Of a stretch of DNA of 64,000 nucleotides, positions 1 through 64,000 are shown in pieces. Where the stretch lies: NCBI GenBank assembly GCA_951828385.1, contig OX639973.1, forward strand, positions 4,393,200-4,457,199. Direction: 5' to 3'. The notes beneath the pieces are model-generated. The model was not told the DNA's origin, did not search any database, and saw only the letters and a program-made list of their open reading frames with translations. The stretch's first letter is position 1; each line of letters starts with the position of its first letter. The position numbers were made by a program, and so were the translations under genes. The stretch comes from an uncultured Poribacteria bacterium. Its GTDB lineage: Bacteria > Poribacteria > WGA-4E > WGA-3G.

Positions 1-2
1 GG

Positions 3-449
3 TTTCTGGAAATTACGCACGAAACGACACCACCCCTGGACATCGGCGATCGGCAATTCCTTTGTGTTGCACGTTTGAATCCGTCAATGGGTATCCCGGA
101 GAAAGGGCACGTTGAAAATTCTGAAGGGCAGATTGGCAGAACAGCGGTGCATCATCAACGCGCGCGGTGGTGCGATTTAGGCGGCACAGTCGGAGATGGC
201 GTGGCCGGTATCGCGCTGTTTGATCACCCAGAAAACGTTGAGCATCCCGGATTTTTTGGGGAAATCGCTGTGCCGGAACAGATGAGCATCCTCCACCATC
301 CGCCTGATGAGCTGGAAGATGACCACTTCCGTCTGCGATTTGGGGTTTATGTCCACGCAGATGTTACACCGGCGGCAGATGTCGAACGGCATTATCAGTG
401 CTACGTAAATCCGGTGCAGGCGAAGGTTGTGAAGGACTTAGAACTTTAG
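3..449 (+). CDS. PmoA-like (DUF6807) family protein, 3' part only
   Basis: The reading frame is open from the left edge of the window, so only the last ~148 codons are present and the start lies outside. The order of conserved pieces fits the C-terminal half of the DUF6807/PmoA-like family: a segment with RARWCDLGG, then GIALFDHPENVEHPG, then FRLRFGVYVHAD near the end. Such proteins are often found beside Gfo/Idh oxidoreductases and PhyH dioxygenases in polysaccharide-degrading bacteria, which matches the next two genes, although those face the other way. The biochemical function of the family is unproven; the historical link to methane monooxygenase is only a database name. Assignment is from motif recognition and is moderate. 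Confidence 0.6.
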   Translation, partial: FLEITHETTPPLDIGDRQFLCVARLNPSMGIPEKGHVENSEGQIGRTAVHHQRARWCDLGGTVGDGVAGIALFDHPENVEHPGFFGEIAVPEQMSILHHPPDELEDDHFRLRFGVYVHADVTPAADVERHYQCYVNPVQAKVVKDLEL

Positions 450-481
450 GCGATAAGCGTACCAATCAAACCATCGCCAAT

Positions 482-1300
482 TCACTCCGGCCGCTTGCGG
501 TGCTTGACGTCCAGTTCGCGAAGGAGTGCCAAAGTGTCCTCAAACGACAGTTCACCGGTTGAAGCTGTATGTTCGAGGTAATCGCGCGTCTTATCGTTGA
601 GCACACCATAAAAGGCGCGCACCTCCGGGTCCGGATGGTCTCGCCAAAGTTCGACAGGTATGATCGAATCCTCGCTCAAGTACTGACGGTCCGGATGCCC
701 GTAATAGACTTGCACCGTCTTCCGTTCTGCCTGAGTCGGACGGGTCGTAGCGGTGTGTAAAACACCGATGTTGAATAGCACGGCTGTCCCAGCGGGTCCG
801 TACAAATCGACAATGCCGCCACGTTCCAACTGCGCGTCTGTTTCGAGAATCTCAGCGTCCACCGATTCCGGCGATAAGGAGAAACAGTGCGTCGTTTCAT
901 CAACATCGGTCAGATACAGCATCAACTGGACGAACCCGATGCGCAACGGATGTTCAAGCCAGTGCCTCGGGCCATCTCGATGCCAGCCGCGATTCAGTTC
1001 ACCGTTGTACGCTGCCATGTGCCGGATGCAGATTTCTGAAAAGCAAGGGGCATTGCCCATCAGTGTGTATAGGCAATCCATGACGATCGGATGCCGAATC
1101 ACAGTGTCGATTTCAGGTGAAGTCAGAAGTGCATCGCAATTCGCGGTCTGGTAATATCCAATACGATACCAATGATCTTCAACTTCAGTGCGGTCCCGGT
1201 CAAAGATATGAACAAAATGCGCAACCTCGGCATCGCTCAGAATCTTACCGAGTGAGATATAGCCATTTTCTTTAAAAAACGCATAATCTGCTGGCTTCAT
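482..1300 (-). CDS. Phytanoyl-CoA dioxygenase (PhyH) family protein
   Basis: A 272-residue Fe(II)/2-oxoglutarate dioxygenase of the PhyH family. The metal triad is visible: H107-x-D109 in GWHRDG and H182 in GVLHTATTRPT, with R193 (ERKTVQVYYG) placed to bind 2-oxoglutarate. I chose the ATG at 1300 because GAGGAAAATAAC precedes it; the same frame stays open another 68 codons upstream, but that stretch covers the hairpin region and looks noncoding. The gene follows a Gfo/Idh oxidoreductase on the same strand with a gap of about 106 bp, a pairing typical of sugar or osmolyte catabolism. The substrate cannot be told from sequence. A second PhyH protein lies at 50827-51654. Confidence 0.85.
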   Translation of the reverse strand: MKPADYAFFKENGYISLGKILSDAEVAHFVHIFDRDRTEVEDHWYRIGYYQTANCDALLTSPEIDTVIRHPIVMDCLYTLMGNAPCFSEICIRHMAAYNGELNRGWHRDGPRHWLEHPLRIGFVQLMLYLTDVDETTHCFSLSPESVDAEILETDAQLERGGIVDLYGPAGTAVLFNIGVLHTATTRPTQAERKTVQVYYGHPDRQYLSEDSIIPVELWRDHPDPEVRAFYGVLNDKTRDYLEHTASTGELSFEDTLALLRELDVKHRKRPE

Positions 1301-1331
1301 GTTATTTTCCTCGCCTCGATTCGCTGCGGTC

Positions 1332-1352
1332 GCGGTCGGGAGACCGCTCCTA
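1332..1352. repeat. REP-like intergenic hairpin
   Basis: GCGGTC-ggga-GACCGC stem followed by TCCTATA. It sits between the PhyH and Gfo genes. It resembles the other short hairpins of this window that carry a GTAG/CTAC foot, here degenerated to CTAT. Confidence 0.45.
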
Positions 1353-1406
1353 TAACAGTCAGTCGGTTCATTTTCTTGAAGTTTTGTAGCACATCCACGG
1401 CTTTCA

Positions 1407-2510
1407 CTAACGCGACTGCATACGCCGGACTCGGGCAGGTGTGTCGTCACCGTGAATCTCTGAGGAGAGAATCTGGAGGCTTCGGTCTTCAATCGGCAGT
1501 TCAACTTTTACACAGCCACGACGATGCGATTCTCGGAGCGCAACCGCTATTTCTAACGCTTCGCGTCCATCTTCACCCGAACACTTCGGCGAACCTCCGT
1601 TCTCAATGGCGTTAATAAGATCCTCAACAATCGTCAATCCCATACCCTGCATCCGCACGGGCCACGGGAACGGACATTGTGCAGGCACGCCGCGCCCGCG
1701 CCGTCCGCCGGGAACCATGCGAATCAACTCAAACGTTTCGGCATTGTTGACAGAACGGATACGCCCTGTTGTACCGATGACATCAACCTCCCACGGTGCC
1801 GCACCGCAAGCCGTACTCCTCAGATAGGCACGAACCCCATTATCAAAGACAAGATAGCCGTTTCCCTGCAGGTCACCTTCACCCGCGGCGGCGGCATCGG
1901 ATTGCATCTCACCGAAAACCCACTCGACGTTTCCACCTGCCATATACCGCAGAATGTCAATCGCATGGCTGCCGTTATGCGAGAGTCCGCATTGCGCATA
2001 GACTGTCACCTGCAGCACATCGCCGATTTCGCCTTCGTCGATGAGTTTTCGAGCTTCGCTAAAGAACGGATTCCAGCGTCGCGCACAATTGATTGCCAGC
2101 GCGACACCTTCTGTTCGGCAGGTCTCCACCATCGTATCCGCCTCGGCGAGACTCAGCGAAATCGGTTTTTCTGCCCAGATCGCTTTGACACTCGAACGCG
2201 CCACATCTTGCACGATAGTTGACCGGACCCGTGCCGTGGTGCAGACGCTCACAATGTCCAGATTTTCCTTCTCCAACATTTCACGGTAATCGCTGTAGAT
2301 ATGTTCGGAACCCAGTCCCCACCGCTCACCGAAAATTGTCCCTTGTTCAGCGTGCAGATCCGCCCCAGCGACCAGTTCTACATTCGGTGCAGCGTGGTAA
2401 GTCGGACCGTGACAATACGGCAAAAAAAGCGATCCACCTTGCGTGATTTCGTCGTCAAAGGTGCTGCCCATACGCCCTAAACCGATTACGCCTGCTCGAT
2501 AAGTTGTCAT
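1407..2510 (-). CDS. Gfo/Idh/MocA family NAD(P)-dependent oxidoreductase
   Basis: A 367-residue two-domain oxidoreductase. The N-terminal Rossmann fold has GVIGLGRMG (residues 7-15), and the EKP motif at 114-116 (WAEKPISL) carries the catalytic lysine that is typical of the family; NCARRWNPFF at 141-150 starts the C-terminal substrate domain. A perfect GGAGGAG Shine-Dalgarno just upstream supports the ATG at 2510. Proteins of this family oxidise or reduce sugars, inositols and sugar acids; the substrate here is unknown. It is upstream of the PhyH gene on the same strand and probably cotranscribed with it. A second member is at 53721-54800. Confidence 0.88.
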   Translation of the reverse strand: MTTYRAGVIGLGRMGSTFDDEITQGGSLFLPYCHGPTYHAAPNVELVAGADLHAEQGTIFGERWGLGSEHIYSDYREMLEKENLDIVSVCTTARVRSTIVQDVARSSVKAIWAEKPISLSLAEADTMVETCRTEGVALAINCARRWNPFFSEARKLIDEGEIGDVLQVTVYAQCGLSHNGSHAIDILRYMAGGNVEWVFGEMQSDAAAAGEGDLQGNGYLVFDNGVRAYLRSTACGAAPWEVDVIGTTGRIRSVNNAETFELIRMVPGGRRGRGVPAQCPFPWPVRMQGMGLTIVEDLINAIENGGSPKCSGEDGREALEIAVALRESHRRGCVKVELPIEDRSLQILSSEIHGDDTPARVRRMQSR

Positions 2511-2566
2511 CTTTTTCTCCTCCGAGAGAGTTGTGTTAAATGAGAGGATTTTTGACAGTGATATGT

Positions 2567-3025
2567 TTATGAAACAGTATCAGCGTTCAATACAGAATCC
2601 GGCCCAAAGATGCCATTTTGGTATAAAAGTCTGCGATATCTATTATTCTTAGCAAATGCTGTATCAATTCGCCCAGTGGAAATCCAGTGATACGTACTCT
2701 GACTTTCCAAACCCTCAAAACTCTTTGCAGAACGTCTACGCCACTGTCTTAACCAATCTAATTTCGCAATAACGTTTTCCGTTTCACCCGCACGACCTTG
2801 ATGAACTTCAACATAGTAAATCCGGCCTTTATAGCCAAACACGTAGTCCCAACGCCGGGCATTCGGATAACGTCTTGCCAGACACGCGTCTATATCAACA
2901 CTTCCTGTCAAGCTGCGCGTTGCGTTCACTTTAACTTTGTGGCGATGTGAACCCAATGCCTGTATCCCTGCTTTCAAACACTCCGCAATTTCCGGAGTGC
3001 CACGAACCGCATCGGCAAAATTCAC
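2567..3025 (-). CDS. Small nuclease-like partner of the AAA ATPase
   Basis: A 152-residue protein whose ATG overlaps the stop of the upstream ATPase gene (ATGA), so the two are translationally coupled. I do not recognise a named family with certainty. The core is RRWDYVFGYKGRIYYVEVH: a strand with D60, then E73-x-H75 on the next strand, followed by a helix-rich tail containing KLDWLRQW. This D...ExH arrangement is compatible with a PD-(D/E)xK-like nuclease fold, but the catalytic lysine is not obvious. Its coupling to an ABC-type AAA ATPase points to a two-component accessory or defence cassette. Both function and fold are inferences. Confidence 0.55.
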   Translation of the reverse strand: MNFADAVRGTPEIAECLKAGIQALGSHRHKVKVNATRSLTGSVDIDACLARRYPNARRWDYVFGYKGRIYYVEVHQGRAGETENVIAKLDWLRQWRRRSAKSFEGLESQSTYHWISTGRIDTAFAKNNRYRRLLYQNGIFGPDSVLNADTVS

Positions 3026-4170
3026 AGATTAGCCTCCCACATAGCTTCAGAGATGACATCAGCCACATTCGTGCTGAAGAGTGTGAGCCCGCCCCAATCT
3101 GAAATTGCTTTGTCTGGGTCCTCAGCATCCAGGGTTGAAATATCTTTGACAGCATTATGTGGAGACATATAATAAGTTTTGAAAGCCTTCTCCTCAAACA
3201 CCGTTTTTGCTAATTTCATGGAAAAGCGAGTGGCGTTTAAATCTAACAACTTCAATAGTCGAGTCGAACTGGCATTCCACTTGATAAGTAATTGTATCGC
3301 CCATATCAGTTCGGGAATTTGGGATGAATGCGTAGAGACAAGGACTTTATAATCACGCCGCAAGAGCTCAAAAAGAACAATAAGTAAAACTGAAAAAGAT
3401 TGCGGATGTAACCCCATTTCAGGTTCCTCAATAACAACCCAGTTGACCCTGTTTTTTTTTCGAGCACTGCCTGAAGGCATTAACCGGTCCAACCCCAGCA
3501 AAAGCGGCACAAATTCTCTCTGACCAGTAGACCAGACCATAAACGGCAGTTGATTCCCCTCAACATCCAATATAATGCGTTTCCGTAAGCCGGAACGATC
3601 AAGTTTGACCTGTGCCCCACCAAAAATACTCCCACCGATTGCATCTCGTATCGTTTTATTCATACGATGTGCCTTCGGAAAAATGACATCTTCACTAATG
3701 CCCAAACTGGTTTCCAAAAATAAACGTAAATGTTCACTAAATTGCTTAACGACGTACGGATCACCAATAGCATAGTCCGTAAAAGCACGCGGCCATCCAT
3801 CTTTGAGCGTCATAACCCGTTGGGCTGGAATCAGGAAGAGTGACTCTGCTTTTTTCTTTCCTTTCCGAGATAATACTTTGTCAAGTTCAAACCTTTCATC
3901 GTCAACCGTTATTTTAGTCGAGGCGTTGTCCCAAATACCGTCCATTCCTTCACCAAAATAGAGCGATAAAAAATTATTGAGCTCGTCATGCCAATCAAAA
4001 CCGTGTTTTTTCAGCGTTTGCGTAATGTCATCTGCATCTAAAATTAACTTCATAAGTTGGAGCAGAATGCTTTTTCCACTCGCTTGTTCCCCGACAAACA
4101 CTGTTAGATCGCCAAAGGTGATGTCGGCTTCCGGAATTTGTCCGAGTGAAGTCAGTTTAAGATTTTTCAT
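3022..4170 (-). CDS. AAA_15/AAA_21-type (OLD-like) ABC ATPase
   Basis: A 382-residue stand-alone ABC-type ATPase. Visible motifs: Walker A GEQASGKS (27-34), a signature-like STGQREF (214-220), Walker B VVIEEPEMGLHP (245-256) with two glutamates, and the switch histidine in STHSSQI (279-285). The region between Walker A and the signature is compact, without a long SMC coiled coil. Stand-alone ATPases of this type pair with TOPRIM, HNH or other nucleases in several anti-phage systems; here the partner is the overlapping 152-residue protein. The left end of an IS605-type element begins about 10 bp upstream of the ATG, so no ribosome binding site or native promoter is visible; expression may now depend on the element. 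Confidence 0.85.
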   Translation of the reverse strand: MKNLKLTSLGQIPEADITFGDLTVFVGEQASGKSILLQLMKLILDADDITQTLKKHGFDWHDELNNFLSLYFGEGMDGIWDNASTKITVDDERFELDKVLSRKGKKKAESLFLIPAQRVMTLKDGWPRAFTDYAIGDPYVVKQFSEHLRLFLETSLGISEDVIFPKAHRMNKTIRDAIGGSIFGGAQVKLDRSGLRKRIILDVEGNQLPFMVWSTGQREFVPLLLGLDRLMPSGSARKKNRVNWVVIEEPEMGLHPQSFSVLLIVLFELLRRDYKVLVSTHSSQIPELIWAIQLLIKWNASSTRLLKLLDLNATRFSMKLAKTVFEEKAFKTYYMSPHNAVKDISTLDAEDPDKAISDWGGLTLFSTNVADVISEAMWEANL

Positions 4171-4179
4171 CTAATCTTC

Positions 4180-4219
4180 GGGCAGGAGACCCAATCCTTT
4201 AGGTTTGGGAGGAATGCCC
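4180..4219. repeat. Left-end hairpin of the IS605-type element
   Basis: Nested inverted repeat with a TTTA loop at 4198-4201. It lies between the AAA ATPase start codon and the tnpB promoter and is expected to be the left transposase recognition structure. Confidence 0.65.
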
Positions 4220-4237
4220 GCTCCTCTACTTTTTTTC

Positions 4238-4266
4238 TTGACGTTCTGCCAAAAATGTTGTATAAT
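4238..4266 (+). promoter_or_regulatory. Sigma-70-like promoter for tnpB
   Basis: TTGACG (4238-4243), a 17-bp spacer, then TATAAT (4261-4266). It is followed by about 95 bp of leader before tnpB. A near-consensus promoter inside the element would allow autonomous transcription of tnpB. Confidence 0.65.
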
Positions 4267-4365
4267 GAGAGTATCACGTTGGACCGACAGGTTAAGCATT
4301 ACCGCTTGGTAGTGTGTCGGTCCCACCCACTTAACCGGGGTTAAAGGCGTGATCCGTGAAAACCC

Positions 4366-5571
4366 ATGGCGAAAAAACGAAAGCGAAAACAAAAGCACGT
4401 GCGTCGGACGTATAAATATCAGATACGCGAGCACCCACAAAATATGCGACTCGGCAATATGCTGGATGATCTTGGTGATGTCCACAACCATTTTTTGCGA
4501 CTTGAGAACCGCTATTACCGTAGATATGGCAAATATGCGGGGCGTTACCGTCTGCAACCGCACTTGACGAACTTGCTGAAACGCACCAAGAAACATTGGG
4601 CATGGATACCGCGTGATACACTTGACGCGGTAATTATACGCCTCCACATCTCTTTTGAAAGGTTTTTCGACATTCCAAATGTCGGTCGTCCTAAATACAA
4701 GAAACGTGGAAAATACCGTTCTGCGAAGTTTCAAAGTGGTTATCTCCTTGAAGAAGGTCGTGTCCGTCTCTCTTTCAAAGCGTGGGACGAACCCTTGCAA
4801 TCCTTTAAATTCCACAAACGCTGGTTTTCTTTTCATCAGCACCGTGATTGGAAAGGGAATGTTTGCTATATCCAAATCCTTCGCGATGCTGTCGGCACCT
4901 ATTGGCTCTATGTCGTGACCGATGATACCTCTAAAGAAGTGCTGCCTGCTACGGGTGAAAGTGTAGGTGCAGACAATGTAATACAAGGAATGGATTTGGT
5001 CTATTCCCAGACCAAATCCGGTATGAAAGACGCATTTTTGACGTTGAACACCGGTGAGAAAATACAATCGCCACAATTCTTGAAACAGTCCTTGAAAGAA
5101 CTCCGAACACTCAACAAAGCACTTAGCCGTAAAGTCAAAGGTTCTAACAATTGGTGGCGTTGCCTGCGTCAACTCACATGGTTGTATCGCAAAGTTTCTA
5201 ATCAACGCAAAGATTGGCATTGGAAACTTGCCACGGACCTGTGTAGAAGGTTTGACCTTATCGCCACCGAGACGCTGAACCTTAGTGGTATGAAACGGCT
5301 GTGGGGACGCAAAGTCTCCGACCTTTCTTTCGGGCAGTTTGTTGAGATTCTGAAGCTCAAGTGTTTCAAACATAATCGTGAGTTCCGTCAAGTCGGACAA
5401 TGGACTCCTACAACGAAGCCGTGTTCGGATTGTGGACATCACAACGAAAATCTTTCTCTCTCTGATAGGCAGTGGACATGTCCGGAATGTGGTTCTCACC
5501 ACGACAGAGACATCAACGCTGCGATAAACATTTTGAGGGCTGCTCGGGGTCCCTCTGTGGAGACGGTGTAA
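4366..5571 (+). CDS. tnpB: TnpB RNA-guided nuclease, IS605 type, with disrupted RuvC-I motif
   Basis: A 401-residue TnpB. It has a basic N terminus, a RuvC-II glutamate E302 in IATETLNLSGM, an intact zinc ribbon CSDC...CPEC (C353, C356, C372, C375) and RuvC-III DRDINAAINIL from D380. The first RuvC motif is unusual. Where the family reads roughly GADFGMKDAF, this protein reads GAD (D203), then 15 residues, then GMKDAF. The DNA of that insert contains a perfect 11-bp inverted repeat and keeps the frame. TnpB normally cleaves DNA with a guide RNA derived from the element's right end. The insert beside the catalytic aspartate may inactivate it. Long open frames on the opposite strand here are shadows. 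Confidence 0.88.
   Translation: MAKKRKRKQKHVRRTYKYQIREHPQNMRLGNMLDDLGDVHNHFLRLENRYYRRYGKYAGRYRLQPHLTNLLKRTKKHWAWIPRDTLDAVIIRLHISFERFFDIPNVGRPKYKKRGKYRSAKFQSGYLLEEGRVRLSFKAWDEPLQSFKFHKRWFSFHQHRDWKGNVCYIQILRDAVGTYWLYVVTDDTSKEVLPATGESVGADNVIQGMDLVYSQTKSGMKDAFLTLNTGEKIQSPQFLKQSLKELRTLNKALSRKVKGSNNWWRCLRQLTWLYRKVSNQRKDWHWKLATDLCRRFDLIATETLNLSGMKRLWGRKVSDLSFGQFVEILKLKCFKHNREFRQVGQWTPTTKPCSDCGHHNENLSLSDRQWTCPECGSHHDRDINAAINILRAARGPSVETV
4992..5019. repeat. Perfect 11-bp inverted repeat inside tnpB
   Basis: GGATTTGGTCT (4992-5002), a 6-nt loop, then AGACCAAATCC (5009-5019). It forms most of a 45-nt in-frame segment (4975-5019) that has no counterpart in typical TnpB proteins and falls in the RuvC-I motif. 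Confidence 0.75.
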
Positions 5572-5640
5572 GCCGTTTTTTCGGAAACGCTACTGTCTAT
5601 GAAGCACAAGCCCCTGCCTTTAGGCAGTGGGTGCCTTGAC
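5480..5640 (+). ncRNA. Putative omega-RNA/reRNA at the tnpB 3' end
   Basis: In IS605-type elements the guide RNA overlaps the tnpB 3' end and runs to the right end. Here the end of tnpB and the following 69 bp are rich in possible stems (for example GGGTCCCTC around 5548) and finish with the right-end hairpin 5611-5631. The call is from position and family knowledge only; the guide would be the sequence just beyond about 5640. Confidence 0.35.
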
Positions 5641-5719
5641 AATTCTTCTACTCCATTTTCCAATACGCTAACTAAAAAGTTAGAACCGCAATTTATTCTA
5701 ATGCTCATTTTACTACAAT

Positions 5720-6343
5720 TCAGATTTTTTCATAGACAAAATCCAACCATCTGTCTTGTGGTGATATAATATCGGGTTTCGGCGAAAGTGGTGTCCAATA
5801 CGGCTTGAAAATGTGCCCTCTATCGCTCTTCAATTCCCATGCATCTTCTGTCTCCTCTTGTGTGCTTAACAAGAAAAAATGCCTCGTTTTCTGTGCACTT
5901 ATGTTTTCATTCGGCACCCATCCCGTAATATTATAGCAGATACATGTCGGATTAGGATGTTTGTCGTATTCAATATACGAAATATGCGTAAAATCCGCCT
6001 GTATGGAATGGTAATTGACAGTCATTCCCTTCGTGAGTTTTTCCTTGTAAGGCATCGCGTTTAAATCGGGTTCAATATAAACTTGTGTTGTCTCCGCTAT
6101 TATTCGCTCACCTTCCGACAACTCATTTTCAAAACACCCCAGATACCCCTCAATTTCCACAGACTGTAACCCTGTTTCCTCATAAACCTCTCTCTTCACA
6201 GCAGCTTCAAGATCCTCACCCGCCTCAACAGTCCCCGCCGGAATCTGAATCCCCGCAGTCGGATGTTTGAAAACAAGCAATTCTTTGACACCACGCCTCT
6301 CACGGATGATAAATGCAGTAACCTTTTGGATAATTTCATTCAT
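5720..6343 (-). CDS. NUDIX hydrolase
   Basis: A 207-residue protein with a complete Nudix box beginning at about residue 37 (GTVEAGEDLEAAVKREVYEE, continuing TGL), i.e. the G-x5-E-x7-REVxEETG core that binds divalent metal and cleaves nucleoside diphosphates linked to another group. The ATG at 6343 is preferred over 6349 because AAGGGA lies 7 nt upstream of it. The C-terminal 90 residues, rich in aromatic and acidic residues, do not match a domain I recognise. It stands alone between the IS605-type element and the desaturase gene; substrate unknown. Confidence 0.85.
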   Translation of the reverse strand: MNEIIQKVTAFIIRERRGVKELLVFKHPTAGIQIPAGTVEAGEDLEAAVKREVYEETGLQSVEIEGYLGCFENELSEGERIIAETTQVYIEPDLNAMPYKEKLTKGMTVNYHSIQADFTHISYIEYDKHPNPTCICYNITGWVPNENISAQKTRHFFLLSTQEETEDAWELKSDRGHIFKPYWTPLSPKPDIISPQDRWLDFVYEKI

Positions 6344-6380
6344 TTGCATTTCCCTTAGTTTTTAAATAGAAAAATATCTC

Positions 6381-7526
6381 TCATTCCAACCCTTTAGGCG
6401 CCAATTCCCCAATAGAACTTTCCAGAATATCGGAGGCTTCGGTAGGTACATGCTTAGCCGTTGGTGGAAGCGGCGTATCAAAAAAGTAGTCAGGGTCGGC
6501 TTTCTGTCGTTGCCAAGTTTCGCGCATCTCTCGCCAAGCCCCAAAAAGCGTGCGCGGTTCGGGCATATCTTCGGCAACGAGATGGTGCAATTTTTTCAAA
6601 TTGTAGCAGGGCACGCCTGCAAACATGTGATGCTCAATGTGCCAATTCATACGCCAATACAAAAACTCTGCGACCGGATTCAACTTCATTGAGCGCGCGC
6701 ATTTACGGAAGTCCGGATCATTTTCCTTTAAACCACAATGTTGCGGCATAGAAACGAGGTAGGATCCCCAGTTTGCAATAAATGCGCTGGCAGTGACGAT
6801 GAGCGGAAAAACCCAATAGCCTGTGGTGAGCGAAACGACAAGCAGTGCACCGTGAAAAAGGAGTAGCATCCGAGACCACCAAATCGAATTTTGATGTTCT
6901 TCCGGTTGGTCGGCATGTAAGGATGCCAGCCACTCCTGACTCGGAATATCTGGCGGCCCTTCTTTGCCAAAGGCACTACGGGTGGTGCAAATAATCGCAG
7001 CAATGAACCCGCCTTTGCTAAAGGTGCGACCGGGTTGTGTGAGCAAATTTATGGTAAACAGTTGAAGAACAAACAGGGAACCTAACTTCGGTTCAAGCGG
7101 GAGAAGGTTTTCGCGATCCCCTTCGGGGTATAGGGTGTAGCGATGATGATAGGTATGGCTGCTGGCGTAGTCAAAATGATCCCACCAACTTATGAGGCTA
7201 AATAAATAAAGAAAAAATTTGTTCAACCCCTTGGTATGAAATACGGTGCCGTGTCCCAATTCGTGATTGGCTGTCCCTTTGAAAAAGCTGGCGACCGTGC
7301 CATGCACAAATAGCGCAATGAAAAAGCCGAGCCACATCGCTTTCGACCAGAAGAAGTAGACACAGCTACCCGTCAATAGCCAGAGGGCAAGATGTCCGCC
7401 TGCCTGCAGCCAACCTTGCAAGTTACTTCGTTTTGATAGATCACGTAAGGTTGTGTGGTCTATTTTGCTCCGATACCATTTTACACGAAGCACTTTTCGT
7501 ACTTCAGCAAGACGTTGATAAGTCAT
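6381..7526 (-). CDS. Membrane fatty acid desaturase
   Basis: A 381-residue integral membrane di-iron desaturase. All three histidine boxes are present: HELGH (88-92), HTYHH (124-128) and HIEHH (296-300), with hydrophobic segments at about 43-60, 66-82, 102-114 and 220-262. The family introduces double bonds or hydroxyl groups into acyl chains or related lipids and is anchored in the inner membrane. An AAGGA site lies before the ATG. Next to the box 1 histidines the sequence reads KGTANHELGHGTVF, typical of the family. Cannot separate fatty acid from carotenoid or sphingolipid substrates by sequence alone. Confidence 0.85.
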   Translation of the reverse strand: MTYQRLAEVRKVLRVKWYRSKIDHTTLRDLSKRSNLQGWLQAGGHLALWLLTGSCVYFFWSKAMWLGFFIALFVHGTVASFFKGTANHELGHGTVFHTKGLNKFFLYLFSLISWWDHFDYASSHTYHHRYTLYPEGDRENLLPLEPKLGSLFVLQLFTINLLTQPGRTFSKGGFIAAIICTTRSAFGKEGPPDIPSQEWLASLHADQPEEHQNSIWWSRMLLLFHGALLVVSLTTGYWVFPLIVTASAFIANWGSYLVSMPQHCGLKENDPDFRKCARSMKLNPVAEFLYWRMNWHIEHHMFAGVPCYNLKKLHHLVAEDMPEPRTLFGAWREMRETWQRQKADPDYFFDTPLPPTAKHVPTEASDILESSIGELAPKGLE

Positions 7527-7663
7527 TTGAATATCCTTTTTATCGCCAATATTTATTCAAATTTTTATGACTTGGCTACCATTGATTCAACATTAGCCAC
7601 ACTGCTGCCTATCCGACATCTGCTTTGGAAAATGGCGCGCCCGTATTATATGATTATGGAAAT

Positions 7664-16357: not shown

Positions 16358-17257
16358 TTGAAACAACAAAACGGACCTGAGGTATCAGAACCTGACGACA
16401 CTTTTAGCACGCGCATCAACTTGCAGAAAGCAGATGACAACAATACAATTAAATCCGTACAAAAACACGGCTATGCTACCCTTCACGATGCAGCGCGAGA
16501 CGATGCCTATGAAGCAGTGGCAGCGTTGGTAGAAAATGGGGCCGATGTCAACGCAGAAGACAAATATGGCTATTCACCTTTGCACTGGGCAGCGTGGCAC
16601 AATGCTTATGAAGCGGCATCCGTGTTAATAGAAAATGGGGCCGATGTCAACGCCACGAATGATAAGAATTTTGCGCCCTTACACTGGGCAGCGTGGAATA
16701 ATGGACACGAAACAGCAACGGTGTTGATGAAAAATGGAGCAGATGTTAACACGAGGAACGACGATGGGGATACGCCACTGCACTGGGCAGCATGGCGCAA
16801 TGTCTATGAGGCTGAAGGCGTATCGCTCGAAAGCAACACAAACATCAACCCGAGGGACAAATCGGGGTATACCCTTCTGCACTGGGCAGCATGGCGCACC
16901 GCTTATAAAACAGCGGAAATCCTCATCGAAAATGGGGCTGATACGAACGCAGCGAATCACAAAGGACTCACGCCGCTGCACATCGCAGCCGAGGATGATA
17001 CCTCCGAAGTCGCGACGGTATTGTTAAAAAACAGCGCACAGGTTAACATAAAGGACAAAAACGGCGATACACCCCTGCACATCGCAGCATTATACGATGC
17101 ATACGAGACAGCCGGAGTCCTGCTTGAAAACGGCGCAGATACCAACGCAGCGAACGACAACGGTCATACGCCTTTGTATATCGCAGCAGAAAAGAAAGCC
17201 CACGAAATGGTCAAGATACTCTGTGATCACCGAGAGCGAAAAGGCTGGTCATGGTAA
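16358..17257 (+). CDS. Ankyrin-repeat protein
   Basis: A 299-residue protein made almost entirely of ankyrin repeats. It starts at a TTG, supported by AGGAGG 8 nt upstream. About seven or eight 33-residue units run from residue 45 to the end, each with a core like TPLHWAAWxNxYE and VLIENGADVNA. One unit (VSLESNTNINPRDKSG) is degenerate. The units are more alike than usual, particularly the HWAAW block, which suggests recent internal duplication. No signal peptide. It is the first gene of a co-directional group with the Hsp70 and the J-SUMF1 proteins; ankyrins often act as client or partner binding modules. Confidence 0.9.
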   Translation: MKQQNGPEVSEPDDTFSTRINLQKADDNNTIKSVQKHGYATLHDAARDDAYEAVAALVENGADVNAEDKYGYSPLHWAAWHNAYEAASVLIENGADVNATNDKNFAPLHWAAWNNGHETATVLMKNGADVNTRNDDGDTPLHWAAWRNVYEAEGVSLESNTNINPRDKSGYTLLHWAAWRTAYKTAEILIENGADTNAANHKGLTPLHIAAEDDTSEVATVLLKNSAQVNIKDKNGDTPLHIAALYDAYETAGVLLENGADTNAANDNGHTPLYIAAEKKAHEMVKILCDHRERKGWSW

Positions 17258-17492
17258 TTGCCTTTCTATCCAGCAAAAGCATCACACCCTCAGCGTGGAA
17301 AAAACACACCTAAATGCTGTCAGCAAAAAACGGCACCTGTAGGTGAAACCACAGCAGATGCGCTTATCAGGGCCCACTGTTCCTCTATAACCTTGTATCG
17401 CGTCCAATATGCTGTGGAACACCCTCTCGTTAAATTAACACCTTAAAGCTGCATATATACACCACCGATGACCGAAGGAGGAAAAGAGACAG

Positions 17493-19088
17493 ATGGGTAA
17501 AGTTATTGGTATTGATTTGGGAACAACGTTTTCAGCCGTCGCACACATTGACGAACATGGACAGCCAGAGATTATACCGAACGCCGAAAGCGATCGGATG
17601 ACCCCTTCGGTGGTTATGTTTGAAGAGGACCTCGTCACGGTTGGGAAAATCGCCAAACAGAACGCCAGGGCAGTCCCCGAACAAATTGTCGAATTCGCCA
17701 AGCGCGAGATGGGAAAATCAAAAGAGAGGTTTTTCCGCACCTTTGATGCCAAGAACTATTCACCCGAAGAACTCTCCGCGCTGGTTTTGACAAAACTCAA
17801 ACAGGATGCCGAAGCATATCTCAACACCGAAATCACCGATGCCGTTATCACTGTTCCCGCCTATTTTCGCGATGCTGAACGTGAAGCCACACGCAACGCC
17901 GGTAAAATTGCTGGGTTGAACGTCTTGCAAGTATTGAACGAACCGACGGCGGCTGCACTCGCTTACGGAATGGACCAACTCGGTACCGACCAGAACGTAT
18001 TTGTGTTCGACCTTGGCGGCGGAACATTCGACGTCACCCTTATGAAAGTCTCCCAATCCACGATACAGATGCTCGCAACGAACGGAGATCACAGACTCGG
18101 CGGTAAAGATTGGGACGATAAAATCATTACCTATGTCGCCGAGATGTTTGAGATTGAACACGGTGAAAACCCGTTACAGGACCTTCACACGTATCAAGAT
18201 CTTCAACTGAATGCAATCGGCGCGAAAGAGTCTTTATCAAGGCGAGAAATCGCGCGTATTGTTTGTGGATATAACGGTAAAACAACACGTGTAGAATTGA
18301 CGCGTGAAAAATTTCAGGAACTCACTGCAGAACTCCTTGAGAGATGCCGAGTACTCTGCGACGTAGTCCTCTCTGAAGGCGACATGACATGGACAGATAT
18401 TGACACCGTACTATTAGTAGGTGGATCCACCCGGATGCCAATGGTGCGAGAGATGATTGCCAACATCAGTGGTAAAGAGATCAACCCGAATGAAATCAAC
18501 CCTGACGAAGCTGTTGCACTGGGTGCGGCGATTCAAGGGACACTCCGTCAAATCTCTGAAGACAGTGCGGCAACAGCAGATGTATCTGACGCGGTTATTG
18601 AACGGTTCATCGGACCGGACGGCGCGCCTAAAGTGACTGTGACCGATGGTGCCACGCATAATCTTGGGCTTGTTGTTCTCAATGCAGCACGCGAGTCTAT
18701 TATTCACGTCATGATTCCGAAAATGACACCAGTCCCGTGTGAGATGGCAGACCAGTTTGGAACGGTGGACAACAATCAACGTTCGGTCTTGATTGAGGTT
18801 GTCCAGAGCCTTGAACAGGATCAACGGAAAAACGATATAGACCTTTTTGACGAATATAAATTGGGTGAATGTACTCTTGAACTACCACCAGGGCTACCAG
18901 AAGGATCGCCGATTCATGTCACTTACAAATATAACTTAGACCAAGTGCTTGAGGTGACAGCAAAATCTCTAAGCAGCAGTGGGGCAACCGCAGTTTATGA
19001 TGTCTTCTCCATCATTAAACGTCCAACCCTTGATGAAGACGCAGTCGCACAGGCACAAACAGATATACAAGATTTGACGGTCGAATAA
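17493..19088 (+). CDS. Hsp70/DnaK-like chaperone without the helical lid
   Basis: A 531-residue Hsp70. The ATPase domain is complete: phosphate-1 GIDLGTTFSAV (6-16), FDLGGGTFDVT (about 174-184) and adenosine motif VGGSTRMPMVREM. The substrate-binding beta domain follows, ending near VFSIIKRPTL, but the ~100-residue alpha-helical lid of ordinary DnaK (about 610-640 residues) is absent. GGAGG stands before the ATG. No grpE or classical dnaJ is adjacent; instead three proteins with divergent J-like regions follow, the first after 42 bp. It is probably a dedicated Hsp70 rather than the housekeeping copy. Confidence 0.9.
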   Translation: MGKVIGIDLGTTFSAVAHIDEHGQPEIIPNAESDRMTPSVVMFEEDLVTVGKIAKQNARAVPEQIVEFAKREMGKSKERFFRTFDAKNYSPEELSALVLTKLKQDAEAYLNTEITDAVITVPAYFRDAEREATRNAGKIAGLNVLQVLNEPTAAALAYGMDQLGTDQNVFVFDLGGGTFDVTLMKVSQSTIQMLATNGDHRLGGKDWDDKIITYVAEMFEIEHGENPLQDLHTYQDLQLNAIGAKESLSRREIARIVCGYNGKTTRVELTREKFQELTAELLERCRVLCDVVLSEGDMTWTDIDTVLLVGGSTRMPMVREMIANISGKEINPNEINPDEAVALGAAIQGTLRQISEDSAATADVSDAVIERFIGPDGAPKVTVTDGATHNLGLVVLNAARESIIHVMIPKMTPVPCEMADQFGTVDNNQRSVLIEVVQSLEQDQRKNDIDLFDEYKLGECTLELPPGLPEGSPIHVTYKYNLDQVLEVTAKSLSSSGATAVYDVFSIIKRPTLDEDAVAQAQTDIQDLTVE

Positions 19089-19130
19089 CCTTGATTCCCT
19101 ACGTCTTTGAATACACACAAGGACTATAGT

Positions 19131-20390
19131 ATGTCCAAACGCGATGAATTCATTACAGTTATCCGTACACTCAGGGCGGCTTCGCCGACCATTACTGAGA
19201 AACAACACATCGGACTCCTCCGGCAAGCTGTACAGCAGTATGGACTGTCATTGGAAAATGCAAAGCAGATTCTAAAAGATTCAGGGTTAGCCATCGGCGA
19301 AAGTGTGAACTATTTCAAGGTGTTGGGAATTTCCGTTGAAGATATTCAGAGTCTCACGGAGCCTGTTATTGCGGCGCGGGTTGACGCTGCGCATAAAAAG
19401 GCCTATAGCGCGTCGTTAAATGCCGGGGGGCGCATCCGCCCAGATGGCAAAACAGAAGAACAATGGCGGACAATCCTTAATCAAGCGCGGGATACTCTCA
19501 AAGACCCACAGAAACGTCGCACACACATCGCAACGCTTGAAACCGAGATAGTGCTTCGCACCAAATCTATCTCTACAACGGAATCTCTCGACCCCGAACC
19601 AACGGTTTCAGACACCTCAGCACATGATGAGATGGCACTTATCCCAGCGGGCGAATTCCAGATGGGCAGCAACGACAGCAATACAGATGGACACCAAAAA
19701 CCTGTTCATACCGTCTACATTGATGCGTTTTATATGGACAGATACCCGGTGACAAATGCGCAATATAAGAAATTTGTGGATGCTAACCCACTGTGGAGCA
19801 AACCCAAGTGGTTTAAGAATCGCATTTCTCGGAGATACCACGATGGCGAATATCTAAGACACTGGACTGAAAACGACTACCCAAACGGAAAAGCCGACTC
19901 TCCGGTGAATTGGGTGAGTTGGTATGCGGCGATGGCGTACGCACAGTGGGCAGGTAAGCGTTTGCCGACAGAGGCAGAATGGGAAAAAGCGGCGCGTGGT
20001 GGATTGACGGATCAAAAATATCCGTGGGGGAATTCAATAGATGCAAGCAAGGCAAACTTTGGTAAAAATGTAGGAGAGACCACGTCTGTAGGAAAGTATC
20101 CCGCGAACGGCTACGGTTTGTATGACATGGTAGGCAACCTGTTCGAGTGGTGTCTTGATAAATGGGATAACGATTTCTATGCATCCGGCTCACGTAATAA
20201 CCCAGTTTCAGATGGCAGCATAGAAAATATAATAGATAATTTTACAAAATCTAAAGCACTTCGCGTGGTACGGGGTGGTTCTTGGCATTCCCCCGTGCAG
20301 GACCTACGGGTCGCCAACCGCAACACGGATACACCAAAGCTCACGACCTCCATCATCGGTTTTCGGTGTGTGAAGGATGTGACACCTTAA
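19131..20390 (+). CDS. J-like domain + SUMF1 domain protein, copy 1
   Basis: A 419-residue protein; the ATG at 19131 is chosen since AAGGA precedes it and the paralogues start equivalently. Residues 1-60 form a helical module (GLLRQAVQQYGLSLENAKQI). Residues about 62-135 resemble a J domain: NYFKVLGIS, a long basic helix AHKKAYSASL, then RIRPDGKTEEQW and LNQARDTLKDPQKR, which mirrors the J-domain ending YEVLSDPEKR. The HPD tripeptide is RPD. Residues about 170-419 are a SUMF1/FGE-sulfatase fold (MALIPAGEFQMGS, GKRLPTEAEWEKAARGG, GNLFEWC, RVVRGGSW). The FGE catalytic cysteine pair is absent, so it is not a formylglycine generator. Confidence 0.82.
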   Translation: MSKRDEFITVIRTLRAASPTITEKQHIGLLRQAVQQYGLSLENAKQILKDSGLAIGESVNYFKVLGISVEDIQSLTEPVIAARVDAAHKKAYSASLNAGGRIRPDGKTEEQWRTILNQARDTLKDPQKRRTHIATLETEIVLRTKSISTTESLDPEPTVSDTSAHDEMALIPAGEFQMGSNDSNTDGHQKPVHTVYIDAFYMDRYPVTNAQYKKFVDANPLWSKPKWFKNRISRRYHDGEYLRHWTENDYPNGKADSPVNWVSWYAAMAYAQWAGKRLPTEAEWEKAARGGLTDQKYPWGNSIDASKANFGKNVGETTSVGKYPANGYGLYDMVGNLFEWCLDKWDNDFYASGSRNNPVSDGSIENIIDNFTKSKALRVVRGGSWHSPVQDLRVANRNTDTPKLTTSIIGFRCVKDVTP

Positions 20391-20455
20391 CTCTCAATCC
20401 GTTTACCATTTTTGATATGCTTGCAAATCCGAATAATCTTTGGAAGGAATCACAC

Positions 20456-21664
20456 GTGTCTAAACGTGAGGAATTTATAGCATTTATCAACACACTCAAA
20501 ACGGTTTCACCGGCTATTACCGATGAACAACGGATTGGACTCCTAAGGCAGGCAGGACAACAGTACGGTCTTACTGTTGATGCGGCGACTGAAATTTTGA
20601 AAGCATCGGGCTTAGTTGTTGGTGAAGGTGTAAACTATTTTAAGGCACTCGGGCTTTCAATCGCAGCAATTCAAAACCAAAGTGAAACTGGCATCGCAAA
20701 CCTTGTTAAGACAGCACATAAAAAACGATATAGCGCATCGTTGCGCGCTGGTGGACGCATACGACCTGATGGCAAGACTGAGGAACAGTGGCGAACTCTC
20801 TTAAATCAAGCGCGGGATACCCTCCAAAACCCACAAAAGCGGTTGGAACACATTGCCTCACTCAAAGACAAAAAACACTCATTATACACGGAATCAACTT
20901 CTTCAATTCTGGATGACATGGCACTCATCCCCACAGGTGAGTTCCAAATGGGAAGCAATGATGAAAAAGTATACGACGATGAAAAACCGGCGCATACCGT
21001 CTATCTTGAAGCATTTTATATAGACAAATATCCGGTGACAAATAACCAATACAAGACTTTTATTGATGCGAACCCACAGTGGCACAAGCACTATATCCAA
21101 AAAGGATACCACAATGGGAACTACCTCAGGCATTGGAAGAGCAACACTTATCCAAATGGTGAAGCCGACTATCCTGTTGTGAATGTGAGTTGGTACGCAG
21201 CGATGGCGTATGCAGAATGGATGGGAAAGCGGCTACCGACAGAAGCAGAATGGGAAAGAGCAGCGCGGGGCGGAGTAGAGGGTAAGAAATACCCTTGGGG
21301 CGATACAATCGACCCTACTAAGGCAAACTACGACTGGAACGTCGGCGAAATTACGCCCGTTGGGAACTATCCTGAAAATGGGTATGGACTGCATGATGTA
21401 TGTGGTAACGTCTGGGAATGGTGCTTTGATGTATACGATGCAGATTTTTATATGAGCGCAGCGCGGCAGAATCCGATTTCTGGTGTGAATATTGTGGAAC
21501 AGGTTATAAATCACACCCTAAATGATAAATTGGCGAGAGTCCTGCGAGGGGGTTCATGGCGCATTCAAGAGGCATTCGTTCGGGTCACTAATCGCAACGC
21601 GGAAGTTCCAACATTCACGCTCGATGTCATCGGTTTCCGTTGCGCCCAATCGGTTACGTTGTAA
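20456..21664 (+). CDS. J-like domain + SUMF1 domain protein, copy 2
   Basis: A 402-residue paralogue of the preceding gene. The start is a GTG at 20456 with AAGGA 8 nt upstream; it matches the MSKRDEF start of copy 1, whereas the longer open frame to 20282 overlaps the previous gene. The same three parts are present: helical module (GLLRQAGQQYGLTVDAATEI), J-like region (NYFKALGLS, AHKKRYSASL, RIRPDGKTEEQW, LNQARDTLQNPQKR) and SUMF1 domain (MALIPTGEFQMGS, NVSWYAAMAYAEWMGKRLP, GNVWEWC). The linker is shorter than in copies 1 and 3. No FGE cysteine pair in VLRGGSWRIQEAFVRV. Confidence 0.8.
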   Translation: MSKREEFIAFINTLKTVSPAITDEQRIGLLRQAGQQYGLTVDAATEILKASGLVVGEGVNYFKALGLSIAAIQNQSETGIANLVKTAHKKRYSASLRAGGRIRPDGKTEEQWRTLLNQARDTLQNPQKRLEHIASLKDKKHSLYTESTSSILDDMALIPTGEFQMGSNDEKVYDDEKPAHTVYLEAFYIDKYPVTNNQYKTFIDANPQWHKHYIQKGYHNGNYLRHWKSNTYPNGEADYPVVNVSWYAAMAYAEWMGKRLPTEAEWERAARGGVEGKKYPWGDTIDPTKANYDWNVGEITPVGNYPENGYGLHDVCGNVWEWCFDVYDADFYMSAARQNPISGVNIVEQVINHTLNDKLARVLRGGSWRIQEAFVRVTNRNAEVPTFTLDVIGFRCAQSVTL

Positions 21665-21733
21665 ATCTGTTACATCCGCACAGTTTCGCAGCTGCTTATA
21701 AGTCGTACCGATTCTTGAAATGAGGGCTAATAT

Positions 21734-23071
21734 ATGCGTAGACGCGATGAGTTCATTACAGTCATCAACACATTTAAAACCGTCTCACCAACTATTACCG
21801 ATGAACAACGTATCGGACTTTTGAGACAAGCAGTTCAGAATTATGAACTTTCTATTGAGGAAGCCTCTGAAGTTCTAAATACTTTGGGCTTGATGGTCGG
21901 AGAAGAGGTAAACTATTTTGAGGTCTTAGGGTTTTCAATTGAAGAGATTCAGAACTTAGCTGAAGACGCTGTTGTGAGTTTAGTTGAGACGGCTCATAAG
22001 AAACTTTATAGTGCGTCGTTGCGTGCCGGTGCACGCGTCCGCCCAGATGGCAGAACGGAAGAACAGTGGCGACACATTCTCAATCAAGCGCGCGACACTT
22101 TGAAAGATCCGCAAAAAAGAGGAGAATATCTCACAACCCTAACATCTCAAGAAGATTTCCACGAGAACACATCTCTCGACACAGAACCAGTACCGCCAAA
22201 CATACTTGAAACGGACTCTGCCTCAATACTTTCAGTCAACACATTGCAGCATTCGGAGCCGATAGCTCCAGCGACACCTGAGATCATCTCCGCACCAACA
22301 CTTTCAAATATCAATGTCCCTCCTGACATGGTACTCATCCCCGCTGGCGAATTTCTGATGGGAAGCAATGACGAAGACGCAAACGACAGCGAAAAACCTG
22401 TCCATCCCGTTTACGTTGACGCATTCTTTATTGATAAACATCTGGTGACCAACACGCAATACAAAGCATTTCTTGATGCAAATCCACAATGGCAGAAAGA
22501 CAACATACTGACGGACTATCACAACGGCAATTATCTGGGAACTTGGAATAGCAACAACTATCCTAAGGATAAAGCGAATCATCCTGTTGTGCATGTAAGT
22601 TGGTACGCAGCGATGGCGTACGCGCAATGGGTAGAAAAGCGTTTACCAACGGAGGCGGAATGGGAAAAAGCTGCACGGGGTGGCTTAACCGGCAAAAAAT
22701 ATCCGTGGGGAGATCAGATTGACGCGACAAAAGCGAACTACGGTGAGAATATTGGACAGACAACGCCTATCGGTGAGTATCCGCCCAATGATTATGGTCT
22801 GTATGACATCGCGGGTAATGTGTGGGAATGGTGTGTTGATGAATATATTTTGGATTTTTATGCCAATTCACCATACCAGAATCCGATTGCTGATGACGAT
22901 ATAAACTACGTGCTTAACAATTTTACAACCCTTAAAACTTACCGCGTGTTACGCGGCGGTTCTTGGATGAGCATACCCCGGTACGTACGCGTTGCCCCTC
23001 GTTTCAGATTTTCGCCCGCGCACTCGATTCACAACGTCGGTTTTCGCTGCGTAAGGACTGCCCATCTTTGA
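21734..23071 (+). CDS. J-like domain + SUMF1 domain protein, copy 3
   Basis: A 445-residue paralogue with the longest linker (about 60 residues, rich in Pro, Ser, Thr and Glu) between the J-like region and the SUMF1 domain. J-like landmarks are NYFEVLGFS, AHKKLYSASL, RVRPDGRTEEQW and LNQARDTLKDPQKRGEY. SUMF1 landmarks are MVLIPAGEFLMGS, HVSWYAAMAYAQWVEKRLP, GNVWEWC and YRVLRGGSW, followed by MSIPRYVRVAPR, again without the FGE cysteines. GAGGG lies upstream of the ATG. The gaps of about 65-70 bp between the three copies indicate one operon. Confidence 0.82.
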   Translation: MRRRDEFITVINTFKTVSPTITDEQRIGLLRQAVQNYELSIEEASEVLNTLGLMVGEEVNYFEVLGFSIEEIQNLAEDAVVSLVETAHKKLYSASLRAGARVRPDGRTEEQWRHILNQARDTLKDPQKRGEYLTTLTSQEDFHENTSLDTEPVPPNILETDSASILSVNTLQHSEPIAPATPEIISAPTLSNINVPPDMVLIPAGEFLMGSNDEDANDSEKPVHPVYVDAFFIDKHLVTNTQYKAFLDANPQWQKDNILTDYHNGNYLGTWNSNNYPKDKANHPVVHVSWYAAMAYAQWVEKRLPTEAEWEKAARGGLTGKKYPWGDQIDATKANYGENIGQTTPIGEYPPNDYGLYDIAGNVWEWCVDEYILDFYANSPYQNPIADDDINYVLNNFTTLKTYRVLRGGSWMSIPRYVRVAPRFRFSPAHSIHNVGFRCVRTAHL

Positions 23072-23131
23072 ATACCCATTCTTCTACCTTTCCAATGTAC
23101 GATTGCAGACAGAAATTAGCCATCAACTGTT

Positions 23132-23160
23132 TTGACAGCATAATCTTTATCTGATATAAT
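23132..23160 (+). promoter_or_regulatory. Consensus promoter for the GH95 gene
   Basis: TTGACA (23132-23137), 17-bp spacer, TATAAT (23155-23160), both hexamers perfect. A leader of about 110 nt follows. It separates transcription of the fucosidase from the J-SUMF1 array. Confidence 0.8.
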
Positions 23161-23275
23161 GGTTCAGTATAAATATCCAATACGTATTATTTTCAGAATC
23201 ATTTTAGGAAATTCACATCATGCCCAAAAACCTCAATCAGAAGATTGAAACTATTATTAGAAGGATTCATTCATA

Positions 23276-25573
23276 ATGACAAACGCAGATAATCTTGTTT
23301 TATGGTATCAGAAACCAGCCGAAGCATGGACAGACGCGCTACCGCTCGGAAATGGGCGGCTCGGTGCTATGGTGTTCGGCGGCGTAGAACGCGAACGCAT
23401 TCAGCTCAACGAAGAAACCCTTTGGGATGGCGGTCCTCGAGATACCAATAACCCAAAGGCTTTGGAAGCACTCCCGAAGGTGCAACAGCTCCTCTTCGAG
23501 GATAAAAATGAAGAAGCAACGAAACTTGCCGGAGAAACGATGCTCGGAGTCCCCGAACGCATCAAATCCTACCAATCTCTCGGCGATCTATTCCTCGAAT
23601 TCCGACACGAGGGGGCAACGCATTATCGCCGCGAACTTGATTTAAACACCGGCATCGCAAAAACGGCATATCGCTGCAGCGATGTCACTTTCACAAGAGA
23701 AGCCTTCGCGACAGCCGTAGATAACCTCATCGTTATCAGAATCGAATCTGACGCGACCGAACACATCACTTTTGATATAACGATGACACGTGAACAGGAT
23801 GCCAGCGTCGAACCAATCGCCGCCAATATCCTTCGACTTGACGGACAGTGTGGCGATGACGGGGTACGGTTTTCAGCCTATCTACAAGTCCATACTGAAG
23901 GCGGAAAAGTCGAGTCAACAGGAGATAGCCTCTCCGTCAATGGCGCGGATGCTGTTACGCTCTTTCTCTCCGCTGCAACCAGCTACGTCCATCAGACGGA
24001 TACAAGCGGGAACGCACACGCGCTTTGCGAAAATTATCTGACAAATATTGATACAAGACCTTATGCAGATATTCGGGACGATCACATCGCTGAGCATCAA
24101 TACTTCTTCCAACGCGTTGATTTAGACCTCGGCTCCACGGAGGCAGTAAATCTCCCTACCGATGAACGGTTAACTGCAGTCAAAGCAGGTGCGTCAGATC
24201 CAGGACTCATCGTACTTTATTTCCAATATGGACGCTATCTGCTGATGGGAAGTTCTCGACCCGGGTGCCTCCCTGCCAATCTGCAAGGCATCTGGAACGA
24301 GCACATGAACGCACCTTGGAACAGCGATTTTCATACCAATATCAACCTCCAAATGAACTATTGGGTCCCCGAAATTTGTAACCTTCCGGAGTGCCATATC
24401 CCCTTGTTTGACTACATGGACACACTCGTTGAACCGGGGAACCGGACAGCCAAAATCCATTACGGTGCTGATGGCTGGGTCGTTCACCATCTCTCTGATA
24501 TTTGGGGGTTCACAACGCCTGCTGATGGTATTTGGGGTATTTCACCTGTCGGTGCTGCGTGGTTATGTGAACATGTGTGGGAACACTACCTTTTCGGCGG
24601 TGATAAGGATTTTCTGATTGAACAAGGTTACCCGTTGATGAAAGGCGCTGCCCGCTTCATGCTCGACTTCCTCGTTGAAGCACCGGAAGGCACACCTTTT
24701 GCTGGGCAACTCGTCACCAATCCGTCGCACTCACCGGAAAATAGCTTCCTGAAACCAGATGGCACACGCTCCCTCTTCACCTATGCCGCAACAATCGATC
24801 TCGAAATTATACATGAACTCTTCACCAACTGCATCGCTTGCATTGATGTCCTCGGAGAAGATGCAGAATTCCGTGCTGAGTTGGCCTCCGCTCTGGGACG
24901 GCTTGCACCGCTCCAGATTAGCGAAAAAACAGGACGGCTGCAGGAATGGGTGTTCGATTATGACGAACCGGAGCCAGGGCATCGGCACATGTCGCACATG
25001 TATGGACTCCATCCGAGTTGTCAGATTACATTGCGCGGGACACCTGAACTGGCAGCGGCTGCTAAGAAATCATTGGAATATCGTCTGGCACACGGCGGTG
25101 GACACACAGGGTGGAGCCGCGCATGGCTCGTCAACTTCTGGGCGCGACTTGAAGATGCTGAAGAGGCATACACCCATCTCCAGGCACTTCTCGCGAAATG
25201 CACCTTGACGAACCTGTTTGATACACATCCACCCTTCCAGATTGACGGCAATTTCGGCGGAGTCTCCGGTATCGCAGAGATGCTACTACACAGCCATGCC
25301 GGTGAGATTCACCTACTGCCCGCACTTCCGAAGGCGTGGAGCAACGGACACGTCAAAGGCTTGCGCGCCCGCGGCGGCTTTGAAGTGGATATGGCATGGG
25401 AGAATGGACAACTCACTGAAGCGCGACTTTATTCCACATTGGGGAATGACTGTACCGTCCGAACAACAGCCGCCGTTAGGGTGACCTGTGCCGGACAATC
25501 GGTTGACACAGAGCAATCGGATTCAGTTATAACGTTTGGAACCGAGGCAGAGAAAACATATATCTTGGCGTGA
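23276..25573 (+). CDS. GH95-family alpha-L-fucosidase/galactosidase-like
   Basis: A 765-residue glycosidase that fits GH95 across its length: N-terminal beta domain ([20 protein letters not shown], then [14 protein letters not shown]), an (alpha/alpha)6 barrel with [20 protein letters not shown] and [11 protein letters not shown], and the late FQIDGNFGG motif. GH95 enzymes are inverting and remove alpha-1,2-linked L-fucose (or L-galactose) from glycans. No signal peptide is evident, so it is likely intracellular. AGAAGGA precedes the ATG. The nearby sulfatase suggests processing of sulfated fucose-containing glycans, which is an inference. Confidence 0.92.
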
Positions 25574-25578
25574 GTCTT

Positions 25579-26502
25579 TTATAGTGATAAACGGGGTTGA
25601 TCGCTATACTGTTTAATCTGTTCCTCCGCCAGCGCAATATACTTTTCCTCAATATCGTAACCGATATAATGGCGTTCCGATTTCAACGCGCTCAAACACG
25701 TCGTGCCGCTGCCACAGAACGGATCCAAGACGACATCGCCGATGAAGGTATAGAGCTGGATTAACCGATGGGGCAGTGCCTCAGGAAAGGGTGCAGGATG
25801 TCCGATACGTTTCGCTGAGACAGATGGAAATGTCCAGACGCTTTTTGTCCACTCCAAGAAGTCCTCTTTACAGATTGAATTCTCTTTTCCGTTGCGTTTT
25901 CGAGAGAAGGAGTCTTTGGAGAAAACGAGGATGTACTCATGAACGTCTCTCAGCACCGGATTCGCCGCCGATAACCAACTGCCCCACGCCGTTGAACTCC
26001 CGGCACTTGAGGCTTTGTCCCAGATGATTTCACCCCGCATGTGATAGCCGATCGCTAACATGTCTTCTATGATGTAACTATGCAATGGGATGTAGGGTTT
26101 CCGACCTAAGTTGGCGATATTAATGCATGCCCTGCCACCCGTGACCAATTTCTTATAGGTCTCGGCGAAAACAGCGTATAGGAGCTCTCTATATTCCGCG
26201 AGCGACAGATCCTCGTCGTATTCCTTTTTGGCATTGTAAGGCGGGGACGTAACCATCAGGTGGATACTATCATCCGGGATTTCGGACATCTGCGCGCTGG
26301 ACGCACAGTAGAGTCGGTCAAGGTTTTCAGCGGGGATCGGGTTTTCTATCCATGTATCGGGTTCGGGAAGTTCCTGATCAGCATAGAGTTTACTCCCATA
26401 GAACGCACTGGCATCATGATTGATTCTGCCAGCGGTTCCGAACGCACTCGTCTGCGTCCCCTCCTTGCGGGATTCCGAATCGTCCTTGCGATTATGTGCC
26501 AT
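25579..26502 (-). CDS. N4/N6 DNA methyltransferase (beta class)
   Basis: A 307-residue methyltransferase with the beta-class order: catalytic motif IV TSPPYN (85-90), then motif I FCGSGTTCLSAL late in the protein (about 260-270) followed by YIGYDIEEKY. TSPPY proteins methylate either cytosine N4 or adenine N6. Start: an ATG at 26502 is preferred; a TTG at 26550 would overlap the acetyltransferase gene. No restriction endonuclease is adjacent, so it is either an orphan regulator/protector or part of a broken system. It converges on the GH95 gene with only 5 bp between stops, which leaves no room for a separate terminator. Confidence 0.85.
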   Translation of the reverse strand: MAHNRKDDSESRKEGTQTSAFGTAGRINHDASAFYGSKLYADQELPEPDTWIENPIPAENLDRLYCASSAQMSEIPDDSIHLMVTSPPYNAKKEYDEDLSLAEYRELLYAVFAETYKKLVTGGRACINIANLGRKPYIPLHSYIIEDMLAIGYHMRGEIIWDKASSAGSSTAWGSWLSAANPVLRDVHEYILVFSKDSFSRKRNGKENSICKEDFLEWTKSVWTFPSVSAKRIGHPAPFPEALPHRLIQLYTFIGDVVLDPFCGSGTTCLSALKSERHYIGYDIEEKYIALAEEQIKQYSDQPRLSL

Positions 26503-26528
26503 ACCCGTTCTCTGTGCCTCTCTATTTC

Positions 26529-27767
26529 TCAATACCGGTCCGGACGCCAATAAATAACATCCCGTTTGGGAAACAAGACCGCCAAAAACGCCGAAATTTC
26601 TGCGGGTACTGCAGCATCAGAACTTATCTGTTCCCACCCTATTTCGCCAAATAGGAGTTTCCAAAAATCTGCTTCAGATAAGTCCATGCCGAAATCAACT
26701 GCATCGGCATCCTCAGGGACGATTTGCAGGGTGCCGTCAGCATTGTGCCGCAGCACTGCTTGCTGGTCGTTGAGCGCAGGCAATTTGACAGCGATCCGTG
26801 GAAATGTCTCTTTGGCATCCGCAATTCGCGATTCCCATCCGACAACAAGACGGCGCAAGAACACTGGTAGGTTCACAGCATAGAACATCATTGGTGTTCC
26901 CTCTACCCATGTTAAGGTGCCATTACACTTCTGTACAACGCGTCGCACAAAAGGGTGTTGAGATGAGAGCATCGACGAAAACGTACAGCTGACTTTCTCA
27001 ACGTTGTGTGTTTGAAAAAGATGAGACACAAGCACATCCAAAGTTGCCTCCGAATTGTCGGGCATGTATCCAACCTCAAGTACTTCAGCTACTTTTCCAC
27101 CTAACCGATAATTGAGATACCCCCCTAATTCGGAAGCACAATTTTCTTCTACTCGGCGTGCGACAACAGTCGGAAGAATACACCGTATACGGGAGGGTGC
27201 CATATCCCAGTAAGCACGCGTCCGGGCAATAGCTCCGCTCTGCTGTTCATTAGCGATGTCGTATAACTTCGCCACAGCATCTAAATCCCTTTCCGCGTTA
27301 AAATCGGTTATTTGCCATCCAGGTGGGATTTCTGCCGCTATTGACGAACTACACGTCACAATAGAACTTCGCAAGGGCAAAGAAATCCATCCCAGTCGGC
27401 CGTAGAACTCGTCTGGGATGATAGTAAACAAAGCACCTATGTCATACCCGGTTGTCTTCAAGTACCCAATAGTATCCCGCATGAGCGCGGACGCGTATCC
27501 AACACCACGATAGTGGGGATGTGTGCAGACACCACCGATGCCCCCCATGGTCACGAGAGATTCCCCGACCCACATCCGTCGTTCCCAGACGCGCAAGGTT
27601 GACACAACTCTATCGTTCACGACAACCACACGGGTTTGTGACGGACGATAACTGCTATCACCTTGGACGTACTGCCAATAGCGTTCATGATCATCTGAAT
27701 CAAACGCCAAGCAACTAAGTTCGACAACTTGCTCTAATTCTGATTTGTGAGCTGCTCTAATTTCCAT
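26529..27767 (-). CDS. Eis-like GNAT acetyltransferase with SCP2-like C terminus
   Basis: A 412-residue protein from the ATG at 27767 (MEIRAAHKSELEQV). The first ~150 residues are a GNAT domain with the acetyl-CoA loop VCTHPHYRGVGYASALM; a second degenerate GNAT region and a C-terminal sterol-carrier-like domain (NADGTLQIVPED) follow. This three-part layout is that of the Eis family, which acetylates amines on aminoglycosides, polyamines or proteins. No clear Shine-Dalgarno is seen. The substrate is unknown. The extra N-terminal codons of the longer open frame are derived from the adjacent repeat block and are not counted. Confidence 0.8.
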   Translation of the reverse strand: MEIRAAHKSELEQVVELSCLAFDSDDHERYWQYVQGDSSYRPSQTRVVVVNDRVVSTLRVWERRMWVGESLVTMGGIGGVCTHPHYRGVGYASALMRDTIGYLKTTGYDIGALFTIIPDEFYGRLGWISLPLRSSIVTCSSSIAAEIPPGWQITDFNAERDLDAVAKLYDIANEQQSGAIARTRAYWDMAPSRIRCILPTVVARRVEENCASELGGYLNYRLGGKVAEVLEVGYMPDNSEATLDVLVSHLFQTHNVEKVSCTFSSMLSSQHPFVRRVVQKCNGTLTWVEGTPMMFYAVNLPVFLRRLVVGWESRIADAKETFPRIAVKLPALNDQQAVLRHNADGTLQIVPEDADAVDFGMDLSEADFWKLLFGEIGWEQISSDAAVPAEISAFLAVLFPKRDVIYWRPDRY

Positions 27768-27795
27768 ATTTTTAATGATTAAGTTTCTGCTCCGA

Positions 27796-28167
27796 TTTGG
27801 AGTCCACGCTGACATTGAGGGGATATAGTGAATCCTAAAAATAAATAGACATCTTTGTAGCACAAACTGTTAGTTTGTGCCAGTCTGAATGCCTGTTATA
27901 GGCATTCAGACTGTTTGAGAGTGCCCAATTAATTCTAAACTTTACTATATTACCGAAGAACGCGCAATGAATTGCGCTACTACAAACGAAAGACTCCACA
28001 AAAACTGGTAAATTGCATAAGTTCCAATTGGTTATTGCACTGAGAATTGGAGTCCACGCTGACATTGAGGGGATATTACCGAAGAACGCGTAATAAATTG
28101 CGCTACTACAAACGGAAGACTCCACAAAAATGGATAAATTGCATAAGTTCCAATTGGTTATTGCATT
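27796..28167. repeat. Tandem intergenic repeat (about 125-bp unit, two copies)
   Basis: Unit part A (TTGGAGTCCACGCTGACATT, then GAGGGGATA) occurs at 27796-27825 and 28047-28075. Part B (TTACCGAAGAACGCG through CCAATTGGTTATTGCA) occurs at 27950-28043 and again at 28076-28166. The second A-B junction is continuous, whereas the first is split by a 122-bp MITE. Part B itself contains a small hairpin CGCAAT/ATTGCG followed by CTAC. The block fills the whole gap between the acetyltransferase and dehydrogenase genes; no gene was seen in it. Repeats are too few and too imperfect to be a CRISPR array. Confidence 0.75.
27824..27949. mobile_element. MITE copy 1 (TA target duplication)
   Basis: Begins TATAGTGAA and ends TTTACTATA, i.e. 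short imperfect terminal inverted repeats flanked by a duplicated TA. Inside are two strong hairpins: CACAAACT-gtt-AGTTTGTG and CAGTCTGAATGCC/GGCATTCAGACTG. The empty target GGGGATATTACCG is preserved in the neighbouring repeat unit at about 28070-28082. A second copy is at 53542-53667. Confidence 0.8.
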
Positions 28168-29207
28168 GAAAAGACAACGCCTAACGCCTCATTCGGCGTT
28201 TGAATCAATCTTTCACATGCCTCGGCGGCTTGGTCAATCGGCACAATATCTGTAATCAACGGGTTCACCTGAATTTTGCCTTCGGACATCAGTCGTAGCG
28301 ATAACTCCAAGTTGCGTTGTGTGGGCCATGGAACAAACACCGGTGGGTAATCCGCACCGTGTTCATAATCCTCGTCGTGGTAACCAGGACCCGTACGCGC
28401 CGCACTGATAACGTCCACATTGCCGAGGCCTGCTGCAAAGCCGTGCGTAATGCTCGCACCACCGACAATGACAATCCGTCCCATCTTGTGCGTATCGGGT
28501 GCGGTCTTCAGCATAGCACGGATCTGCTGAAACGCGCTCGTCGCATCGCCACCAAAGGCGATAATCCCGCAATCCATGCCGTACCCATTGGTAAATTCAT
28601 TCGTAATCGGGATCGGATCTGTTTCGGAGACGTTTATCGCTTGATGTACACCAGCATTCTCAGCAATGCCTATCCGCAAAGGCAATTGGTCTAAACCGAT
28701 AACATAGGCACCCGCGGTTTTGGCGATCTGACACGCAAATTGCCCAACGATACCCAACCCTGCAACGACAACGTTTTCGCCGATACGGACACGTCCGCGT
28801 TGCACGGCGTGCAATGCCGTTGCCGCAAGATGAATAGAAGCGGCATCCTCGTCAACGACATTATCGGGAATCTTCGCGCATAAGTTGTGCGGTATACAAG
28901 CAGATGTGGCGTGGAGCGCGTAGCCACCGCCCATACCAGCCACCCTATCGCCGATCTCAAATTCGTCGCAATCGCCTTCCATACCGACAACGACACCCGC
29001 ATTCGTATATCCAAACGGACGCTGCCGCGCCTCAGAGCCTGGGTTCTCGCGTCGTCGTTTGACACCACCGAGTTCCGTACCAGGACTTACCATCGAAGCG
29101 TGAACTTCTATTAAGAGTTGTCCGGGTTTCGGTGCAGGCGTTTCCTGTTCCTCTGTCCAGATACGTCCCGCCTCATTCATCATCACAACTTTTCTCGTTT
29201 TACTCAT
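28158..29207 (-). CDS. Medium-chain (zinc-type) dehydrogenase
   Basis: A 349-residue MDR-superfamily oxidoreductase. The GroES-like N-terminal domain (MVSPGTELG, FGYTNAGVVVGMEGD, GDRVAGMGG) is followed by a Rossmann domain with VVAGLGIVGQFACQIAKTAGA. The structural-zinc cysteine lobe of classical alcohol dehydrogenases is not evident; the catalytic zinc site is also not clear (NAGVV in place of E-x-x-G). It resembles the sorbitol/threonine-type and BchC-like branch often found with Gfo/Idh genes in Planctomycetes-like genomes. The substrate is unknown. Its 3' end borders the repeat block. Confidence 0.82.
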   Translation of the reverse strand: MSKTRKVVMMNEAGRIWTEEQETPAPKPGQLLIEVHASMVSPGTELGGVKRRRENPGSEARQRPFGYTNAGVVVGMEGDCDEFEIGDRVAGMGGGYALHATSACIPHNLCAKIPDNVVDEDAASIHLAATALHAVQRGRVRIGENVVVAGLGIVGQFACQIAKTAGAYVIGLDQLPLRIGIAENAGVHQAINVSETDPIPITNEFTNGYGMDCGIIAFGGDATSAFQQIRAMLKTAPDTHKMGRIVIVGGASITHGFAAGLGNVDVISAARTGPGYHDEDYEHGADYPPVFVPWPTQRNLELSLRLMSEGKIQVNPLITDIVPIDQAAEACERLIQTPNEALGVVFSMQ

Positions 29208-29230
29208 AAACAGTCCTCCATGCCTTTGAT

Positions 29231-29554
29231 TTAGATAACACCGTGTTCCTTCAATTTAGCCAGCAATTCTGCTTGTGTCCCTATGCCTTTGGTTGAATTA
29301 CACGCACCACAGAGCAGCTGCAAATTATCAAGAGCGTCGGTCCCTCCATGCTTACGCGGGACGATATGGTCAACTGTCATATTTCTAAAAGGGAATTGCG
29401 TTTGGCAGCCATTACACAAACCCTCTTGCTTGCCATACAACGTATGCTTATGTGTTTGATAATTCGGCAGTTTTTCACTGCGTTTGGAGATAACAGTGCG
29501 ATGAATGACGGTGCCAAAAAGTCCTATCTCCTTTTCCAGACGCATCCGTACCAA
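29231..29554 (-). pseudogene. C-terminal fragment of a DNA methyltransferase-HNH fusion
   Basis: About 107 codons are open. An HNH/McrA-type nuclease motif is clear: CNGCQTQFPFRNMTVDHIVP and then NLQLLCGACNSTKG, with two CxxC pairs and the DH. The upstream codons, NISEKAVDLVRMRLEKEIG, match the end of the beta-class methyltransferase domain that precedes this HNH in large fusion proteins (the GIDIS-x-KAVEL helix). A stop lies a few codons further upstream, so the methyltransferase body is missing. It may be translated from a TTG or ATG as a small HNH protein, but is more likely a relic. Known C-terminal fusion assigned from memory of the family. Confidence 0.6.
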
Positions 29555-29853
29555 GTCAACTGCCTTCTCTGAAATATTGAAATGAGATTGTTATTGTAGC
29601 ACAATCTTCCTTTAGGGAGTGGTCTAAAAAACCGTAGGCAGTACAGTTCAATCACGCCGTTTCTGTATGTTGCTTTTATTTTTCTTCTTTTCATTTTCAA
29701 ATCCTTCCTATAAAGCGTCGGGGTTACAAACCCCTCCTACAAGCGTAGGCATACCGATCCAATTTCACGTAAGTCCTGAGAATTTTAGACTAAGTATAGC
29801 ATTAATTAGGGCGGGTTTCAATTGGAAAATGTGCGGTTGAGAAAGTAAGAGGT
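29555..29853. other. Intergenic region with solo IS605-like end and REP-like hairpin
   Basis: No gene seen. Around 29597-29625, GTAGCACAATCTTCC-ttta-GGGAGTGGT resembles the right-end hairpin of the IS605-type element at 5603-5631 (AGCACAAGCCCC...TTTAGGCAGTGGG). At 29720-29734 is GGGGTT-aca-AACCCC followed by CTCCTAC, one of the GTAG-footed hairpins. Confidence 0.5.
29720..29740. repeat. GTAG-footed REP-like hairpin
   Basis: Stem GGGGTT/AACCCC with foot CTAC (GTAG on the opposite strand) at 29737-29740. Confidence 0.5.
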
Positions 29854-30555
29854 TTATGTCAAAAAACGGTGATAAAAGAGGGTTGTGAGGATCTTATAGC
29901 CTGCTTTGAGGGTGCCAGTAAACGTGCCGGTGATTTTGGAGGTGCCGATGCGTTTGCGATACCGGACAGGGACTTCACAGACAGCGATTCCGAGTTTCGC
30001 GGCTTTGAGCTGCATCTCGACCGTCCATCCGAAGGTTTTGTCTTGCATGTTTAGCGCAAGCAGGTCTGCGTATCGGATCGCGCGGAAGGGACCTAAGTCT
30101 GTATAGCGCACCCCAAAGAAACGGTGTATCAAAAAGCAGGCGAGCCAATTGCCGAAGCGTGCTTGGGGGAGTAGTGCCTCTTTTGCGCCGCCTTGTGTCC
30201 TTGCGCCGATGACGAGTGCGGCTTCGCCGTTGCGTATCGGGTGTAGGAGCCGTGGCATGTCCGTTGGATAGTCGCTGTAGTCGCCATCGAGAAAAACGAC
30301 GATATCGGGTACAGATGTCGCAAGCGCGGCGATGCCTGCGAGGCAAGCGTATCCGTATCCGCGCCGCGGTTCGGTTACAACCCGCGCGCCGCCTCGTTCG
30401 GCGATTGCGACGGTATTGTCCGTGCAGCCGTTATCAACGACGATGATTTCTTGGACAGCGATCTCCCCGTTGTTCCCTGCTTGCGGAATATCGGCGATGA
30501 CTTTGGCGATGGCATCCTCTTCGTTAAGGACTGGGATGATGACAGAAACCTTCAT
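29854..30555 (-). CDS. Family 2 glycosyltransferase (polyprenyl-phosphate sugar synthase-like)
   Basis: A 233-residue GT2 enzyme starting MKVSVIIPVLNEEDAI. Visible motifs: VVDNGCTDNT, FLDGDYSDYPTD (DxD-like metal site) and PVRYRKRIGTSKITG, with a short C-terminal hydrophobic tail. This layout fits dolichol/undecaprenyl-phosphate glucose or mannose synthases but without membrane segments, so it likely works at the inner face of the membrane. The ATG at 30555 is used because the longer frame runs into low-complexity repeat sequence. It is last in a leftward run with MoxR, the transglutaminase protein, moaC and the FGGY kinase. Confidence 0.85.
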   Translation of the reverse strand: MKVSVIIPVLNEEDAIAKVIADIPQAGNNGEIAVQEIIVVDNGCTDNTVAIAERGGARVVTEPRRGYGYACLAGIAALATSVPDIVVFLDGDYSDYPTDMPRLLHPIRNGEAALVIGARTQGGAKEALLPQARFGNWLACFLIHRFFGVRYTDLGPFRAIRYADLLALNMQDKTFGWTVEMQLKAAKLGIAVCEVPVRYRKRIGTSKITGTFTGTLKAGYKILTTLFYHRFLT

Positions 30556-30657
30556 AGATAAAAAAGAGATGAGTGATGGAAGGCTGGAAGTATCATTTCC
30601 TCTCTTCCATCCTTCCGTTCTTCCATTCACCTTCCTGTTATACCTAAAGCGGACGGT

Positions 30658-31665
30658 TTACAATCTCGCGGCGGGCTCCTGGACCGTGTCAAGTAAGCGT
30701 TGGATGACGGTGTCGGAGTCAACACCTTCAGCCTCGGCATGGAAATTCGTTAAAACACGGTGGCGTAAGACTGAGGGTGCGACAGATTTCACATCTTCAC
30801 AAGAGGCATTGTAGCGTCCGCGTAGAATCGCTCGGGCTTTGGCACCTAAGATGAGGTACTGCCCTGCACGGGGGCCCGCGCCCCAGCGTACCCACTGTTG
30901 GATGAAATCGGGGGCATCTTCCTCTTTTGGACGGGTCGCGCGCGCTATTTTCACAGCATATTGCACCACGTTGTCAGCGGCGGGTACACGCCTCACAATA
31001 TTATGGAGTGCTACGATAGCGTGCCCGGACAGTGCGGTTTCAAGTTCAGGTATCTCTGCTCCGGTTGTCGCCGAAACGATGTCTGTTTCCTCTGTCTCTG
31101 TTGGGTAGTTGATGACGATTTTGAACATAAACCTGTCCAACTGTGCCTCTGGGAGTGGGTATGTCCCCTCCTGCTCAATCGGGTTCTGTGTGGCGAGTAC
31201 AAAGAAGGGTTGTTCCAATTGGAATTCGTTACCACCAGCGGTAACGTGATACTCCTGCATCGCTTCTAAGAGTGCGGCTTGTGTTTTCGGGGGTGTCCGG
31301 TTAATCTCGTCAGCGAGGAGGATATTCGCGAAGATCGGTCCCTGAATGAACCGAATCGAGCGGTGTCCAGTCGTTCGATCTTCCTCAAGCACGTCAGTGC
31401 CGGTGATGTCGGCAGGCATCAGATCCGGGGTGAATTGAATTCGCTTGAATTTCAAGTTCAAAATCTGCGCCAAAGTCCGAATCATCAGCGTTTTGGCGAG
31501 CCCTGGAACACCCTCTAACAGGCAGTGCCCACCAGCAAAAAGTGCCATCAACATCTGATTGACAACTTCCTCTTGCCCAACTATAACCTTTTTGAGTTGC
31601 GCCAAGATAAGTTCTTGGCTTTCCATCAATTCTTCTATCGCTTGAACTTCTTCTGTTGCTGGCAT
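30658..31665 (-). CDS. MoxR-family AAA+ ATPase
   Basis: A 335-residue MoxR ATPase: Walker [10 protein letters not shown] (51-59), Walker [21 protein letters not shown], the family sequence [20 protein letters not shown] and the C-terminal lid with [16 protein letters not shown]. MoxR ATPases act as chaperones for assembly of metal enzymes or for VWA-domain partners. No VWA/DUF58 gene follows, which is unusual because MoxR is commonly paired with these; here the flanking genes are a transglutaminase-like protein upstream and a glycosyltransferase downstream. Confidence 0.92.
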
Positions 31666-31679
31666 TTTCTACTTGTTTA

Positions 31680-31824
31680 CCTCATTTGTGGTTATCAGAG
31701 GAACAGTTTTCAGTACGATTTTTCTGCGAAAAATCTTTCAGTTATCAGTTATCAGTTAAGAGGGCGATCTGATTCATCAAGTCTTTCTCTTAACTGGCGA
31801 CTGACAACTGGCGACTGACAACTA
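31680..31824. repeat. Short direct repeats between MoxR and transglutaminase genes
   Basis: AACTGGCGACTGAC is present twice in tandem (31792-31805, 31806-31819), and GTTATCA twice at about 31741-31754. A hairpin GATTTTTC-TGC-GAAAAATC is at about 31717-31735. No gene is seen here. Confidence 0.5.
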
Positions 31825-34800
31825 TTAAAACTCTTGCGTTAGTATGAACCGTTTTGTGCCTCGGTTTGAAGCGATTCTGACGACATCTTTGAGATGCAGG
31901 ATGTAATCCGGTGTGACCCTTGGGGTCAGGAAACGGATTGTCTGATGCATTTCGGCTTTGCGTTTGGATTTAGCGTATCGGAGCTGAATTTCCGCAACAT
32001 CGGTTTTTAGGGTCTGTTCCTCGGGGACAATATCTATCTTAAAGGGAGCTTCTGTGCTGACAGTGATTTTGTCCTCAAGCGTGAGTGCCTTGCCAATAGC
32101 GGCGGGATACATTCGGCGTTCCTCGCTCAGTAATTCGGCGTAAGGATGCTTGACGAGCGGTAATTCAAGTACAAACTGGCTGCCGATCGCATAGAGATAT
32201 TCCTTGCAGCTCCACGTGAGTTCAACCTTCAATTCGCCTTCCAACTCCGAAAGTTCGGAGACTTTGAAATCCTCTATTTTGGCACGAGCGTCCAACTCCA
32301 ATGCTTTGTGTAGGAACTCCGATTTCTCCTCGGCGGTCTGAAGGTGTCTGAGTCGGCTACGGAGTCTCATGTTGAAACTCCCTGTAACCGTTAATTCTTG
32401 ACGGACAGAGACACTTAGGTCTTTTTTCACCTTGACATCAGTGTGAACGCGTTTGAGATTCGATGTTGCATCCAGAGATGGGCTTTTCTGAAAGCGATAG
32501 AGTTCGTTCTGTATATCGCCAGCCCCCTGTTCAGGAGCTTTATCGTCTGTTAAAAAACGCGGGTTAATAATCAGTGTCCATCTATCTTGGTCACCGGCGG
32601 GTAGATCCCCGAATGCACACGTCTCGGCTGTCGGATCCAACCAGATGAGCTCGTTGTCTTTATCACCTTCGACGACAAGGATCATGTGATTGAAATAGGC
32701 GAGCGACGGAACGGCTTCGACCTCTGCGCCGCCATCAGAAAGATGGGCGTTGACACCGCGCATGTCCCCAGCGGAAATGAGAACGGGATAAGCATTAATG
32801 CCTGCGGATGCAAGCATCGTGGAAAGGAGCGTTGTTTTGTCCTTACAATCCCCTGCCCCGACTTCTAAGACGCGATCAGCCGTGTAGGGTTTGATCGCCC
32901 AAATGCCGAGTTCATAGCCATAGTACTGGATGTTCGTTGCGACGTATTCATAAAGCCGTTTTACTTTTTCCTTTCGGGTCCAAGCGCCACTGAGGAGTTG
33001 CTTTGTTTTTTCTTCGATTTTCGGTGTAATCTCATCCTGTTCGCGGATCAGTGTTGCATACCACGTCGCCAGTTCATCCCAAGAATCGAGGGAGGAAATG
33101 CTAATGTTATAAGCCAGATCTTGAGGTGCGGGCATCAGGTATTCATCTTTTAAAGGGGGGACATCTCGCGCCTCGAAGGTATAAGTGCGGGTATAGTTAT
33201 CCTCTGTCGTCGTCGGTTTAATATCAAGGAAAGAACCACCTGATTGGGAAGCTTCAGAGGCAGCGGGTGCCCCTGAGACCTGATAATAGAGCTGTTTTTT
33301 CTTTGGGATGTGTACGGTGAAGCGATAATATTGAACCGGATGCTGTCCTTGGAAATAGACTTGCCGCCAAAATTCGCCTTGCATGACGTGTCCGAGGTTA
33401 TTCGTGGAATAGGCGTAGTCTATGATACAGCCGTCGCTAACTTTCGGGAGCGTGAAGTACATCAAGCGGGCATCAACTTTCAACCCTGCGTCCACAGCAC
33501 TCGGTGGGGGGACATCGCGTATGATTTCGTTTGTATCAAGTTCGACAATGTTGCCATCGGGGGTCAACGTTCGGGCATGATGGATGGTGACATCATCTCT
33601 GCCACGCATATAAGGGATGCTGATCTCAGCGAGACCTTTGCCATCTTCGTTAAAGATTTTGGCAACCCGCCGTGTCGAGTAGATGTAGCGACTCTTTTCA
33701 TCGATATTGATATCAACGCTATCCCAAAGAATGACAGCCCCATCATCCGGGAATGCGTCTTGAGCGGGCAGTTTGTCAATAGCATCTTGGACTAATTGTT
33801 CATCACCTTCACTAATGAAGTTGTACGGCAGCGATGATCTATGATTCTCACGGCTATTGGCAGGGATAGAACCGTTCGGCTTTACAAGTTCATGACTATG
33901 TTCGTCGGCTTCGGACGGTACAGTGGGCAATGCATCGGTAAAGATCGGCGGTTTGCGCGACTCTGGATTTTGTGCGTCCGTTAAAACCTCGGGTTCGGGC
34001 GGTGGGCTTTGTAAGGCTGAACGACGCGTTCCCAAGAACGTTTTTTTAGCGAGCGCGCCGTCATCTGTTTCTTCTGCTACAGCTGCCAAGTTTCGAGTCG
34101 CGTCCCTGTCGCCGTTATCATCAAGATGCGGGTGTTCGGATTGGACTGTACCTTCTTGTTCATAGAATGCTTTCGTCCGCGCTTGTAGGGATAGAAACGC
34201 TTCTAACAGAGAGATGTCGCCGTTTCTGTCGGTGTCATTCGCTGCGGAGGAGAAGGCATCAACGAAAACATTGCCGAATCCTGCTTGTAGTGAGTAGCCT
34301 TCATTTGGTGAACTTGAAGTGAGGATAATTCGTCCCGCTTTGCTCAGTTGGGGAACAAGTTTACCGCTATACGGGAAACCGAAGATTAAAATCTGACGTT
34401 CGGCGGGTATGGCGTTAATGAGCGTTATGTATTCTGCTTCAGTAATATCCCGTCCGCGCAGATTAAACTTCATGTCTCCTTTACCGGTGCGAGATGCGTG
34501 TCCAAGCATGAAGAGCAGGAACCGATCTGAAGGTTGAACGGTTTCAGCGAGTTCGGCAAACGCTGCTAAGACCTGTTCACGTTTTGATTCGGTATCAACG
34601 ATTCCTGATTCTTCAGACCCGCCCATATCCTCAAAGAGGAAGGTAATTTGCGCCTGTGTATAACCGTATTCGTCGATGAGCAGTTCGTGGAATCGGGAGG
34701 TTGCGCTCCAGAATGCGTCGTAAAAAGATTTCTCACCGGCAGCGCCGCCAATGATCAGCACATGGTCTGCTGCAAACGCTGTTGTGGAAATCAGCATAAC

Positions 34801-34845
34801 TGTGAGAATTACAATGTGTATGTGGCGCATTTTCTGGTTTTCCAT
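31825..34845 (-). CDS. Secreted pseudo-caspase + DUF3857/transglutaminase-like protein
   Basis: About 1006 residues from the ATG at 34845 (GAGGA upstream), with a signal peptide ending STTAFA. Residues about 28-230 look like a legumain/caspase-like fold (VLIIGGAAGEKSF, FMLGHASRTGKGD with H116). The strand that should carry the catalytic DxCxSG reads FGFPYSG (155-161), so cysteine is proline: probably inactive. EF-hand-like NDTDRNGDIS follows. The C-terminal half is DUF3857 plus a transglutaminase core with an intact triad: C667 in GAGDCKDKTTLL, H720 in FNHMIL, D737 in WLDPT. Likely a periplasmic protein-processing or crosslinking enzyme, 13 bp after moaC. Confidence 0.75.
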   Translation of the reverse strand: MENQKMRHIHIVILTVMLISTTAFAADHVLIIGGAAGEKSFYDAFWSATSRFHELLIDEYGYTQAQITFLFEDMGGSEESGIVDTESKREQVLAAFAELAETVQPSDRFLLFMLGHASRTGKGDMKFNLRGRDITEAEYITLINAIPAERQILIFGFPYSGKLVPQLSKAGRIILTSSSPNEGYSLQAGFGNVFVDAFSSAANDTDRNGDISLLEAFLSLQARTKAFYEQEGTVQSEHPHLDDNGDRDATRNLAAVAEETDDGALAKKTFLGTRRSALQSPPPEPEVLTDAQNPESRKPPIFTDALPTVPSEADEHSHELVKPNGSIPANSRENHRSSLPYNFISEGDEQLVQDAIDKLPAQDAFPDDGAVILWDSVDINIDEKSRYIYSTRRVAKIFNEDGKGLAEISIPYMRGRDDVTIHHARTLTPDGNIVELDTNEIIRDVPPPSAVDAGLKVDARLMYFTLPKVSDGCIIDYAYSTNNLGHVMQGEFWRQVYFQGQHPVQYYRFTVHIPKKKQLYYQVSGAPAASEASQSGGSFLDIKPTTTEDNYTRTYTFEARDVPPLKDEYLMPAPQDLAYNISISSLDSWDELATWYATLIREQDEITPKIEEKTKQLLSGAWTRKEKVKRLYEYVATNIQYYGYELGIWAIKPYTADRVLEVGAGDCKDKTTLLSTMLASAGINAYPVLISAGDMRGVNAHLSDGGAEVEAVPSLAYFNHMILVVEGDKDNELIWLDPTAETCAFGDLPAGDQDRWTLIINPRFLTDDKAPEQGAGDIQNELYRFQKSPSLDATSNLKRVHTDVKVKKDLSVSVRQELTVTGSFNMRLRSRLRHLQTAEEKSEFLHKALELDARAKIEDFKVSELSELEGELKVELTWSCKEYLYAIGSQFVLELPLVKHPYAELLSEERRMYPAAIGKALTLEDKITVSTEAPFKIDIVPEEQTLKTDVAEIQLRYAKSKRKAEMHQTIRFLTPRVTPDYILHLKDVVRIASNRGTKRFILTQEF

Positions 34846-34858
34846 TAATGTGTCCTCT

Positions 34859-35359
34859 CTAAGGTAGTTGCGTATCGGAAACGGATATAAAATCACCACT
34901 TTTACCACCGGTCTTTTTGACGAGCCTGACATCGGCAATGACCATCTCCCTATCGACCGCTTTACACATATCGTAGACGGTCAACGCTGCAACTGAAACA
35001 GCGGTAAGTGCTTCCATCTCCACACCTGTGCGACCGATTGTTTGAATTTCTGCTTCAATCTCTATTAGTGATCTATCATCATCCGCAATTGTGAGTTCGA
35101 CGCGAATTGAAGTTAGAGCGAGCGGATGGCACAGCGGGATTAACTCGCCTGTGCGTTTCGCGGCCATGATACCCGCAAGGCGTGCAACCTCTAAGACATC
35201 ACCCTTCTTCATCTTTTGCTTAGCAATTAATCGGAGTGTTTCGCGGTGGGCAGTAATATGCCCGCGGGCGACGGCGATGCGTAATGTCTCTTCCTTGCCA
35301 CCGACATCCACCATCCGTGTATTGCCTTTTTCGTCAAAATGTGTTAGTTGTTTTTTCAT
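34859..35359 (-). CDS. moaC: Cyclic pyranopterin monophosphate synthase MoaC
   Basis: A 166-residue MoaC, the second step of molybdenum cofactor biosynthesis, rearranging the MoaA product to cyclic pyranopterin monophosphate. Family motifs are clear: [30 protein letters not shown] and [20 protein letters not shown], with the conserved lysine region [10 protein letters not shown] near the end. No other mo genes are in the window. It sits 13 bp upstream of the pseudo-caspase gene and about 40 bp after the FGGY kinase, with a REP-like hairpin between. Confidence 0.95.
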
Positions 35360-35372
35360 TTTTTATGTGAAC

Positions 35373-35393
35373 GGCATGGCGGAGCATGCCTAC
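35373..35393. repeat. GTAG-footed REP-like hairpin
   Basis: GGCATG-gcggag-CATGCC followed by TAC (GTAGGCATG on the minus strand), between the FGGY kinase stop and the moaC start. Confidence 0.5.
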
Positions 35394-35398
35394 TACTA

Positions 35399-37021
35399 TT
35401 AAACCGGATGTTCTGCCATAATCTGTTCGTATTTTTCACGGAACCTTTCAAGGTATTTACCTTCGCCGTGATATGCCTCGACATCTTCAGGATGTGGCTG
35501 AATCGGTTCGCCGCGTTTTAGGACGGAGGCACTGAATGCTTCGATGTCGAAAGATTCGTTTGCTGCGTCGTGGAGTGCCTTGACCCCTGCGATTGCGGCA
35601 CCGAGTGCTGCGCCGCCTTTTTCTACTGGCAGCGTCGGTCGATTCCAAATACCAGCGACACGGCGCATGATTTCGGGACTATCAGTTGCGCCACCCGTTA
35701 CAAACAACGGTGCTTGCGTCTGCTTCGTGAAGACGGCGGAGTAGACGTAAACGGCAGCGAGGCTCGTCTCAATGATACCGGTATAATCTTCTGATAGTGT
35801 CGGTTGCGCAGCGGCACGGATCAAATCGAATGCGCCGGAGACAGGGAAAGATTCTGTCTTGGGTTGCCAAAATGTCATAAACTGCCCGGGTGCGGCTTCC
35901 CGCAACGCTGCCTCTGCAGGTGCGTATTCTTCTTTTGCTAAACCGTAATTATTTCTCACGGCATCCCAGACCATAGCACCATTTGTACGACAGCCAAACA
36001 TGAACGGACGATTGATGCCGTCATACATAGCATTGGCGAATCCTTCTGGGTCGAGTGTATCGCCATCGGTTGAGACCATGTTAACGAAACTGGTGCCGAG
36101 GCTTAATAGATCTCCGGCAACAGGTACTTTCGCTTGTGGATTGTCGCCGGAACCCGCGATGACTGCACAGCGACCCTCAAAACCGTATTTCTCTATGTAA
36201 TACGCAGCGAGGCTGCCGACGACAGAATCTGGACGCACGAGCGTCGGCAATTTGGACTGAAATTCTTCCACGTCTCCCGGTAATCCTTGTGCGGTTGCTG
36301 CCAGCAATGCAGGGTCCCACGTCTTTGAGCGATAGTTCATGAGCGACATGCCGCAGGCGTTGCCGTAGTCGATGGGGACGTTTGCGTTACCGGTTAACAC
36401 TGCTGGAATAAAACTGCTAATCAACTGGACTTTTGCTGTCGTGGCGTAGTGTTCTGGGAACTGCTCTCCGACGCGTCGCATGACAGTACCCGTGAACCGA
36501 AGCGGCGCATCGGACCCTGAAAAGTTAATCATCTCCGCTTTTCCGCCGACTCCGTTTCGGACGGCATCGGTTTGTGCGACGGTATTCGCTGTCATCCAGA
36601 TGGGCGCGTTCGGATATGCGAATGCATCTTTTAGCAGAGTTTGTAGGGGCGGGGTCCCCTCGTTCCTATTGGTAAGCTGCCCCAAAAGTACCTCCGCATC
36701 ACTGTTCAAATAGACGTGTCCGTGCTGTTGTCCCGAAGTGTTGATAACAACGATATTTTCCATCGCCACCCCTGCCTCGCGCATGTCAGCGAACATGGCA
36801 TCGAGCGAGGCGAGGTACATCAACGGTGGCTGCTCGGCTTCACCTTCCTCTCTCGGTGGTAAGATATAGTCCGCTCCGATACCGAATCGGTTGAGTCGTG
36901 CATCGGCGCGGTAGTCAAGCGAATGCTCAAAGCATTTTTCCGCTGTATCTATATCAATCACAACAGCCGATAGGCTCTGCGTGCTTGAATCTAAACCGAG
37001 GGTGAGTCTTCTTCTTGGCAC
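35399..37021 (-). CDS. FGGY-family sugar kinase (xylulokinase-like)
   Basis: A 540-residue FGGY kinase with the N-terminal ATP/sugar domain LGLDSSTQSLSAVVID (8-23), the sugar-binding NTSGQQHGHVY region seen in xylulokinases, IAGSGDNPQAK and SLGTSFVNM in the second domain, and FVTGGATDSPEIMRRVAG near the C terminus. These enzymes phosphorylate pentuloses or polyols using ATP. The substrate is likely D-xylulose or a close relative, not proven. There is no isomerase gene next to it. It is first in the leftward run with moaC, the transglutaminase-like gene, moxR and GT2. Confidence 0.88.
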   Translation of the reverse strand: MPRRRLTLGLDSSTQSLSAVVIDIDTAEKCFEHSLDYRADARLNRFGIGADYILPPREEGEAEQPPLMYLASLDAMFADMREAGVAMENIVVINTSGQQHGHVYLNSDAEVLLGQLTNRNEGTPPLQTLLKDAFAYPNAPIWMTANTVAQTDAVRNGVGGKAEMINFSGSDAPLRFTGTVMRRVGEQFPEHYATTAKVQLISSFIPAVLTGNANVPIDYGNACGMSLMNYRSKTWDPALLAATAQGLPGDVEEFQSKLPTLVRPDSVVGSLAAYYIEKYGFEGRCAVIAGSGDNPQAKVPVAGDLLSLGTSFVNMVSTDGDTLDPEGFANAMYDGINRPFMFGCRTNGAMVWDAVRNNYGLAKEEYAPAEAALREAAPGQFMTFWQPKTESFPVSGAFDLIRAAAQPTLSEDYTGIIETSLAAVYVYSAVFTKQTQAPLFVTGGATDSPEIMRRVAGIWNRPTLPVEKGGAALGAAIAGVKALHDAANESFDIEAFSASVLKRGEPIQPHPEDVEAYHGEGKYLERFREKYEQIMAEHPV

Positions 37022-37049
37022 AAATTTCTCCTCTACATGCTTAAATCAT

Positions 37050-37094
37050 GGAATTGTATAAGCGCGGTTCTCCAGTTCTGCGATGCGTTTTCAT
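37050..37094 (-). pseudogene. Relic of a trxB 3' end
   Basis: On the minus strand the codons KRIAELENRAYTIP and stop match the intact trxB C terminus KFIAELENRAYPGN at 38141-38190. The DNA is about four-fifths identical over 33 bp. The relic and the intact trxB end flank the Rpn-type nuclease gene as a direct repeat. Confidence 0.55.
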
Positions 37095-37115
37095 CCAATG
37101 AGAGGTATCCTGAAC

Positions 37116-38075
37116 CTATTCCTCGTTCCCGTTCACATCCAAAGTGCGAGCGAACGCCTCAAAGGTTTCTGCGCGTAAAGCCTCGTGAAGCAACTCTTCA
37201 AGGCGTTGCAGATCTTGAATGCTTTCTAATGCGGGTCTAAGAGCTTGAACTGCGCGCCCATCAAACTTAAACTCAAGTACCTCAAAGAGGGATTTAATAG
37301 CGTTTCGCCGTGCTCCCTGTTCAATTCCTTGTTGGTAGTATTCTTCTCCTGCTGTTTGCACAAGATGTTCGTAAACTGAAGATTCTTGCATGACTGCCTC
37401 CGATAAAAAGCCACTAATTGCTTGGTGCGGATAAATTAACCCACTCATGACCCACTGCGATACGAGCAGATTGCTCCGAATATCTGTGGGTAGTGAGAGT
37501 GTCTTTGTCCTTTCGTTACATTGAATTGCCCATTGGAGCCGTTCCATGCCTTCCGGTGGCTGCATCAAAGGTGCGAATGGCATGAGCCCAGCATTTTGTG
37601 TCTCAAAAACAGATTGTCCATCAAGTTCAATGAGACGAATCACTTTGTACTCAACGATGAACTGGTGGTTTGGTATATCTTGCCTGTAACCGCCCGGATC
37701 ATTCCGTCCGGCATTGGGACGGAGATAGATAACATGAGAAAGGATTGGCAAGCCGTATCTTTCATAGCATCTGCCGAGATAGCCTACGTTGCGACGCGCC
37801 ATTTCCGGATCAGTACTATCACCTACCTGAAACTCAATATGCACCAAAGCGAGTTCATCACCAAGAAGGACTTTTATGAGGCTATCTGTTCGGCGGATTT
37901 CAACGGTCGTGAATTCACCTTCTACAAATTCTATAAACCTAAAATCGGCGCGTTCCAAGACTGCTCGCAAGATGTCTTCAGGGAATTTCTGCAAGGCATC
38001 TTTGGTCACAATATCGTATCTACCGTGCGGCAGCGACGCAAAATCTGGATCGGGCTGCTCCCTTATGTAGACCAT
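37116..38075 (-). CDS. Rpn/PD-(D/E)xK family transposase-like nuclease
   Basis: A 319-residue protein of the Rpn (recombination-promoting nuclease) type. The PD-(D/E)xK core shows D64 and ALVHIEFQVG (E81-x-Q83), followed by GRCYERYGLPILSHVIYL; the C terminus has EEYYQQGIEQGARR and a helical tail typical of the family. Such nucleases are scattered, often multicopy, and may promote recA-independent recombination. No strong Shine-Dalgarno is seen. The 45-bp trxB-like relic just downstream and intact trxB just upstream suggest it arrived by insertion or partial duplication at the trxB 3' end. Confidence 0.8.
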   Translation of the reverse strand: MVYIREQPDPDFASLPHGRYDIVTKDALQKFPEDILRAVLERADFRFIEFVEGEFTTVEIRRTDSLIKVLLGDELALVHIEFQVGDSTDPEMARRNVGYLGRCYERYGLPILSHVIYLRPNAGRNDPGGYRQDIPNHQFIVEYKVIRLIELDGQSVFETQNAGLMPFAPLMQPPEGMERLQWAIQCNERTKTLSLPTDIRSNLLVSQWVMSGLIYPHQAISGFLSEAVMQESSVYEHLVQTAGEEYYQQGIEQGARRNAIKSLFEVLEFKFDGRAVQALRPALESIQDLQRLEELLHEALRAETFEAFARTLDVNGNEE

Positions 38076-38140
38076 ATTAACATTTTACGCGAATCTGCAG
38101 ATGAATATCAACCTTCTTTACTGTTTACTTGTTCAGCGGA

Positions 38141-39103
38141 TCAATTCCCTGGATAGGCGCGATTCTCCAATTCAGCGATGAATTTTTCGGAAGCGATCGC
38201 TGCCGCTGCGCCCGCTCCTGCAGCGGTAATCGCCTGACGGAATACGTGGTCGTGAACATCACCCGCTGCATAAACACCGTCTATGTTTGTGCGCTGCATC
38301 TCGTCTACGATGATATATCCCTGATCGTCCATACTTATGACATCCGTAAACAGTTCTGTGTTCGGAATATGTCCTACAAAGATAAATACACCGTCAATCG
38401 GGAAAAGTTGCGTCTCACCGGTCTTGACGTTTTTGAGCGTGGCACCGGTCACTTTGTCAGCGTCGCCGTTGATCTCTTCCACGACAGTATCCCAGATAAA
38501 CTTGATTTTGTCGTTTTTGAAGGCGCGCTCCTGCATAATTTGACTTGCCCGGAGTTGATCGCGGCGATGGACGATGTAAACCTCGGAGGCGTATTTGGTT
38601 AAGAAAATGCCTTCCTCCAATGCCGCATCACCGCCGCCAACGACAACGAGCCGTTGATCTTGGAAGAAAAATCCGTCGCAAGTTGCGCAGTAAGAGACAC
38701 CGCGTCCGCCATATCCCTCTTCACCGGGGATGTCGAGTGTGCGTGGTGAGGCACCCGTGGCTATGATTACAGATTTGGCGCGATATTCTTTCTCGTATGT
38801 GGTGACAGCAAACGGGTGTTGCGAGAAATCAACGGCGGTTACAGTATCAAATTTAACTTCCGTGCCGAACCGTTCTGCCTGTTCTTGCATGCCTTGTATA
38901 AAGACTCCCGCCTCGTTCCCGAAAAAGCCGGGATAGTTCTCCAAGTCGAGTGTCAAAGAGAGTTGTCCGCCGAGTGCGTCCCCTGTAATCAGGACAGGTT
39001 CAAGCATTGCACGAGATGTATAGACCCCCGCGGCGAAACCAGCAGTCCCACCGCCAATAATTACGATATTTCGATCTTCTGTGTTGTTTGTATTGGTATT
39101 CAT
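38141..39103 (-). CDS. trxB: Thioredoxin reductase
   Basis: A 320-residue low-molecular-weight thioredoxin reductase. The FAD motif is IIGGGTAGFAAGVYTSRA (15-32), the redox-active pair CATC is at 139-142, the NADPH motif is VVVGGGDAALEEGIFL, and the second FAD motif is GVYAAGDVHDHVFRQ. It transfers electrons from NADPH to thioredoxin in the cytoplasm. AGGTGG lies upstream of the ATG. No thioredoxin gene is adjacent. The 3' end has been partly copied to 37050-37094. Confidence 0.95.
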   Translation of the reverse strand: MNTNTNNTEDRNIVIIGGGTAGFAAGVYTSRAMLEPVLITGDALGGQLSLTLDLENYPGFFGNEAGVFIQGMQEQAERFGTEVKFDTVTAVDFSQHPFAVTTYEKEYRAKSVIIATGASPRTLDIPGEEGYGGRGVSYCATCDGFFFQDQRLVVVGGGDAALEEGIFLTKYASEVYIVHRRDQLRASQIMQERAFKNDKIKFIWDTVVEEINGDADKVTGATLKNVKTGETQLFPIDGVFIFVGHIPNTELFTDVISMDDQGYIIVDEMQRTNIDGVYAAGDVHDHVFRQAITAAGAGAAAAIASEKFIAELENRAYPGN

Positions 39104-39159
39104 ATTTTTTATTTATTCCACCTCTAAAAAATAAACACACATTTCAGAGGTTTTGAAAT

Positions 39160-39597
39160 TCATTGTTTGGATAGAGTCTTGATAACATCTTCAATCTTGT
39201 TAAGGACTGTAAGAGGTGTACCAGATGCGCCAATGGCAGTTTGTAGAACTTGCAATGCTCCTGTGAGAGCTTTTTGGACAGCCTCTTTGTCCACTTTATT
39301 TGCGGAATATACTATTTTTTCCGTTGGTTCACCGATTGGAAGTCCATCATAGAGAAACTGCACTTGATAACTTGCTACCACCTTATTCCTGAAGAGACCA
39401 TCTTCGTGACGTATTACATGTTTATATAAAACTGAGACCCTCTTTTCGGTTAACTTTTCAGTTAGCTTTTGTCGGTCTTCAGTTAACTTTTCAGTTAGCT
39501 TTTGTCGGTCTTCAGTTAACTTTCGCCAGCCTACAATTGAGAGTACTAGGATAAAGAAAAGTAGGAACACTTGTAAAACTAAAACAGCTGTTAACAA
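39160..39597 (-). CDS. Small membrane-anchored coiled-coil protein
   Basis: A 145-residue protein from a TTG start supported by AAGGAG. Residues 1-24 form a transmembrane helix, followed by a coiled coil built from an 11-residue unit (KLTEDRQKLTE) repeated perfectly at DNA level as two 33-bp units. The rest (SVLYKHVIRHEDGLFRNKVV and VQKALTGALQVLQTAIG) has no family I recognise. Single-pass topology with the bulk cytoplasmic is likely. It lies alone between trxB and the dehydrogenase gene; no function is proposed. Confidence 0.65.
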   Translation of the reverse strand: MLTAVLVLQVFLLFFILVLSIVGWRKLTEDRQKLTEKLTEDRQKLTEKLTEKRVSVLYKHVIRHEDGLFRNKVVASYQVQFLYDGLPIGEPTEKIVYSANKVDKEAVQKALTGALQVLQTAIGASGTPLTVLNKIEDVIKTLSKQ

Positions 39598-39664
39598 TAT
39601 TAGCTCCTTAGACTATTGAAAAAGGTCGGGTTCTAATAATATCTGATAAAATTGAAGTCGGCAT

Positions 39665-40642
39665 TTAGAATGGCAGAGGAATGTCGACGCGTTCAGCAAC
39701 TGCTTTCAACTGTGCCTGATGTCCTTCGCCAATCGGGATGCCGATTTCAGCCCATTCCTGCTCACGTTCCCATTCTAAGCCGCCGGGCAGATCTGATCGG
39801 TCATAACCCGGTGCCGGTTGCATCTGTCGTGCGTCGTGGATATGTTGGTCGATCTCTGCTTTGTAATCGTCAATGGGTCGGAATCGGGAAATGTCAATCG
39901 CTGTAATGAACGCACCTTGATTGGCACCTTCCCAGATTGTTGGGGGATCCGGCGGCTTATCGAATAGCCAGATGCCTGCCATAAACCCACCGAGCGCATG
40001 GCTCACATGACTCAAACCCAACATCTTGAAGAACGCAGCAGGACTCTGTTCAAACGCCTGTTCCAACGGCAGCTTGGCATCAATGCCGGTTGCCATATCA
40101 ACGACTATCGGTGGCTGGTTGCCCGCGGGAATCGCGAAACTCATCGGTGAAGCACCCGTTGCGGTGACAATCGCACCCCCGGAGCCGTGTCGGAAACGGT
40201 GACAAGAGACCGCAAACCCGGCGCAATCCGCTTCCAGCGCGAGCCGTGTATACTTGCCAGCACTCCCAAAGTGGAAGTGATTCCGACTCGTCGCGGCACC
40301 GAGTCCCATCTCTTTGGCTTTTTCGACTGCTGCCTCTGCAGCGTGATACGCAGCAAAATGTCCCATACCGCCATCGCCGTCGTAGACCGCCGTCGTCGGC
40401 GATTCATCAATGCAGCGGACGTTTGGACGTGGATTTACTTTGCCGTCAAGCATCATCCCGACATATCCCGGCGTTTGTTGTGTGCCGTGACTGAACACGC
40501 CGCGCAGATCGGTGAGAACGAGCAGACGCGCTATATGCGCAGCGTCCGCCTCCGAGGTCCCTGCCTTCTGGAAAGCCTCACTGACGAAACCTTGCATGAC
40601 CTCTGGCATCACGCGAATAAATTCCTTCGGTACTACATTCAT
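39665..40642 (-). CDS. Malate/L-lactate dehydrogenase (Ldh_2) family oxidoreductase
   Basis: A 325-residue member of the Ldh_2/YlbC family (malate/L-lactate/ureidoglycolate dehydrogenases), which has its own NAD(P)-binding fold. Diagnostic segments: FSHGTQQTPGYVGMMLDG, GMGHFAAYHAAEAAVEKAKE, SRNHFHFGSAGKYTRLALEA, VVDMATG and LGGFMAGIW. These enzymes reduce 2-keto acids or oxidise 2-hydroxy acids. The substrate cannot be fixed from sequence. It stands alone on the minus strand. Confidence 0.9.
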   Translation of the reverse strand: MNVVPKEFIRVMPEVMQGFVSEAFQKAGTSEADAAHIARLLVLTDLRGVFSHGTQQTPGYVGMMLDGKVNPRPNVRCIDESPTTAVYDGDGGMGHFAAYHAAEAAVEKAKEMGLGAATSRNHFHFGSAGKYTRLALEADCAGFAVSCHRFRHGSGGAIVTATGASPMSFAIPAGNQPPIVVDMATGIDAKLPLEQAFEQSPAAFFKMLGLSHVSHALGGFMAGIWLFDKPPDPPTIWEGANQGAFITAIDISRFRPIDDYKAEIDQHIHDARQMQPAPGYDRSDLPGGLEWEREQEWAEIGIPIGEGHQAQLKAVAERVDIPLPF

Positions 40643-40762
40643 TTTTTTAACTTTCCTTGCGGAGCGATTAGGCGGGTTTGATACTTTGGAATGCTATTAC
40701 GTAGATACCGCCTTCCATTCCATTACAGGCTACGTTTTTGGTGCTATTGTTCAACATTTAAC

Positions 40763-41590
40763 TTATAACTTACTAAAGCGCGGAATTCCGTCAACGATCC
40801 GATAGGTCTGTTCGCACATTTGGCAGTGGAGACTGTGTGCTTCCCACGTAATTTCACCTTTACACTGCGGACAGACGAGGATTTCTTGCAATGTTTTCGT
40901 CTGGCGACTTCTACCTTTTGTTTTTGTCAAAAGCGATTTTACATGGGAAATGATGCCTCGCGGCACTGCACTTTTAAGGAGCAGTAACCACTCATTATGT
41001 CTCGGAGCATTACCATCTGACGCGACAAGCCTGTCAAGCGTATCGTGGCATTCCAAATCCAGTGCTGACTCATGGTCGAGAAGTATTTTGTAGTCTATCT
41101 TATCTTCCCATTCGTATTGGACCAAAAAGAGGTGGTGATGTGTAATATGAAACCGCTTCCAATGCTTATCTGTGACCGCCAATCTGTGGAAAAGTTGCCC
41201 AAATTGGGACTTTTTTTCATTCTTCCGGAGCATCAAACAGCCATCGACCAAGTTGATGACCCAGTTGTGATAGTGCCACCCGTAGATTCGCTCCCCTATT
41301 TCAGACGGCGTTTCAATGTAGCCTCGGCATGCGACGCGCGTTAATTCGGCGATGAATTGTTTCGGGTCTTTGACGTGTTCCAACACATGCGAGCAGATGA
41401 CATAATCAAACGCCCGATCTGCGAACGGCAGGCACTCTCCATCCGCTTCCACCATCGGACGGTCGGTAACGATTGCGCCGCCGCGCTGTTCGTCATCGCC
41501 TATGAATTTATCGCACAAGACATCCGAACGTGCCTTCGGGTTGTGACCGCTCCCTATCTCTAAGACAAAATCGTTCGGACAGATGTTCAT
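40763..41590 (-). CDS. SAM-dependent methyltransferase with Trm112-like zinc ribbon
   Basis: A 275-residue protein with a class I methyltransferase domain (VLEIGSGHNPKARSDVLCD, AFDYVICSHVLEHVKDP) and, at the C terminus, a Trm112/UPF0434-like zinc ribbon (EILVCPQCKGEIT, CQMCEQTYRIVDGIPRF). Trm112-type proteins normally act in trans as methyltransferase activators; here the ribbon is fused to its enzyme. Its ATG overlaps the stop of the upstream methyltransferase gene (ATGA), so the two are coupled. The domain style is common in exopolysaccharide and lipid glycan clusters. Confidence 0.8.
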   Translation of the reverse strand: MNICPNDFVLEIGSGHNPKARSDVLCDKFIGDDEQRGGAIVTDRPMVEADGECLPFADRAFDYVICSHVLEHVKDPKQFIAELTRVACRGYIETPSEIGERIYGWHYHNWVINLVDGCLMLRKNEKKSQFGQLFHRLAVTDKHWKRFHITHHHLFLVQYEWEDKIDYKILLDHESALDLECHDTLDRLVASDGNAPRHNEWLLLLKSAVPRGIISHVKSLLTKTKGRSRQTKTLQEILVCPQCKGEITWEAHSLHCQMCEQTYRIVDGIPRFSKL

Positions 41591-42414
41591 TTTTCGACAA
41601 CCATCGTAATATAAGGACTCAAGAACGGAAACGTACCCGCGATGATCCTACCTTTTATGCCAAATCCGACGGCTTTCTTGATGATCCTGAACCCGTGTGA
41701 TCGGAAAAATTGGGCGAGATCAATCGGACTGGCGTAGTATGCGCTGTCTGAATCACCACCGATAGCATCTGCTTGTAAATCAGGTTCGCGGTAAATGAAA
41801 TGCGGCGATTGGGTAGAGAACCGTTTTGTGAGATAGAGCCGACAATTTCGCGTGAATTGCTGCAACGCTTGCCGCTTCGTTTCACCCCAGACGGGTCTAC
41901 CGGGTCTGCCGGCCATCAGGCTGAACCAATCCAGCAGCGGGATTAGCGGTGAACAGAGGTTCGGTCCAGAGATCACAATGCGTCCGCCTTTGCATACCAC
42001 CCGTATCATTTCGTTTAAAGCTGTCTCCACATCGGGAAGATGTTCAACTAATTCGTTTGAACAGATAACATTGAAGGACTCACTTTCAAAAGGGAGTTCC
42101 ATCACATCGCAGACTTGGTATCGGAGCCGCGGGTTTTCCCAATCTTGTGCTTCTTCAAGAAAGAGCGGGGAAATATCGGTGCCGACGACATCGAAATCTG
42201 CCTGATTCAGCAGCCGCGCAGAGATGCCGTTCCCACACCCGAGGTCGAGTATCTTGGAACGAGGCGGAGCATACCGGATGACCAATTCTACGTAGTGTCG
42301 GAGGTAGGCTTCATCGTGTGCAGCCAAGAGGTTTTTATAGGTTTCCGATGTTTCGTAGAATTCGCGCATCCGTTGGCGGATTGGCGATGATGTTTCAGGC
42401 ATCGACGTTTCCAT
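41587..42414 (-). CDS. SAM-dependent methyltransferase
   Basis: A 275-residue class I methyltransferase with motif I ILDLGCGNGISARLL, motif II VVGTDIS and the post-motif ESFNVICSNELVEHLPDVE typical of the Methyltransf_11/25 groups, followed by GGRIVISGPNL. A hydrophobic stretch near LIPLLDWFSLMAG and the C-terminal IIAGTFPFLSPYITMVVEK suggest membrane proximity. It is translationally coupled with the next methyltransferase. Substrate unknown, possibly a lipid or surface sugar. Confidence 0.8.
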   Translation of the reverse strand: METSMPETSSPIRQRMREFYETSETYKNLLAAHDEAYLRHYVELVIRYAPPRSKILDLGCGNGISARLLNQADFDVVGTDISPLFLEEAQDWENPRLRYQVCDVMELPFESESFNVICSNELVEHLPDVETALNEMIRVVCKGGRIVISGPNLCSPLIPLLDWFSLMAGRPGRPVWGETKRQALQQFTRNCRLYLTKRFSTQSPHFIYREPDLQADAIGGDSDSAYYASPIDLAQFFRSHGFRIIKKAVGFGIKGRIIAGTFPFLSPYITMVVEK

Positions 42415-42460
42415 TATAGCATCCAGTTTCCAAGGATATTATACACATTTGGCGGCACGG

Positions 42461-42862
42461 TTACGAGCGGAGCGTATTCCACGGAGCCTCGTCATAAACA
42501 TCAATGAGTTGGTATCCCTCCGCGCCTTTGGCAGGACTCAAGGTTACAAACAACTTTGCCGACTGGTCAGAGACATTAAAGGACGCGTGAACCATATCCG
42601 CTGGGATGAAAACCGAGTCGCCTGCATTGAGTGTCTGTTTCTTATCTTCGAGCCACTGTTCAACGCTGCCCTCTATAACGTAGATAACCTCTTCTTGGTC
42701 GGGATGTTTATGGAAATCGTGTCCGTAACCGGGTGAGAGGCTCACTTCCATAGCGACAATGTCTTTCGCACCGGTGCTCTCTGGTCGGCTGAGCCAACCG
42801 ATTGTGCCCCAGTCGAGTTCGTCTCGTTCTACGGTGGCTGATGCAATAAATTTTCCGTTCAT
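42461..42862 (-). CDS. Cupin-domain protein
   Basis: A 133-residue single-domain cupin. Motif 1 is HDFHKHPDQEEVIYVIEG (two histidines and a glutamate as metal ligands) and motif 2 is AGDSVFIPADMVHASFN with the third histidine. Small cupins of this sort act as sugar isomerases, dioxygenases or binding proteins; function cannot be narrowed here. GGAGA lies about 10 nt before the ATG. It is probably monocistronic, followed by a REP-like hairpin. Confidence 0.88.
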   Translation of the reverse strand: MNGKFIASATVERDELDWGTIGWLSRPESTGAKDIVAMEVSLSPGYGHDFHKHPDQEEVIYVIEGSVEQWLEDKKQTLNAGDSVFIPADMVHASFNVSDQSAKLFVTLSPAKGAEGYQLIDVYDEAPWNTLRS

Positions 42863-42894
42863 GACGTTATGGGTTCTCCTTTTTATTCGCGGTA

Positions 42895-42922
42895 TAGGCG
42901 CGCTTGGAAAGCGCGCCTACAA
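42895..42922. repeat. GTAG-footed REP-like hairpin
   Basis: TAGGCGCGCTT-gga-AAGCGCGCCTA (42895-42919), a perfect 11-bp stem with a 3-nt loop and foot CTAC. It abuts the stop of the truncated LamG gene and may mark the break point. Confidence 0.65.
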
Positions 42923-42925
42923 AAA

Positions 42926-43024
42926 TTAGAGGTATAGTATAAGTGAATCATCGGCGGGATCTGCAGCGTGAGCGAAAGGTGCCGCGATCATTATAATTGT
43001 CAATATAGAAAGGAAAGTTTTCAT
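42926..43024 (-). pseudogene. Truncated LamG gene (signal peptide and first strand only)
   Basis: AAAAAGGAGAAAAG is followed by an ATG at 43024 and 32 codons: a full signal peptide (MKTFLSILTIIMIAAPFAHA) and then DPADDSLILYL before TAA. The ending matches the start of the mature LamG protein upstream (EPEDSLILYFSFDE). So this is the 5' remnant of a second LamG gene, cut just where the jelly-roll begins, beside a REP-like hairpin. It could also encode a short secreted peptide, but decay is more likely. Confidence 0.7.
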
Positions 43025-43114
43025 CTTTTCTCCTTTTTGTATAAATAGACGGATGCGCGCTTAGGATTTCGTACTTCGTACATAGAAATCTAAAACGCGC
43101 ACGTAGCCGATTTT

Positions 43115-43888
43115 TTACCGTCCTGATGTTTTCAGTTGTCCCCAAGTCGTTGCGAGTTTCTGTTTCGGATCAACAGGGAAAAGTTCAAAATGCCCTTTTT
43201 CCATCTGTTCGATAACCTCTTCCTCGCTCAAGGCGCGGTTCCAAATCCGGACTTCGTCAATAAGTCCGAGGAACTCTCGACTGCCTTCATGTGTTTTTCC
43301 AACGAAGGCATCCGCTGTATCGGCTTTACCCGGTGGCGGGTTTTTACCACCGAATTCGCCAGCCATTTCGCCGTTCACCCAATACCGGTGTGTTGTGCCG
43401 TCATCTACTTGTGCGACAACATGCACCCATTCGTTTAACGGGACAATTTTGTTACAAACACTCCCGCCACCGACACTGAGGTGTAAACACTTACTTGCGG
43501 ATTCAGTGTAGAAGCTGTAGGAGCGCGGATTATTGCTTTTCGCAAGAATGCCTTGCCATTGTGCGCCGCCGGGACCTGTGTGGCGTTCGGTATTAATCCA
43601 AGCCATAACGGTAACACTCTCATCAACAGTGAGGGTTTCGTCGTGTGGGATCACAACCCAGTCGCTTGTTCCGTTGAATTCCAAAGCTTTCCCAAATTTA
43701 CCCTCAACATGCTTCGGGTCGCCAACCATTTCGCCATCGTTCCCATATTTTGAATGATCAATGGTGTTTTTACCGTCGAGTTCATCAAAGGAGAAGTAGA
43801 GGATGAGTGAATCCTCTGGTTCGTTTGCGCCATACGCAAAAGATGCGGCAAACGTGATAACGGTTAGTATGATAAATATGTTCCTCAT
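43115..43888 (-). CDS. Secreted LamG-domain protein
   Basis: A 257-residue protein; the ATG at 43888 is chosen because GGAGG directly precedes it. It has a signal peptide ending ASFAYGA and one LamG domain with LILYFSFDELDGKNTIDHS, ALEFNGTSDWVVIP, SVTVMAWI and a closing EVRIWNRALSEEEV. The C-terminal tail DPKQKLATTWGQLKTSG carries the motif common to all LamG proteins here. The domain probably binds carbohydrate on surfaces. Downstream on the same strand is a truncated relative, so this locus was once a tandem pair like those at 13 kb and 52 kb. Confidence 0.88.
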   Translation of the reverse strand: MRNIFIILTVITFAASFAYGANEPEDSLILYFSFDELDGKNTIDHSKYGNDGEMVGDPKHVEGKFGKALEFNGTSDWVVIPHDETLTVDESVTVMAWINTERHTGPGGAQWQGILAKSNNPRSYSFYTESASKCLHLSVGGGSVCNKIVPLNEWVHVVAQVDDGTTHRYWVNGEMAGEFGGKNPPPGKADTADAFVGKTHEGSREFLGLIDEVRIWNRALSEEEVIEQMEKGHFELFPVDPKQKLATTWGQLKTSGR

Positions 43889-43900
43889 TTTTTCCTCCAT

Positions 43901-43924
43901 GTAGCATAGGCTGTTAGCCTGTGC
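43901..43924. repeat. GTAG-footed REP-like hairpin
   Basis: GTAG then GCATAGGCT-gtt-AGCCTGTGC, a 9-bp stem with one mismatch, between the LamG and FG-GAP genes. Confidence 0.5.
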
Positions 43925-43939
43925 ATTCTTTATATTTAG

Positions 43940-45631
43940 CTAATCTATCGGAACAATTTCTCCGCCTTCAACTGCCCTAAACCTTCGGTTGACGGAGAGA
44001 AGTGTTCCTCGGTCAATGTGTCCGTTGGGCCAGCGAATTTCAACGAGATCAATCTGTTCCGCTTTACCAACGCCAAAATGGGCGCGTAGATCGTGGAAGG
44101 AGAGATAACTCCCGCCACTTTGCACCTCCCGATATTGAACATGTGTGCCAGTTACGACTTTGATTCTTGCGCCGATCCCGGAACGGTTGCTTTTTTGTCC
44201 GACGACCTGAACTTGTATCCAATTGTTTCGGTTACCGACTGCATTTTGCAGCAAGTCTGGACGCTGGTTGCAATTGGTAACGAGGATATCCAGGTCCCCA
44301 TCGTTGTCGTAATCGCCGATAGCGGCACCACGACTGACTTTTTTCAGTGCTAAACCGTCGGTCTCCGATGTGACATTGGCGAACGTTCCGTCGCCTAAAT
44401 TTCTAAATAACAGATTCCTTTGCGGATAGGTTACGTGTTTCTCAAGGACATTGATGTTATCCATCAGGTGTCCGTTGGCGACAAAAATGTCTTGATGACC
44501 ATCGTTGTCGTAATCAAAGAACCGAATGCCCCATCCCAGATAACCGTGAGTTACCTCTGCTATGCCTGAGGTAATAGTGTTGTCGGTAAAGAAGGTGCTA
44601 TCGTGATTACGATAAACGGTATTGGTTTCTGTCTGGTAATTGCTGACGGTGAGGTCGAGTTTCCCGTCATTGTCATAGTCACCGAAGTCCGTCCCCATAC
44701 CGGCTTCTTCTTTTCCCATATCATTATAGCATACACCTGAGATTAATGCAACCTCTAAAAAATTACCAGTGCCGCTGTTCTGAAATAGAAAGTTCGGGTC
44801 TTGGTCGTTGGCGACGTAGAGGTCAATGTTCCCATCTGCATCATAATCACCAAAGGTTACACCTAACCCGTGCTGAGGGATCAGGTCTGCGGGACGGTAT
44901 AAAGTTGAGGCATCAGTGAATGTGCCGTCTCCGTTATTCTTGTAAAAAGTATCGTGAACCGCGGGATATGCGTGCGGCCCGCAATAGACGTGAACACCAC
45001 GCTCTTCACAACGGACATCGTTCTCCAGGGCATACTCGGCGTAGTTCGCCACATACAAATCTAAATGTCCATCGTTATCGACATCGGCAAAGGCGCAACT
45101 GGTGCCCCAGTTTGGATTGCCGACTTTGGCGTGTGTCGTTACATCTGTAAAAGTGCCGTTGCCGTTGTTTTGATAGAGCTGGTCTGTACCGAAGTTGGTA
45201 ACGTAAAGATCCAAGTCGCCATCGTTGTCATAATCGCCGACGGTGGCACCCGTGCCGTAGGCGGTACTCCCAACGCCCGCCGCTTCCGTTACATCTGTAA
45301 AAGTGTTATCTCCGTTGTTTCGGTAGAGGACGTTATGCGGTGTTTTGTCTTGTACGTTGTCTGTCTGCAGTGCGCCGTTGACGAGGTAGATGTCGAGGTC
45401 ACCGTCGCCGTCATAATCGAAAAACCCGCCACCGGATCCGAGGAATTCATTGAAAAGTCTTAAATCGCTCCTACCATCGGTGTGTTCAAAGGTTAACCCC
45501 GCAGATTCCGTAACATCAATGAAAATTGGGTCTGCGAATACGGCAGTATAATATAGGGGGCTTATAACCGTCGCTATAAGTGCGAATCTGAAAAGGCGAT
45601 AAAAATTGTGATTGCGGATGTTTTTTGGCAT
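43940..45631 (-). CDS. Secreted FG-GAP/VCBS repeat protein with ASPIC/UnbV domain (CRTAC1-like)
   Basis: A 563-residue exported protein with a signal peptide (FALIATVISPLYYTAVFADP) and about nine FG-GAP/VCBS repeats. Each has a calcium-type motif such as DYDGDGDLDIYLVN or DYDNDGDLDLYVTN and TFTDVTEAAGV. The C-terminal ASPIC/UnbV module ends with IRWPNGHIDRGTLLSVNRR. The layout is that of the CRTAC1 family, a beta-propeller found widely in Planctomycetes and Poribacteria, usually next to TPR proteins as here. It probably works on the cell surface or in the periplasm; the ligand is unknown. It follows the TPR gene by 10 bp. Confidence 0.92.
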   Translation of the reverse strand: MPKNIRNHNFYRLFRFALIATVISPLYYTAVFADPIFIDVTESAGLTFEHTDGRSDLRLFNEFLGSGGGFFDYDGDGDLDIYLVNGALQTDNVQDKTPHNVLYRNNGDNTFTDVTEAAGVGSTAYGTGATVGDYDNDGDLDLYVTNFGTDQLYQNNGNGTFTDVTTHAKVGNPNWGTSCAFADVDNDGHLDLYVANYAEYALENDVRCEERGVHVYCGPHAYPAVHDTFYKNNGDGTFTDASTLYRPADLIPQHGLGVTFGDYDADGNIDLYVANDQDPNFLFQNSGTGNFLEVALISGVCYNDMGKEEAGMGTDFGDYDNDGKLDLTVSNYQTETNTVYRNHDSTFFTDNTITSGIAEVTHGYLGWGIRFFDYDNDGHQDIFVANGHLMDNINVLEKHVTYPQRNLLFRNLGDGTFANVTSETDGLALKKVSRGAAIGDYDNDGDLDILVTNCNQRPDLLQNAVGNRNNWIQVQVVGQKSNRSGIGARIKVVTGTHVQYREVQSGGSYLSFHDLRAHFGVGKAEQIDLVEIRWPNGHIDRGTLLSVNRRFRAVEGGEIVPID

Positions 45632-45641
45632 AGCGGTAAGT

Positions 45642-46916
45642 TTATCGCGTTGTTTGCGACGATCGTTTTAGACGTTCCAAGGTGTGTAAAGCTTTCCGAG
45701 CCTCGTCATCGTTAGGTTCAATTTTTGTGAGCTGTTGATAGACATCAATTGCCTTTTGAATGTGCCCTTGCTGCGTGTAAATTTCGCCTAAACCGTGATA
45801 TGCCAAGCTAAGTTCTGGCATCTGCTTTATAGCGGTTTGCAGATGCGATTCTGCTTTGTCAAACGCCTTTGATTGGGTATAGAGCCACCCCAATCGAACG
45901 TGTGCTTCTACAGCGTTTGGGTTGAGTTCAAGGACTTTCTGGAAGAAAGGAATCGCACGCTCGGACAGATTGAGATTCATGTAAAGCCGCCCCAACTTAT
46001 CATACCCGACTGTCAGGTGCGGATGCAACCGAATCAGTGCTTGATAAGTCGCAACGGCTGCGGAGATATGCTTATGCGCCAGATGGATGTCTGCTAATTC
46101 CAACCGGAGGGTCGTGTTCAGCGGCTCTTCTGCCAAAGCACTTTCAATGGCGTAGGTTCGGTCATAGTAGGCTTTCATCTGGTGGAAGTATTTAAGTTGT
46201 TCGGCTGCTGCTGGCATGTCGCCGAGAAGTCGGTACGCCTTGGCAAGGTTATAGTAGGCACTCTGAACGTAAGGTTTTTTCTTAATAGCAGTCTGATAGT
46301 ATGCCACGGCTTGCTGCGGTTCGTTCCGCATGAGTGCGATTAAGCCGAGCCATTCATAAACTTCTGGAAAATCGGGGTTCCGCGCGAGGGTCCGCTTGAA
46401 TGCGGCGAGAGCTGCGTCGAATTTTGCCTGATGTGTGTAGATATAGCCGAGCCGGTAGTGTGTATCCGCGTCTGCCGGGGATCTCTCAACGGCTTCTTTC
46501 GCGTGCTGTTCTGCGATGTCTAATTGACTCTGTTTACAATAGATTTCTGCCAGCGCGAGGTGTGTTAACCCGTGAATCCTTTCCGTTGTTGAGGGTGGAA
46601 CATTTTTTATCTCTGCAACTATTGTAAAAATCTGGTTAAACGTCTCAATCGCTAATTCGAGTTCATCTTGCAATTTGTAGACGTTCGCGAGTTGAAAAAG
46701 TGCGTCTACGTTTGTCGGGTGCCGTGATAAAATCGACTTAAAAGTAGCGACTGCCTGTGGATAGAGTCGCAATTTGACGTATTCCACGCCTTCTTGGAAT
46801 GCCGAAGTCGTTTCAGTGCTACTCACAGACGGGATAAGCGATAAAAGCACCGTGAGAATTAGAACCCCACAGACGCGCTTTGCAAACATCTGATGGCGTT
46901 TACGACCTGCGTCCAT
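45642..46916 (-). CDS. Exported TPR-repeat protein
   Basis: A 424-residue protein starting at the ATG at 46916 (GAGGAAAATCAGC upstream) with an N-terminal hydrophobic signal segment (CGVLILTVLLSLIPSVSS). About ten tetratricopeptide repeats follow, for example AVATFKSILSRHPTNVDALF, AFKRTLARNPDFPEVYEWLG and AIPFFQKVLELNPNAVEAHV. It pairs with the CRTAC1-like propeller downstream; the TPR array probably scaffolds it in the periplasm. It is 11 bp after the CMD gene, so the run tatA, CMD, TPR, CRTAC1 looks like one operon. Confidence 0.88.
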   Translation of the reverse strand: MDAGRKRHQMFAKRVCGVLILTVLLSLIPSVSSTETTSAFQEGVEYVKLRLYPQAVATFKSILSRHPTNVDALFQLANVYKLQDELELAIETFNQIFTIVAEIKNVPPSTTERIHGLTHLALAEIYCKQSQLDIAEQHAKEAVERSPADADTHYRLGYIYTHQAKFDAALAAFKRTLARNPDFPEVYEWLGLIALMRNEPQQAVAYYQTAIKKKPYVQSAYYNLAKAYRLLGDMPAAAEQLKYFHQMKAYYDRTYAIESALAEEPLNTTLRLELADIHLAHKHISAAVATYQALIRLHPHLTVGYDKLGRLYMNLNLSERAIPFFQKVLELNPNAVEAHVRLGWLYTQSKAFDKAESHLQTAIKQMPELSLAYHGLGEIYTQQGHIQKAIDVYQQLTKIEPNDDEARKALHTLERLKRSSQTTR

Positions 46917-46927
46917 GCTGATTTTCC

Positions 46928-47257
46928 TCAATCAGACTGCGATTGTTTGTGCACTATGTCCTGAATCCAAGACAGTGCCGCCATGCTGGATGACCACCCG
47001 ATGGAAGTCACCGCGAGCAGTGCCACTTGTTGCAATTCCTCTGGCGTGATCCCCTCTCGGAGCGCGCGCCGTGTATGCGAATGCACCGCACCTTCAGACT
47101 TCGCACCGATCGCCAATGCGAGTTTGGCAAGTCTCACGGTTTTAGGTTCAAGGGGGCCGGCGGTGCCGCACGCTTCCCCCAGTGCCTGATACGCTTTCCA
47201 GACTTCGGGGTATTCTTCAATGACATCTTGAAGAAAATCTGGTAATTTATCGTTCAT
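46928..47257 (-). CDS. Carboxymuconolactone decarboxylase/AhpD-like protein
   Basis: A 109-residue all-helical CMD protein. The core segment EGAVHSHTRRALREGITPEE has a histidine where AhpD-type proteins carry the first cysteine of the CxxC pair (SEGAVHSHTRRA), so classical peroxidase activity is unlikely. GITPEELQQVALLAVTSIGW is the second conserved helix. The ATG at 47257 with GGAGA upstream is preferred. It lies between tatA and the TPR gene. Confidence 0.8.
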   Translation of the reverse strand: MNDKLPDFLQDVIEEYPEVWKAYQALGEACGTAGPLEPKTVRLAKLALAIGAKSEGAVHSHTRRALREGITPEELQQVALLAVTSIGWSSSMAALSWIQDIVHKQSQSD

Positions 47258-47280
47258 CAAAAATTCTCCGCGTCAGTTTG

Positions 47281-47487
47281 TCATCCAGTTTTCTCTTTTG
47301 GTGGCGGTTCCGCTTCTTGTTGTGCCGTCGTTTCGGCTTCATCCGGCTGTTCTTCATTGAGTCCGGCTTTGAAGTTTGTAATACTTTTGCCGAGCCCTTT
47401 CGCCAAGTCAGGGAGTCGCTTCGCCCCAAACAGGAAGAAGACGATGACTAAGATTATAAGTAATTCTGGGAGTCCAGGCATACCCAT
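47281..47487 (-). CDS. tatA: Sec-independent translocase subunit TatA/TatE
   Basis: A 68-residue TatA-like protein starting at MGMPGLPELLIILVIVFFLF; GGAGGTACACACAAA before this ATG settles the start over two upstream ones. The single N-terminal transmembrane helix is followed by the FGAKRLPDLAKGLGKSITNF hinge and amphipathic helix, then a short acidic/proline-rich tail ending PPPKEKTG. TatA multimers form the twin-arginine protein export pore. No tatC is adjacent. Confidence 0.93.
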   Translation of the reverse strand: MGMPGLPELLIILVIVFFLFGAKRLPDLAKGLGKSITNFKAGLNEEQPDEAETTAQQEAEPPPKEKTG

Positions 47488-47552
47488 TTTGTGTGTACCT
47501 CCGTTTGACATAATTCGCGCACTGAAGTGATGCACGATGCATATTAGCGTAT

Positions 47553-47581
47553 ATACTATCACATAAAAAAAAATATGTCCA
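47553..47581 (-). promoter_or_regulatory. Likely tatA-operon promoter
   Basis: Minus strand TGGACA (47581-47576), 17-bp spacer, TAGTAT (47558-47553). It is back to back with the serA promoter. Confidence 0.45.
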
Positions 47582-47612
47582 ATCGTATTTGGTTTGGTGC
47601 GAAATAATGTAA

Positions 47613-47641
47613 TTGACAGAAGGCTTCTGACATGCTATAAT
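47613..47641 (+). promoter_or_regulatory. Consensus promoter for serA
   Basis: TTGACA (47613-47618), 17-bp spacer, TATAAT (47636-47641), about 65 nt before the serA start. Confidence 0.78.
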
Positions 47642-47710
47642 TTAAGGGTGGCTTGCAGATGGAGTAATAACGGATTGATTTGGCACGATAACGGCGGAGG
47701 CGTTTGGGTT

Positions 47711-49351
47711 ATGAATAAAGTGCTGGTCAGCGATTTGCTGTCACAGCAAGGCTTAGATGTTCTAACAGAAAGTGGCGATTTTGAGGTGGATGTCATCCTT
47801 GATCTCTCGCACAAAGAACTGTTGGACCGGATTGCTGACTACAACGCGCTGCTTATCAGGAGTGCGACGAAGGTAACTGCTGAGGTGATTAACGCAGCGA
47901 CGCAGTTAGAGGTCATTGGTCGCGCCGGCGTGGGTGTCGATAACATTGACGTTCAAGCAGCAACACGCAACGGTATCTTGGTCGTCAACACGCCAACCGG
48001 GAATACGATCGCGGCGGCGGAGCATACGATCGCGATGTTGTTAGCATTGGCGCGCAATATAGTGCCTGCAGGTATTTCGCTGAGAAATAAGACATGGCAG
48101 CGCAACGACTTTATCGGCGTTGAATTATACGGGAAAATTTTCGGCACAATCGGGTTAGGACGTATCGGACGCGAGGTGACGCGACGCGTGCAAGCGTTTG
48201 GCATGCAGGTGATCGCCTACGATCCGTATATTTCAGCGAGCGCGGCAGAAAAAATCGGTATCCGGCTTGTTGACCGAGAGACGCTTTTTCAGGAGTCGGA
48301 TTATATCTCTATCCATACGCATCTTAACGCCGAGACCTATCATAGTATCGGCGCGTCGGAATTCGCGTTGATGAAACCGAGTTGCCGCTTGATTAACTGC
48401 GCTCGTGGTGGCATCATTGACGAAGATGCCCTCTACGACGCTTTGAAAACCGGAGAACTCGCCGGTGCTGCGCTGGATGTCTTTGAAAACGAACCCGCGA
48501 CGGATACACCGTTGTTAGACTTAGAAAATGTTTTGGCACTCCCGCATCTCGGTGCGTCAACATCAGAAGCGCAGGAACACGTTGCCATTGAGGTGGCACA
48601 GCAAGTAAAAAACGCACTCCGTGGTGAACCGGTCGCCAACGCTGTCAATCAGCCCAAAATTGATCCGAGGACGCTCGATATTTTAGGTCCCTATCTCGAG
48701 CTTGCCGAAAAGATTGGGAGTTTTCACGCGCAAATTGTTGAAGGGCAAATATCAGCGATTAAGATCCATTATAACGGAACACTTTTCCAGAAAGAGGATG
48801 TCACACCGGTAACTGTAGCGTTACAGAAAGGGCTTTTGGCACCTGTCTTGGCGAATGTGAACTATGTCAACGCGCCTTTTCTGATTAAACAACGCGGGAT
48901 TTCCGTTACAGAGACAAAGAGCGAATCGGACGCAAATTTTGCGAACTCCGTTGCGATTACCGTTACAACCGATAAGGGCGACGCAGTCATAGAAGGCACC
49001 GCTTTCGGAAAAAAAGACATCCGCATCGTCCGTATTGATCAATTACATATAAACGTCAGACCCACCGGGTATATCCTCCTCATCTATAACAGCGACCAAC
49101 CCGGGATGATCGGATTAATGGGGACGATTTTAGGGGAACACAATATTAACATCGCCGATATGACTGTCGGACGTTCACGCTTATCGGAAGTCGCTGTGAC
49201 GCTTATCAACGTCGATAGTCCTGTGCCTCGGCACGTTTTGCAAACGATCGCTTCACAAAAGAAAATTGACTTCGTTAAGCAGGTTTTCCTGCCTGGGCAA
49301 GAAGGCGAGATTGAAGTCTTCGCTAACGATGCCATCGAAGCGCGAGGTTAG
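47711..49351 (+). CDS. serA: D-3-phosphoglycerate dehydrogenase (long form with ACT domain)
   Basis: A 546-residue long-form PGDH, the first step of serine synthesis. Landmarks: GRAGVGVDNIDVQAATRNGI, NAD-binding GTIGLGRIGREVTRR, the catalytic arginine region INCARGGIIDEDALYDAL, and the histidine motif LPHLGASTSEAQEHVA. An allosteric substrate-binding domain follows and then a C-terminal ACT domain (GYILLIYNSDQPGMIGLMGT) that binds serine as feedback inhibitor in this class. The ATG at 47711 is used; GGAGG is 9-11 nt upstream. The following gene overlaps its 3' end, so they are probably cotranscribed. Confidence 0.95.
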   Translation: MNKVLVSDLLSQQGLDVLTESGDFEVDVILDLSHKELLDRIADYNALLIRSATKVTAEVINAATQLEVIGRAGVGVDNIDVQAATRNGILVVNTPTGNTIAAAEHTIAMLLALARNIVPAGISLRNKTWQRNDFIGVELYGKIFGTIGLGRIGREVTRRVQAFGMQVIAYDPYISASAAEKIGIRLVDRETLFQESDYISIHTHLNAETYHSIGASEFALMKPSCRLINCARGGIIDEDALYDALKTGELAGAALDVFENEPATDTPLLDLENVLALPHLGASTSEAQEHVAIEVAQQVKNALRGEPVANAVNQPKIDPRTLDILGPYLELAEKIGSFHAQIVEGQISAIKIHYNGTLFQKEDVTPVTVALQKGLLAPVLANVNYVNAPFLIKQRGISVTETKSESDANFANSVAITVTTDKGDAVIEGTAFGKKDIRIVRIDQLHINVRPTGYILLIYNSDQPGMIGLMGTILGEHNINIADMTVGRSRLSEVAVTLINVDSPVPRHVLQTIASQKKIDFVKQVFLPGQEGEIEVFANDAIEARG

Positions 49352-50804
49352 AACCGCCGTCGGTACGGATAATCCTACGGGAAAAAGGACAAGAAATTTG
49401 GATGCTAAACAGAAAAGTCTATTTATCAATGATGAAATTCCGAAGGCAAAGTTATTTGAAGGCGAGAAACGGGATGTCCATCCCGATAGCAATACCTCGT
49501 GGCGTATTTCACCAGAGCCGTTTTGGATTTCTGAGGCAGACTTAGAATGGTTTGAGGCACTCGGTCCACACCTTTTAAATTTCTATCGGGCGTGTAATCT
49601 ACTCTATTCACAGAGTGTACGCGGCATTCAACCGGCTTGGGTGGCTGAATACTTGGAAATCGGGAAACCGGAGACAGTCATCCAGTATGGTCGGATGAAC
49701 CGTTTTAAGACCCAGTTACCGGGTGTACTACGTCCTGACATCCTCCCGACTGCTGACGGTATGGCAATTACGGAACTCGATTCGATTCCGGGGTTCATCG
49801 GCGCGACAGGGTGTCTGGCAAGGCTCTATGCACAACTCGGTTATGCTATCATCGGTGGCAGCGACGGGATGGTCAACGGGTATGCCGAGATGATTCGCAG
49901 TTTAGCGAAGAAAGAGGATCCGACGCTTGCTATTGTTGTCTCAGATGAATCAGAAGATTATCGGGCGGAGATGGTATGGCTCGCCGATGCGCTGTGTGAA
50001 GTCGGCGTGAAAACGCGTGCTGTTAAGCCGCACGAGGTCATTTTTACTGAAGACGGACTCCTTGTTGAACACGGAGACAATAAACTATCCGTTGATGTGC
50101 TATACCGTTTTTATGAACTGTTTGATCTGCCGAATATCCCGAAATCAGAATTGATGTTTTACAGTGCGAAGAAACGCACTATCGTGATGACACCGCCGCC
50201 GAAAGCCTATCTCGAAGAGAAGTTATGTCTCGCCCTTTTCCATCACCCGACGCTCCAACCCTTTTGGAAACGCCAACTCGGTAAAAAATCATATCCGTTC
50301 TTACAAGAAGCGATCCCGGAAACATGGATAATAGACGCACGTCCACTTCCGCCATACGCCGTTATTCCGAATTTGGAGGTGGAAGGGGCTGCCGTAACAG
50401 ACTGGCGGCAGCTCGGTACTGTGACGCAACGGCAGCGGGAGTTGGTTATCAAGCCGTCCGGTTTTTCTGAACTCGCGTGGGGGAGCCGCGGTGTAGCGAT
50501 TGGACACGATCTTCCGACGGAGGCGTGGGAAGCCGTTATTGAAAACAGTCTTGAGAATTTTGAAAGGACACCACACGTTTTACAACGGTTTCATACCGCG
50601 AAACGGGTACGCATGCAGTATTACGATTTTGACGCAGGCGATATGCAAGAGATGGCGTGCCGTCCACTGCTCCGTCCATACTATTTTGTCGCCGGAGATA
50701 CTGTTAAGCTGGGTGGTATGCAAGCCGCAGTCTGCCCCGCTGACAAAAAAATTATACACGGTATGGTGGATTCTATTATCGTGCCGTGTGCACAGATGCA
50801 ATAA
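49329..50804 (+). CDS. Unrecognised protein with ATP-grasp-like features
   Basis: A 491-residue protein from an ATG at 49329 that overlaps serA by 23 bp; a TTG at 49398 with AAGGA upstream is a good alternative. No family is securely recognised. AITELDSIPGFIGATGCLARLYA and LVIKPSGFSELAWGSRGVAIG are suggestive of an ATP-grasp ligase (the lysine of VIKP and the glycine-rich loop), and the 'grasp' region would be the C-terminal half. There is no signal peptide or membrane helix. It lies between serA and a PhyH dioxygenase with a 22-bp gap to the latter, so it may be part of an amino acid-derived biosynthetic step. Confidence 0.55.
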   Translation: MPSKREVRTAVGTDNPTGKRTRNLDAKQKSLFINDEIPKAKLFEGEKRDVHPDSNTSWRISPEPFWISEADLEWFEALGPHLLNFYRACNLLYSQSVRGIQPAWVAEYLEIGKPETVIQYGRMNRFKTQLPGVLRPDILPTADGMAITELDSIPGFIGATGCLARLYAQLGYAIIGGSDGMVNGYAEMIRSLAKKEDPTLAIVVSDESEDYRAEMVWLADALCEVGVKTRAVKPHEVIFTEDGLLVEHGDNKLSVDVLYRFYELFDLPNIPKSELMFYSAKKRTIVMTPPPKAYLEEKLCLALFHHPTLQPFWKRQLGKKSYPFLQEAIPETWIIDARPLPPYAVIPNLEVEGAAVTDWRQLGTVTQRQRELVIKPSGFSELAWGSRGVAIGHDLPTEAWEAVIENSLENFERTPHVLQRFHTAKRVRMQYYDFDAGDMQEMACRPLLRPYYFVAGDTVKLGGMQAAVCPADKKIIHGMVDSIIVPCAQMQ

Positions 50805-50826
50805 AGATAAGGATGGTGATTTGATA

Positions 50827-51654
50827 ATGCAATTAAGTGATAAGCAACTCGCTCATTTCCGAGACAAGGGGTATCTTGCTATTGAGGGGTTTTTTAATCC
50901 GACTGAAGCTGAAGCCCTCCGAATTGAATTGAAACGGATTTACGACACTGAACTCCAAAATGGGACCGGTATTAATTGTGCTGTGCAATCCGATGGCACA
51001 AAGCGGGACAACGAAGGTGAGAAACAAAACCTTCAGGTAATTCCGCTCAACAACCGCAGCGATTTGCACAAAGCGTTGCCCTTTCATCCGAGGGTTGTCT
51101 CTGCTGTTGAGCAACTCATCGGTGATGAATTTATGTTGGAGTTGGATCAGGCGTTCTGGAAACCGCCGAAAGTCGGTGTGGGTACGAGTTGGCATCAAGA
51201 CAACGCCTATTTCAGAATCGCGGACCCGTTGCGCGGGACAGCGATGTGGATCGCTATCCACGACGCAAACGTTGAGAACGGATGTATGCACGTTATACCG
51301 GGCAGCCATCGAGAGAGTTATGAACACTACCGCGACCCGCTGAGCGATCACCACATTCGGTGCGATCCACCGGAAGAACGTGCCGTACCAATTGAATTGA
51401 AGGCGGGTGGTGTGCTTTTCTTCTGCTATGGCGTTGCGCACTGTACGAGGTCAAACCTCTCCGATAAGGAACGCGCGGGTGTGGCACTTCATTTCCTACA
51501 CAACGATTTCGGCGGCAAAGAGATTTGGGAGCGGAATAATACAACCAAACCGATGCTCCGTGGTCCGCTTGCCACCGGTGGCGAAACCGAGTTCGGTAAG
51601 AAATTTGAGGGTAGATGGGAAGAGTTAATGAACGCCGTGCTTGCATCAGCCTAA
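50827..51654 (+). CDS. Phytanoyl-CoA dioxygenase (PhyH) family protein
   Basis: A 275-residue Fe(II)/2-oxoglutarate dioxygenase. The HxD pair is in GTSWHQDNAYF, the second histidine in FFCYGVAHCTRSNLSDKER, and the arginine of KERAGVALHFLHN is placed to bind 2-oxoglutarate. GGMHVIPGSH-type region (GCMHVIPGSHRESYEHY) is typical of the ectoine-hydroxylase/PhyH branch. Start at the ATG at 50827; the long open frame upstream overlaps the previous gene. Downstream of the ATP-grasp-like gene by 22 bp, probably same operon. Differs considerably from the PhyH at 482-1300. Confidence 0.88.
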   Translation: MQLSDKQLAHFRDKGYLAIEGFFNPTEAEALRIELKRIYDTELQNGTGINCAVQSDGTKRDNEGEKQNLQVIPLNNRSDLHKALPFHPRVVSAVEQLIGDEFMLELDQAFWKPPKVGVGTSWHQDNAYFRIADPLRGTAMWIAIHDANVENGCMHVIPGSHRESYEHYRDPLSDHHIRCDPPEERAVPIELKAGGVLFFCYGVAHCTRSNLSDKERAGVALHFLHNDFGGKEIWERNNTTKPMLRGPLATGGETEFGKKFEGRWEELMNAVLASA

Positions 51655-51702
51655 GCAAGGGGATGAAGAATTGTATCCACCTATATTGAAAAATAAAAAC
51701 TA

Positions 51703-51731
51703 TTGATTTCTCCACGAGTTTCTGATACAAT
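51703..51731 (+). promoter_or_regulatory. Promoter for LamG gene at 51800
   Basis: TTGATT (51703-51708), 17-bp spacer, TACAAT (51726-51731). Confidence 0.55.
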
Positions 51732-51799
51732 CTAATCAAATTAAATTTACGAATGGTTTCTCATCAGAGAGCCAGGAATTTCCACGGGAGGACAGATAG

Positions 51800-52588
51800 A
51801 TGAAACGGTTATTAAGTTCCGCAGTACTTATCACGTTGATGCTGATTACATCAGGATACGCAACAGTGGATCTTTTTGAAGGACTTGTTGTTTACTTCAC
51901 TTTTGACAATGTCAGTGGCAAGACGATTGCTGACGATTCCGGTAACGGACTTGACGCTGATATCATCGCTAATACCGAAATTGTGGATGGCAAATATGGG
52001 AAAGCGGTTCGGATTACAGCAGAAGGTCCGGATTGTGTGAACGTGCCAGCCGCTGAGGAACTGAAAATTGAGGGTGAAATCACCATGGCGGCTTGGATCT
52101 ATCGGGACGCTTGGGACAGAGATGCACAATGGTTCGATAAAAATTGCCATAACGGCGGTGAACATAGTTCTTACGGTATCGGCATTTTCGAGGATGGCGC
52201 GAATTTCAACATGTTTTTGGGCACAGGAAGCGGTAGACCTAGGTTGAACAAACCATACGCCCTGGCAGAAAAAACCTGGCATCACGTCGTTGGCACTTAT
52301 GATGGGGCAACCATGAAAATCTACGTTGATGGCGAAGTTGCAATTGAACAAGACCAAGCGTTTGACTTCAAAGGTACCAATGACCAAGACTTGCGGATTG
52401 GATGTTCCAAAGACCGTCCGAATTACACCTTTGAGAACGGCTCGATTGACGACGCAGCCGTCTGGCGGCGCGCACTCAGCCAAGAGGAAATCAAAGGAGT
52501 AATGAATGGGGGCATCACCGCAGTTTCGCCGCTTGATAAAGCCGCGACGACGTGGGGCAATATTAAGCGGAAGGCGTTTCAATTGTAA
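51800..52588 (+). CDS. Secreted LamG-domain protein, tandem copy 1
   Basis: A 262-residue LamG protein with a signal peptide (LSSAVLITLMLITSGYATVD) and one jelly-roll: LVVYFTFDNVSGKTIADDSG, NVPAAEELKIEGEITMAAWI, WHHVVGTYDGATMKIYVDGE and AAVWRRALSQEEIK. Two cysteines (EGPDCVNVP and WFDKNCHNGG, plus RIGCSKDR) may form disulfides outside the cell. The C-terminal tail reads SPLDKAATTWGNIKRK, the shared LamG tail of this genome. GGGAGGACAG precedes the ATG. The next gene is a close copy. Confidence 0.88.
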   Translation: MKRLLSSAVLITLMLITSGYATVDLFEGLVVYFTFDNVSGKTIADDSGNGLDADIIANTEIVDGKYGKAVRITAEGPDCVNVPAAEELKIEGEITMAAWIYRDAWDRDAQWFDKNCHNGGEHSSYGIGIFEDGANFNMFLGTGSGRPRLNKPYALAEKTWHHVVGTYDGATMKIYVDGEVAIEQDQAFDFKGTNDQDLRIGCSKDRPNYTFENGSIDDAAVWRRALSQEEIKGVMNGGITAVSPLDKAATTWGNIKRKAFQL

Positions 52589-52640
52589 AAGAGACACAGG
52601 TGCCGAAGGTATAGTTATTCGAGAGGGTAAAGAAAATATA

Positions 52641-52669
52641 TTGTATTCTTTTCAGTTTCGTTGTACACT
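52641..52669 (+). promoter_or_regulatory. Promoter for LamG gene at 52733
   Basis: TTGTAT (52641-52646), 17-bp spacer, TACACT (52664-52669); aligns with the promoter of the first tandem copy, as expected for a duplicated unit. Confidence 0.45.
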
Positions 52670-52732
52670 CTAATTGCTTCCAAACAAGTTTACATATTTG
52701 ATGTAAGAGAATCCCACAGGAGGGCGAACAGA

Positions 52733-53521
52733 ATGAAACAGTTATTGAGTTGCGTCACGCTCTTTGCGCTGATGCTGATTATAGCGGGATATGCCACAGC
52801 CGATCTCGCTGAAGGGCTTGTCGTTTACTTCACATTTGACAATGTGAAAGGGAAGACAGTTGTTGACGATTCCGGTAATGGGCTGGATGCCGATATCATT
52901 GCCAATACCGAAATTGTGGATGGCAAGTATGGGGATGCAATTCGGATTACAGCAGTGGGGGCTGATTGTGTAAACGTGCCAGCCGCTGATGAACTGAAAA
53001 TCACGGGTGAAATCACCATGGCGGCTTGGATCAACCAGGATTCTTGGGCGAATGATGCACAGTGGTTCGACAAAAACTGCCATAACGGTGGTGAGCATAC
53101 CTCCTACGGCATCGGTGCCTTTGGTGACGGTAAGAATTTTAATATGTTCCTGGGCACCGGCAACGCTAGACCGAGGTTGGAAAAACCGCATGCGCTGGAA
53201 ACGAAAACATGGCATCACGTCGTTGGAACCTACGATGGGGCAACGATGAAAATCTACGTTGATGGTGAAGTCGCAGCGGAGCAAGATCAAAAAATTGACT
53301 TCAAAGGCACTAATGACCAGGACTTGCGGATCGGATGTTCCAAGGACCGTCCGAATTATACCTTTGAGAACGGTTCTATTGACGAAGCTGCTGTCTGGCG
53401 ACGTGCGCTGAGTGAAGCTGAAATCCAAGAAATAGCAAATGAAGGATTCCTCGCAGTTTCACCGCTTGATAAAGTCGCAACAACTTGGGGTAGTATTAAG
53501 CGGAAAACTGGGACGTATTAA
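52733..53521 (+). CDS. Secreted LamG-domain protein, tandem copy 2
   Basis: A 262-residue paralogue of the preceding protein with the same signal peptide style (LALMLIIAGYATAD-like), LamG strands (LVVYFTFDNVKGKTVVDDSG, TMAAWINQDSW, TYDGATMKIYVDGE) and tail SPLDKVATTWGSIKRK. AGGAGGGCGAACAG lies before the ATG at 52733; the longer open frame to 52661 is not needed. Most differences are conservative, so both copies are under selection. The MITE and a hairpin terminator follow. Confidence 0.88.
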   Translation: MKQLLSCVTLFALMLIIAGYATADLAEGLVVYFTFDNVKGKTVVDDSGNGLDADIIANTEIVDGKYGDAIRITAVGADCVNVPAADELKITGEITMAAWINQDSWANDAQWFDKNCHNGGEHTSYGIGAFGDGKNFNMFLGTGNARPRLEKPHALETKTWHHVVGTYDGATMKIYVDGEVAAEQDQKIDFKGTNDQDLRIGCSKDRPNYTFENGSIDEAAVWRRALSEAEIQEIANEGFLAVSPLDKVATTWGSIKRKTGTY

Positions 53522-53541
53522 GAACTGTCCTGTACGAATGT

Positions 53542-53667
53542 TATAGTGAAGCCCATAAATAAGTGGACATCTTTGTAGCATAAACTGTTAGTTTGTGCCA
53601 GTCTGAATGCCTGTTATAGGTATTCAGACTGTTTGAGAGTGCCCAATTAACTATAGGTTTTACTATA
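53542..53667. mobile_element. MITE copy 2
   Basis: Same 126-bp unit as at 27824-27949, including both internal hairpins, with scattered substitutions. It begins TATAGTGAA and ends TTTACTATA, flanked by TA. It lies between a LamG stop and the terminator. Confidence 0.8.
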
Positions 53668-53671
53668 AAAG

Positions 53672-53704
53672 GCACAGGTGTTGTTTCGGCACCTGTGCTT
53701 TCTT
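53672..53704 (+). terminator. Rho-independent-type terminator
   Basis: GCACAGGTG (53672-53680), 9-nt loop, CACCTGTGC (53690-53698), then TTTCTT. An A-run on the left side makes it possibly bidirectional. It ends the LamG unit before the Gfo gene. Confidence 0.7.
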
Positions 53705-53720
53705 ATGTGGAGGGAGAAAA

Positions 53721-54800
53721 ATGACAAAAATCGGAATTGTTGGCATCGGTTTTATGGGCATGATTCACTACTATGCTGTTCAGCGCATCACAGGAGCCGA
53801 AGTCGTTGCTATCTGCACACGAGATCCGAAGAAACTCGCTGGCGACTGGACCGGCATTCAAGGGAATTTTGGACCCCGAGGCGGCATGGAAGATCTCTCA
53901 AACGTCCAAAAATATAGTGAAATTGACGAACTTCTCGCCGATGAAGAGGTCGAGCTCGTCGATATCTGCCTGCCGACACATCTACACAAGTCCGTCAGTA
54001 TGGCATCCCTTGAAGCAGGAAAACACACGCTTGTTGAAAAGCCAATTTCTATCTCAATTGACGATGCCAACGAACTCGTTGAACTTGAGAAGCGTATCGG
54101 TACTGAACGAGCGGCAGCAAATCAAAGTCCGTGTTATCTGATGGTAGCACACGTGCTACCCTTCTTTGCGGAATACGCTTATGCGAAACGGATCGTTGAG
54201 GAAGGGAAATACGGTGAACTCCTCGGCGCGCATTTTAAGCGGATTATCTCCAGACCGAGCTGGTCACGCGATGTCGCGGATCTCGACAAAAGCGGCGGCC
54301 CTGGTATTGATTTACACATTCACGACACCCATTTCATTCAACTCCTCTGTGGTATTCCCGATGCTGTGTTCTCACAAGGCAAAATTGCCGGTGGGAACTA
54401 CGTGGATTACCTGACAACGCAATACATTTACAATGATAAGGAGATTACTGTCAGCTGTTCTTCTGGCGGAATCTCGCAACGCGGGCGTGCTTTCTCGCAC
54501 GGGTTTGAAATCTTCCTTGAAAAAGCGACGTTACTTTTTGATTTTTCGACGTTAGCGGGTGAAGCGTCCACTGCAGTGCCGCTGACACTTCTCAACGACG
54601 AAGGAGAAGTCGAACAGGTAGATTTGGGGGATGTCGATCCGATTGATGCCTTCGTGGGTGAACTTCAATACGCTGTTGAAGCGATTGATTGGGAGACCGA
54701 ACCCACAGCGTTATCCGGTATTGGCGCACGGGATGCGCTACTGCTCTGCTATAAAGAGGCGGAATCCATTAGAACGGGTGAGATTGTCCCTATTCGTTAG
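53721..54800 (+). CDS. Gfo/Idh/MocA family oxidoreductase
   Basis: A 359-residue NAD(P)-dependent dehydrogenase: GIVGIGFMGMIHYYAVQ (4-20) is the dinucleotide motif, HTLVEKPISISIDDANELVE carries the EKP catalytic lysine, and the second domain has GGPGIDLHIHDTHFIQLLCG with the conserved aspartate-histidine of this family. It starts at the ATG with GGAGGGAG upstream. It is likely to act on a sugar or cyclitol. The following methyltransferase starts 29 bp after its stop. Confidence 0.9.
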   Translation: MTKIGIVGIGFMGMIHYYAVQRITGAEVVAICTRDPKKLAGDWTGIQGNFGPRGGMEDLSNVQKYSEIDELLADEEVELVDICLPTHLHKSVSMASLEAGKHTLVEKPISISIDDANELVELEKRIGTERAAANQSPCYLMVAHVLPFFAEYAYAKRIVEEGKYGELLGAHFKRIISRPSWSRDVADLDKSGGPGIDLHIHDTHFIQLLCGIPDAVFSQGKIAGGNYVDYLTTQYIYNDKEITVSCSSGGISQRGRAFSHGFEIFLEKATLLFDFSTLAGEASTAVPLTLLNDEGEVEQVDLGDVDPIDAFVGELQYAVEAIDWETEPTALSGIGARDALLLCYKEAESIRTGEIVPIR

Positions 54801-54829
54801 TCCAATAGTCCGAAATTTCCTACTATACA

Positions 54830-55972
54830 ATGAACGCTTTCTACGCCGTTAGTAACATCGGTGAACTCTATGTTCCCGTTGAATATCGAGATGCTGTCTT
54901 TGCGCGCGCACGCGTCAAGTTGTTCGCGCACCAGGAGTTGAGACATCTCAACCGGATCTTTACACACATTCGGCACGGTGGCGTTGCGGTTGTGGAGGGG
55001 CAGTGGGACCAAATTACCGCTGTTATGGACTATATCCAACGCCACAAGCAGGATTTAATCCAAGAAGCGTCTCATCGGAATTCTAAGCAGCGAGACCGGA
55101 GAGACTTGCGTGGAAAATCAGCAAGCCGTGCCTTAAAAGAAGCCTTAGAGCGATTGATGTGTTGGGCGGATGCTGATGGCATCTTGCAGGTTGACCCCGC
55201 GCCTGTCCTTCCGTATCTATTGGAATTGGCTGGCGAACCCGCGGCGGCAAATCAAGGCAAACCTTTTCTCCTTCCGCTCATAAAGATACAACAGATTCAA
55301 AGCGCGCTCGCCGAGACCTATCCTATTCGTGCGCTTGATGCTTCGCTTGTCGCTTCCGAAAACGTTCTCGCACCGCGTTCGCAAGAGACGGTTGCATGTT
55401 TTCAAGAGGCGTTACAGCACGTCCGCCGACCGGATTCGTCTACAACAACAGTAGTCGTTGCCGACATCGGGTGTGGCAGTGGGTGTTTAACCCTGTTAGC
55501 ACGACAGGAATTGGGTGAACAGACCGGGATATATGCATCTGACCTGCTCCCCGAAGCAATAGCGACGACGAAGTTGAACATCCAACGCCTCCTGCCAGAT
55601 TCACATGCTATAGAAGTTATGCCCGCCGGGGACCTTTTTGATCCGTTTGCTTCGCGTCAATTTGATGTCATTATCTTCAATGCGCCGTGGGTTGTTGCCC
55701 GCGTGCGCAACCGCGCCGAACTCGCCATCCACGATGAAAAACAGCAGACAGTCGAACGCTTTTTTGCACACGTCTCAAATTTCCTGAAACCTGATGGTAC
55801 GATTTTATTAGGATATGCAGATGCTTCCGGTCCTAAGGCGATTGAAAACCTTGAGGCAATAATTGCAGCAGCCGGTTTTAGGGAGGATGCACTCTTTAAA
55901 AGACGAGTGGCAACGCATCGGTCGAAACGGAAGTGGGAACAGATTCGGGTGTCCGTTTTACGTCGGAAGTAG
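54830..55972 (+). CDS. Class I methyltransferase, HemK/RlmG-like
   Basis: A 380-residue protein. The N-terminal 150 residues have no recognised domain. The C-terminal part is a class I methyltransferase: VADIGCGSGCLTLLA (motif I), GIYASDLLPEAI, and motif IV IIFNAPWVV instead of NPPY. NPPY-type motifs belong to enzymes that methylate glutamine or adenine nitrogens; the substitution NAPW is also seen in several small-molecule and rRNA enzymes, so the target is unsettled. No clear Shine-Dalgarno; the ATG follows the Gfo gene closely. Confidence 0.72.
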   Translation: MNAFYAVSNIGELYVPVEYRDAVFARARVKLFAHQELRHLNRIFTHIRHGGVAVVEGQWDQITAVMDYIQRHKQDLIQEASHRNSKQRDRRDLRGKSASRALKEALERLMCWADADGILQVDPAPVLPYLLELAGEPAAANQGKPFLLPLIKIQQIQSALAETYPIRALDASLVASENVLAPRSQETVACFQEALQHVRRPDSSTTTVVVADIGCGSGCLTLLARQELGEQTGIYASDLLPEAIATTKLNIQRLLPDSHAIEVMPAGDLFDPFASRQFDVIIFNAPWVVARVRNRAELAIHDEKQQTVERFFAHVSNFLKPDGTILLGYADASGPKAIENLEAIIAAAGFREDALFKRRVATHRSKRKWEQIRVSVLRRK

Positions 55973-56041
55973 AGGTAGCAAACTTCCCATTTGACTTTGT
56001 GGCAAATGGTTTTTATGCTTTGCCCAAATATTGCCTTTTGC

Positions 56042-56070
56042 TTGACAAGCAACCGGGAAAATGGTATGCT
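56042..56070 (+). promoter_or_regulatory. Promoter for the HEPN coiled-coil gene
   Basis: TTGACA (56042-56047), 17-bp spacer, TATGCT (56065-56070). With GTGGAGGTTGTAAAC just ahead of TTG at 56101 it supports that start and independent transcription. Confidence 0.7.
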
Positions 56071-56100
56071 GAGAAAAATCTATCTGTGGAGGTTGTAAAC

Positions 56101-58185
56101 TTGAGCAGAGCAAAAAAATACCCTAACCGAGATGCGCTCCGTCAAGCAAATGATATATACTTAGATACTATGCGCCTTTTTATTAGTCATTATTTGAAGC
56201 AGGTTCCGGGGGAAACAGTTGAAGATTTAATTGGGAGTGCATTGGCAGATGAGCAAGCAGACAAATTTTGGGAAAAATTGGATGAGGATAATGATATTGA
56301 ATCTGCAATTGACTTTAGTTATTTTCCACTAATCGTCAAAAAAAATTGGTTAATTATCCGAAATAGACGAAATTATGGTTTCGCGCAGCGATTCAATGAG
56401 GATATGACTGTCCAGAGTATGTTATGGCTGATAAAGGAAGGGCGGAATTCTTGTGAGCATCGCGGTAAAAAAGATTTAGACTCAGAATTTGTTCGGATGA
56501 ACTTGTTTCTCATTGCTGATGTGCTCGGTAAAATCAACAGACCGGACGAACAACGTGAGGTTGAAGTTATCCGAGATGAACTTTTTCCTGATACGGCGGA
56601 GCACCTCGCGGAGGCGGAGAAACACTTGAAAGATTTGGAATCAGAGAAATCGGAGAAGGAAAAACGCTTGGCAGATGTAGCGTCAGAAAAGAAGGAATAT
56701 GAAAAAGAAAACGCAGCACTGTCAAAACAGGTAGATGAGAAAGAGAACCAACGTAAAAAATTAGATAGACAACTCAAGAAAGCAAAAGCGGACAACGATA
56801 AATATAAGAAAGATATTGCTGGCAAGAAACAACGTTTAGAAGCATCCGAAGCAACACAAGCCGACTATAAAAACCGTCTTGAAACTACATCGAAAGATTT
56901 GGAGGACGCGAAAAAAGAATGGCAGGTGTGTGAGGATAATCTCAGAAGTACATCGGAGCGATTGGAAGAGGCTGTAGAAGAGTGGGTCACATGCGTGGAA
57001 CGCCTCACTGCTCTGCGAAAACTGTTCACGGTAGCAACAATCGGGAATCAGACAGTTCAAGTAATATACCCGCTTATTGAAACGGATTCTACTGTCCGAA
57101 TACTTGACCGACGCGGTGTGAACAAGAAAAATTACCTTTTAGAGTTGTTAGAACAGAAGCAGCCTACTCTCATCTATGTCCAAAGTGAGGAGATGGCTGA
57201 TCTGTTATTGGAACGTGTTGTTTCAGAGAAATCAGACGCTATCGAAAAGCATGGTGAGCATACTTCTGAGACAGAAGAGATGGAAATTTTGAAAAGACTT
57301 GAGAGTGGGGAGTTGGTTGCTGTTGTTTCAGATACTACATTCTCCACATTGACTTCGGCACATTGCGTTGAGCACTTTGTTTTCTGCCACCTTGTCCCGA
57401 GTTTGGATGAATTCTGCCAGCGGTGTCAACCTGCTTTTACGTCAGGAAAGAATGCGTATCTGCATCTCATTTACAATAAGGAACAAGATGTTGAAGGGTT
57501 AAACCAGTGGTTAACTCAAAAGTATCCCGATGCAGAGGCGTTAGGAGAGTTATACCGAGAATTGAAAAGGCTTGCAGAAACAGACGGTAATTTCATTAAA
57601 ACTGAGAGTGTTTACAACGAAAGTGTCTATAGCGAATTGGGTATGGCGAAGTTAGGGATTGAAACGGGGCTTGCTATTTTTGAGGAATTACAATTTCTTG
57701 AGCGAAATGAAAGAGGTGTGAAAGTTTTACCTGATCCAGAGAAGAGAGGTTTGGACGAGTCAGAGATTTATTGTGGTGGTGAGAAACTAAAACAGGGAAT
57801 AGCAGAGACTCAGGCATTTCAACTTAAGCAGCCGATTGAACAGATTTGGAAAAGGTTAGAAAAAAAAATGGACGTGGGCAGTGAGCAAGTATTATATGAA
57901 GGCGACATTGATAAGACGGACTTTAGTATTTCGGAAGCGGAAGAGGATGAGCAACCTACAAAGACTGTTGAAAATGATAGCGGAGCGGATGACGGAGATA
58001 CTGAAGCGAGTCAGGTATCCAAACCTGCACGTGCGAATGCTAAAGTGACTGAGGAACAAGTTAGGGAGATCCGATCCCGGAGCACAGCAGGTGAGTCAAA
58101 CAGTGAACTCGCAAAGGAATTTGACCTATCACCTACGGCTGTTCGGAATATCGTCCTGCGAAAAACGTGGAAGGACGTTGAATAG
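56101..58185 (+). CDS. HEPN / coiled-coil / helicase-lobe / HTH multidomain protein
   Basis: About 694 residues from a TTG (GGAGG 8 nt upstream). Residues ~10-160 look like the Swt1-type HEPN domain, with the RNase motif R-x4-H as RNSCEH (115-120). Residues ~165-320 form a highly charged coiled coil. Residues ~350-465 resemble the second RecA lobe of an SF2 helicase (TLIYVQSEEMADLLLERV, ELVAVVSDTTFSTLTSAHCV, FVFCHLVPSLDEFCQRC), but the first lobe with Walker A is absent and the arginine-finger motif is eroded. The C-terminal ~45 residues (VREIRSRSTAGESNSELAKE) are a helix-turn-helix. This combination suggests an RNA-cutting defence or stress protein; I know no named family with it. Confidence 0.65.
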   Translation: MSRAKKYPNRDALRQANDIYLDTMRLFISHYLKQVPGETVEDLIGSALADEQADKFWEKLDEDNDIESAIDFSYFPLIVKKNWLIIRNRRNYGFAQRFNEDMTVQSMLWLIKEGRNSCEHRGKKDLDSEFVRMNLFLIADVLGKINRPDEQREVEVIRDELFPDTAEHLAEAEKHLKDLESEKSEKEKRLADVASEKKEYEKENAALSKQVDEKENQRKKLDRQLKKAKADNDKYKKDIAGKKQRLEASEATQADYKNRLETTSKDLEDAKKEWQVCEDNLRSTSERLEEAVEEWVTCVERLTALRKLFTVATIGNQTVQVIYPLIETDSTVRILDRRGVNKKNYLLELLEQKQPTLIYVQSEEMADLLLERVVSEKSDAIEKHGEHTSETEEMEILKRLESGELVAVVSDTTFSTLTSAHCVEHFVFCHLVPSLDEFCQRCQPAFTSGKNAYLHLIYNKEQDVEGLNQWLTQKYPDAEALGELYRELKRLAETDGNFIKTESVYNESVYSELGMAKLGIETGLAIFEELQFLERNERGVKVLPDPEKRGLDESEIYCGGEKLKQGIAETQAFQLKQPIEQIWKRLEKKMDVGSEQVLYEGDIDKTDFSISEAEEDEQPTKTVENDSGADDGDTEASQVSKPARANAKVTEEQVREIRSRSTAGESNSELAKEFDLSPTAVRNIVLRKTWKDVE

Positions 58186-58486
58186 CCATCAATACAAAAG
58201 CGGGACTTACGCAAATTTAGCACGCGATAGTAGATTTTTAGTTTTAAACCGCCTATAGAAGAAGTCCGCAGAAATCCGCAAAAACACCCCAAGCAAAAAT
58301 ACCCCTATCAATACGCAGAAACACCCAAGCAAAAATACCCTCTTATCAGGGGATTTTAAGAGGAAAGGCGTGAGTTCTAAAAAGGTTACTTTTAGCGGGG
58401 TTAGGAAACCCCGCTATCGAAAAGGGGGTTTTGGTATTACCAAATTTCCTTTAGGTCTAAGGTTTCCCCGAACATTAACTACCCGC
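58186..58486. repeat. Repeat-rich intergenic region with REP-like hairpin
   Basis: No gene seen. AAGCAAAAATACCC occurs twice (about 58290-58304 and 58326-58340). TAGCGGGGTT-agga-AACCCCGCTA (58393-58416) is a perfect 10-bp hairpin, and TTTGGT-att-ACCAAA follows near 58430-58444. Confidence 0.6.
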
Positions 58487-59056
58487 CTACGACTCGTCTG
58501 CATCGGTGGCTTCGGTTTCGCGTGCTTCGTCCCTCGCTTTCCGTCTGGCAAGCTCTGCGTCTATCTGCTCCTGCGTCCAAATCGCTAAACCGCCGGGGAC
58601 ATTGCATATTTGACCCGGGATCATCTCATTGAGATCCCCCGTCGGCATCCGCCCTGTGTCAATGAGATGCAGACGTGCTTTCTGGTATTGATAGGACTGG
58701 CATTCCACGGCTTTGATGATTGCCTTCTTCGATCGCGGGGTGCCATCTGATAGCAGGTCAAAAACGCGATCTGCGAGTGCCGCGACTTCAGCATCCGTCA
58801 TTTCTTCGGGTTCGGGTGCGGGCGGCTGCGACTTCTGCGGCTTCGGGGGCTTCTGTGACGTGCCTTTACCCGAATCCTGATTGCGGACGGGTTGATCGAG
58901 CCGTTCAGAGATGTCAGCGAGTTGGAATAGGATTTCGTTCACGGCGCGTTCTAAATTGGTGACCCGTGTTTCTAAGGGATCCACTTTTGGCGCGCTTGGA
59001 CTCCCGGAGAAGTCGCTCAGGGATCCTAACGCTTTCGATTGATTATGCTTCGGCAA
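58487..59056 (-). CDS. Small protein with coiled coil and winged-helix-like region
   Basis: A 189-residue protein from a TTG start (AGGA upstream). Residues 25-55 (DPLETRVTNLERAVNEIL) form a short coiled coil. A Pro/Lys/Gln-rich linker follows, and then MTDAEVAALADRVFDLLSDG and TPRSKKAIIKAVECQSYQYQ, which has the spacing of a winged helix-turn-helix. The acidic tail RKARDEARETEATDADES is low complexity. No family is recognised; it may be an accessory DNA-binding protein. It is downstream of the IS607-type relic on the same strand. Confidence 0.5.
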   Translation of the reverse strand: MPKHNQSKALGSLSDFSGSPSAPKVDPLETRVTNLERAVNEILFQLADISERLDQPVRNQDSGKGTSQKPPKPQKSQPPAPEPEEMTDAEVAALADRVFDLLSDGTPRSKKAIIKAVECQSYQYQKARLHLIDTGRMPTGDLNEMIPGQICNVPGGLAIWTQEQIDAELARRKARDEARETEATDADES

Positions 59057-59084
59057 TGTTCATCCTGTTCCTTTGAACCTGAGT

Positions 59085-59108
59085 ATTTACAGAAAAAACG
59101 CTGTAAAT
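59085..59108. terminator. Hairpin downstream of the second tnpB
   Basis: ATTTACAG (59085-59092), loop aaaaaacg, CTGTAAAT (59101-59108). Perfect 8-bp stem with the A/T-run in the loop, so not a classical terminator; may be the element's end structure. Confidence 0.35.
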
Positions 59109-59124
59109 CTCGGTTTGCATCTAC

Positions 59125-60312
59125 CTAAGTAGATGGAGAAACCGTCAAAGCACGCGCGATGTTCTTGATGAATATCCCACGTGCACCGTTCAAATCCCTA
59201 TCCATAGATTGACCTTCTGATGACTTGATGACTTTAGAACCGCCGAGGTTCGCGACGATTTCACCCGTCCAAGACACCGTTTTAGAAGTATACGCCTCAC
59301 ACACATCTATCACTCGCACACCATATTCTTTGGTTTTTTGTTTCAAGAAAACTTTGAAACGATAGTGGGAAAGCGTTAGCATTTGCCGAACGGACTTCTT
59401 TCGCAACTTCCTACCCCCGCGTTTTGTCATCCGTTTCGTCTCAAAAGTCGGGAGCAAAATAATATCAAAGTTTGTTACGAGGAAATGGGCGATCTTCTTG
59501 TGAAGTTCATCAATGAGATTACGGATTTTGACCTTGATTCTATTCGCAGCTTTCCGCAAAGCACGCCGTAGCGGGCGTTTCTCTTGCGTTGCGCGTGCGT
59601 AAAGGGTATCGCAGTGTTGACAAAGCCTTTGAATACGGTTGATACACTGCATACCTAACCAACCGAAGCAGTCTTCAGAGAAAAATGTCATAAAATCACG
59701 AACACCGGGATCAAGGGCTACTATTCTACCACTTGGTTCTCGCGTCTTTTTCTTCTCAATGTATGATACACAAAGAAAATACCTACCATTCTCACGTATC
59801 AGTTGAGAATCCTTAACTTCTGCATTCGTATCACGGTCTGATACCTTACCTGTTCCTTGAGGTTTGGCAGGTAAAGGTTCTGACATTTTCATATCGCCTA
59901 AAAATCTAACGTAAAAGCCATTCTTTTTCAGAGAGTCGGCACGCAAGTAAAGCGTCTGTCTCGGATGCTTTCTGGAGCGAAACTTGACGCTTTGAAACTT
60001 GCCTGTCTGCTTACATTTGATTTTGGCGTTTCCAACAGCTTGACAGGCATCCATGACCGCACCCGCCTTTATCTGACGCGGTGTTTCCTTATGCCATTCA
60101 GGGAGTTCGTCAAAAACTACAGGAACAAGTCCTTTGAAATTTGTGGGTGTATCCTCATCATTGAGCAAAGATATTGCCTTATTGTATGCATAGCGTGAAG
60201 TGCCAAACCACTTACTCAGAATCGCTTTTTGTTCCGCTGTCGGAAAGATTTCTATCTTCCTTGATTTGGTCACGGTATCGCCGGAGTCCGGACATTCTAC
60301 AGGAAAAGACAT
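59125..60312 (-). CDS. tnpB: IS607-type TnpB lacking the zinc ribbon
   Basis: A 395-residue TnpB from the ATG at 60312, which overlaps the serine-recombinase remnant. RuvC-I is IVALDPGVRDFMTF, RuvC-II is ILLPTFETKRMTKRGGRKLR, and RuvC-III is MDRDLNGARGIF, all with the acidic residues. Between RuvC-II and III the family has a zinc ribbon of two CxxC pairs (SKTCSWCG...KC.xCG). Here it reads SKTVSWTG...KSSEGQ, so all four cysteines are gone and one codon is missing, though the frame is open. The longer open frame to 60549 is out-of-frame recombinase sequence. Whether it can still cut DNA with a guide RNA is unknown. Confidence 0.8.
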   Translation of the reverse strand: MSFPVECPDSGDTVTKSRKIEIFPTAEQKAILSKWFGTSRYAYNKAISLLNDEDTPTNFKGLVPVVFDELPEWHKETPRQIKAGAVMDACQAVGNAKIKCKQTGKFQSVKFRSRKHPRQTLYLRADSLKKNGFYVRFLGDMKMSEPLPAKPQGTGKVSDRDTNAEVKDSQLIRENGRYFLCVSYIEKKKTREPSGRIVALDPGVRDFMTFFSEDCFGWLGMQCINRIQRLCQHCDTLYARATQEKRPLRRALRKAANRIKVKIRNLIDELHKKIAHFLVTNFDIILLPTFETKRMTKRGGRKLRKKSVRQMLTLSHYRFKVFLKQKTKEYGVRVIDVCEAYTSKTVSWTGEIVANLGGSKVIKSSEGQSMDRDLNGARGIFIKNIARALTVSPST

Positions 60313-60555
60313 GCAGAATTGCGAGGAGATCGGCAGTAAGTTCCTCTTCGGGGGAACCGTAAACAGTTTCGTTGAGAACCACGACTTCTCCACCGTTTTG
60401 TTCGACCAAGAACTGTATGACTTCGCCGCCGAAACGGGCGAGTCGATCCCGATGGGCAACAACAATACGGAGTTTATCGCCCCGCAAGATGCGTTCCAAT
60501 AAGGTTCTAAGCCCTTTCCGTTTGAAGTTGATATCGCTACCGAAGTCAATGAGTT
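60212..60555 (-). pseudogene. 3' part of an IS607 serine recombinase (tnpA)
   Basis: The readable homology begins about FGSDINFKRKGLRTLLERIL and continues GDKLRIVVAHRDRLARFGGE, the resolvase-domain signature of IS607 TnpA, then VVVLNETVYGSPEEELTADL. The N-terminal MerR-type helix-turn-helix and the catalytic serine are absent; a GTAG-footed hairpin sits at 60608-60630 where they should be. Its 3' end overlaps tnpB, as in intact IS607 elements. Confidence 0.7.
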
Positions 60556-60607
60556 TGATAAAAGTTGGACTTATGTAGCGTCCGATGTTAATTTGTGCTG
60601 TATACGC

Positions 60608-60630
60608 CACAAACTGACAGTTTGTGCTAC
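60608..60630. repeat. GTAG-footed REP-like hairpin in the tnpA relic
   Basis: CACAAACT-gac-AGTTTGTG followed by CTAC (60627-60630). Nearly the same as the first hairpin in the MITE. Confidence 0.6.
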
Positions 60631-61022
60631 GATTCACGGATACCCTGTGGTGCGGAAATAGAACCGATAACACATCCGAAATGATTAATCAAACTGGCAT
60701 TATATTAGAAAGTTTAACACACTTCAGGTCCCTTTGTCAACACTTTTTCTCGCCCGCAACGCAGCATTTCTCAAAGAAGCTGCCAGCGAATCCAACCCAA
60801 TCCACTCAACAACGGTCGCTGGGAAGTCAATAAACATCAGTCTTCCAGCTATCATAAGGTCATTTGATACTATTGTCGGGCACCCTACTTGTATGCTAAC
60901 CATGCTGAAGTTGCTGAAGCACTCAACGTTGATATAAGAACTTTCAAGAAGTACTGGCCTGAGAACAAACTGTTTCCAAGTCATTACACGCTTTTTACGA
61001 GATAAAATTTGTGCCTACACAT
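60631..61022. other. Region with no clear gene; possible HTH relic at 60868-61005 (+)
   Basis: A plus-strand stretch reads LYANHAEVAEALNVDIRTFK then KYWPENKLFPSH and a stop; HAEVAEALNVDIRTFKKYW has a helix-turn-helix look. It has no start codon of its own and a stop just upstream, so it is a relic at best. Nothing else could be supported here. Confidence 0.3.
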
Positions 61023-62582
61023 CTAATCCCGCGCAATGGATACCGACGTTCCATCTTGTAAAAGGTGTTGTGCATCTACAATCACCGATGTGCCTCTGCC
61101 GAGTTGTGAGGTAACCTCAATTTCACCGCTGTGAACGCCGCCAACATTTACCTGTTTCGTGCGTGCTACATTTCCCTCAACAACGAAAATAGTACCGCTG
61201 CCGTTCTGGATATTCAAGACCGAGCGCAACGGAAGCAGTTGGACGTTTTTCCGCTCTCCAGTTTTGATAGAAACTGTAATAGCCGTTCCGGGTTTGATGC
61301 TGTTTTTGGAATTCGGTACTGTCGCGTGGACAAGCACGGTGTTGTTGTCCGGGTTAACCGTTGGACTGATGAAAGCGACCGTGCCGGCAATATTCCGAAT
61401 ACCGGAATCCGTAGAAATCAAGACGAGATCGCCGTTATTAATACGGCGCGCGTCCCCAGTAGGCATATTCCAAACCGCTTTGAGCACATCTACTGCAACG
61501 ACTGTGAACACCGGTTTTCCTATAGGCGATGAGGCGAGTTGCGCATAATCTCCTGCCTTCAGGTGTTGTGTTGCAACAACCCCACTGATCGGGGACTTGA
61601 TAGTGGCATCACTTAACTGCTCCTGCGCTAACTTGAGTTGTTCCATAGCTTGTGTTACTGCGGCTTTAGCGATAGCAATCTCGTGTTCCCAGGACTTCGC
61701 TTCGACGAGTTTCTGTGCAGTGTTGAGGCTCGCTTGTGCTTGGTTAACCTTTGATTCCGCTGAAGCGATTTCACGTTCCCACCCGCGACTCTCCACGACC
61801 TTTTGAGCAACTGCTAATTCTGCTTTCGTCTTTTCCACGGACGGGTGTGTCGCGCCTTCCGTGAACTGTGCTGCAGTAACGACTGCCTCTTCATAACGGG
61901 TCTGTGAGACCTTAAAGCTGCGTTCTACCGCCTCAAAGTTACTATCACTGATATGTTGTTTCTCGTGAAGTGCCTTGTTCCGCTCGAACTCCAATTTATT
62001 TTTATCGAGTTCCACTTTCGCACGTTGTAATGCCTGTTCAGCATTTATTTTTGAGCGTTCAATTGTCGCCAGTGCTGCCTTATACGCGGATTCTGCCTGT
62101 GTGAGTTGATTACGGATGCGCATTTCAGCGAGGGATTTTGTCTCCACAAGTGTCGCTTGTGCTGCCATCAAGGTTTCTTGTGCAACCGCTAATTGTGATT
62201 CAACACGTGCCTGGGCACTGGCTTGCGTCGTTGTCAGTTGCGATTGTGCACTGCTTAACGCGGATTCTGCGCGTATGACAGCTAGCGCAGCTTCTTTTGT
62301 GCTGCTCTGTGCAAGCACATCGCCTTTCATCACACTTTGCCCGACTTGAGTCTCGATTGAAACAAGTTTACCCGAAACATTGGCAAATACTTTAACTTCG
62401 GCGTTGGGTTGTAGATGCCCGGTGTAATCTTTCGCAGAGACAAATGTCCCACGCCTTGGTGTTGTAACGGATACAGTTACGAGGGATGCTGTGTTTTGCG
62501 CCATCACGGTGCTAACACTGACGCAACAGATGATGACGAGAAGCCATAGCACCTGTGTTTTTAAAACATGTTTACTGCTCAT
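61023..62582 (-). CDS. HlyD/RND-type periplasmic adaptor protein
   Basis: A 519-residue membrane-fusion protein with a signal peptide (VLWLLVIICCVSVSTVMAQ). The lipoyl halves are GHLQPNAEVKVFANVSGKL and SPISGVVATQHLKAGDYAQL, around a very long alpha-helical hairpin rich in Ala/Gln (about 95-335). It ends with the beta-barrel and membrane-proximal domains (VNPDNNTVLVHATVPN, LLPLRSVLNIQNGSGTIFVV). It would link an inner-membrane ABC or RND pump to an outer-membrane channel; neither is in the window. The msrA stop overlaps its start by 11 bp. Confidence 0.9.
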   Translation of the reverse strand: MSSKHVLKTQVLWLLVIICCVSVSTVMAQNTASLVTVSVTTPRRGTFVSAKDYTGHLQPNAEVKVFANVSGKLVSIETQVGQSVMKGDVLAQSSTKEAALAVIRAESALSSAQSQLTTTQASAQARVESQLAVAQETLMAAQATLVETKSLAEMRIRNQLTQAESAYKAALATIERSKINAEQALQRAKVELDKNKLEFERNKALHEKQHISDSNFEAVERSFKVSQTRYEEAVVTAAQFTEGATHPSVEKTKAELAVAQKVVESRGWEREIASAESKVNQAQASLNTAQKLVEAKSWEHEIAIAKAAVTQAMEQLKLAQEQLSDATIKSPISGVVATQHLKAGDYAQLASSPIGKPVFTVVAVDVLKAVWNMPTGDARRINNGDLVLISTDSGIRNIAGTVAFISPTVNPDNNTVLVHATVPNSKNSIKPGTAITVSIKTGERKNVQLLPLRSVLNIQNGSGTIFVVEGNVARTKQVNVGGVHSGEIEVTSQLGRGTSVIVDAQHLLQDGTSVSIARD

Positions 62583-63114
62583 TTTTCAGTTTATCCTTAA
62601 AATCCTTTGTGAATTTTCGCATCTTCGGATGGATTACAAATTGGCAGTACGGCTGCCTTGAATTTAATAGAAAATAGTTTTGGTGATAATCTTCAGCAGG
62701 GTAGAAGGTGTCACTTGGCGTGATCTCTGTAACAATCGGATCATTCCACATATCGGATGTATCCATCTCTGCTTTGGATTGTTCGGCGATGCGCCGTTGT
62801 TCTTCTGAGTGATAGAAAATCGCGGAACGGTACCGGGTACCGACATCAGCCCCCTGTTGATTTAACGTTGTCGCATCGTGCGTGTGCCAAAGCACTTCCA
62901 ATAGCTCTGCGTAAGAGATGACCGTCGGATCGAATTGGATCTGGATCACTTCGGCGTGTCCAGTCATTTCCGAGCATACGGCTTGATAGGTTGGATTGAC
63001 GGTCGTGCCGCCGGTGTATCCTGAGACGACCTCGTGAACGCCTTCCAATTGCTGAAAGACTGCCTCAACACACCAAAAACAGCCCGCACCGAATGTCGCT
63101 GTTTCTAATTGCAT
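62572..63114 (-). CDS. msrA: Peptide methionine sulfoxide reductase A
   Basis: A 180-residue MsrA starting MQLETATFGAGCFWC; the catalytic cysteine is in GCFWCVEAVF (C12). Family landmarks GVHEVVSGYTGG, MTGHAEVIQIQFDP, TLNQQGADVGTRYRSAIF and YHQNYFLLN are present. It reduces methionine-S-sulfoxide in proteins using thioredoxin, whose reductase gene (trxB) is also in this window. The 201-bp longer open frame is not used, because family members start here. Its 3' end overlaps the adaptor gene. Confidence 0.95.
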   Translation of the reverse strand: MQLETATFGAGCFWCVEAVFQQLEGVHEVVSGYTGGTTVNPTYQAVCSEMTGHAEVIQIQFDPTVISYAELLEVLWHTHDATTLNQQGADVGTRYRSAIFYHSEEQRRIAEQSKAEMDTSDMWNDPIVTEITPSDTFYPAEDYHQNYFLLNSRQPYCQFVIHPKMRKFTKDFKDKLKNEQ

Positions 63115-63253
63115 CTTTTTGTTAACGGGTTTTCGCACTGCCGCGAACCCGTACTTCTCCTTTTGTGTCTTGTAACGTGGATTTGCTGGCGAGGTTTCTG
63201 ATCTCGCCTTTCTTCGCTTCGCAACCTTGTATGACTTGAAAAGGCACTGTAAC

Positions 63254-63282
63254 TTGCAAAAAGCAGGCAGCTGTGGTATAGT
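63254..63282 (+). promoter_or_regulatory. Promoter immediately before the HEAT lipoprotein gene
   Basis: TTGCAA (63254-63259), 17-bp spacer, TATAGT (63277-63282). The expected transcript start is at about 63289, one base before the ATG at 63290, so the mRNA could be leaderless. Confidence 0.5.
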
Positions 63283-63289
63283 GGGTGCT

Positions 63290-63964
63290 ATGCAACGCCT
63301 TCTCTTAATTCCCATATTTCTCTGCCTGATAGCATGTCAATCAGAGGAACAGCGAGCACAGAAATTTGTTGCTCAATTCGGTGCAACGGATGCCGCTCGC
63401 CGTACGGAAGCGTCCAAAGCCTTAGTCGCCATAGGTCCCGGGGCGATTGATGCTCTCATCCGAGGCTTATCCGATGAGAACCTACAGGTTCGAGAGATGT
63501 CGGCGTGGACCCTCAGCGAAATCGGGGTGCCGACTGCCCGCGTCGCGCCTGCTCTTATTTCGACACTCGCCGATCCGGACGAAAATATTCGCGTCGTCGG
63601 TTCTGTCGCGCTACAGAATTTAGGTGAGCCTGCTGTGCCGTATCTTATTAATGCCCTAAAAGCCGAGTCAATGGAGATTCGATTGAATGCGGCTTACGCG
63701 TTAGGCGAAATCGGTACACCGCTTGATACAATTCTGCCGGCACTCATTAGCACACTTACCGACCCTGAGTGGAACGTCCGTCGTCTTGTCGTGCGTGCCT
63801 TGGTTACCATAGGGACTCCCGCTATTGATCCGTTAATTCAAGCACTTCGTTCGGATAATCCTGACCTTCGCCGTATGGCAGAACGCGCTTTAAACGACAT
63901 TGGCACCCCACAGGCACGCCGGGCGATTGCTGATGCGAAGCGACAATTTCCCTCCGATCGCTGA
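63290..63964 (+). CDS. HEAT-repeat lipoprotein
   Basis: A 224-residue protein with a lipoprotein signal (LLLIPIFLCLIAC; lipobox LIAC) and about six HEAT/PBS-lyase-type repeats, each of ~31 residues, such as ALIRGLSDENLQVREMSAWT, ALISTLADPDENIRVVGSVA and ALIQALRSDNPDLRRMAERA. It should be anchored in the outer or inner membrane and act as a scaffold. No Shine-Dalgarno is visible and a -10 box ends 7 nt before the ATG. It is divergent from msrA; the gene is complete 36 bp before the window ends. Confidence 0.85.
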   Translation: MQRLLLIPIFLCLIACQSEEQRAQKFVAQFGATDAARRTEASKALVAIGPGAIDALIRGLSDENLQVREMSAWTLSEIGVPTARVAPALISTLADPDENIRVVGSVALQNLGEPAVPYLINALKAESMEIRLNAAYALGEIGTPLDTILPALISTLTDPEWNVRRLVVRALVTIGTPAIDPLIQALRSDNPDLRRMAERALNDIGTPQARRAIADAKRQFPSDR

Positions 63965-64000
63965 GGCTCTTAAGATAAAACTGTCTGTCCCTCAATGCGG

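Follow-up and report, generated by a model that had tools for sequence, protein, structure and literature searches.

A gene of sponge-symbiotic Poribacteria joining a probable Swt1-like HEPN domain and a coiled coil to the C-terminal domain of the lineage's own RecJ

In the Poribacteria, a phylum of sponge symbionts, we characterized a gene whose product joins an N-terminal HEPN domain and a long coiled coil to the whole C-terminal domain (CTD) of RecJ, and we are nearly certain of this anatomy and of the origin of the fusion from the RecJ of the same lineage. We mildly favour reading this single gene as encoding a HEPN ribonuclease effector whose RecJ-derived part serves as the gating sensor or bait, and whose activity would end in abortive infection or growth arrest. 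Effectors of this class are known; to our knowledge, what is new is a sensor derived from the RecJ of the host itself, together with the one exchangeable slot that it occupies.

Gene organization and expression signals

Within the window (i.e., the whole 64,000-nucleotide stretch that was analysed), the HEPN-RecJ gene and its product are organized as follows:

56042-56070, + strand: promoter, with -35 TTGACA (56042-56047), a 17-bp spacer and -10 TATGCT (56065-56070)
56088-56092, + strand: ribosome-binding site GGAGG, read from the sequence and kept in the upstream alignment
56101-58185, + strand: HEPN - coiled coil - RecJ-CTD - HTH gene, 694 aa, TTG start, stop at 58185
56113-56580, + strand: Swt1/Abi2-type HEPN domain, aa 5-160 (PF18731 in orthologues, AF2, VIA-align)
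56443-56460, + strand: R115-x4-H120 motif (RNSCEH), both residues invariant in relatives
56581-57045, + strand: coiled coil, aa 161-315 (AF2 helix, coiled-coil profile matches)
57064-57510, + strand: RecJ CTD, RecQ-like RecA lobe without Walker A, aa 322-470 (identity to own RecJ, Foldseek, RecQ profile, tree)
57511-57882, + strand: RecJ CTD, winged-helix-like part, ssDNA-exonuc_C, aa 471-594 (PF10141 E 1.2e-4, alignment A3)
58045-58182, + strand: C-terminal HTH-like module, aa 649-694 (weak Pfam HTH), one of several exchangeable tails

The open reading frame is real and likely starts at TTG 56101. The longest frame runs from a GTG at 55933 to 58185 and overlaps the upstream gene; as homology starts at residue 57 of this longer reading, the TTG located eight bases 3' of GGAGG is the probable start. 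The promoter assigned to the gene by the original prediction recurs in 21 of the 23 same-genus orthologues with its spacer kept at 17 bp; the promoter and ribosome-binding site are kept as a block in these orthologues, even in some with unrelated DNA farther upstream, and the same promoter is also present in two locus variants (G024 and G060). No second strong DNA match to the promoter was found in the genome, which indicates that it is not a high-copy repeat, and Rfam detected no RNA at the locus. The gene is under purifying selection, and dN/dS in the HEPN domain is about 0.13-0.17 among close same-type pairs.

The HEPN domain, the coiled coil and the C-terminal tail

The RNSCEH sequence had been read as the R-x4-H motif of a Swt1-like HEPN ribonuclease domain, a reading that the comparative data uphold: all 28 relatives, from two genera, retain both R115 and H120, in a domain displaying only 8 invariant columns overall and a median pairwise identity of 0.42, the R-to-H spacing being x4, or x5 in one HEPN type. 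The Swt1-like HEPN profile PF18731 gave no match to the window protein itself; it matched 6 of 21 orthologues at E values up to 0.1 (best 4.9e-5), as well as several paralogues. The domain was modelled by AF2 with a pLDDT of 93.8, and the five top VIA-align rows were all HEPN proteins, with PbAbiF first (Z 7.9), together with Csm6 and HepT toxins, at Z values (7.9 or below) within the chance range of helical bundles. A Foldseek search of the HEPN domain alone against the PDB returned nothing significant (best E 0.84). Given the modest Z values and the lack of a significant Foldseek match, the fold cannot by itself prove the assignment, which becomes strong when motif and profile are taken with it. 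In a previous survey, Swt1-like and Abi2/AbiF HEPNs were treated as one group, with many defence fusions listed (PMC3710099). The combination of a conserved housekeeping context and a variable RxxxxH, named beforehand as evidence against the original interpretation, was not what we found, since RxxxxH is invariant, even though the context is conserved and housekeeping-like.

The predicted long coiled coil corresponds to a single AF2 helix spanning residues 165-307. PADLOC matches to LmuB/JetC were set aside as they involved the coiled coil only, as were SMC-like NCBIfam matches; the PADLOC 2023 models produced no anti-phage system match for the protein beyond the coiled coil, and a full-profile sequence search of the PDB returned essentially nothing but coiled coils. 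The C-terminal HTH, also part of the original prediction, is a weaker call: Pfam matches are poor (HTH_7/HTH_24, E 0.16-0.24) and the AF2 pLDDT is under 50, while the tail does recur in relatives L023, L154, L147 and L149, with several relatives, two of the sister genus among them, carrying it.

The helicase-like lobe belongs to a RecJ C-terminal domain

The region following the coiled coil had been described as an orphan helicase lobe. The resemblance to a RecQ-like second lobe stands; the lobe is not an orphan, being part of a whole RecJ CTD (residues about 322-594) that comprises the RecQ-like lobe and a winged-helix-like part. The C-terminus of the RecJ encoded in the same genome is 39% identical to residues 370-649 of the longer reading (about 314-593 of the 694 aa), and the CTD alignment begins immediately past the OB fold of RecJ and extends to the end of that protein. 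This full-length homology is accompanied by the placement of the domain with RecJ in the CTD tree (100/99, see below). Pfam PF10141 (RecJ C-terminal) and PF00271 were both sub-threshold on the window protein; among the top Foldseek matches was Staphylococcus aureus RecJ 8y30 (E 6.5e-5 over 261 columns), along with RecQ second lobes, and a profile of the CTD matched RecQ as well.

As originally noted, inspection revealed no Walker A (G-x4-GK-[ST]) in the protein, and the Walker A lobe of SF2 helicases is absent, only the second lobe being matched, as in RecJ. The proposal that motif VI had eroded does not hold, given that the altered motif is already present in RecJ CTDs and is thus not specific to the fusion gene; likewise, a degenerate orphan helicase was ruled out, as the lobe aligns with RecJ CTDs in the same state. 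Judged from these alignments, the altered motif VI and the missing first lobe are properties of the RecJ CTD itself. No Pfam match was obtained in the protein to DHH or DHHA1, the catalytic domains of the RecJ exonuclease. Within the protein, the CTD lobe evolves most slowly (median identity 0.68). In Deinococcus radiodurans, the RecJ CTD aids DNA binding and contacts HerA (PMC4663267); that domain was described only as having no known homologues, and its equivalence to the CTD of the fusion is unproven. A DUF87 (HerA-like) ATPase is encoded in the same genome as the window.

Single origin and distribution of the fusion

In a CTD tree of 61 rows, the 28 fusions all grouped together as a single clade (100/100); its sister group was made up of the RecJ CTDs from the same Poribacteria family (96/84 for those RecJs, 100/99 for both together), and this joint group was nested within the RecJs of the order. 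The single clade and its sister position point to a fusion that arose once from the RecJ of the lineage, and one CTD duplication on the family stem would be the simplest reading. Among 85 genomes of the phylum, second CTD copies are confined to this family. The fusion was found in 25 of the 38 genomes of the window's genus (some copies being cut by contig ends or frame breaks), with 11 of the 38 having none, and in 6 of the 18 genomes of the sister genus, which discards a genus-restricted fusion.

A fixed locus with a fast-evolving gene

In both genera, the gene is located between the same methyltransferase gene (54830-55972 in the window) and HlyD adaptor gene (61023-62582). The median identity of the flanking proteins is 0.69-0.88, compared to 0.42 for the HEPN domain and 0.68 for the CTD lobe. 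Genomes without the gene display short gaps of 57-135 bp at the site (G012, G017 and G011), a relic of the C-terminal module (G020), or other genes. The locus is therefore fixed, and the gene evolves fast and is often lost.

The neighbours are mostly housekeeping or secreted-protein genes. A defence island, considered at the outset, was ruled out at this site in the genus, as insertions mainly consist of WD40/LamG secreted-protein genes and not of defence genes. Such insertions in the methyltransferase-HlyD gap span roughly 15-30 kb in several genomes, and mainly hold large genes for secreted proteins of the WD40-repeat and LamG kinds (L055-L059, L062-L064). In the window, two tandem and very similar LamG-domain secreted-protein genes lie at 51800-53521, copies of which adjoin the locus in most related genomes. 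The region 3' of the gene (58487-60673) is interrupted by TnpB and a serine resolvase (IS607-like) and by a small gene (58487-59056) with relatives elsewhere (L045, L063). In five genomes, the HEPN-RecJ gene is directly followed by a DUF6575 gene resembling PD-T4-10_B / PDC-M63B (L043:3923-4928, L053:3686-4826, L041:8095-8613, L046:5167-5625 and L047:8175-8621; another is located at L061:1790-3404), which in some genomes is preceded by a second small gene of unknown nature.

Exchange of modules and related paralogues

On a tree of the HEPN domains, the sequences fall into three types, each a clade of its own, with weak support for one of these clades; the distribution of the types requires 8 changes on the CTD tree versus 2 on the HEPN tree, and strongly supported CTD sister pairs carry differing HEPN types. 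Between L006 and L011, dS is 1.75 in the HEPN and 0.28 in the CTD lobe, and the reverse is seen between L011 and L023 (0.16 in the HEPN versus 0.89 in the CTD lobe); identity jumps near residues 300-330. Assembly chimeras are not the cause, given that both genomes of one such pair, L008-L021, consist of a single contig. As read from these sequences, HEPN-coil cassettes are swapped under the same CTD, and C-terminal modules are swapped too, the tails including the HTH, two unnamed modules and a PDC-S18-like one. In this exchange, the locus behaves as an immune gene would.

The RecJ CTD may itself be replaced. The slot is occupied in G024 by a HEPN-coil protein in which an HSDR_N-like (restriction-subunit) domain, matched sub-threshold at E 6.6e-4, takes the place of the RecJ CTD, followed by a homologue of the L013 tail. 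In G060, the protein encoded after the methyltransferase is 89% identical to that of G024 over 307 aligned residues and is cut by the contig end where the HSDR_N-like part starts; this slot probably holds an HSDR_N-like domain too.

Elsewhere in these genomes, the HEPN-coil is found in paralogues with other partners, namely Mrr_N, DUF4268 (PDC-S11), XRE HTH, PDC-S18 or DUF499/HmaC, and their promoter is often similar; a related HEPN is joined to S1 repeats. These partner modules are those of restriction and candidate defence systems. The members found in the same genus (L003, L127-L146) make up a combinatorial HEPN - coiled coil family with swapped C-terminal modules.

Proposed function and alternative explanations

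HEPN enzymes work as dimers, and the coiled coil would dimerise the protein, bringing two HEPN domains together as the RNase site. The RecJ CTD would be retained as a sensing or docking domain, either binding RecJ-CTD ligands (HerA-type partners, DNA ends or ssDNA) and firing when the DNA-end machinery is occupied or disturbed, or acting as a bait for phage proteins that attack RecJ, while the exchangeable C-terminal module, here the HTH, may anchor the protein to DNA. The protein would stay silent until a phage protein, a DNA end or a partner of RecJ engages its CTD; once triggered, the HEPN would cut cellular RNA and growth would stop, as abortive infection or an equivalent stress arrest. 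That the protein is an RNase effector, with a predicted activity, appears quite probable to us; a role in phage defence is somewhat less so, and triggering via the RecJ CTD is an evenly balanced proposition. The original view of an RNase effector with an abortive-infection-like role is supported by, or compatible with, these data, and a RecJ CTD captured from the host lineage, which replaces the dead helicase lobe as the putative sensor, provides a concrete hypothesis for what is sensed. The effector reading is supported by the invariant R115 and H120, the HEPN fold pointing towards Abi2/AbiF, the single-origin CTD, the module exchange and the HSDR_N-like swap, as well as by defence-associated modules in paralogues and the PD-T4-10_B-like gene just downstream in five loci. 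The low dN/dS of the HEPN domain, the better conserved flanks, the DNA and HerA contacts of the D. radiodurans RecJ CTD and the HerA-like ATPase of this genome also speak for it. Against defence count the housekeeping and secreted-protein neighbours, and the vertical retention at one locus, unusual for a defence gene. Against the HEPN part of the reading count the missing PF18731 match of the window protein, the lack of a significant Foldseek match and a VIA-align Z that helical bundles may attain by chance.

These last traits, namely a chromosomal position that is the same in two genera and is flanked by housekeeping genes, would suit a regulator of DNA damage or replication stress, in which the CTD brings the protein to DNA ends or stalled forks, and the HEPN trims RNA locally or slows translation during repair; the strong purifying selection and the activity of the RecJ CTD in repair (PMC4663267) also favour it. 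However, the frequent loss of the gene (11 of 38 genomes), the exchange of HEPN and C-terminal modules, the HSDR_N-like replacement of the CTD and the restriction-type paralogues suit an arms race better, and we regard this regulator as rather improbable. A narrower form of the preferred effector reading is a RecJ guard equipped with a decoy, where the CTD mimics RecJ and the binding of phage anti-RecJ proteins releases the HEPN. Being a copy of the RecJ CTD of its own host, the domain is what would be expected of a bait, and retrons Ec48/Se72, activated by phage inhibitors of RecBCD, offer a precedent (PMC12409349). Nonetheless, the slow evolution of the CTD lobe also suits the binding of a conserved host partner, and we regard the guard as doubtful. 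We know of no phage anti-RecJ protein for these hosts, a further point against it.

The location of DUF6575 genes directly 3' of the HEPN gene in five genomes could alternatively mark the gene as the toxin of a toxin-antitoxin pair, silenced by its downstream neighbour. This seems very unlikely, as the DUF6575 gene is missing from the window and from most orthologous loci, and stands alone at the site in G022, which lacks a HEPN-RecJ gene. Equally improbable is a non-enzymatic competitor of RecJ, with a HEPN that is merely structural or RNA-binding and a CTD competing for RecJ partners: the CTD is indeed complete and conserved, but all 28 sequences keep the R and H of the RNase motif despite strong HEPN divergence.

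Returning to the effector reading, we tentatively consider an integrated-decoy immune gene, with a sensor copied from the host's own RecJ and one chromosomal slot where cassettes are swapped, those of the effector being the HEPN-coil and those of the sensor either the RecJ CTD or an HSDR_N domain of restriction type, by analogy with integrated-domain exchange in plant NLRs. If the effector reading is correct, a domain of a host repair enzyme was recruited, in a single and traceable event, to trigger an RNase effector, the source protein, branch of origin and locus all being identified; the guard and decoy idea would become directly testable in bacteria, with a CTD sensing RecJ partners, DNA ends or phage anti-RecJ proteins; and there would be pointers to a RecJ-dependent phage-host conflict among sponge symbionts and to a family of mix-and-match HEPN-coil proteins.

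Relation to known systems

A full-text literature search for HEPN together with RecJ returned three incidental co-mentions and no described HEPN-RecJ fusion. The Swt1-like/Abi2-AbiF group (PF18731, PMC3710099) shares with our protein the HEPN type, the R-x4-H, the N-terminal position and the fusion to diverse nucleic-acid modules; ours differs by a partner taken from the host's own RecJ and by its fixed locus, and the survey of this group contains neither the term RecJ nor a RecJ fusion among those it reports. The CoCoNuT systems (PMC11090510) follow a similar logic of coiled coil and HEPN effector, but are multi-gene McrBC-type GTPase systems, whereas the fusion is a single gene without NTPase. 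HEPN-DUF499 proteins (Ava_2192 type; HmaC-like), with a copy in this genome (L004), have a related Swt1-like HEPN, and an AAA+ ATPase where the fusion has its coil and RecJ CTD. Retrons Ec48/Se72 guard RecBCD, and phage inhibitors of RecBCD activate them (PMC12409349); the proposed likeness would lie in watching a host DNA-end nuclease, and, unlike the fusion, they use an RT and msDNA.

With regard to RecJ itself (PF10141; S. aureus RecJ 8y30; D. radiodurans RecJ domain IV, of unproven homology), the full CTD is common to the fusion, which lacks DHH, DHHA1 and OB and carries instead the HEPN, the coil and exchangeable tails. A profile match links the CTD lobe of poribacterial RecJ to the second RecA lobe of RecQ (alignment A3), suggesting that RecJ acquired a RecQ-derived piece.
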